Source: Leptolyngbyaceae cyanobacterium M33_DOE_097
GTDB lineage: Bacteria; Cyanobacteriota; Cyanobacteriia; Leptolyngbyales; Leptolyngbyaceae
Length of the DNA stretch: 64,000 bases
Assembly (NCBI GenBank): GCA_015296075.1
Contig: DVDV01000236.1
Span: forward strand, 1 to 64,000
Direction of reading: 5' to 3'
The first letter of the stretch is position 1; the number at the start of each line of letters is the position of its first letter. The notes under the pieces are model-generated. The model saw only the letters and a list, made by a program, of their open reading frames with translations. It ran no database searches and was not told where the DNA came from. A program made the translations under genes and the position numbers. This document shows positions 1 to 64,000 of this stretch, piece after piece.

Positions 1-120
1 ATTTTGTTCCCTTCGATTATCTGGTTTCAGTTACTCAAACGCATCCAATCTCACGCTGATATTGCGGCTCATTTTGGGTTCGATATTGACCTCAAACCTC
101 GCTTAGAATCGGCTTATTGA
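1..120 (+). CDS. 3' end of an unidentified gene, cut by the left edge
   Basis: Frame 1 is open from the first base to a TGA at 118-120 and encodes the last 39 residues of a protein. The tail is moderately hydrophobic and then basic, with an Ile-Ile-Trp-Phe-Gln stretch near residue 7 and an Ala-Tyr C-terminus. I do not recognise the family from so short a piece. It could also be a chance open frame, although the codon use looks coding. Confidence 0.35.
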   Translation: MLFPSIIWFQLLKRIQSHADIAAHFGFDIDLKPRLESAY

Positions 121-301
121 GAATGCTGCAAGATCTCAGACTAACTAATCAACTTCTTAAATACAGAATTATTAATGAGCATTGAAAAGAAAATACGGGT
201 AGACCCAGTTTGACTCAAGGCTCTGAAATGAAAATTCACGAATTCAACTCTAATTTTAGTACCGTCTGAAAAACAGTTTTCAGCAAAAAATAAAAGAGTA
301 T

Positions 302-439
302 TTAGTCAGACTTTAGCGGACCAATTCAGTATTCCTCCGGATATAGACGTATAAACTCATACTAGAAAAAGATGCACATTCATTAGTTCCTGATTTGCTC
401 GAAGCATTCCAGAAAGCTCTAGAAAGTGTTTGTAAGTAA
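302..439 (+). pseudogene. possible decayed gene fragment with one frameshift
   Basis: One frame reads TLADQFSIPPDIDV and then stops at about 353. The frame shifted by one continues from 347 as YKLILEKDAHSLVPDLLEAF and ends with a TAA at 437-439. Joined through a single-base shift they give a sensible amphipathic C-terminus. No start codon or ribosome binding site is visible and I cannot name a parent family. The 3' end lies inside a dispersed repeat, which could have disrupted it. This may be chance. Confidence 0.22.
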
Positions 440-487
440 ATTTTGAGATCCCCTAAATCTCTCTTTACCTTGTGGGCAGATTTAGCC
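426..487 (+). repeat. dispersed hairpin repeat, copy 1
   Basis: The segment starts GTGTTTGTAA, has GATCCCCTAAATC in the middle and ends GATTTAGCC. The reverse complement of 10586-10643 has the same three blocks in the same order (GTGTTTGTAA, GATCCCCCTAAATC, GATTTAGGC). The CCTAAATC and GATTTAG blocks can pair into a hairpin. Short palindromic repeats of this general kind are common in cyanobacterial intergenic DNA. Confidence 0.5.
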
Positions 488-775
488 AAAAAAAGGAAAC
501 TTCAGCAGTTTCAGCTTAGTTAAAATCTATCTACAAACATTCTCTTAATCCAGGTAATTAACCTTCAACAGCTTTAGCTAATAATAGCTTTCACTGAAGT
601 AATGGCTTTCTAACATTAATTCAGCTTAGATAGAGTTAAATTCTACCTTTAGAGTGAAATCAAAAGATTATTTCTACATATTTTTCAAACAGATTTTTTA
701 GCGAGAAGGTTTTTAAGGGTTAATCTTTTCACCCCCTTTCTTACTTCATAACTCATCCGCCAGCTCTGTTAACAA

Positions 776-826
776 AGTAAAAAGGTGTCGGATTAGAGCC
801 TGCGCTAAGGCTTTTCTCCCACACCT
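776..826 (-). terminator. probable intrinsic terminator of the VKOR gene
   Basis: AGGTGT (783-788) pairs with ACACCT (821-826). An inner AGCCT/AGGCT stem (797-813) extends the structure. On the minus strand the stem is followed by TTTTT. It lies about 35 bases past the VKOR stop codon. Confidence 0.5.
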
Positions 827-859
827 CTTTACGATCAATTGCGTGATCGCTTCAATCCA

Positions 860-1840
860 TTACTGATTGTTTTGAAAACTACGTGGTCCACTGTATCCCG
901 ACGCATTCGCAAGCTCTTCTAGCGATTGTGTCCCACGATAGAAGCGGCCATTAACTTCCCAGGTAGGAAATGCAAAAGGTTCTTTCGTTTGGGCTTCGAT
1001 TTGAGGAGCAACCTTCTGACAAACATCAGGTTTTGCATTGCGCCCATCAGGTGCGCACTCAACATAGTTAAAGATAGCAGCAGCTTCTTTACCAAAGAGT
1101 TGTTTCTGGTCATAGCAGTGAGGGCACCAGTAAGCTCCATACATCTTGGCACCCACCTTTTTGAGGTGTTCTGCTAAAGCAATTTCAGCAGGCCCAGATG
1201 TTGTTTGAATCGCATAGCCTGTTTGACCTGCACCTCCGGGCTGCTCAGGTTGCCTTGCATCTAACGGAGCGTAGATACCTAAGGTTGTAACGAGGGTCGC
1301 GATCGCCACCACCACCCCAATCAACAACAATTGGCCTATATCATCCCAGGCGCGGCCTAACAGTGTCACGATAAATAGGCTCAGAGCAAACAGGGCTGAA
1401 GCAAGACAAAAATAACAGAGTCCTTTTACCCCAAGCGGAGCAACAAACTTACTGAACATGATGTTCATCAAATAGCCACTAAAAACCAGCATGGCTGTCG
1501 CACCCGCAAAGAGGAGCAGCCAAGTCCAGTTCTCGAGTTTGTTACGTAAAGGCCGATTTTGCTCTGGTTTTACGGCCAGTGGCCCTAAAGCAAAGGCAGC
1601 CATTGCGGTATAGGCTAAAAAGCCAAAAAGGGCTAACGGCAACCCAAAAATAGTGGCATAGGGGCTAGAAAGTACCGTTTCACAACCACCTGTAGGACAA
1701 ACAGCTTCCGTGTTTGTCAGCTTACTTAAGGTGATGTAGCCCGTATTTAACATTCCCAAGATAGCGATCGCCCCCAGAATTGGACGAGACCATTGTTGAA
1801 TCCAGGGCAGTTTGCGACGGCGACTCAGCAAATCAGACAT
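860..1840 (-). CDS. vitamin K epoxide reductase family protein fused to a thioredoxin-like domain
   Basis: 326 residues. The N-terminal half is a membrane VKOR domain with about five hydrophobic segments, the loop cysteines C48 and C53 (CPTGGC), and the active-site pair C142/C145 (CYFC). The C-terminal half is a periplasmic or lumenal thioredoxin-like domain with C239/C242 (CPHC) and a second pair C262/C274. This is the classic cyanobacterial fusion, in which the quinone-linked VKOR part reoxidises the thioredoxin part. It thereby drives disulfide formation in exported proteins, including photosystem subunits. It starts at an ATG and is transcribed alone, with a terminator downstream. All eight redox cysteines of the family are present, so it should be active. 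Confidence 0.93.
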   Translation of the reverse strand: MSDLLSRRRKLPWIQQWSRPILGAIAILGMLNTGYITLSKLTNTEAVCPTGGCETVLSSPYATIFGLPLALFGFLAYTAMAAFALGPLAVKPEQNRPLRNKLENWTWLLLFAGATAMLVFSGYLMNIMFSKFVAPLGVKGLCYFCLASALFALSLFIVTLLGRAWDDIGQLLLIGVVVAIATLVTTLGIYAPLDARQPEQPGGAGQTGYAIQTTSGPAEIALAEHLKKVGAKMYGAYWCPHCYDQKQLFGKEAAAIFNYVECAPDGRNAKPDVCQKVAPQIEAQTKEPFAFPTWEVNGRFYRGTQSLEELANASGYSGPRSFQNNQ

Positions 1841-2112
1841 GGCACACTCATCTATTAACTAAGTTGAATCAGCAGACGATTCCGCTTTTATTTTGCCTCA
1901 TATTGTCAGCTATAGCAGTCTCAATTCATTTGGCAGGCGAGAGTTGTAAGAGTTTCCCGTAAGAGAAACTCCTCGATCCGTCCCATTTCCACCAATTAGT
2001 AAAGCTGAGCCAATTGCTCGACTCAGCCTCAACAAAACTTAAGACCGACAAACCAGGGTAATTGGTTCACCAGAAATGATATGCAAAACATACTCAAAGC
2101 ATGTGCCGCAGG

Positions 2113-2961
2113 TTAAGAAGACACCTCAACCGACTCTTTTTGAAACAAAGAATTTTCTGCGGTAAAGCGATTTTGAACGGCCTCGACAAACCGTGTCACC
2201 CGACTCGGGTCAATGGGCTGTTCCCGTTGCCCATGTCGCTTGAGTGAGCTAGAAACAATTACGCCATCGGCAGCCTTCATTAAAGTAGCCACATTATCAA
2301 TATCAGCTCCGCTGCCAACAAACACAGGCGTTTCCCCTGCGGCTGACTTAGCCAGCTCTAAATCTTCTAGCGAAGGAGGGCTACCCGTTGACCAACCTGA
2401 AAGGATGATCGCATCGGCTAAGCCACGCTCAATCGTGTCTTGGACTGCCACCGTTAAATTGGGTGAGCTGAGGGGCCGGGCATGCTTAACCAGCACATCT
2501 GCAAAGATTTTGACATCGCTTTCTAGCTCGCGCCGATAGCGGAGCAAATCATGCGCACAGCCTTCAATCAAGCCCTGATCGGTGGCCATCACACCCGTCA
2601 AAACATTCACTCGAATAAACTGTGCCCCGGTGCAAGTGGCGATCGCCAAGCCACTCCGCGCATCATTACGCAGCACATTGACCCCGATCGGCAGTGTAAC
2701 CATGCTTTTAAGTCGATGAATAATCAGACTCATCGCACTCACCACCGCAGGATCAACCTGGTCTTTGGTAAAAGGTGCATCAAAAAAGTTTTCGACAATA
2801 ATGCCATCTACGCCACCGGAGGCGAGAGCAGTTGCTTCCCGTTCTGCCCGATCCAAGACTGCCTTGAGACTTCCGCTCCACCGTGGAGCGGTTGGCAGTG
2901 GTAATAGGTGAACCACCCCGATAACTGGATTGGGCGTCTTAAATATCTTCGTTAAGTCCAC
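2113..2961 (-). CDS. btpA: BtpA family photosystem I biogenesis protein
   Basis: 282 residues starting at GTG. The N-terminus has the family block NPVIGVVHLLPLP, followed by GGVDGIIVENFFDAPF and a predicted TIM-barrel layout ending in VFVGSGADIDN and VIVSSSLK. In Synechocystis BtpA is a thylakoid-associated extrinsic protein needed for stable accumulation of PSI core proteins. The archaeal and bacterial relatives have no settled enzymatic activity. It is full length. It lies downstream of the TPR gene on the same strand but 237 bases away, so it is probably transcribed separately. Confidence 0.92.
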   Translation of the reverse strand: MDLTKIFKTPNPVIGVVHLLPLPTAPRWSGSLKAVLDRAEREATALASGGVDGIIVENFFDAPFTKDQVDPAVVSAMSLIIHRLKSMVTLPIGVNVLRNDARSGLAIATCTGAQFIRVNVLTGVMATDQGLIEGCAHDLLRYRRELESDVKIFADVLVKHARPLSSPNLTVAVQDTIERGLADAIILSGWSTGSPPSLEDLELAKSAAGETPVFVGSGADIDNVATLMKAADGVIVSSSLKRHGQREQPIDPSRVTRFVEAVQNRFTAENSLFQKESVEVSS

Positions 2962-3198
2962 AAGCGTTTCGCATTAGGCTCCATTCCAAGGATCTAGCCT
3001 ACCAAAATCATAGCCCCTCACTGTGACTCGTTTAGAATTTTGCTGAACAACTCCGAAGACTTTTTATGGTGGATCCATTCCTTTTTGGGGAGTCGTCCAT
3101 TGTCAATTGCTAAAAACCGCGGCATTCACTAAAAGCAGCGCTCACCCCAAAATTCTCGCAGTTTAAGCAAATCCACTTTCAAGGTGTAACCGTTGACG

Positions 3199-3921
3199 TT
3201 ACTCAGATAGCTGTGACTGAATCCTTTGTAAATACTGCTCAGCGCGGGCAGCGTCTTGACTTCGCCCCTGCCGATTAAAATAATCTCTCGCATTCGTGAG
3301 TGCGGCGCTAGCCTCTTGAATGCGCCCAGTCTCGGCCAGGGCTAGCCCCAGATTACCGTAAGCTTCAGCATAGTCTGGATCCAGCTCAATGGTGCGTCGA
3401 TACGCTGCGATCGCTTCACCATATCGACCTTGTTGGCCCAACACCACGCCTAAAAAATAATGAGTATCTGCATCACGAGGACTTAATTTAGCCGCCTGTT
3501 GAAAGGCAACCACCGAAGCGTCTAGATCTTTTTGCTGAGCCAGTGCATAGCCCAGGTTGTAGTAAGCCGCTGACAAGCTGGGATCAAGCTGGGTTGCCTG
3601 TCGAAAGGCTGCGATCGCCTCTACTAACTTCCCTTGCTGAGCCAGTGCATTTCCTAAATTATTCTGGGTTTTGGCATCCTGACGATTAATCAGTAAGGCT
3701 TTACGAAAAGCCGCTTCAGCGCCCGCCCAATCCTGTTGCTCTAACAAACGCTTGCCTTCAGCGGCAAAATCAGTTGGCTGCTGACTTAACTGACCAGTTG
3801 ATGCCCCAACCTTTGATAAATCGGTCGTTTGATTTGAGATCGCTCCAGGCAGCTCAGGGCCGCTCCAACTTCCCAGCGCAACTTGGCAAACGATTCCTAA
3901 AATAATTGGTAAGAGGAACAT
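3199..3921 (-). CDS. TPR repeat protein with an N-terminal signal or anchor segment
   Basis: 240 residues from an ATG at 3921, which has GAGG seven bases upstream; a TTG at 3945 would add eight residues. The hydrophobic stretch LLPIILGIVCQVAL (about residues 3-16) is a signal peptide or anchor. From about residue 50 there are five tetratricopeptide units, with the recurring pattern of A..NLG.AL...G....A...F..A...DP. The protein probably acts as a soluble or membrane-tethered scaffold facing the lumen or periplasm. No partner can be inferred. It is divergent from rimO. Confidence 0.8.
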   Translation of the reverse strand: MFLLPIILGIVCQVALGSWSGPELPGAISNQTTDLSKVGASTGQLSQQPTDFAAEGKRLLEQQDWAGAEAAFRKALLINRQDAKTQNNLGNALAQQGKLVEAIAAFRQATQLDPSLSAAYYNLGYALAQQKDLDASVVAFQQAAKLSPRDADTHYFLGVVLGQQGRYGEAIAAYRRTIELDPDYAEAYGNLGLALAETGRIQEASAALTNARDYFNRQGRSQDAARAEQYLQRIQSQLSE

Positions 3922-4275
3922 AAAAATGCCTCGTAGTGGCGACAATCAAACAAGATGTCTCGTTTTGCGTGTAAGACACCTAATTCGGCTAGTTTAGGTC
4001 GATCTGTTGATTGAAAATGTTTACCTTAGGAGAGGTTTTGACAAGATTTCTGAATAAAAATCTAGAAAATAAGGTTGTAACAGATCGTAATATTCAAAAA
4101 TCTGCGTTAGGATAGCAATGACTGGAAATGAGCGATCGCGCAGTTAAAGCCGTTGAACGTAGTTGCAACGGGGTTTGGCGAGGGGTTGGATCCATCGCAT
4201 GAGTGACTGGGTACGCAGTCCTCGCGTTATCGCTTCGGGATACCCTTACTACTCGTTTCATTAACAAGTTTTTCT
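3922..4275. promoter_or_regulatory. divergent promoter region with a structured segment upstream of rimO
   Basis: A TTGACA at 4038-4043 is followed 17 bases later by TCTAGA, a weak sigma-70-like pair pointing to rimO. If used, it gives a leader of about 200 bases. That leader can fold: GACT/AGTC hairpin at about 4205-4220, then GGGTA against TACCC around 4210-4246, inside GAGT/ACTC. I see no match to a known riboswitch or small RNA. Confidence 0.3.
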
Positions 4276-5628
4276 ATGGGCAATAAGCCAACAATTGCTG
4301 TCTCTCATTTGGGTTGCGAAAAAAATCGCATTGATACTGAGCATATGCTGGGTCTGTTAGTGCAAGCTGGTTATTCAGTGGATGACGAAGAATTTGCCGA
4401 TTATGTCATTGTCAACACCTGTAGTTTTATTCAAGCGGCTCGTGAAGAGTCTGTCCGCACCCTAGTTGAGTTAGCGGAAGCCGAAAAGCGAATCGTTATC
4501 ACTGGTTGCATGGCGCAACACTTTCAAGAGCAGTTGTTAGAAGAATTGCCTGAAGCGGTTGCGCTGGTTGGCACGGGTGATTATCATAAGATCGTGGATG
4601 TGATTGAGCGGGCTGAGGCAGGCGAACGCGTCAAAGAAGTTTCGACTGACCCTACCTATATCGCAGACGAAAACACGCCGCGCTATCGCACTACTACTGA
4701 GGGCGTTGCCTATCTACGCGTCGCTGAAGGCTGTGATTATCGTTGCGCATTCTGCATCATTCCTCACTTGCGAGGCAACCAACGATCGCGATCAATTGAG
4801 TCAATCGTGGCAGAAGCGCATCGGTTAGCCGATGAAGGGGTACAAGAAATCATCCTGATTTCCCAGATCACCACTAACTATGGTTTAGATATTTACGGCG
4901 AACCCAAGCTAGCTGAGCTGTTGCAAGCTTTGGGTAAAGTAGATGTGCCGTGGATTCGGATGCACTATTCTTACCCCACTGGGTTAACCCCCAAGGTAAT
5001 TGAGGCGATTCAATCGACACCTAACATCCTGCCTTATTTGGATTTACCATTGCAGCACTCGCATCCTGAGATTCTGCGGGCGATGAATCGTCCCTGGCAA
5101 GCAGATGTGAGCGATCGCCTGTTAGACCGTTTGAAGGCTGCACTTCCCAATGCGGTTCTGCGAACAAGTTTTATCGTCGGGTTTCCGGGTGAAACGGATG
5201 CCCACTTTGAACACCTATTGACGTTCGTGAAGCGTCACGAGTTTGATCACGTCGGTGTATTTACGTTCTCTGCAGAAGAAGGCACGCCTGCCTTTGACCT
5301 GCCAAATTCATTGCCCCAGGCAGTGATGGACGAACGGCGTGATGTGCTGATGGCAGCTCAGCAACCAATTTCGCTCCGCAAAAACCGGGCTGAAATTGGC
5401 AAAGTTGTCGATGTGCTGATTGAGCAAGAAAACCCAGAAACAGGGGAATTTATCGGGCGATCGGCACGCTTCTCACCCGAAGTGGATGGCGTCATATACG
5501 TTCGGGGTGAGAGTCGGTTAGCTGCTTTTACACCTGTTCGCATTCTTGATGCGGATGTGTATGACCTTTATGGAGAGGTCGCAACGGCTGCTGATATCTT
5601 GCGCGTTCAGCCAATGACCGTGCCTTAA
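4276..5628 (+). CDS. rimO: ribosomal protein S12 methylthiotransferase RimO
   Basis: 450 residues, normal for the family. The UPF0004 domain has the auxiliary cluster ligands C14, C49 and C78. The radical SAM core has C153, C157 and C160 in [10 protein letters not shown]-terminal TRAM domain follows (about 370-435, with [11 protein letters not shown] and [12 protein letters not shown]). RimO adds a methylthio group to a conserved aspartate of ribosomal protein S12 using SAM and sulfur from the second cluster. The [11 protein letters not shown] start and GNQRSRS block distinguish it from MiaB. It is followed 93 bases later by a helicase gene on the same strand. Confidence 0.96.
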
Positions 5629-5721
5629 ACAGATACCTCACGATCCTTTGCTTACGCCTTTTCAGAAGCTTTCGCTTCCCCGGTAATTTCCGCTGTTCAC
5701 CTAATTTCTGGTAAGAAAAAT

Positions 5722-7179
5722 ATGACTCTTTCGTTCCATAGCCTCGGTCTTTCCGATGCCCGTATCCGCCACCTTGAAGCAATGGGTTTTGCGGCACCGA
5801 CACCGATCCAAGCTGAGGCAATCCCTCATCTGTTGTGTGGTCGCGATGTCGTCGGCCTCGCACAAACAGGGACAGGGAAAACAGCGGCGTTTTCGCTGCC
5901 GATTATCGAGCGCATTGACATCAAGCTCCCGGTCGTTCAGGCGTTGGTGTTGACCCCCACCCGCGAGCTGGCAATGCAAGTCTCTCAGGCGATGCGTGGC
6001 TTTAGTGATGACCGCCGCTTAAAAATCGCTGCCATTTATGGTGGGCAAGCGATCGAACCGCAAATTTCACGCCTGCAACGGGGCGCTCAAGTTGTTGTTG
6101 GTACGCCTGGTCGTGTGCTTGACCTGTTGGGTCGGGGTGATTTACGACTCGACAATTTAACTTGGCTGGTCTTAGATGAAGCCGATGAAATGCTGAACAT
6201 GGGCTTTATTCAAGACGTTGAGAAGATCTTGAATCAGGTGCCAATCGAGCGTCAAACGGCTTTCTTCTCGGCCACGATGGATGCATCAATTCGCAAGTTG
6301 ATCACTAAGTTCCTGCGCTCACCGATCAACATCACGATTGAGCAACCCAAAGCTGCTCCTACGCGGATCAACCAGATCGCATATACCGTGCCTCGTGGTT
6401 GGAGCAAATCTCGCGCCCTTCTGCCCATCCTGGAATTGGAAGACCCCGAATCGGCGATCATCTTTGTGCGGACTCGGCGATCGGCGGCAGAGCTGACCAG
6501 CCAACTGCAAGCGGCAGGCCACAGTGTTGATGAATATCATGGTGACCTCAGCCAATCTCAGCGGGAGCGGCTCTTACTCCGCTTAAAGCAACGCCAGGTG
6601 CGCTGGGTTGTGGCAACCGATATTGCTGCCCGTGGGATTCATGTGGATGACCTGACCCACGTAATCAACTACGACTTACCCGATAGCGTTGAAAACTACG
6701 TACACCGGATTGGTCGTACGGGTCGAGCTGGCAAAGAGGGAACTGCCCTTTCGATTATTCACCCCCTCGACAAGCGCAAACTGCGCGACATCGAAAATCA
6801 CATCCGTCAGCGTTTGACTTTTGCAAACGTACCGACTCGCGCTCAAATCGAAGCACGTCAGCTTGAAAAACTGCAAGCACGCGTGCGTGAAGCTCTGGCT
6901 GGTGAGCGGATGGCCTCCTTCTTGCCGATTGTGGCTCAACTGGCTGAAGAGTTTGAACCTCACGCGATCGCGGCAGCCGCGTTGCAAATGGCCTATGACC
7001 AGACCCGCCCAGCCTGGATGCGAGCCAGCCAAGACAATCTAGAAGAAGAAACCAGAACGCACGAAAGCCGCTCGCCACGCTCGGCCTCAGCTCACAGTAG
7101 CCAGAAGCCAATCAAGCGCAATCGAGTTTCTACGTCTCGTGAAACTTCAGTGCAGCAAAGTGAGGCTTCGCGTGGGTAG
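5722..7179 (+). CDS. DEAD-box ATP-dependent RNA helicase
   Basis: 485 residues. The Q motif (about 5-30, PTPIQAEAIP), motif I AQTGTGKT (47-54), Ia PTRELA, TPGR, DEAD (152-155), SAT (183-185) and HRIGRTGRAG (motif VI) are all present. A basic, Ser/Arg-rich tail of about 60 residues follows the helicase core and could bind RNA. Cyanobacterial relatives (CrhR/DeaD type) remodel mRNA and ribosome assembly intermediates, often in response to cold or redox. The placement between rimO and thrB suggests translation-related work, but no direct regulation is visible. Confidence 0.94.
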   Translation: MTLSFHSLGLSDARIRHLEAMGFAAPTPIQAEAIPHLLCGRDVVGLAQTGTGKTAAFSLPIIERIDIKLPVVQALVLTPTRELAMQVSQAMRGFSDDRRLKIAAIYGGQAIEPQISRLQRGAQVVVGTPGRVLDLLGRGDLRLDNLTWLVLDEADEMLNMGFIQDVEKILNQVPIERQTAFFSATMDASIRKLITKFLRSPINITIEQPKAAPTRINQIAYTVPRGWSKSRALLPILELEDPESAIIFVRTRRSAAELTSQLQAAGHSVDEYHGDLSQSQRERLLLRLKQRQVRWVVATDIAARGIHVDDLTHVINYDLPDSVENYVHRIGRTGRAGKEGTALSIIHPLDKRKLRDIENHIRQRLTFANVPTRAQIEARQLEKLQARVREALAGERMASFLPIVAQLAEEFEPHAIAAAALQMAYDQTRPAWMRASQDNLEEETRTHESRSPRSASAHSSQKPIKRNRVSTSRETSVQQSEASRG

Positions 7180-7208
7180 ACAATGATGCCCTCTTTACAG
7201 GAATATGT

Positions 7209-8159
7209 TTGAGTTCTGTTATTCCTGTTGTGCTTGTGGTATCTAGTGTCTCTATCGCGGTGCCTGCTACAACCGCCAATATCGGCCCCGGGTTTGATTG
7301 CCTAGGGGCCGCTCTTTGTCTCCATAACCAGTTTCGCTTCACCGTCTTAACGGACTCGACCGAACCAGTCGTTTTGAAAGTGAAAGGGGCGACCAATGAT
7401 AAAGTTGGGACTGGCTCCGATAATCTGCTGTACAAGTCATTTCAGCAGGTCTATCAGGTGATCGGTCAACCGTGCCCACCGATTCAACTAGAAATTGCAG
7501 TAAATGTGCCACTGGCACGTGGTTTGGGCAGTTCAGCCACCGCAATTGTGGGTGGTTTGATGGGGGCGAATGTGTTGGCGGGCAATCCTCTGGCGCAGGC
7601 ACAACTGGTTGAACAGGCGATCGCGATTGAGGGGCATCCCGACAATGTAGTCCCCGCTTTTTTGGGCGGTTGTCGGCTTACCGCCTCTGGCAAAGACAGC
7701 GACTGGGAAATTTGCGATGTTCCCTGGCATGACAGCATCGTACCCGTCGTTGCCATTCCCGATTTTGAACTTTCCACAGCCGAAGCGCGGCGCGTCTTGC
7801 CTGTTGAGTATTCGCGGGCCGATGCGATTTTCAACGCAGCTCATCTGGGTTTATTGTTACGCGCCTTAGCGACGGGCAATGCTGATTGGCTGAAAGCAGC
7901 TTTAAGCGATCGCATTCACCAGCCATACCGCCAAACATTGATCCCTGGGTATCGCGCAGTGGAACAAGCCGCGATTGCTGAGGGAGCCTATGGTTTAGTC
8001 ATCAGTGGAGCGGGGCCAACGCTTTTAGCCCTCGCACCAACTGAGCAGGTACAGGCCGTGACCGATGGGATGCAGGCCGCCTGGCTGAGTGAAGGGATTA
8101 CAGCAAAAGTGATGGCATTGCCGCTCGATACTCAAGGGGCAATTGCAGAGCAGGTATAA
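7209..8159 (+). CDS. thrB: homoserine kinase
   Basis: GHMP kinase of up to 316 residues. The N-terminal block VPATTANIGPGFDCLGAAL (19-37), the phosphate loop GLGSSAT (105-111) and GHPDNVVPAFLGG identify it. It phosphorylates L-homoserine in threonine synthesis. The start is uncertain: TTG at 7209 gives the longest frame, and in-frame GTG codons a few residues later are also possible. The ATG at 7205 is out of frame. It follows the helicase by 29 bases and may be co-transcribed with it. Confidence 0.94.
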   Translation: MSSVIPVVLVVSSVSIAVPATTANIGPGFDCLGAALCLHNQFRFTVLTDSTEPVVLKVKGATNDKVGTGSDNLLYKSFQQVYQVIGQPCPPIQLEIAVNVPLARGLGSSATAIVGGLMGANVLAGNPLAQAQLVEQAIAIEGHPDNVVPAFLGGCRLTASGKDSDWEICDVPWHDSIVPVVAIPDFELSTAEARRVLPVEYSRADAIFNAAHLGLLLRALATGNADWLKAALSDRIHQPYRQTLIPGYRAVEQAAIAEGAYGLVISGAGPTLLALAPTEQVQAVTDGMQAAWLSEGITAKVMALPLDTQGAIAEQV

Positions 8160-8166
8160 ATTCTTA

Positions 8167-8196
8167 CAAAAAACCCCTCACCAGAGGCGAGGGGTC
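8167..8196 (-). terminator. intrinsic terminator of the DUF4230 gene
   Basis: ACCCCTC (8173-8179) pairs with GAGGGGT (8189-8195) around a nine-base loop. On the minus strand the stem is followed by TTTTTT. It sits just after the thrB stop codon but is oriented for the minus-strand gene. Confidence 0.6.
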
Positions 8197-8377
8197 GAAA
8201 TCAGGGTGCATCTACCATACACTTCTTCTAGAACTAGAGGTATCATCCGGAAAATTTCAAAAGGCTGTCAAAATTGTTGCCCTAAAGTCCTCTCTGTTTA
8301 CGCATTCAACCGCTCAAACATGAGGGCCAGCAGGGAGTTTCAAATAATCCCTGGCAACTGCAAAAAAGAAAAAATCT

Positions 8378-9037
8378 TTAGCGCGATTGGGCTGATAGAT
8401 TCACCTGGATCGATTGGAAGCCTGCCTTGCCAAGAATATCAGTCAAAATTTGCTGAGCATTGTGGTTTGCAACATCCAAAATGTGGTTTGTCTCGGCCTG
8501 CTCACGAATCTCGGCGATCGCCTTCTGCTGTGCTGCTTCATACAGCTCGGCCCCTGCTTTGGTGCCTAACCAGTGACGGTAGTTTGCCAACGTTGATGAA
8601 CGGTCGAGGTCAAGGCTGACATCGAGAATATGGGGGGCAGGCAGTAAGATTTTGATTTGGCGATCGCTGCTATTCAATTTTTGAATTTGCAGATCGCCCA
8701 GCGAAATCCCGGCTCTCACCTGGCCTACCCCTTCATAGACTAGGTTTGTATCACCCAACGGTAAGTTCAAAGCGGTTGTCACCTGGCGCAAAACTATGGT
8801 TGCCTTAATCGTTGAGGTTGCTGTTGTTAACTCATTGGCGTTTTGCACACCACTCACGATCAAATTTCTAACATCTGCTTCAGTCGTCAACCCAAACGGA
8901 TGAAACAACGAATGCCAACCAAACCAGAACGCGAGCAGTAGTGTTAGCCCGAGCAAAATCACGCGAGTGAAATGATTTAGCGTCTGGTCAAAAACGCTAT
9001 GAATTTTCCCTATGAAGCTTTTGAGTGTTGTTGCCAT
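8378..9037 (-). CDS. DUF4230 domain-containing membrane-anchored protein
   Basis: 219 residues from the ATG at 9037; an upstream start at 9112 would add 25 non-conserved residues. One transmembrane segment (about 23-42, ILLGLTLLLAFWFGW) is followed by the DUF4230 domain. It has ANELTTATSTIKATIV, a GVGQVRAGISL block, ILLPAPHILDVSLDLDRSS and a C-terminal AQQKAIAEIREQAETN helix. Function is unknown; family members are predicted periplasmic or lumenal. It has its own terminator. Confidence 0.8.
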   Translation of the reverse strand: MATTLKSFIGKIHSVFDQTLNHFTRVILLGLTLLLAFWFGWHSLFHPFGLTTEADVRNLIVSGVQNANELTTATSTIKATIVLRQVTTALNLPLGDTNLVYEGVGQVRAGISLGDLQIQKLNSSDRQIKILLPAPHILDVSLDLDRSSTLANYRHWLGTKAGAELYEAAQQKAIAEIREQAETNHILDVANHNAQQILTDILGKAGFQSIQVNLSAQSR

Positions 9038-9131
9038 ACGACTATCAGAGTAGGAACCAGCATTTAGAGTCTTTCTAAATTTTAGGGGTTGAAATGAAGA
9101 ACAGGCTCTCAACCTAGCTAGCTGAACTGGC

Positions 9132-9749
9132 TTAAGAACCTAAACTTTGCGACTCTTGAGAACCTGCCTGATTGCGTAAACAGTCTTGAAACACCCAGCG
9201 GTAAAAATGTCCCGTTAAGTAAGACAAGTTAAACGCAATTAACAGAAAGCGAACCGCCCAAAAATCAACAATTGGGAAAAGGTAGATTGAAATTGCCAGT
9301 ACCAAACCCTTTTCGACCCAAGCGACAAAACGCCCATAGTGACGAGGATCCCAGTAGGAAATGGGGCTAATAAAACGGTATTGGCTAAAGGGGAGAAAAT
9401 GCCGATGGGCATCGTGATTGTGAATTGGAATATCCCCTAGAGAGTGCAGAATCGCGCTCAGCGCCATTAACTGTAGCCAGGGAAGCCCTGCAAAGTAAGC
9501 AATCACTGCTGCGATCGCCGCTAACGGAATGGAGTGAAACAGATGGACTGTATTTAACCAGTGGGGTTGCCAATAGGTTTCAGACCAGATTTGTGATTCA
9601 GATTGACGCTTGACTCGCTTTGCCCAAAAATACATGACAAACATCGGCATATCAGGCAAAACAGCTCCCGTAATGATTGGCAAAAGCGCTTCTGGTTGCC
9701 CGTTCATCAGTAGAGCAAGATTCACTATCGCGTGGCTAGGTGTATTCAT
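9132..9749 (-). CDS. polytopic membrane protein with His/Asp-rich motifs, function unknown
   Basis: 205 residues with four or five hydrophobic segments. It begins MNTPSHAIVN, has GAVLPDMPMF near residue 30 and a histidine-rich loop HSLGDIPIHNHDAHRHF in the middle. The spacing of His and Asp recalls the membrane-bound metal-dependent hydrolase-like families (YdjM type), but I cannot assign it with certainty. GAGGAG lies a few bases upstream of the ATG. It ends 94 bases upstream of the DUF4230 start on the same strand, so the two may be co-transcribed. Confidence 0.7.
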   Translation of the reverse strand: MNTPSHAIVNLALLMNGQPEALLPIITGAVLPDMPMFVMYFWAKRVKRQSESQIWSETYWQPHWLNTVHLFHSIPLAAIAAVIAYFAGLPWLQLMALSAILHSLGDIPIHNHDAHRHFLPFSQYRFISPISYWDPRHYGRFVAWVEKGLVLAISIYLFPIVDFWAVRFLLIAFNLSYLTGHFYRWVFQDCLRNQAGSQESQSLGS

Positions 9750-10046
9750 GCGTCTCCTCTGAAAATTCCACGCTCAGTATGCCGTATCTGGTATCAAATT
9801 TGTAGAACCACTATGACCCATAACCTGCAATTGCTGAGCCAAGCAGGAACCGTGGAGAAATTATAACTATCGCCAGGCAGTATGGAGTGGGGAATTGAGG
9901 CTCAGTCGAAGCCCCTGCCCCCTGTCCTAACTAAGATAACTATGGCTATTCGGTATCATATCTGCACTCAGCAACGCCAAAGATAGAAGCTTGCTGCGAG
10001 TCAAGGTTTTCTTTTGTTTCAGAATTACGCTTGATAGAATGAGGAA

Positions 10047-10463
10047 ATGCTTACAAAGACAAATTCTGACCCAACTTCCATGAACGCCGTTATTGCAGAA
10101 GCAACTGCAATCGATCAAGCTCTGTCAAATCGCCATATTGATCTCGATCCGGGCGGTTATTTTGTGATTTATCTCGATCGCGATCAACACCGCATTCTCG
10201 CGAAACACTACAGCAATGTGATCAACGATCGCGGCATCGCCTGCGACCCTGAGACGGGTAAGCCTTTACCCTGTAACGTTAAAGTTGAGCGAACTCCAAC
10301 CTGCGTTTATTCTGGTCGCACAGCTAAAGAGATCTGTGTCGAAATTTTTGAAAAAAATAATCCCTGCCCGATCACGATGCTGGATCACGCAGCTTACTTG
10401 GGCAGGGAATTGCAAAGAGCAGAAGCGGCTCTTTTTACCGGGCAAGAGTACATTCAAGACTAA
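10047..10463 (+). CDS. DUF4346 domain-containing protein
   Basis: 138 residues. The core is DLDPGGYFVIYLDRD, followed by ILAKHYSNVINDRG and a C-terminal CPITMLDHAAYLGREL. This is the cyanobacterial DUF4346 family, known as a stand-alone protein and as a domain beside pterin-binding (dihydropteroate synthase-like) proteins. No activity is established. A second ATG at 10080 is an alternative start. It is a single gene. Confidence 0.78.
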   Translation: MLTKTNSDPTSMNAVIAEATAIDQALSNRHIDLDPGGYFVIYLDRDQHRILAKHYSNVINDRGIACDPETGKPLPCNVKVERTPTCVYSGRTAKEICVEIFEKNNPCPITMLDHAAYLGRELQRAEAALFTGQEYIQD

Positions 10464-10585
10464 CGCTTGGATGAATCAACTCGTGTTGCGAAGAAACTGT
10501 TTATAAATGCATTTGAAGGTTCTAAAACTCGCTTAGTGACTGGAGCCTCCCTCGCCCTTCTTCAAAAGAGAAGACTAAGCCAAAA

Positions 10586-10643
10586 GCCTAAATCTCCCTT
10601 AAAAAGAGGATTTAGGGGGATCTAAACAAACATTTACAAACAC
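10586..10643 (-). repeat. dispersed hairpin repeat, copy 2
   Basis: Reverse complement of the element at 426-487, with matching GTGTTTGTAA, GATCCCCCTAAATC and GATTTAGGC blocks. CCTAAATCTCCCTT and AAGAGGATTTAGG form the stem around a short A-rich loop. Confidence 0.55.
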
Positions 10644-10680
10644 GTTCTAAGGAATGGAAATCAAATAAGCTCGATGTTTA

Positions 10681-10746
10681 GTACGAGTGGGTTTTGCCGT
10701 TCCGTCCATTGCAAAGTGCAGATCGGTCTGCTAAACCCGCCCGTAC
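10681..10746. repeat. inverted repeat of the GGGTTTAGC/GTACGGG family
   Basis: The left arm GTACGAGTGGGTTTTGCCG (10681-10699) is an imperfect inverse of the right arm CTGCTAAACCCGCCCGTAC (10728-10746). The right arm shares GCTAAACCCG and CCGTAC with the element at 15650-15720, so both probably belong to one dispersed family. Confidence 0.45.
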
Positions 10747-10775
10747 AGTTTACAGATTGATTAAATCTGCCATCT

Positions 10776-11498
10776 TTAACGTGAACCCATGAATTGATAG
10801 AAGTAGTAAGTAGCCATTGGCACAATCGTTGCCACGATCAAGAAGCCGATGACCCAAACCATTGCGTTGCTTTCTTTCGTTTCTTCGGGGCTAGCAAAGG
10901 TGCCTTCCACCATGACGTTATCTTCGATCACAGGTGGGCCAGGGTCAGGCTGACCAGTCAGCACGGCAACCAGGCGATCGCTCGCATCCGAAAAAGCCTG
11001 GTTGTACTTATCACCCTGCTTCAAAGGAGCCAGTAACGTTTCTTGGGCGATGCTTGTTGCCGTTTCGTCTGACAACGTTGCTTTGACCTGATCACCTGTG
11101 CGAATGGCCGCATTATTGGTCAGGTTATCCAGCACTAACAGAATCTCACTTGCTTGATCTTCTGGAGTTGGAAACCAGGTTGTGAATAACTTATCGGCGA
11201 ACGTTTGAGCTGTTTCGCCATAATCCAGGCGATGAATGGTAACAAAATAAGCTTCGTAACCCGTTTGCTTAGCCAAGTCTGCAAGTTCACTGTTTAGCTT
11301 GCCTTCACTTGCACGACTTAAAATCTCAGCTTTATCGACAACCCAGGTTCCTGCTTCGGGGACGGGAACCTCAAAAACACTGGTAGCTGAAGCTGGCAAA
11401 ACAAACAGCTGGGTAGTTGCAACCGCCACAATCACTAAGGCGATCGCTTGCCGCAACCATAACCGCAAAAAATGAGAGGGAATGATAAATCGTTTCAT
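10776..11498 (-). CDS. psb32: photosystem II repair protein Psb32 (TPM domain)
   Basis: 240 residues. A signal peptide (about 1-38, ending LPASATS) precedes a TPM-fold domain starting VPVPEAGTWVVDKAEILS and running to about residue 170. A C-terminal transmembrane segment (about 215-235) follows. The layout matches Psb32 of Synechocystis, which protects PSII from photodamage and speeds its repair at the thylakoid. Full length. Confidence 0.88.
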   Translation of the reverse strand: MKRFIIPSHFLRLWLRQAIALVIVAVATTQLFVLPASATSVFEVPVPEAGTWVVDKAEILSRASEGKLNSELADLAKQTGYEAYFVTIHRLDYGETAQTFADKLFTTWFPTPEDQASEILLVLDNLTNNAAIRTGDQVKATLSDETATSIAQETLLAPLKQGDKYNQAFSDASDRLVAVLTGQPDPGPPVIEDNVMVEGTFASPEETKESNAMVWVIGFLIVATIVPMATYYFYQFMGSR

Positions 11499-11779
11499 AG
11501 ATCTTTACGCAAGCTATTTCTTAGAGAATACTATGTTCGAGTGTACGGAGAGAAGCTGAAGCAGAAAGGATGCGCCAAAAGCTTGAATTTTTTAATCAAT
11601 TAGCGGATGGTTGATGAGAGTGGCAAGAATTGGATTTGTCATTCAATTCATTTAGCAAATCCACACAGGTTGCTCATCCAATCGGATGAAGCGCATCACA
11701 GTGAGTTTCGAGAATCTAGTGTTTGTAGGATTGCGTGTTCGGCACGGATCTACCTGTGAAGTCAAGCTACAAATGACCA

Positions 11780-13582
11780 ATGGAAGGATCGCCTGTTGCC
11801 ACTATGGGTTTGAGTTGGAGTGTACACCGAGAGAACTGGCTCAAGGTTGGAGCGATCGCGTTTGCTTGCTTTGGCTCCGCTCACTTGGCAAATTTAGTTT
11901 TAGGTTTAGGGTTAAAAGCAACTCCCGTTTGGTTTCCGGCAGGTATTGGCTTAGCGGCACTCGTACTCTATGGCCGGAACCTGTGGTCGGGGATTGCACT
12001 GGGAATCTTTAGCTTTAGTTTGTCAATGGGTTCATCATGGTCCTTTGCGATCGTGGCCGCCCTGGGCAGTAGCATCAGTGCATTCATTGCCGCTTTTCTA
12101 CTAGAGCAGATTGAGTTTGAAGCGAATCTACGCAGGCTGCGGGATGTGTTTGGCTTTGTGCTGGTCGGGGGCTTGATTACCCCCACCATCAATGCCACGG
12201 TCAACACCCTCAACACCACTCTGGCTGGGATTACTCCCTGGAATGATTTTTCAGCTCAATGGGGTACTGTCTGGTTGGGTGATAGCATCGGCATTTTAGT
12301 TCTCGCGCCCGTACCCTTAACCTGGCTCGGTTGTACCAGTTGCACTCAACCCGCCTTTAAGCGAATCCAAGCTGACCTTGCCCAACTCTTGCCACGATTG
12401 CCAGAGTTTCTGATCTGGCTAACACTACTTTTGTTTGTGAGCGGCACCGTATTTTGGGCTTCAACGCAGACCGAGTTAGCCCTCTACCCCCTTGAATATT
12501 TGCCCTTTCCGTTAATTGGTTGGGCAGCCCTACGATTGGGGCAACGGGGAACTGTGTTAGGGAGCCTGATGGTTTCGTCGATCGCCGTTTTAGGCTTAAC
12601 CCGGCAAGTTGGCCCTTTTCTGGCAAAATGTGCTGGGCAAATGCTGGAAGCCGCTTTGTTGATGCAGATTTTTGTTGGCATTATCAGCGTCACCGCCCTG
12701 GTGTTAGCCGCCGCTGTGGCCGAGCGTCAACAAGTTGAAGATCTCTTGCGAGTCAATCAAGTTCACTTGCAAACGTTGGCTTCTAGCTTAGAGTGTCGCG
12801 TTCGAGAGCGCACGGCTGAGTTACATCACCGGATGCAAGAGTTACACGACTCCAACCAGGTGAAAGATTTACTGCTACACGCGGTTGCCCATGATTTAAA
12901 GACCCCAATTCAGGGGATGTTGATGGTGCTGAATAAGCTACATGGCAAACAAGAAGAAACCGTTACCGTCTCTCACACAACCCTGGAGCGGATGATTCAG
13001 AGTAATGAAAAACTTCTGTATTTGTTAAATTCACTGCTAGAAGACCCAACCGCGATCGCGGCGATCGCGCCTACGCCTTCAGGCTCCATTCAACTGAAGC
13101 AGATTGCCGACGATACGGTGGCAAAACTTGCGTATCTTCTCCAAGAAAACCAGACCACAATTGTGAATCAATTGTCGGAAAAACTGCCAGCCATTCAAGC
13201 AGACGCGATTCAAATTCAGCAAGTGTTTGAGTGTTTAATTTCAAACGCAATTCGCCATAATGCACCTGGCCTAACGATTACCCTGAGTGGCGAGGTTGTT
13301 GAAACATTTGTCAAACAAAGCAGTGGCGATCGCGTCAAACGGGCGATATTGCGCTGCTCTGTGCAGGATGACGGAGTGGGATTGCCTCGCGAACAGTGCG
13401 ATCGCTTATTTGAGTTACACAGCCGCAATTCTCATAATTGCCATTTGACAGGCATCGGTCTAGGTCTCTATCGCAGTCGGCAAATCATTCTGGCTCACGG
13501 TGGGCAGATCGGTGTTGATAGTCAACCAGGTAAAGGAGCCGACTTTTGGTTTACCTTGCCCCTGAGTGAACAGACGGTTTAA
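11780..13582 (+). CDS. MASE1-domain sensor histidine kinase
   Basis: Up to 600 residues; an ATG at 11804 (residue 9) is an equally plausible start. Eight or so membrane segments in the first 315 residues form a MASE1 sensor. A short coiled-coil linker (ERTAELHHRMQELHDS) leads to the HisKA box AVAHDLKTP with phospho-acceptor H371. The HATPase domain has ISNAIRHNAPG (N box), DDGVGLP (G1) and GIGLGLYRSRQI (G2), all intact. No response regulator is adjacent, so the partner is unknown. Its stop overlaps that of the convergent MFS gene by four bases. Confidence 0.9.
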   Translation: MEGSPVATMGLSWSVHRENWLKVGAIAFACFGSAHLANLVLGLGLKATPVWFPAGIGLAALVLYGRNLWSGIALGIFSFSLSMGSSWSFAIVAALGSSISAFIAAFLLEQIEFEANLRRLRDVFGFVLVGGLITPTINATVNTLNTTLAGITPWNDFSAQWGTVWLGDSIGILVLAPVPLTWLGCTSCTQPAFKRIQADLAQLLPRLPEFLIWLTLLLFVSGTVFWASTQTELALYPLEYLPFPLIGWAALRLGQRGTVLGSLMVSSIAVLGLTRQVGPFLAKCAGQMLEAALLMQIFVGIISVTALVLAAAVAERQQVEDLLRVNQVHLQTLASSLECRVRERTAELHHRMQELHDSNQVKDLLLHAVAHDLKTPIQGMLMVLNKLHGKQEETVTVSHTTLERMIQSNEKLLYLLNSLLEDPTAIAAIAPTPSGSIQLKQIADDTVAKLAYLLQENQTTIVNQLSEKLPAIQADAIQIQQVFECLISNAIRHNAPGLTITLSGEVVETFVKQSSGDRVKRAILRCSVQDDGVGLPREQCDRLFELHSRNSHNCHLTGIGLGLYRSRQIILAHGGQIGVDSQPGKGADFWFTLPLSEQTV

Positions 13583-14826
13583 TCTCTGGGTTGGTGCAAT
13601 TCTTTTAAGTTCCGGATTGGAGGGCAGACGAGAGCCACGATCGCCGCTACTAAAATCGTGCCAATTCCACCGCTCACAACTGATGCAACCGCACCAAACA
13701 TCGCAGCCACAACCCCAGACTCAAAACCACCCAACTCATTAGACATGCTAATAAAGACGCTATTAATCGCCGAAACACGTCCACGCAAATGATCGGGCGT
13801 CCACAGTTGAGCCAGGGTATGGCGAATGACGACGCTGATATTATCGAGCGCACCGCTCAGAAACAGCATCAGGAGTGAAAGCCAGAGCGATCGCGAATAA
13901 CCAAAAATGATGGTCACGATACCAAAGCCAGCTACCGCAGCAAGCAGGGCTTTCCCAGCAGGTCGAATCGGCGGCAAGTTGACTAAGAGTGAACCCATGA
14001 GTAAGGCACCCATTGCTGGGGCAGCTCGCATCCAACCTAGTTCAGCAGCACCCACATGCAAGACATCTCTGGCATAAACAGGCAGTAGTGTCACAGCTCC
14101 ACCGAGTAAAACGGCAAACAGATCGAGGCTCATGGCCGCCAAGACAATCGGGTGCTGCCGCAGAAAGGCAAAGCCAGCACTGAGCGATCGCAATGACATC
14201 GGTTCTTTAACAGTTTGAACGCGGCGATCGGGCAGTTGAGCAATCAGCGCCAGGTAAATCAGGCTTGTGACAGTTACGATGCCGTAAACGGGGGTGGCTC
14301 CCCCCAGAGCAGCGATCAACAAACCACCCAGCGCGGGACCTGTGACGGATGCACTTTGAAAGACAAGACTGTTCCATGTGGCGGCATTGGTGTAAGCCGA
14401 AGTCGGAATGTATTGCCAGAGGAGTGCATCAGTGGCGGGTTTATGGAAGCCGCGCGCTAGTCCAATTAAAAACAAACAGACGTAAATCAACCCGATAGAA
14501 CCTTGCCCAATAGAAATGAACGTCAACCCTAGAGAACAAAGCGTCATTAAGCCGCCACAGGCTAAAATGATGCTTTTGCGGTGGGCCTGGTCGGCAAAGT
14601 GTCCGGCAAAGAATGTAACGGTCATGATGGGTAGAATCTGCACTAACCCGACTCCACCTAGGATTAGCGGATCGCGAGTGCGTTCATACAACTCCCAACC
14701 AACGGTTACAGTTTGCATCTGAAACAGGGTGAGCAAAAGCAAGCGGGCGATCGCGAGGTTTCGATAGTTGGGGTAACGCAATGCCAGGAAAGCATCTTGC
14801 CCCGCAGGGAGCTTCAAAAGACCCAT
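13579..14826 (-). CDS. MFS transporter, EntS-like exporter type
   Basis: 415 residues with about twelve hydrophobic segments. It begins LALRYPNYRNLAIARLLLL and has the cytoplasmic loop ADQAHRKSI between helices 2 and 3. It has also GALDNISVVIRHTL and DHLRGRVSAIN, blocks typical of the enterobactin-exporter-like MFS subfamily. GGAG sits eight bases before the ATG. It starts 12 bases after the methyltransferase stop, so the two form an operon. The substrate is unknown; it is probably an efflux pump. Confidence 0.88.
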   Translation of the reverse strand: MGLLKLPAGQDAFLALRYPNYRNLAIARLLLLTLFQMQTVTVGWELYERTRDPLILGGVGLVQILPIMTVTFFAGHFADQAHRKSIILACGGLMTLCSLGLTFISIGQGSIGLIYVCLFLIGLARGFHKPATDALLWQYIPTSAYTNAATWNSLVFQSASVTGPALGGLLIAALGGATPVYGIVTVTSLIYLALIAQLPDRRVQTVKEPMSLRSLSAGFAFLRQHPIVLAAMSLDLFAVLLGGAVTLLPVYARDVLHVGAAELGWMRAAPAMGALLMGSLLVNLPPIRPAGKALLAAVAGFGIVTIIFGYSRSLWLSLLMLFLSGALDNISVVIRHTLAQLWTPDHLRGRVSAINSVFISMSNELGGFESGVVAAMFGAVASVVSGGIGTILVAAIVALVCPPIRNLKELHQPRD

Positions 14827-14838
14827 ATTGATGACTCC

Positions 14839-15603
14839 TTAAACTTTTTTGGCGGTCACTCGCAGGCGGCGATAATCAGCAGTCCAGCCACTATCTTTGT
14901 ACAGGACTGGCTTGAGTTGAGCTTCGGTCATTTCAATGGCTTGAGCCTGCTGGTCAGCGGGAATATTTGACAGGATGCCGTTTGCAAACATGCGGAACCA
15001 ATTGCGTAGCCCAGCATCCCCGTCTTGCAGAGGTGTCGGGCGGTCAAACAGACTTGCCTGGGTCACTTCAAAGCCTGCCTGCTCTAGGCATGTGGCATAC
15101 TCTGCCACACTGGGGAAATACCAGGGGTTCCAGCGATCGCAGTCGGGATAACCAAGTTGCTTTAACGTGCGAAACAGCACGGTCATCATCGCGTGAATGT
15201 TGCCTTTGCCACCAAACTCTGCAACAAAGCGTCCGCCAGGTTTAAGTGCGCGATAGACGCTAGCAATCACTGCGTCTGCTTCAGGGATCCAGTGCAGGGC
15301 CGCGTTAGAAAAAATGGCATCAACGGGCGCAGGTAACTCAAATTGACGGGCATCAGCGATCGCAAAGGAAATGTTTGGATACGTTTGTTGAGCAACGGCA
15401 ATCATAGCGGGATCAGCGTCGATGCCGGACACAATGACATTCTTTTCGGCCAGTTTAGCCGTTAGATGTCCGGTGCCACAGCCTAAATCCAGGATGTGTT
15501 CGCCAGGTTGAGGGGCTAGCCATTCGATCAGGGATTCGCCATATTGCCAGACAAATTGGTGTTGGCGATCGTAAAGAGTGGTGTTCCAGTGTTGGTGGGG
15601 CAT
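14839..15603 (-). CDS. class I SAM-dependent methyltransferase
   Basis: 254 residues from the ATG at 15603 (MPHQHWN). The frame stays open to 15684, but that extension is formed by a palindromic repeat. Motif I is HILDLGCGTGHLT, acidic motif II VSGIDADP, then FSNAALHWIPE and LKPGGRF. It resembles trans-aconitate or small-molecule O-methyltransferases; the substrate is not predictable. It lies between an acetyltransferase and an MFS exporter on the same strand. Confidence 0.88.
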   Translation of the reverse strand: MPHQHWNTTLYDRQHQFVWQYGESLIEWLAPQPGEHILDLGCGTGHLTAKLAEKNVIVSGIDADPAMIAVAQQTYPNISFAIADARQFELPAPVDAIFSNAALHWIPEADAVIASVYRALKPGGRFVAEFGGKGNIHAMMTVLFRTLKQLGYPDCDRWNPWYFPSVAEYATCLEQAGFEVTQASLFDRPTPLQDGDAGLRNWFRMFANGILSNIPADQQAQAIEMTEAQLKPVLYKDSGWTADYRRLRVTAKKV

Positions 15604-15621
15604 AGGTGGAAAGATTTTGAA

Positions 15622-15720
15622 GGGTTTAGCATTCATTCGGTCAACGGCAGGGTTTAGCATTCGGGCAAAGAATGAGGGCAGCAATCAGAGTTTGTTTGCC
15701 GAATGCTAAACCCGTACGGG
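15622..15720. repeat. palindromic repeat cluster between GNAT and methyltransferase genes
   Basis: GGGTTTAGCATTC occurs at 15622 and again at 15650. An inverse copy, TTTGCCGAATGCTAAACCC, lies at 15695-15713. The second and third copies can form a stem of about 19 base pairs with one bulge around a 25-base loop. CCCGTACGGG (15711-15720), itself palindromic, closes the element. Confidence 0.6.
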
Positions 15721-15729
15721 AAATGGGGG

Positions 15730-16239
15730 TTAAGCGAAGGTTGTTTGAGCATCAGATCGAGTCAGGGCAGCGATCGCGGGGGCGGTTAAGCGACAGAGCC
15801 GAACTTCTTCGCGAATTTGTGCGCCTTTCTGTTTGTAAAAAGCAATGCCATTTGCGTTGCGGGTTGCGACAGTCCATTCAATGCGCCCGCAATGACGGGT
15901 TTGGGCAATCTCGGCAACGTACTTCACTAGAGCCGTGCCAATGCCTTGTCCGCGCCACTCTAACTGCACAAACAGGTCATCCATCCAAAGAGTAGGTTGG
16001 GCTAAAAAGCTGGAGAAGTTTTGAAAAAACACAGCAAAGCCGACAGGCTGGCCTGCAACTTCAGCGAAAACAGCTTCAGCACACGGGCGATCGCTGAAAA
16101 AAGCTTGTTGCAAGATTTCAGGTGTAGCACGCACCGCATCTGGACATCCATCGAAGCTCGCTTTTTGATGAATAAACGCCAAAAGTTGGTCGAGATCGGC
16201 GATCGTTGCCGCTCGAATTCGGAGGTTTAAGGGCTGCAT
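15730..16239 (-). CDS. GNAT family N-acetyltransferase
   Basis: 169 residues covering a full GNAT fold: NLRIRAATIADLDQL at the start, a LWMDDLFVQLEWRGQGIGTAL acetyl-CoA loop split across 85-105 (R/Q-G-x-G/A as RGQGIG), and WTVATRNANGIAFYKQKGAQ near the C-terminus. The pattern resembles diamine and amino-compound acetyltransferases. It is the first gene of a probable GNAT-methyltransferase-MFS operon and is divergent from a LysR regulator. Confidence 0.87.
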   Translation of the reverse strand: MQPLNLRIRAATIADLDQLLAFIHQKASFDGCPDAVRATPEILQQAFFSDRPCAEAVFAEVAGQPVGFAVFFQNFSSFLAQPTLWMDDLFVQLEWRGQGIGTALVKYVAEIAQTRHCGRIEWTVATRNANGIAFYKQKGAQIREEVRLCRLTAPAIAALTRSDAQTTFA

Positions 16240-16315
16240 AGCAAGTTCCAGTGAGAAATCTTCTTTGAATGTAAGCGACCTTTTTATAGACGTCCAATAT
16301 ATATTTAAGTCAGTT

Positions 16316-16336
16316 CTTATACTTTCAAAATATAAG
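16316..16336. promoter_or_regulatory. candidate LysR operator
   Basis: CTTATA-N9-TATAAG is a dyad lying just before the LysR start codon at 16343 and within the divergent GNAT/LysR spacer. AT-rich dyads of this size are the usual form of LysR-type binding sites (T-N11-A), often autoregulatory. The assignment is inferred from position and shape only. Confidence 0.4.
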
Positions 16337-16342
16337 TCGTCG

Positions 16343-17245
16343 ATGGAACTGCGCCATTTGCACTATTTCATTGCAGTTGCTGAAGAACTGAACTTCAGTC
16401 GGGCAGCGGAGCGGTTACACATGGCTCAACCTCCGCTGAGTCAGCAAATTCGTCAACTCGAAGATGAGCTAGGGTTTCAACTATTTCACCGCACAAAGCG
16501 GCGGGTTGAACTGACTGCAGCGGGGCAAGCTTTTTGGCTAGAAGCCCAACAATTACTGCGATCGCTCGATCAAGCGGTTGAAACAGGCCGACAGGTGAGT
16601 CGGGGTGAAGTGGGCCAACTGGCGATCGGGTTTGTCAGTTCAACGGCTTACAACATTCTGCCGCCCGTGTTAAAAGCCTTTCGGCGGCAAGTTTTGGGGG
16701 TGACGCTAGAGTTGCGCGAACTCACAACGCGCGAGCAACTGCAAGCCTTGCTAGAAGGCAAACTCGATATTGGGTTTGCCCGTCCTCCTGTGGAAGAATC
16801 TGAACTGGCAACCCAGGTCATTTTTCGAGAGCCGTTGATGATTGCCCTGCCAGAATCGCATCGACTCCGCAAACGTGCCAAAGTCTCGGTGCGATCGCTC
16901 TCGCAAGAACCGTTTATCCTGTTTCCTCGCGCTGTTGCACCGGGACTCTACGACCCCATCATCAGCTTGTGCTTAAAGGCCGGATTTAGTCCGCAGGTGG
17001 TGCAAGAAGCCATTCAAATGCAGACGATTGTGAGTCTGGTTGCCGCCGAAATGGGCGTGGCGATCGTCCCCCTATCGCTCAAAAACCTGCAACGGCAGGG
17101 AGTAGTCTACAAACCGCTGCAAGAATCAACACCGATTGTCGAAGTTGTGATGATTTGGCGTAAAAATCCGACACCAGCAGTACAACGTTTTTTAGAAGTT
17201 GTGAACTCTATCTGTACGGATTCTGAGATGTTTGCCCAAGTCTAA
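16343..17245 (+). CDS. LysR family transcriptional regulator
   Basis: 300 residues from the ATG at 16343 (MELRHLHYF). The winged helix-turn-helix is at 1-60 (NFSRAAERLHMAQPPLSQQI). An effector-binding domain with two Rossmann-like lobes follows (about 90-295, starting LAIGFVSSTAYNILPP). It resembles BenM/CatM-type regulators. An in-frame TTG at 16265 lies upstream of the predicted promoter and is not a likely start. By position it should control the divergent GNAT-methyltransferase-MFS operon. Confidence 0.93.
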   Translation: MELRHLHYFIAVAEELNFSRAAERLHMAQPPLSQQIRQLEDELGFQLFHRTKRRVELTAAGQAFWLEAQQLLRSLDQAVETGRQVSRGEVGQLAIGFVSSTAYNILPPVLKAFRRQVLGVTLELRELTTREQLQALLEGKLDIGFARPPVEESELATQVIFREPLMIALPESHRLRKRAKVSVRSLSQEPFILFPRAVAPGLYDPIISLCLKAGFSPQVVQEAIQMQTIVSLVAAEMGVAIVPLSLKNLQRQGVVYKPLQESTPIVEVVMIWRKNPTPAVQRFLEVVNSICTDSEMFAQV

Positions 17246-17254
17246 AAAAGATAA

Positions 17255-17731
17255 TCAAACTATCTTTTCAGCTTTCTTCTGCTGTTGTTTTTCAAGATAC
17301 TGCTGATGTTCTTCGGTAGCTAACCAGTAGGCAGATGCAGGTTGAATTTGAGTTACAACTGGTTTGCTGTAAACCCCCTGACTTTCCAACTCTGACTTTG
17401 CTTGAATCGCTGTCTGTGTTTGCGCTTGAGAATGACAGAAAATCACCGAACGATATTGTTCTCCGCGATCTGCTCCTTGTCGATTGAGGCTCGTTGGGTC
17501 GTGAATTTTCCAGAAAACAGCCAACAACTCTTCATAGCTAACCACTGCGGGATCGTACTCAACCTGACAGACCTCAGCGTGTCCTGTAATTCGCGCCAGC
17601 ACATCTAAGTAACATGGGTTCTCAAAGTGGCCGCCCATATAACCAACGGACGTAGAAAGCACCCCCTTCACCTTCCGAAAGTTTGCTTCCACGCCCCAAA
17701 AACATCCCGCTCCAAACGTCGCCTTTTCCAT
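17255..17731 (-). CDS. msrA: peptide methionine (S)-S-oxide reductase
   Basis: 158 residues with the catalytic GCFWG motif near residue 9, VGYMGG, ITGHAEVCQVEYDP and the terminal YWLATEEHQQYL. It reduces the S-epimer of methionine sulfoxide in proteins using thioredoxin. No cysteine follows residue 100, so recycling would use other internal cysteines. It starts 18 bases after the pirin stop and is probably co-transcribed with it. Its stop is convergent with LysR. Confidence 0.95.
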   Translation of the reverse strand: MEKATFGAGCFWGVEANFRKVKGVLSTSVGYMGGHFENPCYLDVLARITGHAEVCQVEYDPAVVSYEELLAVFWKIHDPTSLNRQGADRGEQYRSVIFCHSQAQTQTAIQAKSELESQGVYSKPVVTQIQPASAYWLATEEHQQYLEKQQQKKAEKIV

Positions 17732-17749
17732 CGCGATCGCCCTCTTACC

Positions 17750-18649
17750 CTACAAAGGTTGTTCTTTCGGTTGCCACTCTGCCTTCTCCGGCAGTGGAAT
17801 AAACTCCGCTTCCTCTGGCACTGACTCAAAGCGTCCGGCTTTCCAATCTTCTTTTGCCTGCTCAATCCGATCGCGCCGACCTGAGACAAAATTCCACCAT
17901 TTGTAGCGGGAGCCAACGGGTTCACCACCCACCACAATACAGCGTGCCTCAGTATCAGCCGCAACCGTTACCGTCGCGCCTTGAGTCAAAATGGCGAGCC
18001 GATGTTGTTCTAGCGGGTGATCGTTTAGCTTTAGCCCTGCGGTCACGCTGTAAACCGCTTGCTCGCTGTAATCTGTTGGCAAAACGATTTGCGTCCCTGG
18101 AGCAAATTGCACATCCAGGTAAATCATGGGCGAGAAAGTCTGCACTGGGGAGGTGCGCCCGTAGGCAGAGCCAGCAATCAGCTTGATTGAAACGCCATTT
18201 TCTTCCCAGGCGGGCAAATCTGTCGCTGGATGATGCCGAAACCAGGGTTCTGTCTCCTCATGTTCATCTGGCAAAGCTACCCATGTTTGAATGCCATGCA
18301 ACGTAGCTTCCTGCGATCGCTCAGCAACCGGAGTTCGCTCAGAATGCACAATCCCACGTCCTGCGGTCATCCAATTCACAGCACCGGGGCGAATTTCTTG
18401 CACACTTCCCACACTATCGCGATGTAACAAAACCCCTTCAAACAAATAGGTCACGGTCGCTAAATTGATATGAGGATGCGGTCGCACGTCAACCCCTTTG
18501 CCCTCAGGAAACACCGCTGGACCTAAATGATCAAAGAAGATAAATGGCCCCACCAGAGTCACTACCTCTGAAGGAAGCAACCGACGTGCTTGAAAGCCAC
18601 CCAGATCTTGAGTATGGGGTTCAATAATGTGCTGGAGATAATCAGACAT
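17750..18649 (-). CDS. pirin family protein
   Basis: 299 residues, bicupin fold. The metal site is in the N-terminal cupin: RPHPHINLATVTYLFEG with a later His-containing GIVHSER. The pirin C-terminal domain begins near residue 170. Bacterial pirins include quercetin 2,3-dioxygenases and redox-sensing regulators, and the specific role here is not determinable. It is the upstream gene of a two-gene unit with msrA, which fits oxidative stress. Confidence 0.92.
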   Translation of the reverse strand: MSDYLQHIIEPHTQDLGGFQARRLLPSEVVTLVGPFIFFDHLGPAVFPEGKGVDVRPHPHINLATVTYLFEGVLLHRDSVGSVQEIRPGAVNWMTAGRGIVHSERTPVAERSQEATLHGIQTWVALPDEHEETEPWFRHHPATDLPAWEENGVSIKLIAGSAYGRTSPVQTFSPMIYLDVQFAPGTQIVLPTDYSEQAVYSVTAGLKLNDHPLEQHRLAILTQGATVTVAADTEARCIVVGGEPVGSRYKWWNFVSGRRDRIEQAKEDWKAGRFESVPEEAEFIPLPEKAEWQPKEQPL

Positions 18650-18810
18650 AGCGACAGGTAGAAAGTGAATAGATGGAACGAAACTAGGAATAGTCTAAAC
18701 GGGAAAGTCTATTCCGTCCGATAAGCTAAGTCACTCAACTGGAAAAAGTGGCTAATTCAGTACCTTCTACGTCCCAAGGGTTGATGCGACTTCTCTGGCT
18801 CCCCAAAAGC

Positions 18811-18832
18811 AAAAAGACGGGATAACCCGCCT
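18811..18832 (-). terminator. intrinsic terminator of psb27
   Basis: On the minus strand a GGCGGG/CCCGTC stem with a TTAT loop is followed by TTTTT. It lies 35-56 bases past the psb27 stop. A second perfect dyad, TCTACCG-AA-CGGTAGA at 18848-18863, lies between it and the stop codon. Confidence 0.7.
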
Positions 18833-18866
18833 TCTGCTTTAAATATTTCTACCGAACGGTAGAGGA

Positions 18867-19268
18867 CTAATTACCGCGATTGACAGCTACTTCAGCTTGC
18901 TTAAATTCTGTTTCTAAGCGATCCTTCAGCTTTTGAGGTACTGGACGGTTGGGGTAAGAACTGTAGTGACCTGCCAATGAGTTCAATGCTGTCCGCATGG
19001 TTGTAAACGAGCTGAGGCGCGTTAAGGAAGTATTTCGGCGATAACGGGCAACAAAGTCGTTGATCAACTTACGGGCTTCCGTTTGGGCGGTTAGTTTCTC
19101 AGGAGTGCCATCAGGTAAGTTAATCGCTGTCCGTAATGTTTCAATCACGGTCAGGGTATCTTGCTTGTAGTCACCTGACATTGCATCAGCATAAGCAGCG
19201 GAGGCACCCATCAATGAGATGAAAAGCACCAGAACGAAGGAAAGCAGACGAGCAAGTTGACGCTTCAT
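18867..19268 (-). CDS. psb27: photosystem II assembly factor Psb27, lacking a lipobox cysteine
   Basis: 133 residues from the ATG at 19268 (MKRQLARLL). A hydrophobic signal peptide ending SAAYADA is followed by the Psb27 four-helix domain. The domain starts SGDYKQDTLTVIETLRTAI and contains ARYRRN, SFTTMRTALNSLAGHY and PVPQKLKDRL. Psb27 binds CP43 on the lumenal side of assembling or damaged PSII. Characterised cyanobacterial Psb27 proteins are lipoproteins, but this sequence has no cysteine at all, so it is predicted to be a soluble lumenal form. It has its own terminator. Confidence 0.9.
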   Translation of the reverse strand: MKRQLARLLSFVLVLFISLMGASAAYADAMSGDYKQDTLTVIETLRTAINLPDGTPEKLTAQTEARKLINDFVARYRRNTSLTRLSSFTTMRTALNSLAGHYSSYPNRPVPQKLKDRLETEFKQAEVAVNRGN

Positions 19269-19369
19269 AAGAGTTGACGGTAGCCTGTTGAACTTTGTAA
19301 ACATCTTTAAAATCAAACCTTTACTATGTTACTGCGATTCAGAAGTTTTCCGATCGCTCTTTCTCTAGC

Positions 19370-20887
19370 TCAGAATTTTGAGCCTGTTTTCTGCCGGGGT
19401 CGCTTCGAGCGTTGAGGCGATCGTCCACCTACAGCAGCGTTATAAATTTGCTCGTTTGCCGCTGCCGATTGAAATAAGTCTACAACTGGATTGGGATAGT
19501 CAACGCCAAGACGCACCTCAAATCGTTGCTGCTCAACAGGCAAAAGCTTCCAGGGTTCGTGTACTTTTGCCGCCGGAACTTGGCTTAATTCCGGTAGCCA
19601 GTGTTTTACATATTCACCCTGGGGGTCGTAGTCTTTTGCTTGCTTCAAAATGTTAAAGAAGCGAAAACCGCGGGCATCATTGCCAACACCCGCCGTATAG
19701 TTCCAGTTGCCGTAGTTGCTACACACGTCATAGTCAATCAACAGCGACTCAAACCATTCAGCCCCCATGCGCCAATCAATGCCTAAATTCTTAGTGAGAA
19801 AGCTAGCCACATTTTGGCGACCCCGGTTTGACATAAAGCCCGTAGCCGACAACTCGCGCATGTTAGCGTCTACTAACGGAAAACCCGTCATTCCCTCGCG
19901 CCACAGCTCAAAACGCTGCCAGTCTTCCTTCCAGGGAATCTCGATGCCTTGCAAGCCTGCGGGTTGAAAGACCTTATTGCCATGCTTTGCGCAAATAAAC
20001 CGAAAGTAATCACGCCAGAGCAACTCAAAAATCAACCAATAGGTTGAATCATTGCGCACCCGCATCTGCTCATATTGCTGCACCTGCTCATAAATGTAGC
20101 GGGGGGATAAGCAGCCCAATGCTAGCCAGGGCGAAAATTTTGACGAGTAATCAGCTCCCTTCATGCCATTGCGCGTTTCTTTGTACACGCGGAGGCGATC
20201 GCCCTCCCAAACATAAGCTTTGAGTCTCGCCATACCAGCCGTTTCACCGCCCTTAAACGGCAACACGCACCGCTCATCAGCAGCAGGGAGGGTTAAGCCA
20301 AAGTCAGCCAGTCCTGGCAAGTCACCACGTTCAATGTTCTCTGGCAGGCTGAGTAGAGAATTGGGCGATCGCAATATCGGGTTTACTGTCGCCAACTTTT
20401 CGACCTGCTTACGAAAGTCAGTAAATATCTCTGGCAGTTGGGAAACTTTGAAGGGCAAATCATCGGGATGGTAAAGGGTATGTCCCCAAAAGCCCCTGAG
20501 AGCCGTTTTAGTTGAGCTAAGAGCTTGCTTTAAAGCCCCTTCGACCGCTCGTTCTTCTGCTGTGACCTCGCGATGGTAGTAAATGGCTGACGCGTGTAGC
20601 TGCTGTGCCAGCTCTAGCAACACCTGTTCAGGCTTGCCCTGCCGAATCACCAGATCACTTCCCAGGGCTTGCAACGACTGACGCAGATCCGCCACACTCT
20701 CCAGCAAAAACTGCGATCGAAATGCGCCCGTCTTTGGAAAACCAAACCGTGTCTCCCCAAACTGGCGCGGGTCAAAACAATATACCGGAACCACCCGCGA
20801 TCGCTGTTTAAGTGCTTGGTGTAGCGGTTCGTGGTCATGGACACGCAAGTCATTGCGATACCAAATTAAAATGCAAGGCTCAGGCAT
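19370..20887 (-). CDS. DASH-type cryptochrome
   Basis: 505 residues from the ATG at 20887. The open frame extends 61 codons upstream with no conservation and over the divergent promoter. The photolyase domain starts CILIWYRNDLRVHDHEPL, with RFGFPKTGAFRSQFL, and the FAD-binding C-terminal domain has ADYSSKFSPWLALGCLSPR, FELLWRDYFRF and TGFMSNRGRQNVASFL. These are hallmark blocks of Cry-DASH (Synechocystis Sll1629 type). The family binds FAD and MTHF, repairs single-stranded CPD lesions and may regulate transcription. Confidence 0.93.
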   Translation of the reverse strand: MPEPCILIWYRNDLRVHDHEPLHQALKQRSRVVPVYCFDPRQFGETRFGFPKTGAFRSQFLLESVADLRQSLQALGSDLVIRQGKPEQVLLELAQQLHASAIYYHREVTAEERAVEGALKQALSSTKTALRGFWGHTLYHPDDLPFKVSQLPEIFTDFRKQVEKLATVNPILRSPNSLLSLPENIERGDLPGLADFGLTLPAADERCVLPFKGGETAGMARLKAYVWEGDRLRVYKETRNGMKGADYSSKFSPWLALGCLSPRYIYEQVQQYEQMRVRNDSTYWLIFELLWRDYFRFICAKHGNKVFQPAGLQGIEIPWKEDWQRFELWREGMTGFPLVDANMRELSATGFMSNRGRQNVASFLTKNLGIDWRMGAEWFESLLIDYDVCSNYGNWNYTAGVGNDARGFRFFNILKQAKDYDPQGEYVKHWLPELSQVPAAKVHEPWKLLPVEQQRFEVRLGVDYPNPVVDLFQSAAANEQIYNAAVGGRSPQRSKRPRQKTGSKF

Positions 20888-20980
20888 AAAGCAGCACAAC
20901 TCTAGACGGATGAAGGAATCGGTTTCTTTATGAGATCTATTTGTATTTTTGTATAGTTTTGTAAATAAAGGAAGGGTGCA

Positions 20981-21484
20981 ATGGCGCGATCGCCCGTTAT
21001 TGGCGTGATGGGACCCGGTGAAACAGCTACCCCTGAAGACCTTCAGGCAGCTTTTGAGTTGGGCCAACAAATTGCGATCGCCCGATGGATTTTGCTAACC
21101 GGGGGACGTAATACAGGCGTAATGGATGCGGCTAGCAGAGGCGCAAAAAGTGCAAATGGATTTACAGTCGGTGTCTTACCAGGCAGTAGTAAAGCAGGAA
21201 TCTCAGCCGCTGTCGATTTACCAATTTTGACGGGTATGGGTAGCGCTCGTAATGCGATTAACGTTTTGAGCAGTGATGTCGTTGTTGCCTGTGGTATGGG
21301 CGCTGGCACTGCTTCAGAAGTTGCTTTGGCGATCAAAGCTCAAAAGCCAGTTGTTTTACTCAATGTCAACGCAACTGGGCAACAGTTTTTTGGGGAGTTA
21401 GCGCCGCAATTGGTGCAAATTGCTATGTCCGTAGAAGGGGCGATCGCCCAAATTAAACTGTTTTTGTCAACTGGCCCGATGTAA
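20981..21484 (+). CDS. TIGR00725/LOG-like Rossmann-fold protein
   Basis: 167 residues. It starts PVIGVMGPGE and has WILLTGGRNTGVMDAASRG, GVLPG, GMGSARNAINVLSSD and the nucleotide loop CGMGAGTASEV. It belongs to the SLOG superfamily (TIGR00725 group), related to cytokinin-nucleotide phosphoribohydrolases, though the canonical PGGxGTxxE motif is altered. The substrate is unknown. It is divergent from the cryptochrome gene, 93 bases away, so both may share a regulatory region. Confidence 0.85.
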   Translation: MARSPVIGVMGPGETATPEDLQAAFELGQQIAIARWILLTGGRNTGVMDAASRGAKSANGFTVGVLPGSSKAGISAAVDLPILTGMGSARNAINVLSSDVVVACGMGAGTASEVALAIKAQKPVVLLNVNATGQQFFGELAPQLVQIAMSVEGAIAQIKLFLSTGPM

Positions 21485-21500
21485 CACCAAGCTACCGAGC

Positions 21501-21935
21501 TTAGAAACAATTGATCGACACGAGTTGGCAGTCAAGAAACAACATTAAATCTTGCACTGTTTCAAAATCATCAAAGCTGAATGCATCACCCAAACTAACT
21601 CCAAAGGTTTCCTCAAACGCTTCAGCAAAAGTAATTTCCCAGTCAAACCAGCAAATCAGGGGGAGGCGTAAGTCAGCCACTAGGCGATCGCTCGGCTGCA
21701 CTCGCGTAATCTCAAGCTGCGTATGCTCTGACATCTGAATGCAAAAGAACTCAACCACTACAAACGAAATGGTCTGAGCCTGCCAATGTTCGATGTACCA
21801 ATCATCTAAACTTAAAGCCGAACGCTGACGCAAAAACTGACGAACCTGCTGTTTGGTTCGCATATCAGGACTCAGATCAGCATAGGTGCTGACACTGACA
21901 AGAAAATTTTTGAGCCGTCGCCACATGCGCTGCAA
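21501..21935 (-). CDS. small protein with an acyl-carrier-like C-terminal half, function unknown
   Basis: 144 residues, acidic. The C-terminal half (VQPSDRLVADLRLP to the end) follows the acyl carrier protein helix pattern: a dL turn, a FAEAFEETFGVSL helix and FDDFETVQDLMLFL. The phosphopantetheine serine is absent. The arrangement resembles DUF1493-type carrier-like proteins. This is inferred from pattern only. It is convergent with the LOG-like gene, 17 bases apart. Confidence 0.6.
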   Translation of the reverse strand: MQRMWRRLKNFLVSVSTYADLSPDMRTKQQVRQFLRQRSALSLDDWYIEHWQAQTISFVVVEFFCIQMSEHTQLEITRVQPSDRLVADLRLPLICWFDWEITFAEAFEETFGVSLGDAFSFDDFETVQDLMLFLDCQLVSINCF

Positions 21936-22518
21936 AACCCAGCTTCAATTTGACCTTAGTATTCCCATCGCTAAATCGATCTCTCAAAACTTTTCAGCAA
22001 ATAACCAACTTAAAAGTGAGTACTTTTGAGGATTTGCAATCGAAAAAAGACGGAATTTTGGTCAGATTTTATGCTTCTAGTTCATAAAACTAAAATTTAA
22101 GCCTATTTCTGCAATGCGGTAGAGTTCAAACAGTCCAAATTTGAGGAACATAAGGTCAGTCTGTGCTCTCACACGGTCTGCTCGCACCGCAATGCGACAC
22201 TGTTTTGACCGTTCAAACTGCCCCCAATTTCTTATGTACGCGATTGCACTGTAAACTCAGCCGATAAACTCGTCGGCTAAGGCTCATCTAGATCGGCTTG
22301 AATGCACTCTACAGGTTGCACTGCGCTCGCCTAAAGAACTTGAAGTTCAAGAACATTCTCAACAACTTGTGCATCACGCTCCAGCTGAATGCATTTCTTT
22401 TGTTACAGATTCTCATTTTGGGAAATAGACACTAAACCCGTGATTTAGTTCAAATTTGGCTATTCCACTTGAAAAACTGCGTTACATTATTCAAAAAGGT
22501 TTACAAAAAGACACACTT
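21936..22518. other. 583-base intergenic region upstream of the ferritin-like gene
   Basis: Mostly AT-rich in its first 200 bases, with an AAAAGT-GAGT-ACTTTT hairpin near 22013-22028. Bases 22255-22428 are an open frame of 57 codons without an ATG (reading AHLDRLECTLQVALRSPKEL) that could be a gene remnant or chance. The TTG at 22456 could extend the downstream gene. No recognised RNA or repeat. Confidence 0.5.
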
Positions 22519-23436
22519 ATGACGGTTGCTTATCCCCGCAAGTTCAACAACTCCATCGGCGCTCGCGAGATTTTGGCTCAGGTGATCCGCGATCGCGAAG
22601 CCCATCTCATCACCCTCAATCGTTATCGTTACAACGAGCAGCGTAGTTGTAAGGATCTCACCAACCTGATCGAACTCCTAGACGGTAAGCCAGCGACTCT
22701 CGTTCGCGACCTTTCGCGGCACGTCTCCGATGAAGCACGTCATGCCGTGTGGCTCACCGAGTTGCTGGTCGAGTTAGGCGCAGACGTTGGCACACCTCCG
22801 GGTTCTTCTTATATTGAAGAGTTTGAACGGCTCCTCGATTCTGAAGCTCAGGATGTGAAAGCCGACATTGATGGAGTCATCATTTCTTCTCTGGCAGCTA
22901 TTAATGTCACCGAAAAACGCGGCTGCGAGTACTTCTCAGCTCACATTTACGCTTTAAAGCAAGCCCCTCAAACCGAAGAAAATATTCGTATTCGCGAAAC
23001 AATCGAAAAAATCTTCCCAGAAGAAGCAGCTCATGTGCGCTGGGGCACCCGTCTGTTAGCTGAAATAGCAGACAAAAGCCCTGAGCATCGCCACAAAGTT
23101 GAAATCGCTCGTCGTCGCTACACAGCCATTGAACAGGCAGCCTATGAGGCTGGCATGGACTTCACGATGGGGGCTGAGCTGCGTCGGGTCAACAAGCTTC
23201 TGGAAATTTCAGAAACCATGCCTCCGTTACAACGGGCCCAGTACGTTGTCGAGCGTCTACCTCAAACCTTACTGGCACCCGATCTGCAAAAAACCCGAAT
23301 TGATGTGGCTCAACGTGCCTGGAAGCGCGACCCTCAAGCTTTTGTCGAACGTTTAATCCCTATGTTCTTCCAGGGTCTTAACCGTAGCAACATTCCAGTA
23401 AACAAAGACAAACAGAAAGACAAGGTTTCTGCTTAA
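22519..23436 (+). CDS. ferritin-like domain-containing protein
   Basis: 305 residues from the ATG at 22519 (MTVAYPRKF); a TTG at 22456 would add 21 residues. Helical throughout, with diiron-type motifs: REAHLITLNRYRYNEQRS (about 25-42), SDEARHAVW, VTEKRGCEYFSAHI and PEEAAHVRWG. The pairs of Glu and ExxH fit a dinuclear metal centre as in ferritin-like oxidases. The C-terminal 90 residues are extra. The family is widespread in cyanobacteria without a known role. A strong terminator follows. Confidence 0.78.
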   Translation: MTVAYPRKFNNSIGAREILAQVIRDREAHLITLNRYRYNEQRSCKDLTNLIELLDGKPATLVRDLSRHVSDEARHAVWLTELLVELGADVGTPPGSSYIEEFERLLDSEAQDVKADIDGVIISSLAAINVTEKRGCEYFSAHIYALKQAPQTEENIRIRETIEKIFPEEAAHVRWGTRLLAEIADKSPEHRHKVEIARRRYTAIEQAAYEAGMDFTMGAELRRVNKLLEISETMPPLQRAQYVVERLPQTLLAPDLQKTRIDVAQRAWKRDPQAFVERLIPMFFQGLNRSNIPVNKDKQKDKVSA

Positions 23437-23461
23437 GTTGGCTAAGTCTCTCAGTGCTTTT

Positions 23462-23482
23462 GCCCCTCTTGAGGGGCTTTTT
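23462..23482 (+). terminator. intrinsic terminator of the ferritin-like gene
   Basis: GCCCCTC-TT-GAGGGGC followed by TTTTT, 26 bases past the stop codon. Confidence 0.85.
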
Positions 23483-23498
23483 GCTGTTTGTCAGGTAA

Positions 23499-23616
23499 TT
23501 GGACTTTAGATTGAATGCCATTTCCCACTATGTGTAAGGGCGAACGGCCGTATAGCCTTTGGCATGGCTGCGCTAGCGCCCCTCCTAAATGTGGTGTATT
23601 TTCTGAAATAGTCCAA
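23499..23616 (+). repeat. MITE-like element, copy A (118 bases)
   Basis: Starts TTGGACTTTAGA and ends AGTCCAA, so it has short terminal inverted repeats. The left 33 bases (through TTTCCCACTAT) and the right 25 bases (AAATGTGGTGTATTTT onward) match the element at 25675-25873 in opposite orientation. The centre holds GGGCGAACGGCCGTATAGCC and CGCTAGCGCCC, a core found again at 33472-33516. It carries no gene. Confidence 0.6.
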
Positions 23617-23788
23617 ACTCCAGAGGTAATCAACTCCCCTTTTACCCCAAACCTGAAAAAATCAAGCAACTTGGTCACTTGTTGAGTAATCAGAGTTACC
23701 GTTATGGAGAATGGTGCGATCGCCCCCAAGCGATAGCTGTTGCACCTTTACTGTTGCTTTTTTGCCCACTCATAGAAGGCGGACTCTC

Positions 23789-24268
23789 ATGGCATCCTTC
23801 CCAACTGAAACACTCACTCCACCATCCGAAGTTTTTTCTGAAACGCTGGTTGATGAAATGACAGCCAACCAACCCGTTGACGTGATCGAAGCTGTCATCG
23901 CCAGCTTAGATACCGATAAGACAGCGATGGTGAGCCAGAGTAATGGTGGCTACACCTGGAAATTTAAGTACGGCACGATTGAAGCCTTTGTTCATTTGAC
24001 AGGCACTTCTGATGAAGACACTCTAACGGTTTGGGCTAGAGTACTCAAAGCGCCTTTCAAAAATGAAGCACAGCTCTTAAAAGAAGTAATGGAGCTAAAC
24101 TGGTCTACCACTCTTGAAGCCCGATTTGCGTTGATGGTCGATGAAATCGTAGTGGTGTCAAGCCGCTTGATGGCCGACATCTCACCAGGTGAAATTTCAC
24201 GCTCCATCACAATTGTGGCGAGCCTGGCAGATGAATACGACGAGCCATTGCAGGCAAAATATTGCTAA
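23789..24268 (+). CDS. YbjN domain-containing protein
   Basis: 159 residues from the ATG at 23789, with GAAGG about ten bases upstream. The longer frame from 23711 has a non-conserved, cysteine-rich extension. The YbjN domain runs from about residue 25 to 150 (VIEAVIASLD, WKFKYGTIEAFVHL, LKEVMELNWSTTLEARFAL, DISPGEISRSITIVASLADEYD). It shares the tertiary pattern of type III secretion chaperones and probably binds a protein partner. No partner is known in cyanobacteria. A strong terminator follows. Confidence 0.82.
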   Translation: MASFPTETLTPPSEVFSETLVDEMTANQPVDVIEAVIASLDTDKTAMVSQSNGGYTWKFKYGTIEAFVHLTGTSDEDTLTVWARVLKAPFKNEAQLLKEVMELNWSTTLEARFALMVDEIVVVSSRLMADISPGEISRSITIVASLADEYDEPLQAKYC

Positions 24269-24338
24269 TGCCCGCTACCAACAATCAATCTGCATAACTC
24301 TAAATTGATCGAGATGGGCATGACGAACGTTCTTTGGT

Positions 24339-24383
24339 AAAAATCTAGCTTAGCGTCTGCGTTAAGGCTAGATTTTCTTTTTG
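24339..24383 (+). terminator. intrinsic terminator of the YbjN gene
   Basis: AAAATCTAGC (24340-24349) and GCTAGATTTT (24367-24376) form a perfect ten-base stem with partial pairing in the loop. CTTTTT follows. Confidence 0.8.
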
Positions 24384-24400
24384 CAAGGCAGTCTGAACGG

Positions 24401-25147
24401 GTGAATACTTGGCGACTTATTCCACTGATCTCGGCATCTGGTGCATTTCACATGGCAGTGGATGAGTGGCTATTAGAGCAACATCGCCACGGTCATCAAC
24501 CATCAGTCCTACGGTTTTATCAGTGGGAACCAGCAGCCCTCTCTCTCGGCTACCATCAACGCCAAATTCCTGACGGTTGGAGGAATGTGAAATGGCAGGG
24601 GCGATCGCTCGATCTTGTCCGACGTCCCAGTGGGGGGCGAGCGGTGTTGCATCAGGGTGATTTGACATACGCCATCATCACATCTGACCTACCAGGACGA
24701 CGACGAGAAATTTACCAGACGCTCTCAGCCTTTTTGGTGGAAGGTTGGCGATCTCTGGGAGTGCCCCTCTTTTTTGGTAAAACTGGACGCGGGTATATCC
24801 ACAATCCCAGTTGTTTTGGCACGGCGACCGATGCCGATTTAGTCACAGCAGATGGATATAAATTCATTGGCAGCGCTCAGCTTTATCGAGGTAAGGCACT
24901 GCTACAGCATGGGTCGATGCGATTGGCTCAGGATTCCGACCTGTTCTACAAAGTTTTTGGCGATCGCCAAGCAAGTCTTGCTCCATCGATTCCCACAAGT
25001 ATTGAAACAATCGTCTCGACCCTTACACAGACAGCCAGACTTCACCTGGGTGCTGATTTCGTAGTTACGCCTTTGACAGCTGATGAGTACCGCGCGATCG
25101 CCGAATTTCAACAACAAAAAGTAAAAGCACCTATAGTTCTGAGTTAA
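24401..25147 (+). CDS. lipoate-protein ligase A family protein
   Basis: 248 residues starting at GTG. The biotin/lipoyl ligase catalytic fold is present: MAVDEWLLEQ, LSLGYHQ, the RRPSGGRAVLHQGDLTYAI block and a catalytic lysine in DGYKFIGSAQLYR. GSAQ and LLQHGS complete the site. It either attaches lipoate or transfers octanoyl groups to lipoyl domains of 2-oxoacid dehydrogenases or the glycine cleavage H protein. Which of these cannot be told from sequence. The gene starts 18 bases after the upstream terminator. Confidence 0.85.
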   Translation: MNTWRLIPLISASGAFHMAVDEWLLEQHRHGHQPSVLRFYQWEPAALSLGYHQRQIPDGWRNVKWQGRSLDLVRRPSGGRAVLHQGDLTYAIITSDLPGRRREIYQTLSAFLVEGWRSLGVPLFFGKTGRGYIHNPSCFGTATDADLVTADGYKFIGSAQLYRGKALLQHGSMRLAQDSDLFYKVFGDRQASLAPSIPTSIETIVSTLTQTARLHLGADFVVTPLTADEYRAIAEFQQQKVKAPIVLS

Positions 25148-25325
25148 TTCTTTCTTGCAATAGTTGCTCGAAATCACGCATCTAATTTTTATTCTTTTGG
25201 AATGTATCGCAACATCTATTAGGCTTCATATTGCTATTGCGCTACTTTGTTCGCAATTACCAAACAAATGAAACATTTTTCAATAAATTAAGAGAGATAC
25301 ATTTGTTCATCTTCTCTATCTCACT

Positions 25326-25667
25326 ATGTTCAGGTCTATCTTTCTTCTTTTCCTTTCCAACGTCTTTATGACCTTTGCCTGGTATGGTCATCTCAAAAAC
25401 CTGAAAGCGGCCCCTTTATGGATTGCGATCGCGGCTAGCTGGTCAATTGCGTTTTTTGAGTATTGCTTTCAAGTACCTGCCAATCGTATCGGGGCACAGT
25501 ACTTTAGCTTGCCGCAGCTCAAGGTCATGCAAGAAGTTGTGACAATGCTAATCTTTGCAGGGTTTAGCGTGGGCTACATGAAAGTACCAGTCACACGCAA
25601 TTACTTCTTCGCAGCTATGTTGTTGGCAGGGGCTGCTTACCTGATTTTTAGCGAAAAACCCCGCTAA
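25326..25667 (+). CDS. DMT family protein (DUF486)
   Basis: 113 residues with four transmembrane segments. Family blocks are FMTFAWYGHL near residue 15, SWSIAFFEYCFQVPANRIG in the middle and LKVMQEVVTMLIFAGFS. DUF486 proteins are half-size members of the drug/metabolite transporter superfamily and probably dimerise. No substrate is known. Confidence 0.9.
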   Translation: MFRSIFLLFLSNVFMTFAWYGHLKNLKAAPLWIAIAASWSIAFFEYCFQVPANRIGAQYFSLPQLKVMQEVVTMLIFAGFSVGYMKVPVTRNYFFAAMLLAGAAYLIFSEKPR

Positions 25668-25674
25668 CTGAAGT

Positions 25675-25873
25675 TTGGACTAATTCCAAAAATACACCAC
25701 ATTTGGGGGCAAACAGCTGTTTGCCCTTACATTACATATATAGCAATACTGGAAAATGTTAGGACGGGGTGCAGGGGTGAAACCCCTGGCTGGGAGCGCA
25801 GCTCCCACATCCTCTTCTACCAACTTCTATGCGTAGCGCTATAGTGGGAAATTGCATTTAGTCTAAAGTCCAA
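25675..25873 (-). repeat. MITE-like element, copy B (199 bases)
   Basis: Starts TTGGACT and ends AGTCCAA. Both ends match copy A at 23499-23616 in reverse orientation. It has about 80 extra internal bases. They include a perfect 20-base palindrome built of GGGCAAACAG and CTGTTTGCCC (25706-25725) and a second dyad around GGGAGCGCAGCTCCC. Confidence 0.6.
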
Positions 25874-25946
25874 CCGCTAAGGAATTTGCAAGTAAATGTT
25901 ATCCCAATAATGGTTTGACAATAACAACCCCTTACCACAAAAGGTT

Positions 25947-27677
25947 TTACTGAACTGGTTTACGGGTGGATTGATCCCTGACAAATCCACCTTTCAACCC
26001 TGCATCTGGGTCACGTAACCTTACATCAGCAGGCACATCAAATGCGCATGGAATTTCAGTTGCCCAACACAAACCATCATCAGGTGCTCGATAAAACACA
26101 TCGTTAGTCTGTTTGCTTGTTGTGGCGACTTGGCGCAACGGGGGCGGCAACAGCAATCGAGGCGAGACTGATTGGTATAGCAAGATACTCACCAGAACAC
26201 TGAGCGACACTGCTAAGAAAATCAGGGAACGACAGTTTAAGCGTGCCAGCTTTTGCTGAATAGACTGCAAATTTTGATGGATTTGAGTACTATTTGCATG
26301 ACTATAAACAGTTAGAAAAGCCAGTGGGATTAATAGGATGTAGGGGTAACCAAATCGGAACATCGGTGAGGTAACAGCTAAAAATCCCATACCGAGCAGC
26401 GCGATCGCCCCTAACCACCACCACCCACGCACCGTGCTTTTTAGCAACGGCTTTAACAGCAGCAAACTACTTACCAGAGTTAGAAGAGCAACAACACTCA
26501 TGATCAGGTTCTCTTTGGCAGACGTTAACCATCGCCAAAATCGCCATGCGATAAGTGGTACTCCGGATGGGGCATCATTTCCTAGTTTCTCAAGCCAACC
26601 ATGCGTATTGTTAGCGATTCGTTCTAACCGCTCTGAAGCAGGTGCCCAAGGTACATCAAGACAAAACGCTGTCGCAGGGTAAAGTGGGCAGCCAGAGCTA
26701 ACCAGGCCAGCTAGCACCATTGGAGTCAAGATTAGCAAGACGATCGCTCCACCCAACCCTAGCTTTTGCCATTGCTTGTAATGAGCAGCCACAAAGAAAG
26801 CGATCGCAACCAGCAGCAGCGGGATTGCAACAAGCTTCATCGTGACAGCCCCTGCTGCCAATACGAGTGGCGCGGCGGCTGGCATTGCCGATTTCGTCTC
26901 AGGCAAATAAGCGGGAGTATTGCAAATTAGCAAAATTGACCAAGCGACTACCCCTACCAGCACCATAACTGGTAAGTCAGGGGAAGGTGAGACGAGAATT
27001 TCGGCAATTAAGCGATAACCCAGGATAGGCAACACGATCAACACCGAAAAAGCAAGTAAAAACCAGTCGCTTGGTCGAGGCGATCGCTGCCAACAGTGCC
27101 TCAGCGCGATCGCAATTTGCAGCAAAACAATCAGGCAAACAAATCCGTTTGTAATAGCTGTTGCCCGCGTTTCAAGTAGAGGAGGGTTAAACGGTGCTGC
27201 CAGAGCAAACCAGGAAGACGTAAACCCTAAATTTGAAAATAAGAGTGCCAGGCCAGGTACAGCCCCAAACCGTGCTAACCACTGAATTGTGCTGTAGTGA
27301 TAAAGTCCGGTATCAATCCATGTGATTGTCTGGGTCGTGAGCAGAGCTGACGCGATCGCGCAGCCAGCAAAAACCCACCCTAAAGCCGGGGGACGATTTT
27401 GCCAGAGGTGTTGCAACTCAAGCCGAGTAGCGGGAAATGCCCAAACAACGCCGACCCAAGCCAGCGCTACTCCAATTCCCACAAGGGGGGTCAAAGGTAG
27501 GACTAAAGAGACTGCAAGCAGGGATACAGCAAGCAAGACAACGCCCAACCAGAGCGATAAAAGCCAGCGATCGCCCCACCGCTCAAACCAACGCTCGGTT
27601 AACCAACACAGCACGCCTGTACCAATTACAGTGCAAACGAGTGTTAATAAGACCCAGGCGGCAATGAAGTAGAGCAT
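25947..27677 (-). CDS. large polytopic membrane protein, LIC_10190-like
   Basis: 576 residues with about thirteen transmembrane segments. A lumenal loop near residue 125 reads WIDTGLYHYSTIQWLARFG followed by AVPGLALLFSNLGFTSSWF. This pattern recalls the LIC_10190 family and the general layout of GT-C membrane glycosyltransferases. The C-terminal soluble tail has FDVPADVRLRDP. It is possibly involved in transfer of lipid-linked sugars. No glycan genes are adjacent, so this is inference. Single gene. Confidence 0.65.
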   Translation of the reverse strand: MLYFIAAWVLLTLVCTVIGTGVLCWLTERWFERWGDRWLLSLWLGVVLLAVSLLAVSLVLPLTPLVGIGVALAWVGVVWAFPATRLELQHLWQNRPPALGWVFAGCAIASALLTTQTITWIDTGLYHYSTIQWLARFGAVPGLALLFSNLGFTSSWFALAAPFNPPLLETRATAITNGFVCLIVLLQIAIALRHCWQRSPRPSDWFLLAFSVLIVLPILGYRLIAEILVSPSPDLPVMVLVGVVAWSILLICNTPAYLPETKSAMPAAAPLVLAAGAVTMKLVAIPLLLVAIAFFVAAHYKQWQKLGLGGAIVLLILTPMVLAGLVSSGCPLYPATAFCLDVPWAPASERLERIANNTHGWLEKLGNDAPSGVPLIAWRFWRWLTSAKENLIMSVVALLTLVSSLLLLKPLLKSTVRGWWWLGAIALLGMGFLAVTSPMFRFGYPYILLIPLAFLTVYSHANSTQIHQNLQSIQQKLARLNCRSLIFLAVSLSVLVSILLYQSVSPRLLLPPPLRQVATTSKQTNDVFYRAPDDGLCWATEIPCAFDVPADVRLRDPDAGLKGGFVRDQSTRKPVQ

Positions 27678-28085
27678 TCACTTTTTGGTAAAAAAGGTAA
27701 AACCGACTTGCGTCAAAAGACAAAACCTGCAAACCCCTTTCCAAAAATAGTAGTTCACGCTTCTTTTACGTGGTTGCAGGGCAAAATCGAGGGCTAGGTA
27801 GTCCTACACACCATAGATTGGCCTGAAGAAAACCAGCGTAGATGGTACAAGCCCCAATCCTTACACGATCTTTATAGCCGTAACTTCTCCATTCGAGCTG
27901 CAAGCCTTCATAAAACCAGCGCCAAACATTTAAGCAAGCTTTAATCATCTCAAATCCAATCAATAAATCTTTATTCCGCTCGGTAGAAATACTTTACTCG
28001 TCCACTCTGCAAGATTGTCATGAATCCACGTCTGCATCTGGCACAATCAGAAACAGTAGCTTGAGAGGTTAATGAGGCAACAACG
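27678..28085. other. 408-base intergenic region with a broken minus-strand frame
   Basis: Between divergent genes. The minus strand reads as protein from about 28037 to 27766 across one frameshift. The remainder holds the promoter of the HAD gene, with GAGG nine bases before its ATG. Nothing else is recognised. Confidence 0.45.
27766..28037 (-). pseudogene. possible frameshifted small gene
   Basis: An ATG at 28037 opens MQTWIHDNLAEWTSKVFLPS and stops at 27960. The frame shifted by one continues at once as LIGFEMIKACLNVWRWFYEG and stays open to 27766 (65 residues). The parts together would give about 90 residues rich in Trp and aromatic residues. I recognise no family, and there is no ribosome binding site. 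It may be a degraded gene or chance. Confidence 0.28.
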
Positions 28086-28901
28086 ATGCCAGCACCAGCA
28101 TGGGCGATCGCAATTTTTGATATTGACGGAGTCGTTCGCGATGTTAGCAACTCTTACCGTCGGGCATTAGCAGACACGGTAGAGCATTTCACCAGCGGAG
28201 CCTATCGACCTTCTCAACAAGATATCGACAACTTGAAAGCAGAGGGCATTTGGAACAACGATTGGGAAGCATCACAAGAGCTGGTTGCTCGCTACTTTGA
28301 GCAGCAATCATGGTCGCGTGATGAAATTAAACGGGCGATCGCCTACCCCGAAATTGTTGAGTTCTTTCAGAGCCGTTACCGGGGTGACACAACTGACGAC
28401 ACAAGCCTGTGGAATGGCTACATCTGTCAGGAACCCTTGCTGATGGAATTGGCCTACCTCGAAACGCTCAGTCAAGCAGGCGTTGCCTGGGGATTTTTTA
28501 GTGGTGCAACAACAGGTTCTGCTCGCTATGTTTTAGAACACCGCTTAGGACTCAAAACTCCGCCCCTCGTTGCGATGGAAGATGCCCCTGGTAAGCCCGA
28601 TCCAATTGGGTTATTTCAAACGATTCAACGAATTGAAGCGGCAGCGGGGGATGTTCCCGTTTTTTATGCAGGGGATACCGTCGCTGATATGCAGACCATC
28701 AACAATGCTCGCCACGACCAACCTCATCGTCCTTGGGTGGCCGTTGGTGTTTTACCGCCTCACGTGCAACAAGCACCCACACAGATGCAACAAGCGGCGG
28801 CACGACTGAAAGAAGCAGGCGCACATTTTGTCTTACGCAACGTGCAAGAGTTGACGCCCTCACTGATGCAAGAATGGCTCGATCGCGGATCTCTGGCATA
28901 A
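28086..28901 (+). CDS. HAD family hydrolase (TIGR01548 type)
   Basis: 271 residues. Motif I is FDIDGVVRDVSNSY near residue 11, motif II FSGAT, and motif III/IV has GKPDP followed by YAGDTVADMQ. The family (HAD-SF-IA-hyp1) occurs in cyanobacteria and elsewhere, sometimes fused to imidazoleglycerol-phosphate dehydratase. It is a phosphatase-like enzyme of unknown substrate. GAGG lies nine bases before the start. Confidence 0.9.
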   Translation: MPAPAWAIAIFDIDGVVRDVSNSYRRALADTVEHFTSGAYRPSQQDIDNLKAEGIWNNDWEASQELVARYFEQQSWSRDEIKRAIAYPEIVEFFQSRYRGDTTDDTSLWNGYICQEPLLMELAYLETLSQAGVAWGFFSGATTGSARYVLEHRLGLKTPPLVAMEDAPGKPDPIGLFQTIQRIEAAAGDVPVFYAGDTVADMQTINNARHDQPHRPWVAVGVLPPHVQQAPTQMQQAAARLKEAGAHFVLRNVQELTPSLMQEWLDRGSLA

Positions 28902-28935
28902 CCGCGCAGCATCACTCCACAGGGATGAGATCGCC

Positions 28936-29244
28936 CTACTCGCGATGCCCAAATGGAAAGCGTCTTGGCTTTTCAGGCGGTTTGGTGCCAACCCGAGTTA
29001 GGGTAAGCCAAATGATGACAAGTCCAGCAGCCACTAAAAGGGTTGCGTTGCTAACCTCGTAGTGGTCAAACTCTTCAACCACAAGATCAAAAACGCCCAT
29101 CCAGGTCAAAAAAGCACCAAAAATCAGGCAGAATCCGATCGCCGCGCCCAAAATCAACTTAAAGTCTGTCACGTGCTGTTCGGTGTCTGCGATCGTTTCA
29201 GGCAGAAACAGCTTCAGCAATTTTGCAAGGTCGGGTTTATTCAT
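28936..29244 (-). CDS. small two-span membrane protein, unknown
   Basis: 102 residues with hydrophobic segments at about 30-52 and 67-84 and an acidic loop (VVEEFDHYEVS) between. The C-terminal tail is basic (PPEKPRRFPFGHRE). I do not recognise the family. The gene is convergent with the HAD gene, 34 bases apart. Confidence 0.65.
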   Translation of the reverse strand: MNKPDLAKLLKLFLPETIADTEQHVTDFKLILGAAIGFCLIFGAFLTWMGVFDLVVEEFDHYEVSNATLLVAAGLVIIWLTLTRVGTKPPEKPRRFPFGHRE

Positions 29245-29655
29245 CTTCAGCCAGAAATAGAGTTCTGCTACCCCAACCCTAGCGCACCTCGCTTAAAACG
29301 ATCAGAAATCAACATTTGCAAACAAAACCCACACTTGTTCCCCTTCAGCCTTAGCTCCACAGATGCACTAAAGGCAGCACAGACGGAACGCAATTAGCCT
29401 AAGCACCCTGAAAAGTAAACCGCTCCCAAGCAGCAACCGAAGCACTGATTAAATTTTCTGTAAAGCAAAAAGAAAATCCCAGTGATATCACAGAGGAAAC
29501 GATAAAATTCTCTCGTGGATGTATATAGGAAAGGTGCTTTAGCCTAGCTACTTTTCTGATTTTCTAAAAACAACTCTTCTTTATCCCTCTGGGAAGCATA
29601 AATTCTTTTATACACAACTTCTTCAAAGACCTTAATGAATCCCTTTGGAGGGTTT
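29245..29655. other. 411-base promoter region of the PEP-CTERM gene
   Basis: Between divergent genes. It contains a short palindrome, GTGATATCAC (29482-29491), and an AT-rich stretch before the start. No gene, repeat or known regulator site is evident. Confidence 0.45.
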
Positions 29656-30387
29656 ATGCAATCCTTTCAAAACGTTTTAACCCTAACTTCAACAACAGTT
29701 TTAGGATTTCTCGTACTCAATATTGCTCCAGCACCCGCTCACGCTATTGGAGTGGGTGGTGAAGTGTTGCCCCCTGATGCAGTTGTTAATGGTTACTCAC
29801 TGACAGATGCGGCAGAGGCAATCACACTCTGGCAAGACACCTATGATCCGATTTACTTGCCTGATTTTCCTTTTCAACTTCTTAGTTTTGCCAGCTTTGA
29901 CTACACGGTTGCTCCCAACACTTACTTGTTTCTTCCAATCTCTTCTTCTAACAATTCGCCACCAATTATTGGCGATTTTCCCTCTACTCTGGCAGAAGCA
30001 ATACCTTACACCTTTGGTCCAGAGCAGATAGGAGGTAGTTTCCAAATTACAGTAGATGGTCAAACGACCGACATCGGCCCTGCCTATCTGACTGGCCCAT
30101 TTAAAATGGCACTTCCAAATGGTGGTAACACGACATTCACCTTGTCAGCGTTTTTAACACCGCTTGCACCAGGAACTCATACAGTTGGTTTCCAAGGTAG
30201 TCTCGATGGACAAGCATTCCGCGATTATTGGACTGGTCTGGGCGAAACATGCGATGACCCCTGCCTCTCTTTTAACTTCGCCTACAATGTGACCGCAGTG
30301 CCTGAGCCAGCAACGATGGCCGGGCTAGCCTTGGCAGGGGCAGGGCTTGGCGTGCTACGACGCAAAAAACAGAAGTCGGTGGAGTAA
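29656..30387 (+). CDS. PEP-CTERM sorting domain-containing exported protein
   Basis: 243 residues from the ATG at 29656, which has GGAGGG just upstream; an ATG at 29635 is also possible. A signal peptide ends APAPAHA. A beta-rich, Asn/Thr/Pro-rich middle of unknown function follows. The C-terminus is a textbook sorting signal: VPEPATMAGLALAGAGLGVL followed by RRKKQK. Such proteins are processed by exosortase and are typical of exopolysaccharide-producing bacteria. The exosortase is not in this window. A terminator follows. Confidence 0.88.
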   Translation: MQSFQNVLTLTSTTVLGFLVLNIAPAPAHAIGVGGEVLPPDAVVNGYSLTDAAEAITLWQDTYDPIYLPDFPFQLLSFASFDYTVAPNTYLFLPISSSNNSPPIIGDFPSTLAEAIPYTFGPEQIGGSFQITVDGQTTDIGPAYLTGPFKMALPNGGNTTFTLSAFLTPLAPGTHTVGFQGSLDGQAFRDYWTGLGETCDDPCLSFNFAYNVTAVPEPATMAGLALAGAGLGVLRRKKQKSVE

Positions 30388-30449
30388 TACTCAACAAGCC
30401 GACCGCTATTCAAAGACTTCTACCCTAACGAATAGACAAGTGATTCAAC

Positions 30450-30490
30450 AGAGGCGATCGCGAAGGAAATTCAAAATCGCCTCTTTTCTT
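30450..30490 (+). terminator. intrinsic terminator of the PEP-CTERM gene
   Basis: AGAGGCGAT (30450-30458) pairs with ATCGCCTCT (30476-30484), and TTTCTT follows. The left arm overlaps a HIP1-like CGATCGCG. Confidence 0.65.
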
Positions 30491-30507
30491 CTGGAAAATT
30501 CTGGGTC

Positions 30508-30738
30508 TTAGGCTGATTCCTTTCTAGGTGGTGGCACTGGGTCATACCCACCTGGATGAAACGGATGGCAGCGGCACAAACGTCCAGCAGTGAGCCAACT
30601 CCCTTTCAAAATGCCGTGTTGCTCGATCGCCGCGATCGCATACGCTGAACACGTCGGCTGAAATCGACACATGGGTGGTAGTAGAGGGGAAATAAAAGCT
30701 CGATAGCTGTGAATCAATCCCAACAACAAAATTTTCAT
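30508..30738 (-). CDS. yidD: membrane protein insertion efficiency factor YidD
   Basis: 76 residues, the usual size. It has an amphipathic N-terminus and the conserved [34 protein letters not shown] and [16 protein letters not shown] blocks, with all family cysteines. YidD assists YidC-dependent insertion of membrane proteins. It is divergent from rpsD. Confidence 0.95.
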
Positions 30739-30891
30739 TTTGCTCGCGTTATCAATGTGGCGCTGAAAGAATCGAGGGAAATGAGAGACTTTTGACTTAA
30801 ATTTATCAATCCCTACTTTGAAGTTAACAGTTAACCACGTATACTGATAGATTGTGCAAGAAGTTTTTTCTGACTCATTTGAGGAAGTTCA

Positions 30892-31500
30892 ATGTCGCGA
30901 TATAGAGGTCCACGTCTGCGAATTGCTCGTCGTCTAGGAGACTTACCGGGGTTAACTCGTAAATCTCCCAAACGGGCGTATCCCCCTGGGCAACATGGTC
31001 AAGAGCGTAAAAAGCGTTCTGAGTACGCCATTCGTCTAGAAGAAAAGCAAAAGCTACGGTTTAACTATGGTGTCACTGAGCGTCAACTTCTCCGTTATGT
31101 ACGGAAAGCACGTCGTGCATCTGGTTCTACTGGTACGACCATTTTGCAACTGTTAGAAATGCGGCTTGATAACACCGTTTTTCGCATGGGGATGGCACCT
31201 ACAATTCCCGCAGCTCGTCAGTTGGTTAACCACGGCCACGTCACTGTGAATGGCAAAGTGTTGGATATTCCCAGCTACAATTGCCGCCCTGGTGATGTCA
31301 TTGCTGTGCGCGATCGCGATGCGTCACGCAAGTTGGTTGAAGCAAACTTGCAGTATCCCGGTTTAGCGAACCTCCCTAGCCACTTAGAGTTTGATAAGTC
31401 AAAACTCCAAGGTAAAGTGAATGGCGTTATTGATCGTGAATGGATAGCCCTGAAGATTAACGAACTGCTGGTGGTTGAGTACTACTCACGTCAAGCCTAA
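30892..31500 (+). CDS. rpsD: 30S ribosomal protein S4
   Basis: 202 residues. It starts [20 protein letters not shown], and the S4 RNA-binding domain is at about 90-155 ([20 protein letters not shown] and [10 protein letters not shown]). GAGGAAG precedes the ATG by four bases. It is monocistronic and away from the alpha operon, as is usual in cyanobacteria. It binds 16S rRNA early in 30S assembly. Confidence 0.98.
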
Positions 31501-31551
31501 CCCCCTTGGCACTACTAGCTAACTATTTCCGCGGCATTAATAAACTTTTGC

Positions 31552-31592
31552 AAAGCCTCCTGAACCCGTCAGTTAAGGAGGCTTTCCTTTTG
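31552..31592 (+). terminator. intrinsic terminator of rpsD
   Basis: AAAGCCTCC (31552-31560) pairs with GGAGGCTTT (31577-31585), followed by CCTTTTG. Confidence 0.75.
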
Positions 31593-31746
31593 TGAAGCCG
31601 ACTCGAACCTCTCAAAGCCAATCAAGCCAGGCGTTTCTCAGTTTTTTTAAAGCTTAAGATTCCATCATCCTGAGTTTGCTCAGCGTTAATTGAACGTTTC
31701 AAATAGGGAAGTCTGAAGGAATATTCTCCTAATACTCGACTTAACA

Positions 31747-33168
31747 GTGAAGTTGGATCACCCTGCCCCAGACGCCAATCGCTTATCTCGGTTTACCCCA
31801 GTATGGACTGAGGGAAATTCGCTCGCGTTGCAGCTCGACTCAACGCTGCAAGATTTGCCCCTATGCCAGATCGCCCTCGACCAAGATCAGCGCGGGTGGG
31901 AGTTAGCTCAGTTGTTTGAGCAACACCCCCTTTTAACAGGAGTAATTCTAGTCAATCAAGAGCATTTCGTGGGTGTGCTTTCTCGGCGTAGGTTTCTTGA
32001 GTATCTCTTGCGGCCCCACGGGGCAGAGTTCTTTCTCAAAGAGACACTGTGGGTTTTGTATTGCTACGCCCGTTGTGACGAACTGGTCTTCTCCGGTACA
32101 ACACCTATCCTAACGGCTGCTCAGCGGGTACTCCGGCGATCGCTCGAGTTGCAGACGGAGCCGATCATCGTCAAACTGACTGCAAACGATTACTACTTAC
32201 TCGATCCCCAAGCTTTAAACATCGCTTACTGGCAACTGCGCGGCATCGAAACTCAGGTTCGCTACGAGCGTACCCAGGCAGAGCTAATTCAAAGCGACAA
32301 AATGGCAAACCTCGGGCGACTTGTGGACGGGGTTGCCCATGAAATCTTAGATCCAGTTAGCTTTATCTGGGGCAATCTCAACCATGTTTCCGACTATTGC
32401 CGCGACCTCTTAGACCTTTTGGGAAGTTACGAGCAAGTCTTGCCACAGCCACCTGCAACCCTCGCGCAAAAACGAATTGACCTGGAAGCCGACTACATCC
32501 AGCAAGACCTGCCCCAGGCGATCGCAAGTATCCGCTCCGGGGCCGAACGATTGTCGAAACTGGCAACGAGCTTGCAAAACTTTTGCCACATTGATGATGT
32601 CTACCCGAAGTCAGCCGACCTCCACGAATTGCTAGACAGCATTGTGCTGCTGTTTAAGAGTCGGTTGAGCAGTGAGATCCACTTCATTAAGCACTATGGG
32701 CATCTCCCGCCAGTGCCCTGTTATGCTGGGCAGCTTAACCAGGTTTTTATGAATGTTCTGAGCATGGCGGTTGATACGTTGCTCATGCAAGCTGTCAGCC
32801 AAGAATTAGAAATCGGTTTGCCAAGGGGTCAAGCCAACAACACAGCCACGGAAACCACGTTTGAACCGACCATCACGATCTCTACCGAGGTGCGATCGCT
32901 CACGGTTGGCAACCGAGAAGAACGGTGGATTGCGATCCGCATTATGGATAATGGGCCAGCCCTATCTGCCGAAAGCCTGGAACAACTGTGTGCGTCATTT
33001 ACAGTTAAACAACGTGCCCTCAAGGAAACGAGCTTAGGCGTCAGTTATCAAATTGTGACAGCCAAACATGGCGGAAAATTTGAGATTTACTCCCCCTGCC
33101 GCCCGCAAACCATACACAGTCTTTACGCAGCGGGAACCGAATTTGAAATTTTGCTACCTTTTACGTGA
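31747..33168 (+). CDS. histidine kinase-like protein with degenerate ATP-binding domain
   Basis: 473 residues starting at GTG. Residues 35-155 form a CBS-like sensory region (GVILVNQEHFVGVLSRRRFL). A short coiled coil leads to the H box GVAHEILDP with H198. In the ATPase region the N box reads MNVLSMAVD, with Met where the Mg-binding Asn of the usual SNA should be. The G1 box is MDNGPALS, and the G2 box SLGVSYQIV lacks the GTG of GTGLGLS. Phosphotransfer activity may be weak or lost. It could instead act as a sensor or scaffold. A small gene follows after 67 bases. Confidence 0.82.
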   Translation: MKLDHPAPDANRLSRFTPVWTEGNSLALQLDSTLQDLPLCQIALDQDQRGWELAQLFEQHPLLTGVILVNQEHFVGVLSRRRFLEYLLRPHGAEFFLKETLWVLYCYARCDELVFSGTTPILTAAQRVLRRSLELQTEPIIVKLTANDYYLLDPQALNIAYWQLRGIETQVRYERTQAELIQSDKMANLGRLVDGVAHEILDPVSFIWGNLNHVSDYCRDLLDLLGSYEQVLPQPPATLAQKRIDLEADYIQQDLPQAIASIRSGAERLSKLATSLQNFCHIDDVYPKSADLHELLDSIVLLFKSRLSSEIHFIKHYGHLPPVPCYAGQLNQVFMNVLSMAVDTLLMQAVSQELEIGLPRGQANNTATETTFEPTITISTEVRSLTVGNREERWIAIRIMDNGPALSAESLEQLCASFTVKQRALKETSLGVSYQIVTAKHGGKFEIYSPCRPQTIHSLYAAGTEFEILLPFT

Positions 33169-33235
33169 TCTTCAGTGTTTTTCCTTTAGGAGAGCGTGAA
33201 TAATAGAAGCAACCAATGGCTTCACGGAGGTGACC

Positions 33236-33430
33236 ATGTCCGATCTTTCTCATCCCGTTTCGACACCTAAAACGGCTCACGAGCTAGAGCAAATTATTCG
33301 TGAGTATCGGGCGAGTAACTTGACTGGGCAGGAATTGTTTCGCTGGTGGCAAATCATTCGAGATGGCGCGCTTAACCTGAGTGAAAACGATATGGAGGGT
33401 GATGTCGTTCCTGGCGAACAAAGCTACTAA
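33236..33430 (+). CDS. conserved-looking 64-residue protein, unknown
   Basis: 64 residues with a strong ribosome binding site, GGAGGTGA, five bases before the ATG at 33236. The sequence is mostly helical and acidic (AHELEQIIREYRASNLTGQE and LFRWWQIIRDGALNLSEND) and soluble. I do not recognise a family. It follows the degenerate histidine kinase on the same strand, so a functional link is possible but untested. Confidence 0.65.
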   Translation: MSDLSHPVSTPKTAHELEQIIREYRASNLTGQELFRWWQIIRDGALNLSENDMEGDVVPGEQSY

Positions 33431-33471
33431 CGATCATGGATTAAATAAAATCGAATATTTTGCGGTTTAGA

Positions 33472-33516
33472 GGGGCGAACGGCTGTATAGCCTGCGGCAT
33501 AACTACGCTAGCGCCC
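33472..33516 (+). repeat. solo copy of the MITE core
   Basis: GGGGCGAACGGCTGTATAGC through CGCTAGCGCCC matches the centre of the element at 23499-23616 with a few changes. The TTGGACT ends are absent, so the core can exist alone. Confidence 0.5.
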
Positions 33517-33571
33517 ATCCAACAAAAGTATCGAAGTTATTTAATTCTCATTTCCAAGTAAACAAAGGGAT

Positions 33572-33652
33572 TGTAGGCTGGGTAAAGCTAGTAACACCCA
33601 TCATCAGCGTGAAACTCTTTGGGCAGCAAGCTCATTCTTCAACCCACCTACA
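33572..33652. repeat. TGTAGG...CCTACA inverted repeat
   Basis: TGTAGGCTGGGT (33572-33583) and ACCCACCTACA (33642-33652) are near-perfect inverses. The right arm together with TTGAAGAATGA (in reverse) resembles a repeat very common in cyanobacterial intergenic DNA. Confidence 0.45.
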
Positions 33653-33761
33653 GCCCTTCATTGGGTGAAGTTCCACCGACTTAATGCCATTAACGGCTCA
33701 AGCCAATCATAAAGTTCGAATTTTCAATTTGGCTTTACTACTCTAAGAAGGTGATCAAGCC

Positions 33762-34070
33762 ATGCATTATTTCCTTCCTCTCACCGCGATCGCGGTGAGC
33801 TTTATGGCTGTAAATCCGGCTAAAGCCTCTCCAGTCGCAGCTCAGTCAGCCCCTCAAGCAGATCCAGCGCCGCAGCAAGAACTGCGACAAGAAATCATTC
33901 GAGCAGCCTGTCGTCAAAACCGGGCTGAAACCCTCGAAAATCCTTTTGTTGACGTATCCCGTGACCATTGGGCCTATAAAGCCGTCTTGACTATGCATTA
34001 CTGCGGAGCTAATCGCCAAGCTGCCTTTGAGCAACCTAGCGATCAGCCAATCCAACCGAACGAAAATTAG
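33762..34070 (+). CDS. small secreted protein with a single SLH-like motif
   Basis: 102 residues. A signal peptide (ending NPAKAS) is followed by a Pro/Gln-rich linker and a segment NPFVDVSRDHWAYKAVLTMH that matches the start of an S-layer homology motif (FxDVxxxHWA). Full SLH domains are longer, so this is a partial unit. AAGGTGAT lies upstream of the ATG. The gene overlaps the convergent deaminase gene by four bases at the stops. Confidence 0.7.
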   Translation: MHYFLPLTAIAVSFMAVNPAKASPVAAQSAPQADPAPQQELRQEIIRAACRQNRAETLENPFVDVSRDHWAYKAVLTMHYCGANRQAAFEQPSDQPIQPNEN

Positions 34071-35119
34071 ACTGAGACTTCTTCTCTGAGATCGAGATTT
34101 GCTAAGTCACTTTTAAGCAGCCCCGTCAACAACGATTCAGGGCGCTGGTTGTGCGGCCAAGCAAAGGCATGACGAAAAGCTGCATCCTGACAGGCGCGGA
34201 GTTGATGAAAGTCAATCACATCGTGGGTTAACAGATTCTCATACTCAAACGGCAAGCGGACGTTGTGCAACCCAGCGTTGTCTGTACAGATAGCAATATC
34301 GACCCCGGCCTCAAAGCAGCGATCGAACACCACTTTGAGTTCGGCAATATCTTCTAGAGTGCCTGTCTTGAGATAAGTCGTTGGGCAAATCTCAAGACAT
34401 TGGCCTGCCTCAGCAACCTGCTTCAACAGTTCTGGCTTCTGTAAGGGAATTTGAATGCCGTGCCCAATACGCATCAGGTAGGGTAACAACTCCGGGTGAC
34501 AGCCCTCTTTTGTTTCGTAGACATGCCCAGTCGTGTTTAAACCCAGCGATCGCGCGTAGGCATACAGCTCAACAAACTCCTCCATCCGCTCACCGTAGTG
34601 ATTGTCGCCCCCCGCGATGTCAACTGCACAAACGTATTCGCGATGCCGCACCGCTAAATCAACGATCGCCTTATTCACTTCGTAGGGCAACCGTGTATGC
34701 ATACAAAGAATTTGGCTCGTCACAATCGGGTACTCATTCAGTTGACTGGCTTTACCAACCACATCAACAATCGTGTCCATGCGATTGATGCGCTCTGACT
34801 GGGGTAAGTGCTCTGGCGTCCGCAAGTAGGGTGTGTAACGCAACTCCAGATAGGCAAGGTTCTCAAAAACATAAGCACCTCGCATGAGCCGATAAACGAA
34901 GTAGGGTAGAGCGACTTCAGTTTGCACACTTTCAACCAGGGTATGCAACTCTAAGTACTCGTCCAAGGTGTTGCGAGGACGGGTGTAAAAGTCTTCAAAG
35001 TCTGGGTAATCAGCAAACTTTTGGGCTAGCTCGGTCGCATTACGCTGGAGATAGCGCCACAAAACTCTAGGAACAACTGAACCGCCTAGATGGCGGTGCA
35101 ATTCAGCGTATAAAGCCAC
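34067..35119 (-). CDS. adenosine deaminase-like amidohydrolase
   Basis: 350 residues, TIM-barrel amidohydrolase. It starts ALYAELHRHLGGS, giving the HxH zinc pair. GHVYETKEG replaces the usual HAGE block but keeps the His-x-x-Glu spacing. IGHGIQIPL follows, and CTDNAG replaces STDDP but keeps the catalytic Asp. All zinc and catalytic positions are therefore present, while the second Asp of the usual pair is Asn. The substrate may be adenosine or a related amino-purine. Confidence 0.85.
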   Translation of the reverse strand: MALYAELHRHLGGSVVPRVLWRYLQRNATELAQKFADYPDFEDFYTRPRNTLDEYLELHTLVESVQTEVALPYFVYRLMRGAYVFENLAYLELRYTPYLRTPEHLPQSERINRMDTIVDVVGKASQLNEYPIVTSQILCMHTRLPYEVNKAIVDLAVRHREYVCAVDIAGGDNHYGERMEEFVELYAYARSLGLNTTGHVYETKEGCHPELLPYLMRIGHGIQIPLQKPELLKQVAEAGQCLEICPTTYLKTGTLEDIAELKVVFDRCFEAGVDIAICTDNAGLHNVRLPFEYENLLTHDVIDFHQLRACQDAAFRHAFAWPHNQRPESLLTGLLKSDLANLDLREEVSV

Positions 35120-35623
35120 AATTCACCTCGCAAGATTAGAAATCGTTAGATGCTTTTATAAACCCGAAAAAGATTAAAAGAAAATAAATAAGAACACACA
35201 AGCTTAATCCTTAAGGTAGCAAAACTTATTAGAAAGAGGCTGAAGATGTGTTCCTAGCGAACTTAAAACTAAAAAGCCAATCTGAAATAAAAGAGGAACA
35301 ACCAGAACGAAATTGATTGTCAATCCTCATTTCTGAAGAGATACTCCCTATCCTAGAAAATGGGATTCAATTTTGTCTCGTAGTATTGGCTGAATTCAGT
35401 CATAATGCTGAAAATTAGAAATATTACAAATTGCAAAAGTCGCTTTAATAATTGGCTGCAAAAGTAAATCTCCCAATAGACGTTGAATAGAACGCTTCTT
35501 CGCATCAAACAGTTGTGACAGCCAAGAAATACGTGTACTCAAATTTCAATCTGGCTGTTTCTTTCCCCCTGACAAGCGCTAAAAGTGCCAAAATCGTGCT
35601 GTTACTTGCCTAAGTTTGCTCGA
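35120..35623. other. 504-base AT-rich intergenic region between divergent genes
   Basis: It lies upstream of both the deaminase and the M1 peptidase. I see no repeat, RNA or conserved frame. A GTG at 35585 could extend the peptidase by 13 residues. Confidence 0.5.
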
Positions 35624-37240
35624 ATGAAGTTTCTTCGTCGTTTTGTTACCTTTTGGGCATTGTTTGCCCTCACTGCGATCGCGGTCATTAGCCTTGATTC
35701 GCACCGCAGTCTTTCAACCGATCCTTCACAGGTTCAGTCCGCTCAAATCAATGGCTCGCCTCAAAAACTAGCCCTGCTGCCTGACTACAGCCGTGACATC
35801 GATTGCTTTGCAACAGCCAATCACTATCAAATCGAGGCAAAACTACGGCTTGAGCAGGGTAACGCTGTTATTCAAGGTTTGCAGAACGTACGCTACACCA
35901 ACCATAGCCCCAATCCATTGCAGGAAGTGGTATTTCGCCTTTATCCCAACATCCCGTCCCTGCAGAAAACCGCCCAACTCCAGGTAACTGCAACGCGCCT
36001 TGCAGGTAAGCCGCTCACTTCAACGCTTTCAAGCAACAACACCGTCTTAACAGTACAGCTACCAACGCCGCTTCCTCCTAGTCAATCCGTTGAACTTGAC
36101 TTAGAGTTTGTCACGCAAATTCGCCAAAATCAACGCGGTGCTAGCTTTGGCCGCATGGGTTATATCGATGATGTGATCACTGCGGGTTCCTGGTATCCGG
36201 CTTTATCGGTTTATGAAGCCCAACGAGGCTGGTGGGTTACTTCAATTCCGGCTCCGATTACTGATGCAACCGGGAATGTCGAGTCAGATAGCGATCCCAC
36301 CTATACCGAAACCAGCTTATTTGAAGTTAAACTCACCGTACCCCGCTCTTTAGCCGTCATCAGCAATGGAGTTCAGGTCAACCGTCAAACCAACACCGAT
36401 GGCACCGTTACTTACCACAGCATTACCGGACCCATGCGTGAGCAAGTTTGGGTTGCCAGTTCTCGTTATGAAAAGACGCAGGCTGAAGTAGATGGAGTAA
36501 AGCTAAATATCTGGTACTACCGCGATCGCGCTAATGCCAACAGTCGTTCAACTCGCAACGCTTTGGAACTAACCCAAAAATCGTTGGTTGCCTTTAACCA
36601 ACAGTTTGGCGCTTACCCTTACCGTGAATTGCAAGTGGTTCAAAATCCTGTCTCGACTGGGTTAGAGTTTCCAGGGTTAGTTTTGATTAACAGTAACGCC
36701 TGGAATAAAACCGCGATACAGCGATTGGTCGTGCATGAGGTTGCCCATCAATGGTTCTATGGCTTAGTCGGCAACAACCAGGTTGAGCATCCCTGGCTCG
36801 ATGAGGGATTAGCAACCTATGCAGAGCGGGTTTATCAACTCTTTTATGCCGATGCAAAAACGGCTGAAAAGTTGAATCGTTATGCCCAACAAAGCATCAA
36901 AGAATTTGATCAGGCGATCGCAACAGGCAACCTACCAGACCTGCGCCTTAACCTGCCTGTTGCCGACTTCAAAGAGTTTTATGGCCTTTTTGCCTATAAA
37001 CGCGGCAGTGATTTTTACATTCAGTTAGAACAACAGCTAGGGCAAGCCGCTGTTTATCAGGCTTTGCGGCAGTATGTTCAACAACATCGTTACGAGATCG
37101 CGACGATCCGCGATCCGAAAGCCGCCTTAGAGCAAGCATCTGGCAAAAAATTAGATGAAGTGTATGCCAAATGGATCGGCTCTTATCAGAAAGACGACAA
37201 ACCTGCCACCGCTCGCGTTTGCCAATCCGCCCCTTCCTAA
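35624..37240 (+). CDS. M1 family metallopeptidase, exported
   Basis: 538 residues from the ATG at 35624 (MKFLRRF). A signal anchor covers about 5-25. An M1 N-terminal beta domain (YQIEAKLRLEQGNAVIQG) follows. The catalytic domain has HEVAHQW (371-377) with the third zinc ligand in WLDEGLATY, and an LEFPGLVLI block in place of GAMEN. It is a zinc aminopeptidase-like enzyme, probably periplasmic. Its stop is convergent with the RibD-like gene, 23 bases apart. Confidence 0.9.
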   Translation: MKFLRRFVTFWALFALTAIAVISLDSHRSLSTDPSQVQSAQINGSPQKLALLPDYSRDIDCFATANHYQIEAKLRLEQGNAVIQGLQNVRYTNHSPNPLQEVVFRLYPNIPSLQKTAQLQVTATRLAGKPLTSTLSSNNTVLTVQLPTPLPPSQSVELDLEFVTQIRQNQRGASFGRMGYIDDVITAGSWYPALSVYEAQRGWWVTSIPAPITDATGNVESDSDPTYTETSLFEVKLTVPRSLAVISNGVQVNRQTNTDGTVTYHSITGPMREQVWVASSRYEKTQAEVDGVKLNIWYYRDRANANSRSTRNALELTQKSLVAFNQQFGAYPYRELQVVQNPVSTGLEFPGLVLINSNAWNKTAIQRLVVHEVAHQWFYGLVGNNQVEHPWLDEGLATYAERVYQLFYADAKTAEKLNRYAQQSIKEFDQAIATGNLPDLRLNLPVADFKEFYGLFAYKRGSDFYIQLEQQLGQAAVYQALRQYVQQHRYEIATIRDPKAALEQASGKKLDEVYAKWIGSYQKDDKPATARVCQSAPS

Positions 37241-37263
37241 CGAAAATTCCGCATCTCCAGGCA

Positions 37264-37968
37264 CTACAAATCCAAATTTGAGTTCGTTTGAGCAATCTGA
37301 TAATGCAAAAAAACTTCATCCCAATTTGCCCGAACTTCTAGCAGCCTGAAACGCGGGGCAGTTGCTTCTAAGTAGCTGACGCCTTCTACTAATGTGGGTG
37401 CTGTCTGACTACCAAAAACAAAAGGACACAGCGTTAACCAGATCTCATCCAATAAATGCGCAGACAGGAGTGAACCAACTAAGGTGCCACCTCCCAATAC
37501 CGCCAATCGCTCAATTCCTTGGCTCCAAAGCTGGTGCAAAATAAGCGGCCACTGAAATTGCCCCTGCTCTAGTTCACTAGCTAAAAGTTGCTCAAAAAAG
37601 GGGGTGCCTTGCCAGCGATCGCCCCCCTCCCTTGTTGTTAGCAACCACCGCGAAATGGGCTGACGAAAAAATAACCAATCCGGCTCTAAATTGCCAGAAG
37701 CCGAACACACAATGTGAATCGGCTGGGCTGGCTTTCCAAATTGTTGGCGTTCAGTTAGCAACGCTTGAGAGGTAATTCGTACACTCGAACCGTAAGCGCG
37801 TAAGGTTCCCGCCCCGATCAAGACAGCATCCACCTGCGCAACTTGCTGTTCTAGATGAGCTTTGTCATTTACCGAACCAAAGCGAGCCGCAGTACCTCTT
37901 CTATCTGCGATCTTGCCATCTAAACTCGTCGCCAAAATCGCTGTTAAATGAGGACGCTGTAAGGTCAT
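37264..37968 (-). CDS. RibD C-terminal domain reductase
   Basis: 234 residues. A DHFR-like RibD_C fold starts PHLTAILATSLDGKIADRRG. The middle has VDAVLIGAGTLRAYG, and LAVLGGGTLVGSLLSAHLLDEIWLT follows in the C-terminal half. It lacks a deaminase domain. The family reduces 5-amino-6-ribosylaminouracil 5-phosphate in riboflavin synthesis, using NADPH. Stand-alone copies in cyanobacteria may supply that step or act on other pteridine-like substrates. It begins three bases after the ABC ATPase stop and is co-transcribed with it. Confidence 0.85.
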   Translation of the reverse strand: MTLQRPHLTAILATSLDGKIADRRGTAARFGSVNDKAHLEQQVAQVDAVLIGAGTLRAYGSSVRITSQALLTERQQFGKPAQPIHIVCSASGNLEPDWLFFRQPISRWLLTTREGGDRWQGTPFFEQLLASELEQGQFQWPLILHQLWSQGIERLAVLGGGTLVGSLLSAHLLDEIWLTLCPFVFGSQTAPTLVEGVSYLEATAPRFRLLEVRANWDEVFLHYQIAQTNSNLDL

Positions 37969-37971
37969 ATG

Positions 37972-39261
37972 CTACAGCGATGCAGGATAGAGGGCTTGCT
38001 CAGTATTGGGATCAAACAGATGCAGCTTGTCAATTGCGATCGCCAACCAGAGTTGCTCACCCACTTTAATCGGGCGATCTGGCTCGACTCGTACCTGCAA
38101 AACGATGGGTTCTTCACGAGCTTCCAGCAACCTTACCATCAGGTAAGTCTCACTTCCCAGAGCTTCAACCAGCTCCACCTGAACAGGTAAATTTTTGGGT
38201 GCTGCCGGGGCAATCGTAAAATGTTCGGGTCGAATGCCAAGCACAAGAGACTGACCATCATAGGACTTCAGTACCGTTTCCCACGCTTCGGGTAACGTCA
38301 ACCGAAACTCCCCACGGGTTAGCAAGAGCGGAGCTTTGAAGGTGACAGGCAAAAAGTTCATCGGTGGAGAACCAATAAACTCAGCCACAAACCGATTCGT
38401 GGGTCGATGATAAAGCTCTAACGGACTACCAATCTGCTGAATTTGCCCACCACTCAAAACCGTAATGCGATCGCCCATTGTCATCGCTTCCGTTTGATCG
38501 TGCGTCACATAAATCGTGGTAATGCCAAGCTGACGCTGCAATTTGACAATTTGAGAGCGGGTCTCAGCCCGCAGTTTCGCATCCAGGTTAGAGAGTGGCT
38601 CATCCATCAAAAACACTTGCGGGTTTCGAGCCATCGCCCGGCCCAGTGCAACCCGTTGCTTCTGTCCGCCAGACAGTTGTTTGGGTAATCGATTCAGCAA
38701 CGGTTCGATCTGCAATTGCTGCGCCACTACCTGTACTTGCTGCGCGATCGCCCGTTCTCGCTGCGATCGATAGCGCAATCCGCGTGGTAGGTTGCGAGAA
38801 CTTTCAACCAAAAATGTTTCAGCCCAAGTTGGCAATGCTTTTTGGGAATCCCCTTCATCCTGACTTTTAGCGCTTACCGGGTTATTCGTGCGCCGCAACC
38901 CAAAAGCAAGATTGTCGTAGACCGTCAAGTGTGGATACAGAGCGTAGTTTTGAAACACCATTGCAATATCCCGTTCTTTGGGTGGCAGATGATTAACGCG
39001 GCGATCGCCCACCCAAATATTCCCACCCGTCGCATCTTCTAACCCCGCAATCAGGCGTAGCAGGGTACTCTTACCGCAACCCGATGGCCCCACCAACACC
39101 ATAAATTCTCCGTCATTAACAGACAGAGAAATATTGCGTAGAACATTAATGCTACTGGCAGAGATCTTGTGCTTCTCAGAATCGGAGCCACCCGTTTCTG
39201 AAACAGCCTCTCGACGACTAGCAAAGCTCTTATAAACGTTTTCGAGTACAACTTGCGCCAC
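37972..39261 (-). CDS. ABC transporter ATP-binding protein, UgpC/MalK type
   Basis: 429 residues starting at GTG. Walker A GPSGCGKST (58-66), Q104, signature LSGGQ (196-200), Walker B FLMDEP (217-222) and TOBE-type C-terminal domain (about 310-425) are present. Two insertions relative to MalK lie at about 14-37 and 125-170; similar insertions occur in cyanobacterial homologs. These ATPases energise sugar or polyol importers. No permease or binding protein is adjacent, so it probably serves transporters encoded elsewhere. Confidence 0.9.
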   Translation of the reverse strand: MAQVVLENVYKSFASRREAVSETGGSDSEKHKISASSINVLRNISLSVNDGEFMVLVGPSGCGKSTLLRLIAGLEDATGGNIWVGDRRVNHLPPKERDIAMVFQNYALYPHLTVYDNLAFGLRRTNNPVSAKSQDEGDSQKALPTWAETFLVESSRNLPRGLRYRSQRERAIAQQVQVVAQQLQIEPLLNRLPKQLSGGQKQRVALGRAMARNPQVFLMDEPLSNLDAKLRAETRSQIVKLQRQLGITTIYVTHDQTEAMTMGDRITVLSGGQIQQIGSPLELYHRPTNRFVAEFIGSPPMNFLPVTFKAPLLLTRGEFRLTLPEAWETVLKSYDGQSLVLGIRPEHFTIAPAAPKNLPVQVELVEALGSETYLMVRLLEAREEPIVLQVRVEPDRPIKVGEQLWLAIAIDKLHLFDPNTEQALYPASL

Positions 39262-39372
39262 AATGACGTTTCTAACCCATCAGATGACTAGCTTATACCA
39301 ATTTCCAACACGCACTCACTAGCCTTGGCGCAATTAGTTGAATCAGGAGCAAATTAAAGCCAAGATCACAAA

Positions 39373-40485
39373 CTAGACCTTAGAGGGCTGTCCATTTGAC
39401 TCTGCAGCCAGCGCTTCTAGCTGATCTTGCTGATCTTGGGTAATACAGGTTTGAATCACCTCTTCCAAATCCCCTTCTAAGATTGGATTAAGGCTAAAGT
39501 TTTGGCCAAGACGATGGTCAGTAACCCGGTTGTCCTTATAGTTATAGGTTCGGATCTTCTCAGAGCGTGACCCTGTTCCCACCTGCATCCGACGGGCAGA
39601 AGTAACAGCAGCCTGCTGCTCCTGCAATTTCATTTCAAACAGCTTAGCCCGCAAAATCTGCATTGCCCGTTCTCGGTTTTGCAGCTGCGATCGCTCTTCC
39701 ATACACTTAATCCGGATGCCAGTCGGCTTGTGCAACAGGTCAACCGCTGTCTCCACCTTGTTGACGTTCTGGCCACCCGCACCGCCTGACCGGATTGTTG
39801 TAATCTCAACTTCGTTAGGGTCGATATGAACCTCAACGTCATCGATCTCTGGCATTACTGCAACAGTCGCCGTTGAAGTGTGAACTCGACCTTGCGACTC
39901 TGTTGCGGGTACCCGCTGAACTCGGTGAACGCCCGCTTCAAACTTCAGCTTGCTATACACGCGATCGCCCTGGATCTCTAGAATGGCTTCCTTAAAGCCA
40001 CCCATATCCGCTGTTGACTCGCTGACAAGCTTGACACGCCAGTTCTGCCGTTCAGCATAGCGAGAATACATCCGCACCAAGTCACCTGCCCAGATGCTTG
40101 CTTCATCTCCGCCAGTACCCGCCCTAACCTCTAACATGATGTTCTTATCATCGTTAGGGTCACTGGGTAATAACAAGACCTTCAAGCGACCCTCAAGGTG
40201 CTCAATCCGGTCTTCTAAGGTATCGACCTCCAGACTTGCAATTTCTTGGAGTTCAGGATCGTTGGCAGATTCCTTGTATATTTGCCTTGCCTCTACCAAC
40301 TGCTCCTGCAACGCTTTCCATTCATCATAAGCAAGCACAACATCTTCTAAAGAAGAGCGTGCTTTAGCTACCCGCTGCAACTCAGAAGGATCAGCTGCCA
40401 CATCAGGATCAGCTAGTCGTCGCGTTAATTCATTGAAGGTCTGTTCAACAGACTTCAATTTTTCAAGCAGGTAAGCTTCAGCCAT
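39373..40485 (-). CDS. prfA: peptide chain release factor 1
   Basis: 370 residues. The PxT codon-recognition motif is in RVPATESQG and the peptidyl-hydrolysis motif GGQ in [11 protein letters not shown]. It releases peptides at UAA and UAG. It is the last gene of the ribosomal block, 67 bases after rpmE. The position after rpmE is common in cyanobacteria. Confidence 0.97.
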
Positions 40486-40552
40486 AAAAATATCTAGCCA
40501 AGAATTTAGGGGTACAGGAATCTAAGAAGCCAAATTACTAAACGTAAGCGGC

Positions 40553-40792
40553 TTACTTCTTCCCACCAGCCTGATTACCACTAGAATCGGACATCCCATA
40601 CTTCCGTAAGAAACGCTCAACGCGTCCTTCGGTGTCAATGATTTTCTGGGTACCAGTGTAAAAAGGGTGGTTGCCAGACCACACGTCAACATGTAATTCC
40701 GGCTTAGTTGAACCGACAGTTGTTACAACTTCGCCATTGCAGTAAACCTTTGCTTCGGGATACCACTCTGGATGAATACCTTGCTTTGCCAT
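40553..40792 (-). CDS. rpmE: 50S ribosomal protein L31
   Basis: 79 residues from the ATG at 40792, preceded by AAGGA; a GTG at 40807 is less likely. It reads MAKQGIHPEWYPEAKVYCNG, with VWSGNHPFYTGTQKIIDTEGRVERF. It lacks the CxxC zinc pair (the zinc-free type), as is normal in cyanobacteria. It follows rpsI by 37 bases. Confidence 0.96.
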   Translation of the reverse strand: MAKQGIHPEWYPEAKVYCNGEVVTTVGSTKPELHVDVWSGNHPFYTGTQKIIDTEGRVERFLRKYGMSDSSGNQAGGKK

Positions 40793-40829
40793 TGTCCTTA
40801 TCTCCACTATTTCAACGAAATCTAAAAAA

Positions 40830-41240
40830 TTAACGTTTCGAGAATTGAGGGGCTTTCCGAGCCTTCTTCAAACCGTACTTCTTCCGCTCCTTTGAACGTG
40901 GATCACGGGTCAAATAACCTTCAACCTTCAGAGGCTTACGGTTTTCAGGTGCTAATTGACACAACGCACGAGCGACACCAAGACGCACTGCCTCCGCTTG
41001 CCCAGTCAAACCACCCCCGTGAGCCGTCACAAGAATATCGTACTCACCTTCTAAGCCAAGAGTTTCCAAAGGTGCTTTTGCAGCAGAAATGTAGCCAGCA
41101 TTGAACTGAAGATACAAATCACCAGGCTTATTGTTAATAATCAGTTTCCCATCCCCAGGAACTAAGCGAACACGTGCGATCGCAGACTTACGACGACCGG
41201 TGCCCTGATACATGACTCGACCTTGATCGATAGCTTGCAT
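40830..41240 (-). CDS. rpsI: 30S ribosomal protein S9
   Basis: 136 residues with [14 protein letters not shown] near the start and the basic tail [17 protein letters not shown] that reaches the P-site tRNA. The ATG overlaps the TAA of rplM (TAATG), so the two are translationally coupled. Confidence 0.98.
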
Positions 41241-41695
41241 TAATTATTTCCTCCAGGAATTGTCTTAATTTCTAATGTTTGTGGCTTCTGCGCGCTATGA
41301 GGATGCTCTGGACCTGTGTAGACTTTTAATTTAGTAAATAGCTGACGGCCTAGCGAATTCTTGGGCAGCATCCCTTTTACAGCTTGCTCAATAATGCGCT
41401 CAGGAATACGCTGTTGCAGCTTTTCAAATGTTTCAACCTTCATTCCTCCGGGACGACCAGAGTGACGACGGTAGACCTTTTGAGAACGCTTGCGTCCAGT
41501 CACTTCAATCTTTTCAGCATTCACAATAATGACAAAGTCACCTGTATCTAGGTGAGGAGTGAAGCTGGGCTTGTTCTTACCACGCAATACTTGAGCAACT
41601 TCACTAGCAAGACGACCCAAGCGTTGGTCAGTGGCATCAACCAGATACCAGTTACGCTCAATTTGATCTTGGGGTGGCACGTAGGACTTATTCAT
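41240..41695 (-). CDS. rplM: 50S ribosomal protein L13
   Basis: 151 residues, with [21 protein letters not shown], then [22 protein letters not shown] and the [19 protein letters not shown] block. It is an early 23S rRNA binder. It follows truA by 53 bases and pairs with rpsI as in most bacteria. Confidence 0.98.
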
Positions 41696-41748
41696 CTTCT
41701 TCGTTTTGAGGGTTTAGACAATTCACACTTAGTTAAATAAAACTGGCA

Positions 41749-42606
41749 TTAGCCATGCGGGGTAGCAGCAATCAGGGGAGATGACGGCTGAAAAAAGCTA
41801 AACAGCGGTTGCGTATCATACCAAACCTCGGGTGCAAAAGGAAAGTCTGGATAGCCGACTCGCAACAAACATAATCCTTGCGGTGGTGCGGCATACTTCA
41901 CCTGATCTCTCAGCTGAGATTTCCAAATTTCAGTGAAGTTCTTTGGCGATCTCACTCCCCGGCCAACCTCCACCAACATCCCCACCAGCAAGCGCATCAT
42001 TCCATAAAGGAACCCACCCGCCTGGACTTCGATCCACAAAAAAGAATCCTGTCTTCTACATTCTGCCACTTGCACATCAACCCAAGAGTGAACACGGCTT
42101 GAACCAGCTCGATGAAATGCTGCCAAATGATGTCGCCCCAGTAAAGGCTCTAAAGCAGCTTGAATTAAAGATTCATCGATTGGCTCGTAGTAGTAATGCC
42201 AGGTATAGGGCCGAACAAATAGGTTTGGGCGTGGGTCAGTATAAAGTGTGTAGCGGTAGCGCCGCCATACAGCTGAAAAGCGGGCATGCCAGCTATCACT
42301 TACAGCAGCCGAAGCTCGAATCAGAACGTCATCTGGTAGACGCGCGTTCAAAATCGAAGCCCACCGATGAGCTGGAATGTGCGCCGGAGCGTCAAAATGG
42401 GCAACTTGAGCCGCAGCATGAACTCCAGTGTCGGTTCTCCCGGCACCATGAATCCTGACGGGGTACTGCAAAACTGACTGCAATGCGTTTTCAATCTCTT
42501 CTTGAACAGTCCGATGGTGCGGTTGCCACTGCCATCCATGAAAATGAGTGCCCAGGTATTGAATTACCAGGGCAACTCGTTGAACTTGAGCAGAGACAAC
42601 TTCCAT
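41749..42606 (-). CDS. truA: tRNA pseudouridine synthase A
   Basis: 285 residues from the ATG at 42606; a GTG one codon earlier is possible. The catalytic Asp lies in GAGRTDTGVHAAAQ. FHRAGS and the C-terminal GGFLYGMMRLLVGMLVEVG complete the family pattern. It modifies tRNA positions 38-40. It begins within six bases of the rplQ stop and belongs to the ribosomal block. Confidence 0.96.
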   Translation of the reverse strand: MEVVSAQVQRVALVIQYLGTHFHGWQWQPHHRTVQEEIENALQSVLQYPVRIHGAGRTDTGVHAAAQVAHFDAPAHIPAHRWASILNARLPDDVLIRASAAVSDSWHARFSAVWRRYRYTLYTDPRPNLFVRPYTWHYYYEPIDESLIQAALEPLLGRHHLAAFHRAGSSRVHSWVDVQVAECRRQDSFLWIEVQAGGFLYGMMRLLVGMLVEVGRGVRSPKNFTEIWKSQLRDQVKYAAPPQGLCLLRVGYPDFPFAPEVWYDTQPLFSFFQPSSPLIAATPHG

Positions 42607-42612
42607 CACCAG

Positions 42613-42963
42613 TTATGTAAGCTCAATGATAGCGAGTTCAGCATTATCACCCCGACGATGCACCGTTCTCAGGATGCGAGTATAGCCACCATTGCGATCG
42701 CCATAGCGCTCTTTTGCACCTTCAAACAATGCATGCACAAGTTGCTCATCATAGATATAGCCCAGTGCTTGGCGGCGAGCAGACAGAGAACCGTCTTTTG
42801 CCAAAGTGATCATTCGATCCGCTTCAGAACGAACTGCTTTTGCACGGGTTTTGGTAGTCGTAATTCGACCATGACGAATCAACTCAGTCGTTAAAGCTCT
42901 CAATAGAGCCCGTCGTTGATCCGCTGGTTTTCCTAGTTGTGGCACACGGCAAGAGTGTCGCAT
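42613..42963 (-). CDS. rplQ: 50S ribosomal protein L17
   Basis: 116 residues from the ATG at 42963 ([20 protein letters not shown]). The upstream frame extension is not conserved. It has [20 protein letters not shown]. It is the last gene of the classic alpha operon, after rpoA. Confidence 0.97.
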
Positions 42964-43017
42964 GATTATTTCCGTCAACAATTTAAGGGTTAGCAAAGAC
43001 TGAGATACAAGCTCAGA

Positions 43018-43959
43018 TTAACGATCAGCTTTGGTCTGGGGCAAAGTAATGCCAAGCCGCTCTTGAAGGGCTTCAACCACTTCTTCAGCCGACTTTTGAC
43101 CAAAGTTTTTGATCTCTAGAAGATCTTCCTGAGTGTAGTCTAGGAGATCTGAGACAGAGTTAATCTGCGCACGCTTGAGGCAGTTATAAGCCCGCACAGA
43201 AAGCTGAAGCTCTTCAATAGGAATTTGATTCGCTGGGTCAACCTCATCTTGGTCATCTTCACGAGTCGATTCGAAGGTAACTTCCCGCAGAGGATTGAAC
43301 AAGTCAACCAAAATATCAGCTGCCTGACTGAGTGCTTCTTGAGGAGTCAAACTGCCATTGGTTTCAACCTCCATCACCAGGCGATCGCGCTCAGATGTAC
43401 CTCCTAACCGAGCATCTTCAACCGTATAGTTGACCTTACGCACCGGCATGAAAATTGAATCAATCTGCAAAAAGTCTAAAGCAGATGTCTCATCGTGGCC
43501 TTTTTCAACTGCCCGATAACCACGCCCCTGCTCAATCCGAAACTCCATTTCAAGAGTCGCTCCAGCAGAAAGAGTTGCAATGTACTGATTAGGATCAATC
43601 AATTCAACCTCTGCTGGCAAATCCAAATGCTCAGCAGTCACCGTAGCAGGTCCTTGCACCAATAATCTGCCGATTTGAGGTTGTGACGAATAAACCTTCA
43701 GAACCAACTTCTTCATGTTCAAAAGGATGTCGAGAACATCTTCACGAACACCAGGAACTGTCGCAAATTCATGGCTAACACCGGCAATTCGGACAGCAGT
43801 TACAGCAGCCCCTTCTAAATTAGAAAGCAAAACACGACGTAGAGCATTCCCAACTGTTGTTCCCTGACCACGATCCAAAGGCTCTATCACAAATCTGCCG
43901 ATCTGACTTTGATCCTTCTCAACTTTCGTTTCTACACACTCAACCTGAAATTGTGCCAC
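43018..43959 (-). CDS. rpoA: RNA polymerase subunit alpha
   Basis: 313 residues. The N-terminal dimerisation domain has FVIEPLDRGQGTTVGNALRR, and an acidic linker precedes the C-terminal domain (from about 240), with LSVRAYNCLKRAQINSVSDL and LLEIKNFGQKSAEEV. The C-terminal domain contacts UP elements and activators. Confidence 0.99.
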   Translation of the reverse strand: MAQFQVECVETKVEKDQSQIGRFVIEPLDRGQGTTVGNALRRVLLSNLEGAAVTAVRIAGVSHEFATVPGVREDVLDILLNMKKLVLKVYSSQPQIGRLLVQGPATVTAEHLDLPAEVELIDPNQYIATLSAGATLEMEFRIEQGRGYRAVEKGHDETSALDFLQIDSIFMPVRKVNYTVEDARLGGTSERDRLVMEVETNGSLTPQEALSQAADILVDLFNPLREVTFESTREDDQDEVDPANQIPIEELQLSVRAYNCLKRAQINSVSDLLDYTQEDLLEIKNFGQKSAEEVVEALQERLGITLPQTKADR

Positions 43960-44055
43960 CAGAACCTCCCCTCGACTGACTAAGAGCTAATGCACAGTGA
44001 AATAAGTACGATTCACCACTTCGGCGATTCACAAAATGAATTGAGAACCACTTAC

Positions 44056-44451
44056 TTATACTCGACGTCGCTTCGGTGGGCGGCAACCATTGTGAGGAAT
44101 CGGGGTAACATCTCGGATCAAAGTAATTTCCAGACCAGCTCCCTGTAACGCACGAATGGCAGTTTCTCGCCCAGCTCCTGGACCACTGACCATTACCTCA
44201 ATCTGCCGCATCCCCTGAGAAATTGCGGTATTAGCTGCGCGCTCAGCCGCAGTCTGAGCAGCAAAAGGAGTACCTTTTTTTGCGCCCTTGAAGCCACTGG
44301 ATCCAGCAGACGCCCAAGAGATAACCTCTCCATTCAAATCAGAGATGGTGACAATTGTGTTGTTGAACGTTGACTGAATATGTGCAACACCATTAGGAAC
44401 ATTTTTCTTCTGTTTACGCGCTCCAGTCTTCTTAGAAGGTTGCCGTGCCAT
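44056..44451 (-). CDS. rpsK: 30S ribosomal protein S11
   Basis: 131 residues with [19 protein letters not shown] and a C-terminal [11 protein letters not shown]. It lies on the 30S platform near the mRNA exit. It precedes rpoA by 96 bases, the usual alpha-operon order. Confidence 0.98.
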
Positions 44452-44597
44452 TGTGATTTGCCTACCAACGATTTACGAGTTCAATTAAGCCTACAAGATG
44501 AAATCAGAACCAAAAATCAACTAAATCGAAATCGGAAGTTTTGCCGCCAAAAAACTTTGCTACGAAGAGAATAATGCAACAAAACTACCGACACGAA

Positions 44598-44978
44598 TTA
44601 CTTCTTACCAACCTTCTTCTTCCCAGCAACCGTGCGACGACCACCACGCCGAGTTCGAGCGTTGGTGCGTGTACGCTGACCACGAACAGGCAAACCAGCA
44701 CGATGGCGGCGTCCTCGGTAAGAACCAATGTCCATCAATCGCTTGATATTCATCGACTCCCAACGACGCAGATCTCCTTCAACTTGATAGTTATCTTCAA
44801 CTTCTTGTCGAAGCGCAGCCACATCGGCATCACTCAACTCTTTAACGCGAGTGTCAGGGTTAACACCAGTCTTTGCTAAAATCTGCTTAGAACGAGTAAG
44901 ACCAATGCCATATATATAGGTCAAGCCGATTTCGACCCGTTTATCCCTGGGCAAATCTACCCCGGCTATTCTCGCCAC
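44598..44978 (-). CDS. rpsM: 30S ribosomal protein S13
   Basis: 126 residues: [20 protein letters not shown], then [20 protein letters not shown] and a lysine-rich tail that contacts P-site tRNA. It is 56 bases after the rpmJ stop, in the alpha operon. Confidence 0.98.
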
Positions 44979-45034
44979 ATCCTTCTCCTAAATTCTGCTC
45001 AACAACCAACAACTCATCTACAAGCAATGAATGT

Positions 45035-45148
45035 CTAACCTTGCCGCTGCTTATGCTTTGGGTTAGAGCAAATTACCATCACTCGACCTTTGCGTCGAAT
45101 CACTCGACACTTTTCACATATCCGCTTTACAGAAGCTCGAACCTTCAT
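45035..45148 (-). CDS. rpmJ: 50S ribosomal protein L36
   Basis: 37 residues, found by translating the gap between infA and rpsM. It begins [20 protein letters not shown] and continues with [17 protein letters not shown]. The zinc ligands C11, C14, C27 and H32 are all present. It lies 88 bases after infA, the normal position. Confidence 0.97.
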
Positions 45149-45236
45149 TTCACTTTGCCCATTCCACAAATATAATATCTTATCAACGAAAGCGTTTCAA
45201 AGTCAACAAACTGGTGAAAACTTAGAACTCATTGAT

Positions 45237-45464
45237 TTACTTTTTGTTCTTAAGACGATACGTGATACGCCCCTTCGTCAAATCATAGGGAGTCAACTCC
45301 ACTTTGACGCGATCGCCGGGCAGAATCTTGATGTAGTTTCGTCGAATCTTGCCGGAAATGTGAGCCAGCACATTAAATCCGTTGTCTAAATCAACGCGAA
45401 ACATTGCGTTCGGGAGTGATTCAGTCACTGTCCCTTCCATTTCAATCAGGTCTTGTTTTGACAA
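45237..45464 (-). CDS. infA: translation initiation factor IF-1
   Basis: 75 residues, one OB fold: [20 protein letters not shown] and [19 protein letters not shown]. It binds the 30S A site during initiation. It follows adk by 126 bases in the ribosomal block. Confidence 0.98.
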
Positions 45465-45590
45465 GGTTCTTCATCTCCGTAAGTTAGGGTTGAGACGGTA
45501 GCCAGATGTTAAGCAAACTTAGGCTGACCCTTTAGTTTATACACTGGATACAGAATTGTGTTGTAAATCGCCTACGGCAGAAGTTGAAGC

Positions 45591-46142
45591 CTAGACAAAA
45601 TTGACCAACTGATCTCTCACTTCTGTTTCTGTTTTGTCACCATCGACCTCGACCAGCTTATTTTGGGCACGATAGTAATCAACAAGAGGAGCAGTTTGCT
45701 CGTAGTAAACACGCAGACGATTCCGAATTACCGTTTCATTATCATCCTTTCGACCTCGAAGCAACAATCGTTGCACTAGAACCTCATCAGGAACCGTAAT
45801 ATTGACCACACGAGAATAAGGTTGATTAATCTCTGCAACCAACTTGTCCAGAAACTCAGCTTGAGGAACCGTACGAGGAAAACCATCTAAAAACCAACCG
45901 TTACCCACTGCATCTGGCTGCTTTAGACGCTCATGCACCAAATCATAAAGTAGTTGATCAGGGACTAACTCGCCTCGATCCATGTAGGATTGAGCCTTAA
46001 CACCTAATTGGGTTTCCTGCTCAACCGCTGTCCTTAGAATATCTCCCGTTGAAATATGGGGAATATTATGAGACAGAGATAAAGCTTTAGCTTGAGTTCC
46101 TTTACCGACTCCAGGCGCACCTAGAAAAATCAACCGTGTCAC
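45591..46142 (-). CDS. adk: adenylate kinase
   Basis: 183 residues, the short type without a LID insertion. The P-loop is GAPGVGKGTQA, followed by ISTGDILR and WFLDGFPRTVPQAE. It catalyses 2 ADP to ATP and AMP. It starts at a GTG whose G is the last base of the secY stop codon (TAGTG), so its translation is coupled to secY. Confidence 0.97.
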   Translation of the reverse strand: MTRLIFLGAPGVGKGTQAKALSLSHNIPHISTGDILRTAVEQETQLGVKAQSYMDRGELVPDQLLYDLVHERLKQPDAVGNGWFLDGFPRTVPQAEFLDKLVAEINQPYSRVVNITVPDEVLVQRLLLRGRKDDNETVIRNRLRVYYEQTAPLVDYYRAQNKLVEVDGDKTETEVRDQLVNFV

Positions 46143-47446
46143 TATTGCTTCACCATTCCTTCGTAGCGCTGCGAAATCACATAAGTCTGAATTTGTTTAG
46201 CCGTATCGATCGCAACCCCAACCAAAATTAAAAGAGAAGTTGCGCCTAAACCTTGAAACGTGGCAACACGCGTCGCGCTTTCAACGGCTGTCGGAACAAT
46301 AGCAACCGCTCCCAAAAAGATTGCCCCTAAAAACGTGAGACGATTCAACACTCGTTCAACATACTCACTAGTTGCCTTACCCGGACGAATACCAGGAATA
46401 CTGGCACCCATTTTCTTCAGGTTTTGAGCTAAATCAACAGGATTGACAACTAAAGAAGCATAGAAATAGCTAAAGAACAAAATCAGCAATAAATAAACTG
46501 CCACATACAACCAAGGGGCTGGGCCATTTGGACTCAAATAAGCACCAACTTGGGCAATCGTCTCATTACGAGTGAACTGCGCCAAAGTTAAAGGCAACAC
46601 CAAAACCGCAGAGGCAAAAATAATTGGCATCACTCCACCTTGATTAAGCCGCAAGGGAAGATAGCTACTCCGCTCCATATACATTCGACGACCTACTTGG
46701 CGACGAGCCGAAACAATTGGGATACGACGAGTGCCTTCTTGAACAAAGACGATCCCGACAATCATCACCAAGAAAACCAACAGAAGAATAACGACACCAC
46801 CGACGCGATCGCCTCTTTGAGCAAGATCAAGAGTATCTCCAAGAGATTTAGGCAGGGTCGAAACAATCCCCACAAAGATAAGGAGAGAAGCTCCATTGCC
46901 AACTCCTCGCTCCGTGATCAACTCACCGATCCACATGACCAGCATTGAGCCAGCAGTCAATGCTAAAACAGTTTGAATAACAAAGACAGGACCCCAACTA
47001 TAAGCAAAAGGACGGATCCAAAAAGTGGCAATCCCCGCACTCTGAATAATTGCCCATCCTAGAGCAACATAACGAGTAATCTGAGAAATTTTGCGACGTC
47101 CAGCTTCCCCTTCATTCTTTTGCAGATTTTCTAAGGAGGGAATTGCCGCTGTTAAAAGTTGCAGGATGATCGAAGCGTTAATGTAAGGCAAAATCCCCAG
47201 TGAGAAAATACCTAATGCCGAGAAGCCGCCACCCGAAAACAAATCCAAAAATCCAATCACCGGATTGTTCTGAATGCTCTCAGCAAACCTGAGACGATCA
47301 ATCCCAGGAATTGGCAAAACCATTCCCAGGCGAATCAGCAACAACATCCCAATCGTCAGCAATATTCGACCCCGCAAGCCAGCAGCTTGCGCCATTTGGG
47401 CGAAGGTCTCCTGTGCACTAGGTGTTTTATCTCGACTGACAACCAT
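46142..47446 (-). CDS. secY: preprotein translocase subunit SecY
   Basis: 434 residues with ten transmembrane segments. PGIDRLRFAE near the start, SGGGFSALGIFSLGILPYIN (plug and helix 2b) and GVGNGASLLIFVGIV are family blocks. It forms the Sec channel in the plasma and thylakoid membranes with SecE and SecG. Confidence 0.98.
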   Translation of the reverse strand: MVVSRDKTPSAQETFAQMAQAAGLRGRILLTIGMLLLIRLGMVLPIPGIDRLRFAESIQNNPVIGFLDLFSGGGFSALGIFSLGILPYINASIILQLLTAAIPSLENLQKNEGEAGRRKISQITRYVALGWAIIQSAGIATFWIRPFAYSWGPVFVIQTVLALTAGSMLVMWIGELITERGVGNGASLLIFVGIVSTLPKSLGDTLDLAQRGDRVGGVVILLLVFLVMIVGIVFVQEGTRRIPIVSARRQVGRRMYMERSSYLPLRLNQGGVMPIIFASAVLVLPLTLAQFTRNETIAQVGAYLSPNGPAPWLYVAVYLLLILFFSYFYASLVVNPVDLAQNLKKMGASIPGIRPGKATSEYVERVLNRLTFLGAIFLGAVAIVPTAVESATRVATFQGLGATSLLILVGVAIDTAKQIQTYVISQRYEGMVKQ

Positions 47447-47562
47447 ACAAGTTCATCCTTTGGGGTCTACAGGAAGCAAATTGATCAATAGCCTCTCACA
47501 CTAAAGACTCCGACAAGCAAAAGCATCCGGAGTCATCCAAGCCAGTTAGGAAGAAACCGTTA

Positions 47563-48006
47563 CTAAACTAATTCACAAGTTCCCTTAGCTGCCTCAATCT
47601 TAGCGCGAGCAGAGGCTGTAAAAGCAGATGCCTTAACAGTCAAAGGAACACTCACTTCCCCGTCACCTAAAACCTTCAAAGGGCCATCGTTTGAGGTGAC
47701 AATACCAGCTTCCATTAAGGACTCTAAAGTCACTTCCGTATTTGCCGACAAGGAAGCCAAATCATCAATGTTGATAATGGTGTACTCAACTTGATTGACA
47801 AGAGGAAAATGCTTCAACTTGGGCAAACGACGGTAGAGAGGTGTTTGTCCCCCCTCAAAACCAGGACGAGTTGGTCTACCAGAGCGAGACTTTTGACCTC
47901 TCATGCCAAAGCCACAGCTAGCTCCTTGACCGGCTGCAATACCACGACCAACCCGGCGTTTTCGTTTGGTTGAACCTTTTTTAGGTAAAGCATCATCGAG
48001 TCTCAT
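47563..48006 (-). CDS. rplO: 50S ribosomal protein L15
   Basis: 147 residues, with [30 protein letters not shown] and [14 protein letters not shown]. It directly follows rpsE (21 bases) because rpmD (L30) is missing here, as in other cyanobacteria. Confidence 0.98.
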
Positions 48007-48027
48007 TCTTCTAACCCTCTATAATAA

Positions 48028-48549
48028 TTAACCGTAAAGGTTTTCAACCGGGATTCCGCGATCCTCTGCTACCTCAGCAAAAGTACGCAATCCATCTAAA
48101 GCATCTAAAGCGGCTCGCGCGTTATTTAAAGGGTTATCAGAACCCAATTGCTTTGCCAAAACGTTTTTAACGCCGGCTAACTCAAGCACAGTCCGGACGG
48201 CGCCACCAGCGATTACACCCGTACCAGGAGCAGCGGGACGCATCATCACTCGTGCAGCCCCACCTTCACCCGTTGCAGGATGTGGAATTGAGTTGGACTT
48301 AGTCAGAGGAACATCGACCAGATGCTTCTTACCATCTACGACCCCTTTTTTGACAGCCCCGATTACGTCAGCAGCCTTGCCAACACCAACACCGACCTGT
48401 CCACGCTCGTTACCAACAACTACGATCGCTCGGAAACTGAGTTTTTTACCACCCTTAACAACCTTTGTCACACGGCGAATTTGAACAACTCGCTCCTGCC
48501 ACTCCGATTCTTTCTCTTTCGTCTTTTTCGCTTTGCGTTCCTTAGCCAT
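48028..48549 (-). CDS. rpsE: 30S ribosomal protein S5
   Basis: 173 residues. It has the double-stranded-RNA-binding-like N-terminal domain ([20 protein letters not shown]) and [19 protein letters not shown]. The lysine-rich N-terminus is typical of cyanobacteria. It acts in decoding fidelity. Confidence 0.98.
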
Positions 48550-48566
48550 ATCAGTGCCCCGTTCAG

Positions 48567-48929
48567 TTAGAATTCTAAGCCTGCCTCACGGGCAGCATCA
48601 GCTAGCGCCTTCACTCGACCGTGATATAAGTTTCCACCGCGATCAAACACAATCGTTTTAATCCCCTGCTTGAGGGATCGCTCTGCTACAAGCTTACCAA
48701 CTGCAGAAGCCGCCTCACAGTTTGCACCAGATTTAATATCTGCCTTAATATCTGGATCAAGCGTAGAAGCAGAAACAAGAGTATGCTGCTTCGAATCATC
48801 AATTAGCTGAGCGTAAATATGCTCATTAGAACGAAAAACGGCTAATCTCGGACGCTCTGAAGTTCCATTGATTGTGCGACGAACGCGACGATGGCGCCGA
48901 CGAACTGATTCCTTGCGTGTAAGTTTCAT
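48567..48929 (-). CDS. rplR: 50S ribosomal protein L18
   Basis: 120 residues, with [20 protein letters not shown] and the C-terminal [20 protein letters not shown]. It binds 5S rRNA with L5. It begins three bases after rplF. Confidence 0.98.
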
Positions 48930-48932
48930 GGC

Positions 48933-49472
48933 TTATTTCTTCCCTGCCTTACCAGCCTTACGTCTGACAAATTCACCCGCATAACGAATTCCCTTGCCTT
49001 TGTAAGGCTCAGGCGGACGGACTGCCCGAATCTTTGCAGCAGTGTTACCAACTATCTCTTTGTCGATTCCACTTACGGTAACATTCACGTTATTCTCAAC
49101 CGCAAACTGAATCCCGTCTGGCGGTTCAATTACAACAGGATGGCTAAATCCCATATTCATATTGAGGTTTTTACCCTGTACCTGAGCCCGATAACCAACC
49201 CCTTGAATTTCAAGCTTCTTTTGAAACCCTTGAGAAACACCTTCCACCATATTGGCGACTAAGGTACGGCAAAGACCGTGGCGCTGACGAGCCATCCGCG
49301 ACTCATCTTTGCGAGTAACAACAATCGTTTCACCTGACTGGTCTATCAAAACGCCATCGGGAAGCACGCGAGATAGCTCACCTTTAGGCCCCTTAACTGT
49401 AACTTTTTGCCCATCAATCGCAACAGTGACCTTCGCTGGGATGTTGATAGGGCGCTTACCAATACGAGACAT
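48933..49472 (-). CDS. rplF: 50S ribosomal protein L6
   Basis: 179 residues, two repeated L6 folds, with [20 protein letters not shown] and the signature [14 protein letters not shown] near the end. It lies near the factor-binding site. Confidence 0.98.
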
Positions 49473-49508
49473 GACTGACAGCTCCTAAACTCATTTTCAC
49501 CTGACGTC

Positions 49509-49910
49509 TTACCAGATGTAGCAAAGTACTTCTCCACCCACGCCGCTTTTCCGAGCTTCGCGATCGGTCATAATGCCATTGGGAGTGGAAACAATAGCAA
49601 TACCAATACCACCCAGTACTCGAGGTAAATCTTTACAGCTAGAGTAAACTCGATAGCCCGGTTTACTGACTCGCTTCAGGGTTGTAATGATAGGTCGCCG
49701 CCCTTTCCCCTTATACTTCAAAGAAAGTACCAGTTGACGCTTGACTCCCTCACCAACTTCCTCATAGCTCGCAATAAAGCCTTCATCCATCAAGACCTTG
49801 GCAATGCTGCGGGTCATCTTGGTAGAGGGAACCTCGGTCGTTTGGTGGCGCGCCATCGTTGCGTTCCGAATGCGCGTCAACATATCTGCAATGGTATCGT
49901 TAGTCGCCAT
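49509..49910 (-). CDS. rpsH: 30S ribosomal protein S8
   Basis: 133 residues, with [19 protein letters not shown] at the start and [20 protein letters not shown] at the C-terminus. It follows rplE by 23 bases. rpsN (S14), which sits between them in many bacteria, is absent, as in other cyanobacteria. Confidence 0.98.
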
Positions 49911-49933
49911 AGTTTTCCCTTACTAAAACCTGC

Positions 49934-50476
49934 TTAGTTCTCCCTAAAGGGCATACCAAACTCTTTCAACAAGGCACGACCTTCCTCGTCGGTGGTTGCC
50001 GTTGTGATAATTGAAATGTCCATGCCACGGATCTGGTCAATTGTGTCGTAATCAACTTCGGGGAAGATGAGCTGCTCCCGAATACCAAGCGTGTAGTTAC
50101 CACGACCATCAAAGCTTTTTGGGCTGACGCCGCGAAAGTCACGAATCCGAGGAAGTGAAAGATTGATAAAACGGTCCAAAAAGTTGTACATCCGGTCGGC
50201 TCGAAGTGTGACCATTACCCCAACGGGCATCCCTTGGCGAATTTTGAAGCCCGCGATCGCTTTCTTGGCACGAGTCACAACTGGCTTTTGTCCAGTAATC
50301 ATTGCAATCTCAGCAATGGAAGACTCAAGTGCTTTTGCATTCTGCGAAGCTTCACCCAAACCACGGTTGACGGTAATTTTCACCAGCTTAGGAACCTGAT
50401 GAACGTTCTCATACTTAAACTGTTCAATCAGTTTAGGTACGATTTTTTCTCGATACTGTGTCTTCAGTTTTGACAT
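49934..50476 (-). CDS. rplE: 50S ribosomal protein L5
   Basis: 180 residues, with [40 protein letters not shown] and [17 protein letters not shown]. It binds 5S rRNA and contacts P-site tRNA. Confidence 0.98.
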
Positions 50477-50544
50477 GGTGGATTATCTCTTAATTCCCTG
50501 GGCTTTGTCAGGGGCGAATAAGAACTGGTAGGTAAGAAGACAGA

Positions 50545-50892
50545 TTAATCAATGATCTCTCCAGTCTTCTTGAGCATGCGAACCTTACGACCGTCATCTG
50601 TAAAGGTGTAGCAGATACGGCTAGCAACCTTTTGCTTTTCGGAGTAAAGCATAACGTTAGAGCTATGAATCGGTGCTTCCTCAGTTACGATTTGCCCTGC
50701 TTCTCCTTCTTGACGGGGCTTAACGTGCTTGGTGCGGAAGTTCACACCCTTAACCACAACCTTGCTCGCTTCGGGAATCGACTTTAGAATCTCGCCAACT
50801 TTTCCTTTATCTCGGCCAGCAACAACTTGCACTAGGTCACCCTTCTTAACGTGCATTTTGTAACGAGTTTTCGAGGTTTTTTTGTAAGCCAT
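50545..50892 (-). CDS. rplX: 50S ribosomal protein L24
   Basis: 115 residues from the ATG at 50892, which overlaps the rplN stop (TGATG) and has GGAGGT upstream; the GTG at 50895 is less likely. The KOW motif is in [20 protein letters not shown]. It starts 50S assembly near the 5' end of 23S rRNA. Confidence 0.97.
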
Positions 50893-51257
50893 CACAGCAC
50901 CTCCGGAGCCAGGGAGACAATTTTCATAAAGTTTTTGTCACGCAATTCCCGAGCAACTGGACCAAACACACGCGTTCCTCTAGGATTTCCATCCTTATTG
51001 ATCAGAACGGCTGCATTGTCATCAAAACGAATGCTCATACCACTGTCACGACGCAGATTTTTCTTTGTCCGCACTACAACAGCCGTTACAACATCCGACT
51101 TCTTCACAGCCATGTTAGGAATTGCATCCTTCACAACAGCGATGATGACATCACCAACACCCGCATACCGACGATTACCACCCAAAACCCGAATGCACAT
51201 CAGCTTTCGTGCACCGCTGTTATCCGCCACATTGAGATAACTTTCTTGCTGAATCAT
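50892..51257 (-). CDS. rplN: 50S ribosomal protein L14
   Basis: 121 residues, [20 protein letters not shown] with [14 protein letters not shown] and [11 protein letters not shown]. It lies at the subunit interface. Its stop overlaps the rplX start, so the two are coupled. Confidence 0.98.
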
Positions 51258-51276
51258 GGTTGTTTACCTCCCGCTG

Positions 51277-51525
51277 CTAGCGCAATGCGGCTGAAATAAT
51301 TTCGACAACTTTCCAGCGTTTTGTGCGGCTTAGAGGTCGGGTTTCTTGAATCCGAACGCGATCGCCTTCCTTACACTGGTTCTCTTCGTCATGAGCTTTG
51401 TAGTGCTTTGTTTTGACGACAATCTTTCCATACTTGGGGTGAGAAGAACGGTTTTCAACCGCTACCACCACTGTTTTGGCCATTTTATCGCTGATGACCA
51501 GACCCACTCTTTCTTTGACTGCCAT
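51277..51525 (-). CDS. rpsQ: 30S ribosomal protein S17
   Basis: 82 residues, OB fold, with [20 protein letters not shown] and [20 protein letters not shown]. It starts four bases after rpmC. Confidence 0.98.
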
Positions 51526-51529
51526 AGCC

Positions 51530-51757
51530 TTACTTTGCTCCCTCCGAATCCACTTGCTTTAACTGTCGTTCTCGCTCAACAGTCATCAGCTGGGCCAGAC
51601 GATGACGGGCATGACGAAACTGATGAGGTTTAACATCTTGTTGCCGAGTTCCGAGTTTAAATCGAAGCTGGAACAACTCTCTCTTCGTTTCAAGAATTTG
51701 CTCGGCTAGTTCCGTATCACTCAATTTACGGGCATCTTCAACCTTGGGAAGAGGCAT
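51530..51757 (-). CDS. rpmC: 50S ribosomal protein L29
   Basis: 75 residues, two helices, with [20 protein letters not shown] and the [17 protein letters not shown] block. It lies at the tunnel exit beside L23. It is two bases from rplP. Confidence 0.97.
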
Positions 51758-51759
51758 AC

Positions 51760-52179
51760 TCAGGACTCCTCCGTTTCGCGAGTAATGAACTTTGTTTTGA
51801 TGGGTAGCTTATAAGAAGCTAAGCGCATTGCCTCTCTTGCAGTTTCTTCTGGAACACCTGCAATCTCAAACAAAATACGACCAGGCTTAACGGTTGCGAC
51901 CCAAAACTCAGGAGCACCTTTACCAGAACCCATTCGGGTTTCAGCAGGGCGCATTGTGACTGGCTTATCTGGGAAAATCCGAATCCAGATTTTTCCACCC
52001 CGGCGAATATAACGAGTCATTGCACGACGGCTGGCTTCAATCTGGCGGGCCGTAATCCAGTGACATTCTTGCGCTTGCAGACCGAAATCTCCAAAGCTTA
52101 GAGTGCTGCCACGCGTCGCCATACCTTTCATGCGACCGCGTTGCTGTTTCCGAAATTTTGTACGTCTTGGACTTAACAT
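51760..52179 (-). CDS. rplP: 50S ribosomal protein L16
   Basis: 139 residues, [19 protein letters not shown], with [20 protein letters not shown] and [13 protein letters not shown]. It organises the A site of the large subunit. Confidence 0.98.
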
Positions 52180-52212
52180 AGCTGTTTACCTGGGGAAGTC
52201 GGGATGATTTCC

Positions 52213-52944
52213 TTAACCTTCATTGGAACGATCTTCAAATTGTTGACGACGACGCTGCTGGCGACGAGGTGGCTTAGAAGCAGGAGGCTGAATTTGCAAC
52301 TCTTGTCCTGGCAACACTTCGCCCTTAAAAATCCACACTTTGATACCAAGAGTGCCGTAGATTGTTTGAGCAATCTTGTAGGCATAATCAATGTCAGCCC
52401 GCAAAGTGTGAAGTGGGACTCGACCTTCACGAGTCCATTCAGCTCGTGCAATTTCAGCACCGTTCAAACGTCCACTAACCTGAACCTTAATCCCTTCTAC
52501 TGAAGCTTTTTGTGCCCGCGTAATGGCTTGACGCACAACACGACGGAAAGAAACTCGGCGCTCGAGCTGCTGTGCAATATATTCGGCAATGAGGTTAGCA
52601 TCGGCGTCGGGACGAACAACTTCAACAACATTGATCCGAATCTGGCGATCGCCTGCCCCAAGTTCCTTTTGAAGACCCGTACGGAGCGATTCAATACCTT
52701 GACCACCACGACCAACAACCACACCAGGGCGTGCTGTTCGAACTTCAAGATCAATCTGATCAGCCTTGCGCTCGATCCGGACTTCAGAAATCCCCGCGCT
52801 ACTTAAATTTTTCTCAATAAATTCACGAATAATAGAGTCTTCTCGTAATAGCTCAGGGTAACGCTTTGAATCGCTAAACCAACGAGATTTGTGTTCGTGA
52901 ATGACCCCTAGGCGAAAGCCAACTGGATGAATTTTTTGTCCCAC
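52213..52944 (-). CDS. rpsC: 30S ribosomal protein S3
   Basis: 243 residues. It starts [20 protein letters not shown], and the KH domain with [14 protein letters not shown] is at about 70-85. The C-terminus is a Pro/Arg/Gln-rich tail ([11 protein letters not shown]). It lines the mRNA entry tunnel. Confidence 0.98.
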
Positions 52945-52983
52945 GGATGCGTCCTCAATGCAGTAGTGAAAGATAGCTAAACG

Positions 52984-53343
52984 TTACTCTTCGAGTTCAG
53001 GAGCAACAGCAACAGTAATGTGGCAGGTTGGTTTCCGAATTTGGTAAGCACGCCCTTGAGCGCGTGGACGAAAACGACGCAAAACTGGGCCTTGATCGGC
53101 ATAAGCCTGACTCACAACAAGACTAGAACGATCCAAACCCTCGTTATGCTCAGCATTTGCCGCAGCCGAACGCAAAACCTTCAAAATTGGCTCACATGCT
53201 CGATAAGGCATGAACTCCAGAATAATCAAAGCTTCTCGATAACTCCGACCGCGAATCTGATCTAAAACACGCCGCACTTTGAAGGGCGACATCCGAATAT
53301 ATTTTGCAGTCGCCTTCACTTCGTAACCAGTGTCAACAGCCAT
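52984..53343 (-). CDS. rplV: 50S ribosomal protein L22
   Basis: 119 residues, with [20 protein letters not shown] and the beta-hairpin block [20 protein letters not shown] that lines the exit tunnel. It follows rpsS by 45 bases. Confidence 0.98.
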
Positions 53344-53388
53344 ACCTCTCTCCTTACCGTTGGCAATCCGCCCAATCCAACCAAAGCT

Positions 53389-53664
53389 TTATCGCTTCGC
53401 CTTCTTATCTGCACCGTGGCCCTTAAAGGTACGAGTAGGTGCAAATTCGCCCAACTTATGTCCAACCATCTGCTCAGTAACATAAACCGGCACATGCTGG
53501 CGGCCATTGTGTACAGCGATTGTGTGTCCAATCATCTGAGGCAGAATGGTAGAAGCTCGTGACCAAGTTTTAATTACTTGCTTATCGCCCTTCGCATTAA
53601 GAGCCTCAACTTTCCGCATGAGATGGTCAGCGACAAACGGACCTTTTTTTAATGAACGACCCAT
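53389..53664 (-). CDS. rpsS: 30S ribosomal protein S19
   Basis: 91 residues, [20 protein letters not shown], with [20 protein letters not shown] and [15 protein letters not shown]. It is located in the 30S head. Confidence 0.98.
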
Positions 53665-53681
53665 AGTACTACCCTCATCAA

Positions 53682-54545
53682 TTACGACTCACGACCGCCC
53701 TTACCACGCTTCGAAGACTTACGCCGACGTCGAATAATCAACGAGTTGCTGGCTTTCTTCTTCTTCCGCGTCTTACCACCCAAAGCTGGCTTACCCCATG
53801 GTGTAACAGGACCCGAACGCCCAATCGGCGCACGTCCTTCACCACCACCATGAGGGTGATCAACCGGGTTCATAACGCTACCACGAACTTCCGGACGACG
53901 ACCTAACCAACGCTTACGACCTGCTTTACCCAGACTAGTGTTTCTAACATCTGCATTACCCACAGAGCCAATGGTGGCATAGCATTCACGGCGAATCATA
54001 CGAACTTCACCAGAAGGCAACTTTAACGTCACATAATTACCTTCCTTCGCAGCAACCTGAGCAGAAGCTCCAGCCGCACGAGCCAATTGACCACCTCGTC
54101 CTGCAACCAATTCAATATTGTGAACCACTGTACCGAGTGGAATGTTCGCGAGAGGTAGAGCATTCCCAACCTCAATCGGAGAATCAGGACCCGCTTGAAT
54201 CTTAGCTCCAACCTTTAACTCAGCCGGATGCAGAATATAACGCTTCTCACCATCTTCGTACTGAACAAGCGCAATTCGAGCGTTACGAAACGGATCGTAC
54301 TCAACGGCTAGTACATCAGCGACAATTCCACGCTTGTCACGCTTGAAGTCAACGATACGATAGAGCTTCTTGTGACCACCACCCCGGTGACGACAAGTAA
54401 TTACGCCACGGTTGTTGCGTCCTTTTGCACGATGGATATATTTGGTCAAAGACTTTTCAGGCTCAGTCTTCGTAATTTCAGAAAAATCTGAAACAACCCG
54501 CTCTCGCGTGCCAGGGGTGTAGGGTCGATAACTGCGAATACCCAT
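53682..54545 (-). CDS. rplB: 50S ribosomal protein L2
   Basis: 287 residues. The C-terminal domain has the peptidyl-transferase-associated block [20 protein letters not shown]. The N-terminal part has [20 protein letters not shown]. It is needed for subunit joining. Confidence 0.99.
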
Positions 54546-54600
54546 AACTCAATCTCTCAAAGAACATCGAATGAAAAAGGACATCATCAACAAATGAAAC

Positions 54601-54903
54601 CTACACCTCAGGGAACAGGGTGATAGAGTTACCAGGAGCCAGAGTTACAATCGCTCGCTTATAGAGCGGTCGGTGTCCCATAAACTTACCAACCCGACGG
54701 GTTTTACGGGGCGGCTTAATCGTGTTAACAGCAGCCACCTTAACATCGAACAGCAATTCAATTGCTTCACGAATTTGAGGCTTGGTTGCTTTTGCATCGA
54801 CCTCGAAGGTGTACTGATTATTTTCCAGTAAAAGCGTCGCCTTCTCAGTAATGATGGGACGCCGAACTAGATCAATCAGTTGGCGCGAATCAAGGCTAGT
54901 CAT
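54601..54903 (-). CDS. rplW: 50S ribosomal protein L23
   Basis: 100 residues, with [20 protein letters not shown] and [20 protein letters not shown]. It sits at the tunnel exit and docks trigger factor and SRP. Its start overlaps the end of rplD by eight bases. Confidence 0.97.
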
Positions 54904-55531
54904 TAGCGTACACCTCCTTAATTTTTTCGAGCGCAGAAGCGGTCAATACAATCTGGTCAGCCGCCAAGATATCAAAAACATTCAGGTTTGTTGCTGAGAT
55001 AAGACGCATGCCATTGATATTACGAGCCGAGAGATAAACATTCTCATCCCGCTCAGCCAGAATCATTAAAACCTTAGAACCTGGCGCGACTCCCCAACCA
55101 GCCAATGCTTGAGCCATCTCCTTTGTCTTAGGGCGAGGCAGCTTATCGTTAAAGTCTTGAACAATAACAATATCTTCAATCCGACTTTGAAGAGCAGTAC
55201 GGAGAGCCAGGCGCCGCTCCTTACGATTCATCTTGACGCTGTAATCTCTTGGCTTGGGACCAAAGATTACCCCACCCCCACGCCACAATGGAGAACGGTT
55301 AGAACCTGCTCGTGCCCGACCCGTTCCTTTCTGACGCCAAGGCTTACGACCACCCCCACTAACTTCAGCACGGGTCTTTGTCGAGACAGTACCTTGACGA
55401 GCGTTCGCCATTTGACGAATCAACGCTCGATGCACTACGTGCGGAGCATTCTCTTCTTTAGCAACCTTAAGCTCTAATGTGGCTGTGCCAGCATCAGCCC
55501 CTTTCCAGTCTTTAATGACACATTCAACCAT
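54896..55531 (-). CDS. rplD: 50S ribosomal protein L4
   Basis: 211 residues from the ATG at 55531 ([11 protein letters not shown]), preceded by GAGG nine bases upstream. An eight-codon extension to 55555 is unlikely. The loop [20 protein letters not shown] reaches the exit tunnel. In other bacteria L4 represses the S10 operon; no L4-binding leader can be demonstrated here. Confidence 0.97.
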
Positions 55532-55609
55532 CGCTACATTCCTCGCCGCTCTCAACAGACGGGTTCATTTCAACAATCAATCGGAGTGATAAAAATCGCA
55601 AAACCTGGA

Positions 55610-56245
55610 TTACTTACCCACTTGCTTGGCAGGAACAACATTCAGTAGACCACCTGGCTTTCCAGGCACCGAACCTTTGACCAACAGAAGGTTGCGCTCT
55701 GTATCTACCCGAACAATCGTCAACTTTCGAATGGTGACCTGACAACCACCCATACGACCGGCCATACGACGACCAGGATAAACACGGCCAGGAGTGGTTC
55801 CAGGGCCAATCGAACCCGGCAAGCGGTGGTTTTTAGAACCGTGTGCCATTGGACCACGGCGGAAGTTATGACGCTTTTGATAACCTGCAAAACCACGACC
55901 AATACTGGTGCCAATTACATCAACAACTTGACCTGGCTCAAAAATATCAACCTTCACTTGACCACCCAGTTCATACTGAGCCGAATCGGCCAAACGATAT
56001 TCTTTCAGATGACGTAAAGGGCCAGCACCTACCTTAGATAGGTGACCTAACTCAGGCCTATTTAATGCCTTTTGTGCGACCTCGCCATAGCCAAGCTGGA
56101 CAGCCATGTAGCCATCCGTTTCTTTAGTCTTGATTTGTGTTACGGTACACGGTCCTGCTTGAATGACGGTAACAGGAACGGATTTTCCAGACTCATCGAA
56201 GATCTGGGTCATACCGACTTTGGTTCCAAGAATGCCAACGGACAC
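55610..56245 (-). CDS. rplC: 50S ribosomal protein L3
   Basis: 211 residues starting at GTG, with GGGAG about ten bases upstream. [20 protein letters not shown] starts it, and the central loop [20 protein letters not shown] reaches the peptidyl transferase centre. It is the first gene of the block. rpsJ does not precede it here, so S10 is encoded elsewhere (normally with tuf in cyanobacteria). Confidence 0.98.
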
Positions 56246-56280
56246 GACTGCAAGGCTCCCTTTGCTGAAACGGCATAAAT

Positions 56281-56317
56281 TAGAGGATCCTCAAGGCAAA
56301 GCTGAGGAGCGCCTCTA
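56281..56317 (-). promoter_or_regulatory. leader hairpin upstream of rplC
   Basis: TAGAGG (56281-56286) pairs with CCTCTA (56312-56317), and inside it CCTCA (56289-56293) pairs with TGAGG (56303-56307). There is no U-tract on the minus strand, so it is not a terminator. It lies 36 bases before the rplC start, in the expected 5' leader. Confidence 0.4.
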
Positions 56318-56730
56318 AACCTATTGACTGCGCAATGCGCTAAACCCATTACCAAACCAGATAGCAATGGACTTAGAATTTTCTGACTCTGACGCAGAAG
56401 CGTATGAGAGAAAACTCATACAACTAAAAAACATGCAAAATCTCGATTAAGACTTGAGTAGCACGCCACTCAGTATCTCTTCTCAAGAAAAGCACTCAGA
56501 ACCTAGACAATTCACAGTTCAAGATTCGGAGTAGTCTGCAAATGAAATTTAGGCAGCGATTAATAACTATAGTGCAAAGTTTCCAGTTTTGTCTAGGGGA
56601 GGAATCAAAAAAATTCAGGATTTGTTTGAATTAAACGGAAAGCCATTTGAAACTAAGTCGTGATGAGAGACAGCTATCTCAGTTGTTGCTATCCCAGTGC
56701 AAATGTATTGCAGTTCTAAAATTCGCAAGC

Positions 56731-56816
56731 TAAGAGAGGTGTTGTAAAACAATTTCTTCAAAGACTTTTTTACAACCCAGGTAAGCTCAGCATACATAAT
56801 AAAGAGACCTCTCTTA
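56731..56816. repeat. nested inverted repeat, possible structured RNA
   Basis: TAAGAGAGGT (56731-56740) is a perfect inverse of ACCTCTCTTA (56807-56816). The adjoining GTTGTAAAA (56741-56749) is a perfect inverse of TTTTACAAC (56768-56776). The left arms are contiguous; the right arms are separated by 30 bases. Confidence 0.5.
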
Positions 56817-57136
56817 ATAGAACTGTGGCATCAGAGAGTTCGTCTGTGCTTTAAGTGCCAGTGATCTCTTCAGTAGGATGAGTCGGCGATCGCCATAGCC
56901 TATTAATTCAATCAGACCGTGCATTACGCTGGCTGAGGTATCCAACAAGAATTCAGAGTGGTTTAATCTTGTTTTTGAAAGGTTTGTTCTTTCGTCTTAA
57001 ATTGATTTGGTGTAATGAGCCTTTTCGATAGAAGAAATAGTTATCTGCAATTAGACTTGATGCCAATGAACATGCGAAACTAGCACAGACACTTTACGGG
57101 TCGTTCTCGCCGCTTGCAAATTCTAAGGACATCGTC

Positions 57137-57616
57137 ATGCCACTGCTAACAACAGGAAAGAAGCTGATTCGAGATTTAGAAACTTACGGAGCACTAGGTT
57201 TATACGTGCCTCTAGAAGGGGGGTTTGAAGGACGCTATCGGCGGCGAATTCGAGCAGCCGGGTATGAGTCTCTATCAATTACTGCCAGAGGGCTAGGGGA
57301 TGTTGCAGCCTATTTGACAAGCGTGCATGGTGTACGCCCCCCTCACTTAGGTAAAAAGAGCAACACGGTTTCAGGAGCTGCTGTAGGTTACCGGTACTAT
57401 GTACCACCGATCGCCACTTACCGATTAGAAACGTTGCAACCTCACTCAAAAGGGTTGTTGCTGTGGATCATTGAGGGCAATATTCTTTCTAGCCAAGAAA
57501 TTGAGTATTTAGCGAATCTTCCAACGATCGAACCTCGACTCAAAGTTGTAGTTGAAATGGGTGGCGATCGCTATTTTCGTTGGCAGCCCTTGAAAGAATC
57601 ATTAATGACAGCTTAA
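57137..57616 (+). CDS. ndhN: NAD(P)H-quinone oxidoreductase subunit N
   Basis: 159 residues, usual size, with LETYGALGLYVPLEGGFEGR, YESLSITARGLGDVAAYLTS and VRPPHLGKKSNTVSGAAVG. NdhN is an oxygenic-photosynthesis-specific subunit of the NDH-1 peripheral arm, which carries cyclic electron flow and CO2 uptake. AAGGA precedes the ATG. It is followed on the same strand by ldpA, 105 bases away. Confidence 0.97.
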   Translation: MPLLTTGKKLIRDLETYGALGLYVPLEGGFEGRYRRRIRAAGYESLSITARGLGDVAAYLTSVHGVRPPHLGKKSNTVSGAAVGYRYYVPPIATYRLETLQPHSKGLLLWIIEGNILSSQEIEYLANLPTIEPRLKVVVEMGGDRYFRWQPLKESLMTA

Positions 57617-57721
57617 GAGGCTGTAAGCAATGGGAGCAAGATTTGATCAATTCTGCCTAAATTGAAGAAAAGATCAGCTTGATCCCTCGTAATTTTCCCA
57701 AATGCACACTAGGATGAAGGA

Positions 57722-58927
57722 GTGACTGATCTCTTTTATCCTCTGGAAGCTCTAAGGGAAGGTCACTGGTTCAAGCTAATCTGCGGAGCCAGTTATCAGC
57801 ACCTCCCTGCCGTTCATAGTTTGGCACTGGCATATACCTTAGCTGGGGCTGACTGCATTGATGTCGCCGCTGACCCGGCGGTCATCTTCGTAGCAAAGTC
57901 AGCCATTGCTTTGGCCTCTAAGTTTAGTGACAAAGCACGTCAACGCGGGTATCTATATCGCGGTTCTCCCTGGTTAATGGTGAGCTTTAACGATGGAGAA
58001 GATCCACATTTTCGTAAAGCAGAGTTTGACCCACTTCATTGTCCCTCTGACTGTCAGCGACCTTGTGAGTTAATTTGTCCAGCGCAAGCTATCACGGTTG
58101 ACTCGATTCAAGCAGGTATCGGTGTTGTGAGTGATCGCTGTTATGGTTGCGGACGCTGTTTACCTGTTTGCCCAATTCAAAACATTACGACTCGTTCGCA
58201 TATTTTTTCTGCCGAAGAAATTGCTGCTCTGGTGTTACCCAATGGAGTTGACGCCATTGAGATTCATACACAAGTTGAGCGACTCAATGAATTTAAGAAG
58301 TTGTGGCAAGCAATCGCGCCTTGGGTTCATCAACTTAAGCTCATTGCAATCAGCTGCCCCGATGCAGAGGGTCTGATCGAATATCTCTGGGCACTCTATG
58401 ATGTCATTGCGCCTTTACCTTGCCCTTTGGTATGGCAACTAGATGGTCGCCCGATGAGTGGGGATATTGGAGCAGGCACGACCCACGCCACCATTCGTTT
58501 GGGGCAAAAAGTTTTAACGGCTGGGTTGCCTGGGTATTTGCAGCTAGCAGGAGGCACCAATCACTATACAGTGCCAAAGTTGCAAGCACTCGGCTTGCTT
58601 AAGCCAACGGTTTCCCCTTCGTATGAGCTGGCGCATCCTTCCCTGACGCCAGTCGCTGCGATCGCCGGAGTTGCTTATGGCAGCTATGCGCGATCGCTTT
58701 TGTTACCTATCCTAAACAAACTAGAGACGCTTGAAATGGCAGCACTATCCGACCAACGTAGTCCGACTTTGACTCATGGTGATCAACTTACCGGTGTGGT
58801 TGATCGACCTCTTCAGTTAGAGACAGCGCCAGAGCTACTCTGGCAAGCGGTTGATTTAGCCCATTCTTTAATTGCTCCATTAAAGTCAGCTTTTGTTCAA
58901 CCTTCCCGACCCGCTTCTCACGTTTGA
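57722..58927 (+). CDS. ldpA: light-dependent period protein LdpA
   Basis: 401 residues starting at GTG. The N-terminal part begins [20 protein letters not shown], followed by two ferredoxin-type cluster motifs: [14 protein letters not shown] and [12 protein letters not shown], near residues 105-150. An LdpA C-terminal domain with [20 protein letters not shown] follows. In Synechococcus elongatus LdpA senses redox and modulates the period of the circadian clock. All cluster cysteines are present. It lies between ndhN and the R3H ATPase. Confidence 0.94.
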
Positions 58928-59006
58928 GCGTTGCTGCGCTCAGCGTAGATTCTGGTTTGTCTTTCGCATCTGCCTTCACTTCAATGTTTACCCTGCTTTT
59001 ATACTC

Positions 59007-60920
59007 ATGGTGAATCAAAGCAGTTTTCCTTCTAATCGACATAACGAACTAATGGGTCAATCGGGTGAAGAACTCTCATCTGCGATGCCTGAGGCAAATA
59101 AGCAGATCCCTGTAACAGACGACTTGCAAAAACTCCTTGAGATATTGCCTAGTGCGATCCGCGATCGCCTGGAGCAGCATCCTCAAAAGAATAGCTTGGT
59201 TGAAGTGGTACTTGATTTAGGTCGTCGTCCTGAAGCGCGTTTTCCGGGTAAAGCCGAGTACCTTGCCGAAGAACCTGTCACCCTGGTTGACCTGAATGAA
59301 TGTATTTCTCACCTGGGGGATTTTGGTGGAGATAATCGGGCTGGAATTGAGCGAACCCTGCACCGGATTAGCGCCATTCGCAATCGCCGGGGAGAAATTA
59401 TTGGGTTAACCTGCCGGGTCGGTCGCGCTATCTTTGGCACCATTGGCATGATTCGTGACCTAGTGGAAAGTGGCAAATCCATTTTGATGCTGGGTCGGCC
59501 TGGAGTTGGTAAAACAACCGCGCTGCGAGAAATCGCACGGGTGTTAGCCGACGAGCTAGACAAGCGAGTTGTGATTATTGACACGTCAAACGAAATTGCT
59601 GGCGATGGCGATGTGCCTCACCCCGCGATCGGGCGCGCTCGACGGATGCAAGTTGCCCGTCCTGAGTTGCAGCATCAGGTCATGATCGAAGCAGTGGAAA
59701 ACCACATGCCCGAAGTGATTGTGATTGACGAAATCGGCACCGAGTTAGAGGCTTTGGCCGCCCGTACGATCGCAGAGCGAGGGGTGCAGCTTGTTGGTAC
59801 AGCCCACGGCAATCGCCTGGAAAACTTGATCAAAAACCCTACCCTTTCTGATTTGATTGGTGGCATTCAATCAGTTACGTTGGGCGATGAAGAAGCCCGG
59901 CGTCGGGGTAGCCAAAAAAGCGTGCTAGAGCGCAAAGCGCCTCCTACATTTGACATTGCCGTTGAAATGACGGAACGGCAAAAGTGGGTTGTGCATGAAA
60001 ACGCAGCGGATACCGTCGATAGCCTCTTAAGGGGTCGGCAACCCAATCCCCAAGTTCGCACAGTTACCGAGACTGGCAAAGTCCTGATTACTCACGAGCT
60101 TTCAAGCACCCCAGCCGACGAAGGATTAGCCAGCAAACCTGCTCGCAGTCCCTTTAGTCAGTTTGGCAAGCTTGACGCTTTTCTGGATGACTCTATGCGA
60201 GTTGGGCGTGGTGGCGGCCGTAAGGGTTGGCGGTCTTCTGGACGAATGACTCCATTGCCCCCCTCTAGCTATGAAGCCCCTCCAGAGCGGCAACAGTTTG
60301 AGCAAATGCTCAATGCCTCCCTGGCAGAGCAACCTTATCGAGCCGAACGGTTTGAGAACGACCCTCAATGGGACGGCCCACCAGAAGCGGCTGAGCAGTT
60401 TGGTCCAAATGGAGAAGATGTGCTTTACATCTATCCCTATGGGGTCAGCCGGACGCATTTAGAGCAGGTGATTACTACCTTAAATTTGCCCGTTGTGCCA
60501 ACCAAGGATATTGATCATGCCGATGCGGTGCTGGCGCTGCGATCGCATGTCAAGAACCATGCCAAGCTGCGCCAAATGGCTAAATCGCGTCAAGTGCCAA
60601 TCCACACGATTAAATCCAGCACGATTCCTCAAATCGCACGAGGTTTGCGGCGTCTGCTGAACATGGATGACCCAACCTCCTCCGACACAGTCGATCTGAA
60701 TCTGTTTTTGCAGGGCGACAACGACGACGAGTGGGAAGCGCTGGAAGAGGCACGACTTGCGGTTGAGCAAATTGTTATCCCGAAAGGGCAACCAGTTGAG
60801 TTGCTGCCCCGGCCTGCCAATGTGCGCAAGATGCAGCACGAGTTGGTCGAGCACTATCGGCTGAAGTCCAGCAGCTTTGGTGAGGAACCCAACCGCCGTT
60901 TGAGAATCTATCCGGCCTAG
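59007..60920 (+). CDS. Ycf45-like AAA ATPase with R3H domain
   Basis: 637 residues from the ATG at 59007; the frame extends to 58893 inside ldpA without conservation. The ATPase part has Walker [15 protein letters not shown], a Walker [11 protein letters not shown] and [15 protein letters not shown], resembling SpoIIIAA/Ycf45. The C-terminal R3H domain ([20 protein letters not shown]) should bind single-stranded nucleic acid. The relative is encoded in some plastids. Its job is unsettled. A terminator follows. Confidence 0.9.
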
Positions 60921-60926
60921 ATAATG

Positions 60927-60952
60927 AAGCCTCCCCGATGGGAGGCTTTTTA
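60927..60952 (+). terminator. intrinsic terminator of the R3H ATPase gene
   Basis: AGCCTCC (60928-60934) pairs with GGAGGCT (60941-60947), followed by TTTTA. It lies between convergent genes and may act in both directions. Confidence 0.75.
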
Positions 60953-60961
60953 GTAGGCTGA

Positions 60962-63424
60962 TTAACTCAGGTCAACGCCAAGAAATCGGTCTAGAAATCG
61001 CGATCGCCAAATCGCGCGTGAAACCAGGCACCACTCCAACGCCACAGCATTTAAGAACAAACAATCTAAAATGCCAAGTTCGCCCAACTCAAAGAAGCGC
61101 CGCGCTGGAGGAATTGCCAGCAGCAACCAGTAAAGAGCAATCAAACCAAGCGCAACCATGGTGTAGCGCCAATCGCCACTGTAAGGTTCACCCCCGACCC
61201 AAGCGCGGGTTGGCGGCTTGAGAAAAATTAGCAGAAACAGCTGACACAAAATTAGAACTGTCACTAGCGCCGTGCGAGGCTCTGCATAACTACTGGGAGT
61301 CAGGGTGCCGCCAGGTGGCAAATCGAGAATTGCTGCCAGCATGTAGAACAGGTAAACAAAGAGCGCCGTGAACGTGATTGTCAGCGTTGCAGGCACTGTG
61401 AAATGAAGAAGCGATCGCACCACACTCGGATGGCGACGGTGAGAACCAGAGGTGGCCCAAATGGGCAACACAACCGTCGGCAAGCCAACCCCAAACAGGG
61501 CAACCAGGGCACTGTGCTTGTTTACTAGCGGAAAGCCATCCGTCACCATTGCGGTCGCGAAAATGAGGAGCGCAATGCAAAACACCCGCACCAGAAAAAT
61601 AGCCAGCGTATCTTGAATCCCATTTCGGATCCGTTGCCCTTCTAAAAAGGCATGCGGCAACGCACCAAAGGAGTCTTGCATCAAAACAATATCTGCGACC
61701 GCACGTGTAGCCTTACTGCCGCTCTCCATCGCAATGCCCAAATTAGCCTGCTTCAGCGATAGCACATCATTCACACCATCCCCAATCATGGCAACATATC
61801 GCCCTTGCCGCCGCAACACTTGCACCAGTCGCGCCTTTTGCTCTGGGGTAATGCGACCAAACACGTTAGCAGACAAAGCAGCCTGCGTAAATTGGGCATC
61901 ATCCATCAGCGCTAGTTCTGCCCCAGAGACTAATTGGGCGTTCTCAAAACCCGCTTGTCTTGCCAACGCAGCAACTGTTTGGGGATTGTCCCCTGAAATA
62001 ATTTTGAGGTCAATACCCGCACGACAAAAGTTATCCAGCGTGTGTTGGGCTTCTTTGCGCAGTTCGTCGCTGAATTCAACAATCCCTAACGGAATCAGAT
62101 CGGGAGGCAGCTCTGCCGTTTCCTCATCCAGACAGGATACATCAGGTGTGTAGGCAAACAGCAACATGCGCAGACCCTGCTCAACACCTGTCTGAATTCG
62201 CTGCTGATCGGTCGGCAGCAACTCAACTGAAGCAGCCAACATTTCAGGTGCGCCTAACACGTAGGTACCTGGGTGATTATTCCCAGCCTCCGCGATCGCG
62301 ATCGCACTCCACTTACGCGCCGAGGAGAACGGCACTTCACTTTTTACGGGTAGAGAGCGACCCGGACAACGTTCATGCAACGCCTCACTGGTACGGTTAT
62401 GACTCGTGACATTTGCCGCAAAATCCCCCAAACGCTGGCGTAGCTCCGGCTCAGAAATGGCGATCGGATAGAGATTATGCAGATTGATGTGGTTTGTGGT
62501 GAGGGTTCCAGTTTTGTCGAGGCAGAGTACATCAATATTGCTCAACGACTCGACCGCATTGGCCTGCTGAATCAACACCGCATCTCCCATCATGCGAACT
62601 GCACCTGTGCCATAGGCGAGCGTAATCGCTAAGAGTAAGCCCGTAGGGACTAAGCCCGCGATCACAGCAGCTCGTTGCACAATATCCGCAAAGGGAATGG
62701 AGCGGCTGAGAAAGCTAATGCCGACCAAAACCCACAAAAAGCAAGCCAGCAATAAGATAATACGAATGATCAGGTTAATTTCTTTTTGGAGCGGCGTATA
62801 AACCTGTCGGAACGCCCGTGCCCCTGTGACAAGCTTGTAAGCGACCGTCTCTGTCCCAACTTTCTGAGTTTCTACCAGCGTATTCCCGCTGACACAAAAG
62901 CTGCCTGAGTAAACCGGATCTCCACTCACCTTGGGTACGGTGTCAGACTCCCCCGTTAGCAACGACTCATCGACATCCATACGGCCATCACCGACCACGA
63001 CCCCATCCACTAAAATTTGGTCGCCCGATCGCACAACCAGAATGTCACCAAGCACAATTTCATTAGGGTCGATGTTGTATTCTTGCCCTTCGCGCATGAC
63101 GCTAGCAACAGGGCGGTTGAGCAAGGCAATCTGATCAAGTTTCTGTTTTGCCCAAATTTCCTGGCAGATGCTAACCAGCACCCCACCCCCGATGATGACA
63201 ACCACCAGAAAGGCATCGCCATACCGTTGCAGGAGCGCCATCACAACGCTGAGCGTAAAGAAAACCAGGTTAATGAAGGTAAGCAGGTTTTCTTGAAAAA
63301 TCTGAGCGTAGGAACGGCTTGATCGCAAGGCAATATTGTTACCCTGCCCTGCTGCCCGCCGCCGAAGAACTTCTTGCTCTGAAAGTCCCTCAAGGCTAGT
63401 CGATGGCAGAACGTCACGGGTCAT
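60962..63424 (-). CDS. cation-translocating P-type ATPase
   Basis: 820 residues from the ATG at 63424. The actuator motif TGES (157-160), the phosphorylation site DKTGTLT (303-309) and MIGDGVNDVLSLKQA are present. About ten membrane segments surround them. The membrane motif is GLVPTGLLL where many relatives have PEGL. It resembles the CtpE-like group of bacterial P2 pumps. The ion is uncertain (Ca2+ is one possibility). It has no N-terminal heavy-metal domain. Confidence 0.9.
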   Translation of the reverse strand: MTRDVLPSTSLEGLSEQEVLRRRAAGQGNNIALRSSRSYAQIFQENLLTFINLVFFTLSVVMALLQRYGDAFLVVVIIGGGVLVSICQEIWAKQKLDQIALLNRPVASVMREGQEYNIDPNEIVLGDILVVRSGDQILVDGVVVGDGRMDVDESLLTGESDTVPKVSGDPVYSGSFCVSGNTLVETQKVGTETVAYKLVTGARAFRQVYTPLQKEINLIIRIILLLACFLWVLVGISFLSRSIPFADIVQRAAVIAGLVPTGLLLAITLAYGTGAVRMMGDAVLIQQANAVESLSNIDVLCLDKTGTLTTNHINLHNLYPIAISEPELRQRLGDFAANVTSHNRTSEALHERCPGRSLPVKSEVPFSSARKWSAIAIAEAGNNHPGTYVLGAPEMLAASVELLPTDQQRIQTGVEQGLRMLLFAYTPDVSCLDEETAELPPDLIPLGIVEFSDELRKEAQHTLDNFCRAGIDLKIISGDNPQTVAALARQAGFENAQLVSGAELALMDDAQFTQAALSANVFGRITPEQKARLVQVLRRQGRYVAMIGDGVNDVLSLKQANLGIAMESGSKATRAVADIVLMQDSFGALPHAFLEGQRIRNGIQDTLAIFLVRVFCIALLIFATAMVTDGFPLVNKHSALVALFGVGLPTVVLPIWATSGSHRRHPSVVRSLLHFTVPATLTITFTALFVYLFYMLAAILDLPPGGTLTPSSYAEPRTALVTVLILCQLFLLIFLKPPTRAWVGGEPYSGDWRYTMVALGLIALYWLLLAIPPARRFFELGELGILDCLFLNAVALEWCLVSRAIWRSRFLDRFLGVDLS

Positions 63425-63592
63425 GATGAGCAATTAATTTGGAAAATGAAAGAATACTGATTTTAAGGAAACGCCCACTTCTGCCAACTGCAGAAAAAAG
63501 CCAGATCCCATTCAACAGCTTACTTCTGGTTTTATCGTTCCTGCCAGTTGAATTTCACGATGTTTTTACTAAAGCTACACAAATTGATCGCC

Positions 63593-64000
63593 TCAAGATT
63601 TTGCTAGCTCAATAATTTTTTGGGCGATCGCATCTGGCACTGGCATCACCGACAAGCGATTGCCGTTTCGCACTACCCAGAGGTCATCGGGGCTGAACTG
63701 CTGACGCAGAGTTTCGAGCGAAATGATTGCAGGAAACGTTTCGGCATACTCGACTTTAACCGTTTGCCAGCGCGGAGCCGCTTCAGTCGATTTAGGGTCG
63801 TAGTACTTGCTCTTGGCATCAAACTGAGTCGGATCAATCACCTCTGGCTGGCTAACGGTCATGAGGCCGACAATCCCCGGTGGGGTGGTGTTGGAGTGAT
63901 AGAAAAAGGCGCGATCGCCCACCTCCATCGACCGCAAAAAGTTACGAGCCTGATAGTTACGCACACCATCCCAAATCGTTTCGCGATCACGCTTCAAGTC
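63593..64000 (-). CDS. EVE domain-containing protein, 5' end cut by the right edge
   Basis: 135 residues remain; the frame is open to the window edge. The visible part begins just before KRDRETIWDGVRNYQARNFL, and has DRAFFYHSNTTPPGIVGL and the ending VMPVPDAIAQKIIEL. Full-length EVE proteins have about 20 more residues at the N-terminus. The fold is a PUA/YTH relative that binds modified bases, but the exact ligand is unknown. The TTG at 63997 is internal and not the start. Confidence 0.9.
   Translation of the reverse strand, partial: DLKRDRETIWDGVRNYQARNFLRSMEVGDRAFFYHSNTTPPGIVGLMTVSQPEVIDPTQFDAKSKYYDPKSTEAAPRWQTVKVEYAETFPAIISLETLRQQFSPDDLWVVRNGNRLSVMPVPDAIAQKIIELAKS

Follow-up and report, generated by a model that had tools for sequence, protein, structure and literature searches.

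Psb27 without a lipobox cysteine in a Leptolyngbyaceae cyanobacterium and its recurrence across the cyanobacterial class

The psb27 locus

The window analyzed here, a stretch of 64,000 nucleotides from Leptolyngbyaceae cyanobacterium M33_DOE_097 (contig DVDV01000236.1), contains a single gene for the photosystem II assembly and repair factor Psb27, located on the minus strand at positions 18867-19268 (ATG at 19268, stop at 18867). The identity of the 133-residue product is supported by the Pfam model PF13326 (E = 1.7e-24; 87.1 bits against a cut-off of 25) and by the NCBIfam equivalog TIGR03044, "photosystem II protein Psb27" (176.9 bits against a cut-off of 117.35). Among solved structures, the protein is related to 7nhp, 2y6x and 7czl (E values of 1e-40 to 1e-38), and its mature domain likewise matches the Psb27 in 2kmf and 2knd. 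The predicted mature protein, a member of the four-helix-bundle family (residues 30-133; 18870-19181, minus strand), retains all 33 columns that are conserved at 90% or more among 178 unique lipobox-bearing Psb27 cores; thus, judged by its sequence, it is a normal Psb27. The mean net charge of the mature domain is 2.7 in forms with a lipobox and 3.3 in forms without it, and the value for the window protein is 5, in a comparison made without control for the tree.

psb27 is flanked on one side by genes for pirin and MsrA and on the other by a DNA photolyase gene (17255-18649 and 19370-20887); like psb27, all three lie on the minus strand. None of these three genes was detected near psb27 in any fetched relative, at an E value of 1e-20 and within the flanks examined.

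The signal region and the missing cysteine

The earlier note on this DNA had described the protein as a Psb27 without cysteine and, indeed, no Cys occurs anywhere in the 133 residues. In its mature domain, family model, single copy and Sec-type signal, the window protein is similar to the Psb27 lipoprotein of Synechocystis and Thermosynechococcus (PDB 7nhp, 2y6x, 2knd), but it differs from the latter in lacking the lipobox Cys, that is, a Cys following Gly, Ala or Ser at the end of the signal, and in possessing a predicted signal peptidase I site. The sequence begins with MKRQLARLLSFVLVLFISLMG-A22-SAAYADA/MS (the slash marks the putative cut) and continues into the conserved core GDYKQDT, whereas an example of a lipobox-bearing relative reads GLMGC-SSSDPNSLT-GNYSQDT. 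Given the in-register alignment with such GLMGC relatives, the Cys has been exchanged for Ala with the preceding L-M-G kept; the usual L-x-G-Cys is thereby replaced with L-M-G-Ala, which is followed by an Ala-x-Ala site resembling those of signal peptidase I. The codon at the exchanged position is GCC (Ala22; 19203-19205, minus strand).

Signal peptidase I recognizes small residues at positions -3 and -1 downstream of a hydrophobic stretch. This small-x-small pattern is present in residues 22-29 as ASA, AYA and ADA, in agreement with the earlier suggestion that the region looks like an ordinary signal peptidase I site. The end of the signal region had been quoted with the correct sequence, but its cut point is less exact than was implied, because three overlapping Ala-x-Ala triplets do not fix the cleavage position. 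The Sec-type signal peptide predicted from the sequence and from motif enrichment spans residues 1-29 (19182-19268, minus strand) when the most C-terminal site, ADA/MS, is chosen; AYA/DA and ASA/AY are also possible.

A sequencing or assembly error, or a wrongly assigned start codon, might hide a lipobox Cys, and this explanation finds some footing in the draft state of the assembly (437 contigs) and in the broken psb27 frame of one relative (G395). However, the TTG-started in-frame extension of the gene up to 19316 is free of Cys, so that no alternative start restores the residue. Moreover, the nearest genome, that of a congener (G387; contig L032) whose Psb27 is 80% identical, is also Cys-less but has Ser (TCC) at the lipobox position in a gap-free alignment with many synonymous changes; hence a single sequencing error cannot explain the missing Cys. 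We therefore reject this explanation as extremely improbable, and with it the prospect, raised in the earlier note, that a conserved start or a sequence correction would bring the Cys back. Over codons 1-28, the window gene and that of the congener differ by 16 synonymous and 11 nonsynonymous substitutions (pS 0.71, pN 0.18), compared to pS 0.76 and pN 0.11 over the remaining codons; because pS so exceeds pN in codons 1-28, the signal region of the Cys-less form is under purifying selection between these two genomes.

Copy number

The missing Cys could also mean that the window gene is a paralog with a new role, as had been proposed, with the actual lipidated Psb27 encoded elsewhere or missing from what is, after all, a draft assembly. 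Yet the window genome (6.96 Mb, 99.93% complete) contains only one match to PF13326, the window gene itself; the congener also contains one, and the same holds more broadly, with exactly one match in each of the 182 matching genomes among 386 drawn from the phylum. Without a second psb27 in the genome the paralog idea fails; furthermore, the mature domain is not divergent. We consider this reading very unlikely and have rejected it.

Four members of the class (G051, G147, G183 and G268) lack any psb27 match. Three of these belong to the genus g46 and have genomes of 2.8-3.1 Mb, compared to 4.8 Mb in a g46 member that carries psb27; these may be endosymbionts that have abandoned photosynthesis.

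Distribution in the family and across the class

Within the family of the window genome, psb27 was detected in 40 of the 42 genomes searched, and these 40 proteins comprise 21 with a lipobox (including that of G395, where the lipobox is still readable despite the broken frame), 18 without the Cys and one that is atypical (G422, see below). On a tree of the 42 genomes constructed from the concatenated mature regions of Psb27, CyanoQ, CyanoP and Ycf48 (675 columns, with the signals left out), the lipobox state of Psb27 requires at least five changes, and four independent pairs of Cys-bearing and Cys-less forms lie on starred branches. Because most of the wider class bears the lipobox, the change within the family is likely to have been a loss. 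Among the 80 closest relatives, a sample biased toward the family of the window, the Cys is missing not only in the congener (L032) but also in Oculatellaceae Prado106 (L045), Chroococcidiopsidaceae CP_BM_ER_R8_30 (L056), Leptolyngbyaceae CSU_1_4 (L103), Stenomitos frigidus ULC18 (L078), Leptolyngbya FACHB-321 (L043) and Lyngbya HA4199-MV5 (L066).

Across the class, scoring of the lipobox required a Cys no more than 16 residues from the core with Gly, Ala or Ser immediately before it. So defined, it is present in 146 and absent in 36 of the 182 psb27-bearing genomes of the draw. The Cys-less forms are confined to 5 of the 29 families, namely the window's own (f1, one of the four genomes drawn), f13 (4/6), f19 (26/57), f25 (2/2) and f26 (3/3), and the lipobox is present throughout in the other 24. 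Several of the f19 genomes are, as we take them to be, Prochlorococcus strains (MED4, MIT9301, AS9601, MIT9312, SS120, MIT9211 and MIT9313). Given this spread over 36 members of the class and five families, the Cys-less Psb27 is not peculiar to a single genome. The caveat of the earlier note, that relatives might show the Cys-less form to be the common state, is thus half justified: the form is widespread but remains in the minority, both in the class (36/182) and in the family (18/40).

Across the class, a tree built on 269 sequences of the mature Psb27 domain requires 13 changes of lipobox state, compared to 48-51 in five of 20 shuffles, although parsimony counts of this kind do not separate loss of the Psb27 lipobox from gain. 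The class-wide tree of the mature domain is weak: in an earlier version with 218 sequences, 12 changes were reduced to 5 when branches with less than 90% support were collapsed, and to 2 when the threshold was 95%. Two families deserve separate mention. Both Psb27 proteins of f25 (L421 and L422), which we take to be the deep-branching Thermostichus group, lack the lipobox Cys and are divergent (PF13326 E values of 1e-8 to 1e-9), so that the change at the base of the class may have run either way. The Cys-less proteins of f26 (L220, L408 and L414; genus g58) possess a long N-terminal extension before the core, with a likely cut after ANA some 25 residues upstream, and are misread by a simple motif rule applied near the core.

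What replaced the lipobox

Within the 12 residues that precede the core, a strict Ala-x-Ala motif was found in 31 of 55 Cys-less sequences but in only 18 of 217 with a lipobox; for a relaxed small-x-Ala motif the corresponding counts are 54 of 55 and 77 of 217. These sets consist of unique sequences that are related by descent, and accordingly, Fisher values overstate the enrichment. The position of the predicted new N-terminus also differs from that of the lipidated one. In 178 lipobox sequences the stretch from the Cys (counted in) to the core is 8-13 residues long, whereas the last relaxed motif of the Cys-less forms leaves only 1-6 residues (39 of 40 sequences). The short N-terminal tail of the window protein accordingly contrasts with the 8-13 residues from Cys to core in lipoproteins of the Synechocystis/Thermosynechococcus type.

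These motifs bear on an alternative in which the signal remains uncut and persists as a transmembrane anchor, so that a helix takes over the tethering of Psb27 from the lipid. Tethers of this kind, in which a signal peptide has evolved into a helix, have been named as an alternative (PMC9458691), and such behavior is known from the C22S mutant of Synechocystis CyanoQ, in which the signal is uncleaved and the protein is membrane-bound with its level reduced to 17%; CyanoQ supplied with the PsbO signal did not accumulate (PMC5033237). Hence loss of the Cys need not yield a working soluble protein. Nevertheless, the near-universal small-x-Ala motif close to the core of Cys-less forms suggests selection for a cut, for which an uncut anchor would have no need, and we regard the helical tether as unlikely, albeit less so than the explanations rejected above.

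Sister lipoproteins and the lipoprotein pathway

The other lumenal lipoproteins of photosystem II provide a background for the change in Psb27. In the window genome, CyanoQ/PsbQ (L242, contig C273) also lacks the lipobox Cys, with a signal that ends in Ala-Ala-Ala-Lys, and CyanoP (L288, LQGC) and Ycf48 (L321, CVGC) have kept their lipoboxes. Throughout the family the lipobox is retained in 40 of 40 CyanoP, 34 of 40 Ycf48 and 14 of 41 CyanoQ proteins (the denominators are the 42 family genomes minus those without a scored sequence). Judging by this difference in retention among CyanoP, Ycf48, Psb27 and CyanoQ, these assembly lipoproteins can do without their anchors to differing extents. All six genomes in which Ycf48 lacks the Cys also lack it in Psb27 and CyanoQ, but with only 4-5 independent pairs a linkage test has no power.

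Both Lgt and LspA are encoded in the window genome. In the family, Lgt was matched in all 42 genomes and LspA in 40, the two without LspA being 82% and 84% complete. With the lipoprotein pathway present, the anchor changes are specific to each protein; loss of the pathway as their cause was rejected on these counts together with the full retention of the CyanoP lipobox. In one genome (G394, C28:57160-57565) the LspA match is split in two, which may reflect a disrupted gene or an error in sequencing; the same genome keeps the lipoboxes of CyanoP and Ycf48.

Discussion

Taken together, the sequence features suggest, with a probability that we put at roughly 0.8, that the window gene encodes a soluble lumenal Psb27 that is released by signal peptidase I, still binds CP43 and is derived from a lipoprotein ancestor. 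The ancestor in the family was most likely processed by signal peptidase II (LspA), with acylation of its N-terminal Cys. Under this scenario, the Cys codon changed to one for Ala, and the former flexible tether would now serve as the c-region in a Sec signal peptide of the ordinary type. Signal peptidase I would then cut this signal and free the mature protein into the lumen with an N-terminus about 2 (up to 7) residues before the helical core, as against 8-13 in lipidated forms. The soluble protein would be expected to bind CP43 through its conserved surface, by protein contacts alone, and to act as before in the assembly and repair of photosystem II. The soluble lumenal Psb27 of the earlier note is the best-supported reading, given the loss of the Cys, the signal-peptidase-I-like site and the conserved mature domain; its cleavage, solubility and retained binding to photosystem II are inferred from these features.

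Lipid anchoring has been reported to enhance the interaction of Psb27 with CP43 (PMC13089150), which, like the CyanoQ results above, counts against an easy switch. The C29A variant of Ycf48 became largely soluble and was lost from photosystem II complexes, yet growth was like that of the wild type (PMC8038367). The engineered changes in CyanoQ and Ycf48 are single steps; in natural lineages there has been time for the cleavage site to be tuned.

Plants offer a further parallel. Plant Psb27-H1 is nuclear-encoded and has a transit peptide. Like the window protein, it lacks a lipobox (PDB 5x56), and both have a very short mature N-terminus, measured in the plant protein and predicted here; in the Arabidopsis structure the mature N-terminal extension is two residues long (PMC5895690). 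By analogy, this agrees with the notion that Psb27 can fold without the anchor. The comparison with plants made in the earlier note is apt as a likeness but not as shared descent, because near relatives of the window genome carry the lipobox; the plant sequence is much more distant, and the cyanobacterial changes arose separately.

Loss of the lipobox as such is already known from sister lumenal lipoproteins, where the change is of the same kind as in the window Psb27: in print, CyanoQ without it occurs in Acaryochloris marina and JSC-12 (PMC4180030) and Ycf48 without the Cys in Thermosynechococcus (PMC8038367). No comparable survey or list of exceptions for Psb27 was found in the literature searched, which does not include the main review; apart from the wording that it is a lipoprotein "in most cyanobacteria" (PMC5895690), the passages covered treat it as a conserved lipoprotein. 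The role of the lipid has been called an unanswered question (PMC9145668), and one suggestion is that the lipid may retain photosystem II complexes within the biogenesis regions of the thylakoid, its absence in chloroplasts being tied to the site of complex assembly (PMC11449106).

The window Psb27 lacking Cys is real, single-copy, shared with relatives and mechanistically simple. We offer, at about even odds, a broader interpretation in which the four lumenal lipoproteins of photosystem II biogenesis have lost their anchors to a graded extent within one family: CyanoP not at all, Ycf48 seldom, Psb27 often and CyanoQ in most cases. Across the class, and also in Prochlorococcus, Psb27 would have adopted the signal peptidase I form on about a dozen separate occasions. 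Its lipid would then be dispensable, perhaps depending on habitat or membrane architecture, and the plant state would be one case of a recurrent switch and not a consequence of the chloroplast. Natural Cys-less cyanobacteria, some with near Cys-bearing relatives, allow the role of the lipid to be compared without making mutants, and pairs within the family (G398 against G396 and G397, G423 against G422) control for background. In the last of these pairs, the Psb27 of G422 (L137) has L-V-N-Cys followed by an Ala/Ser-rich stretch and, beside its Cys-less sister G423 (L121), looks like a halfway state of the switch.
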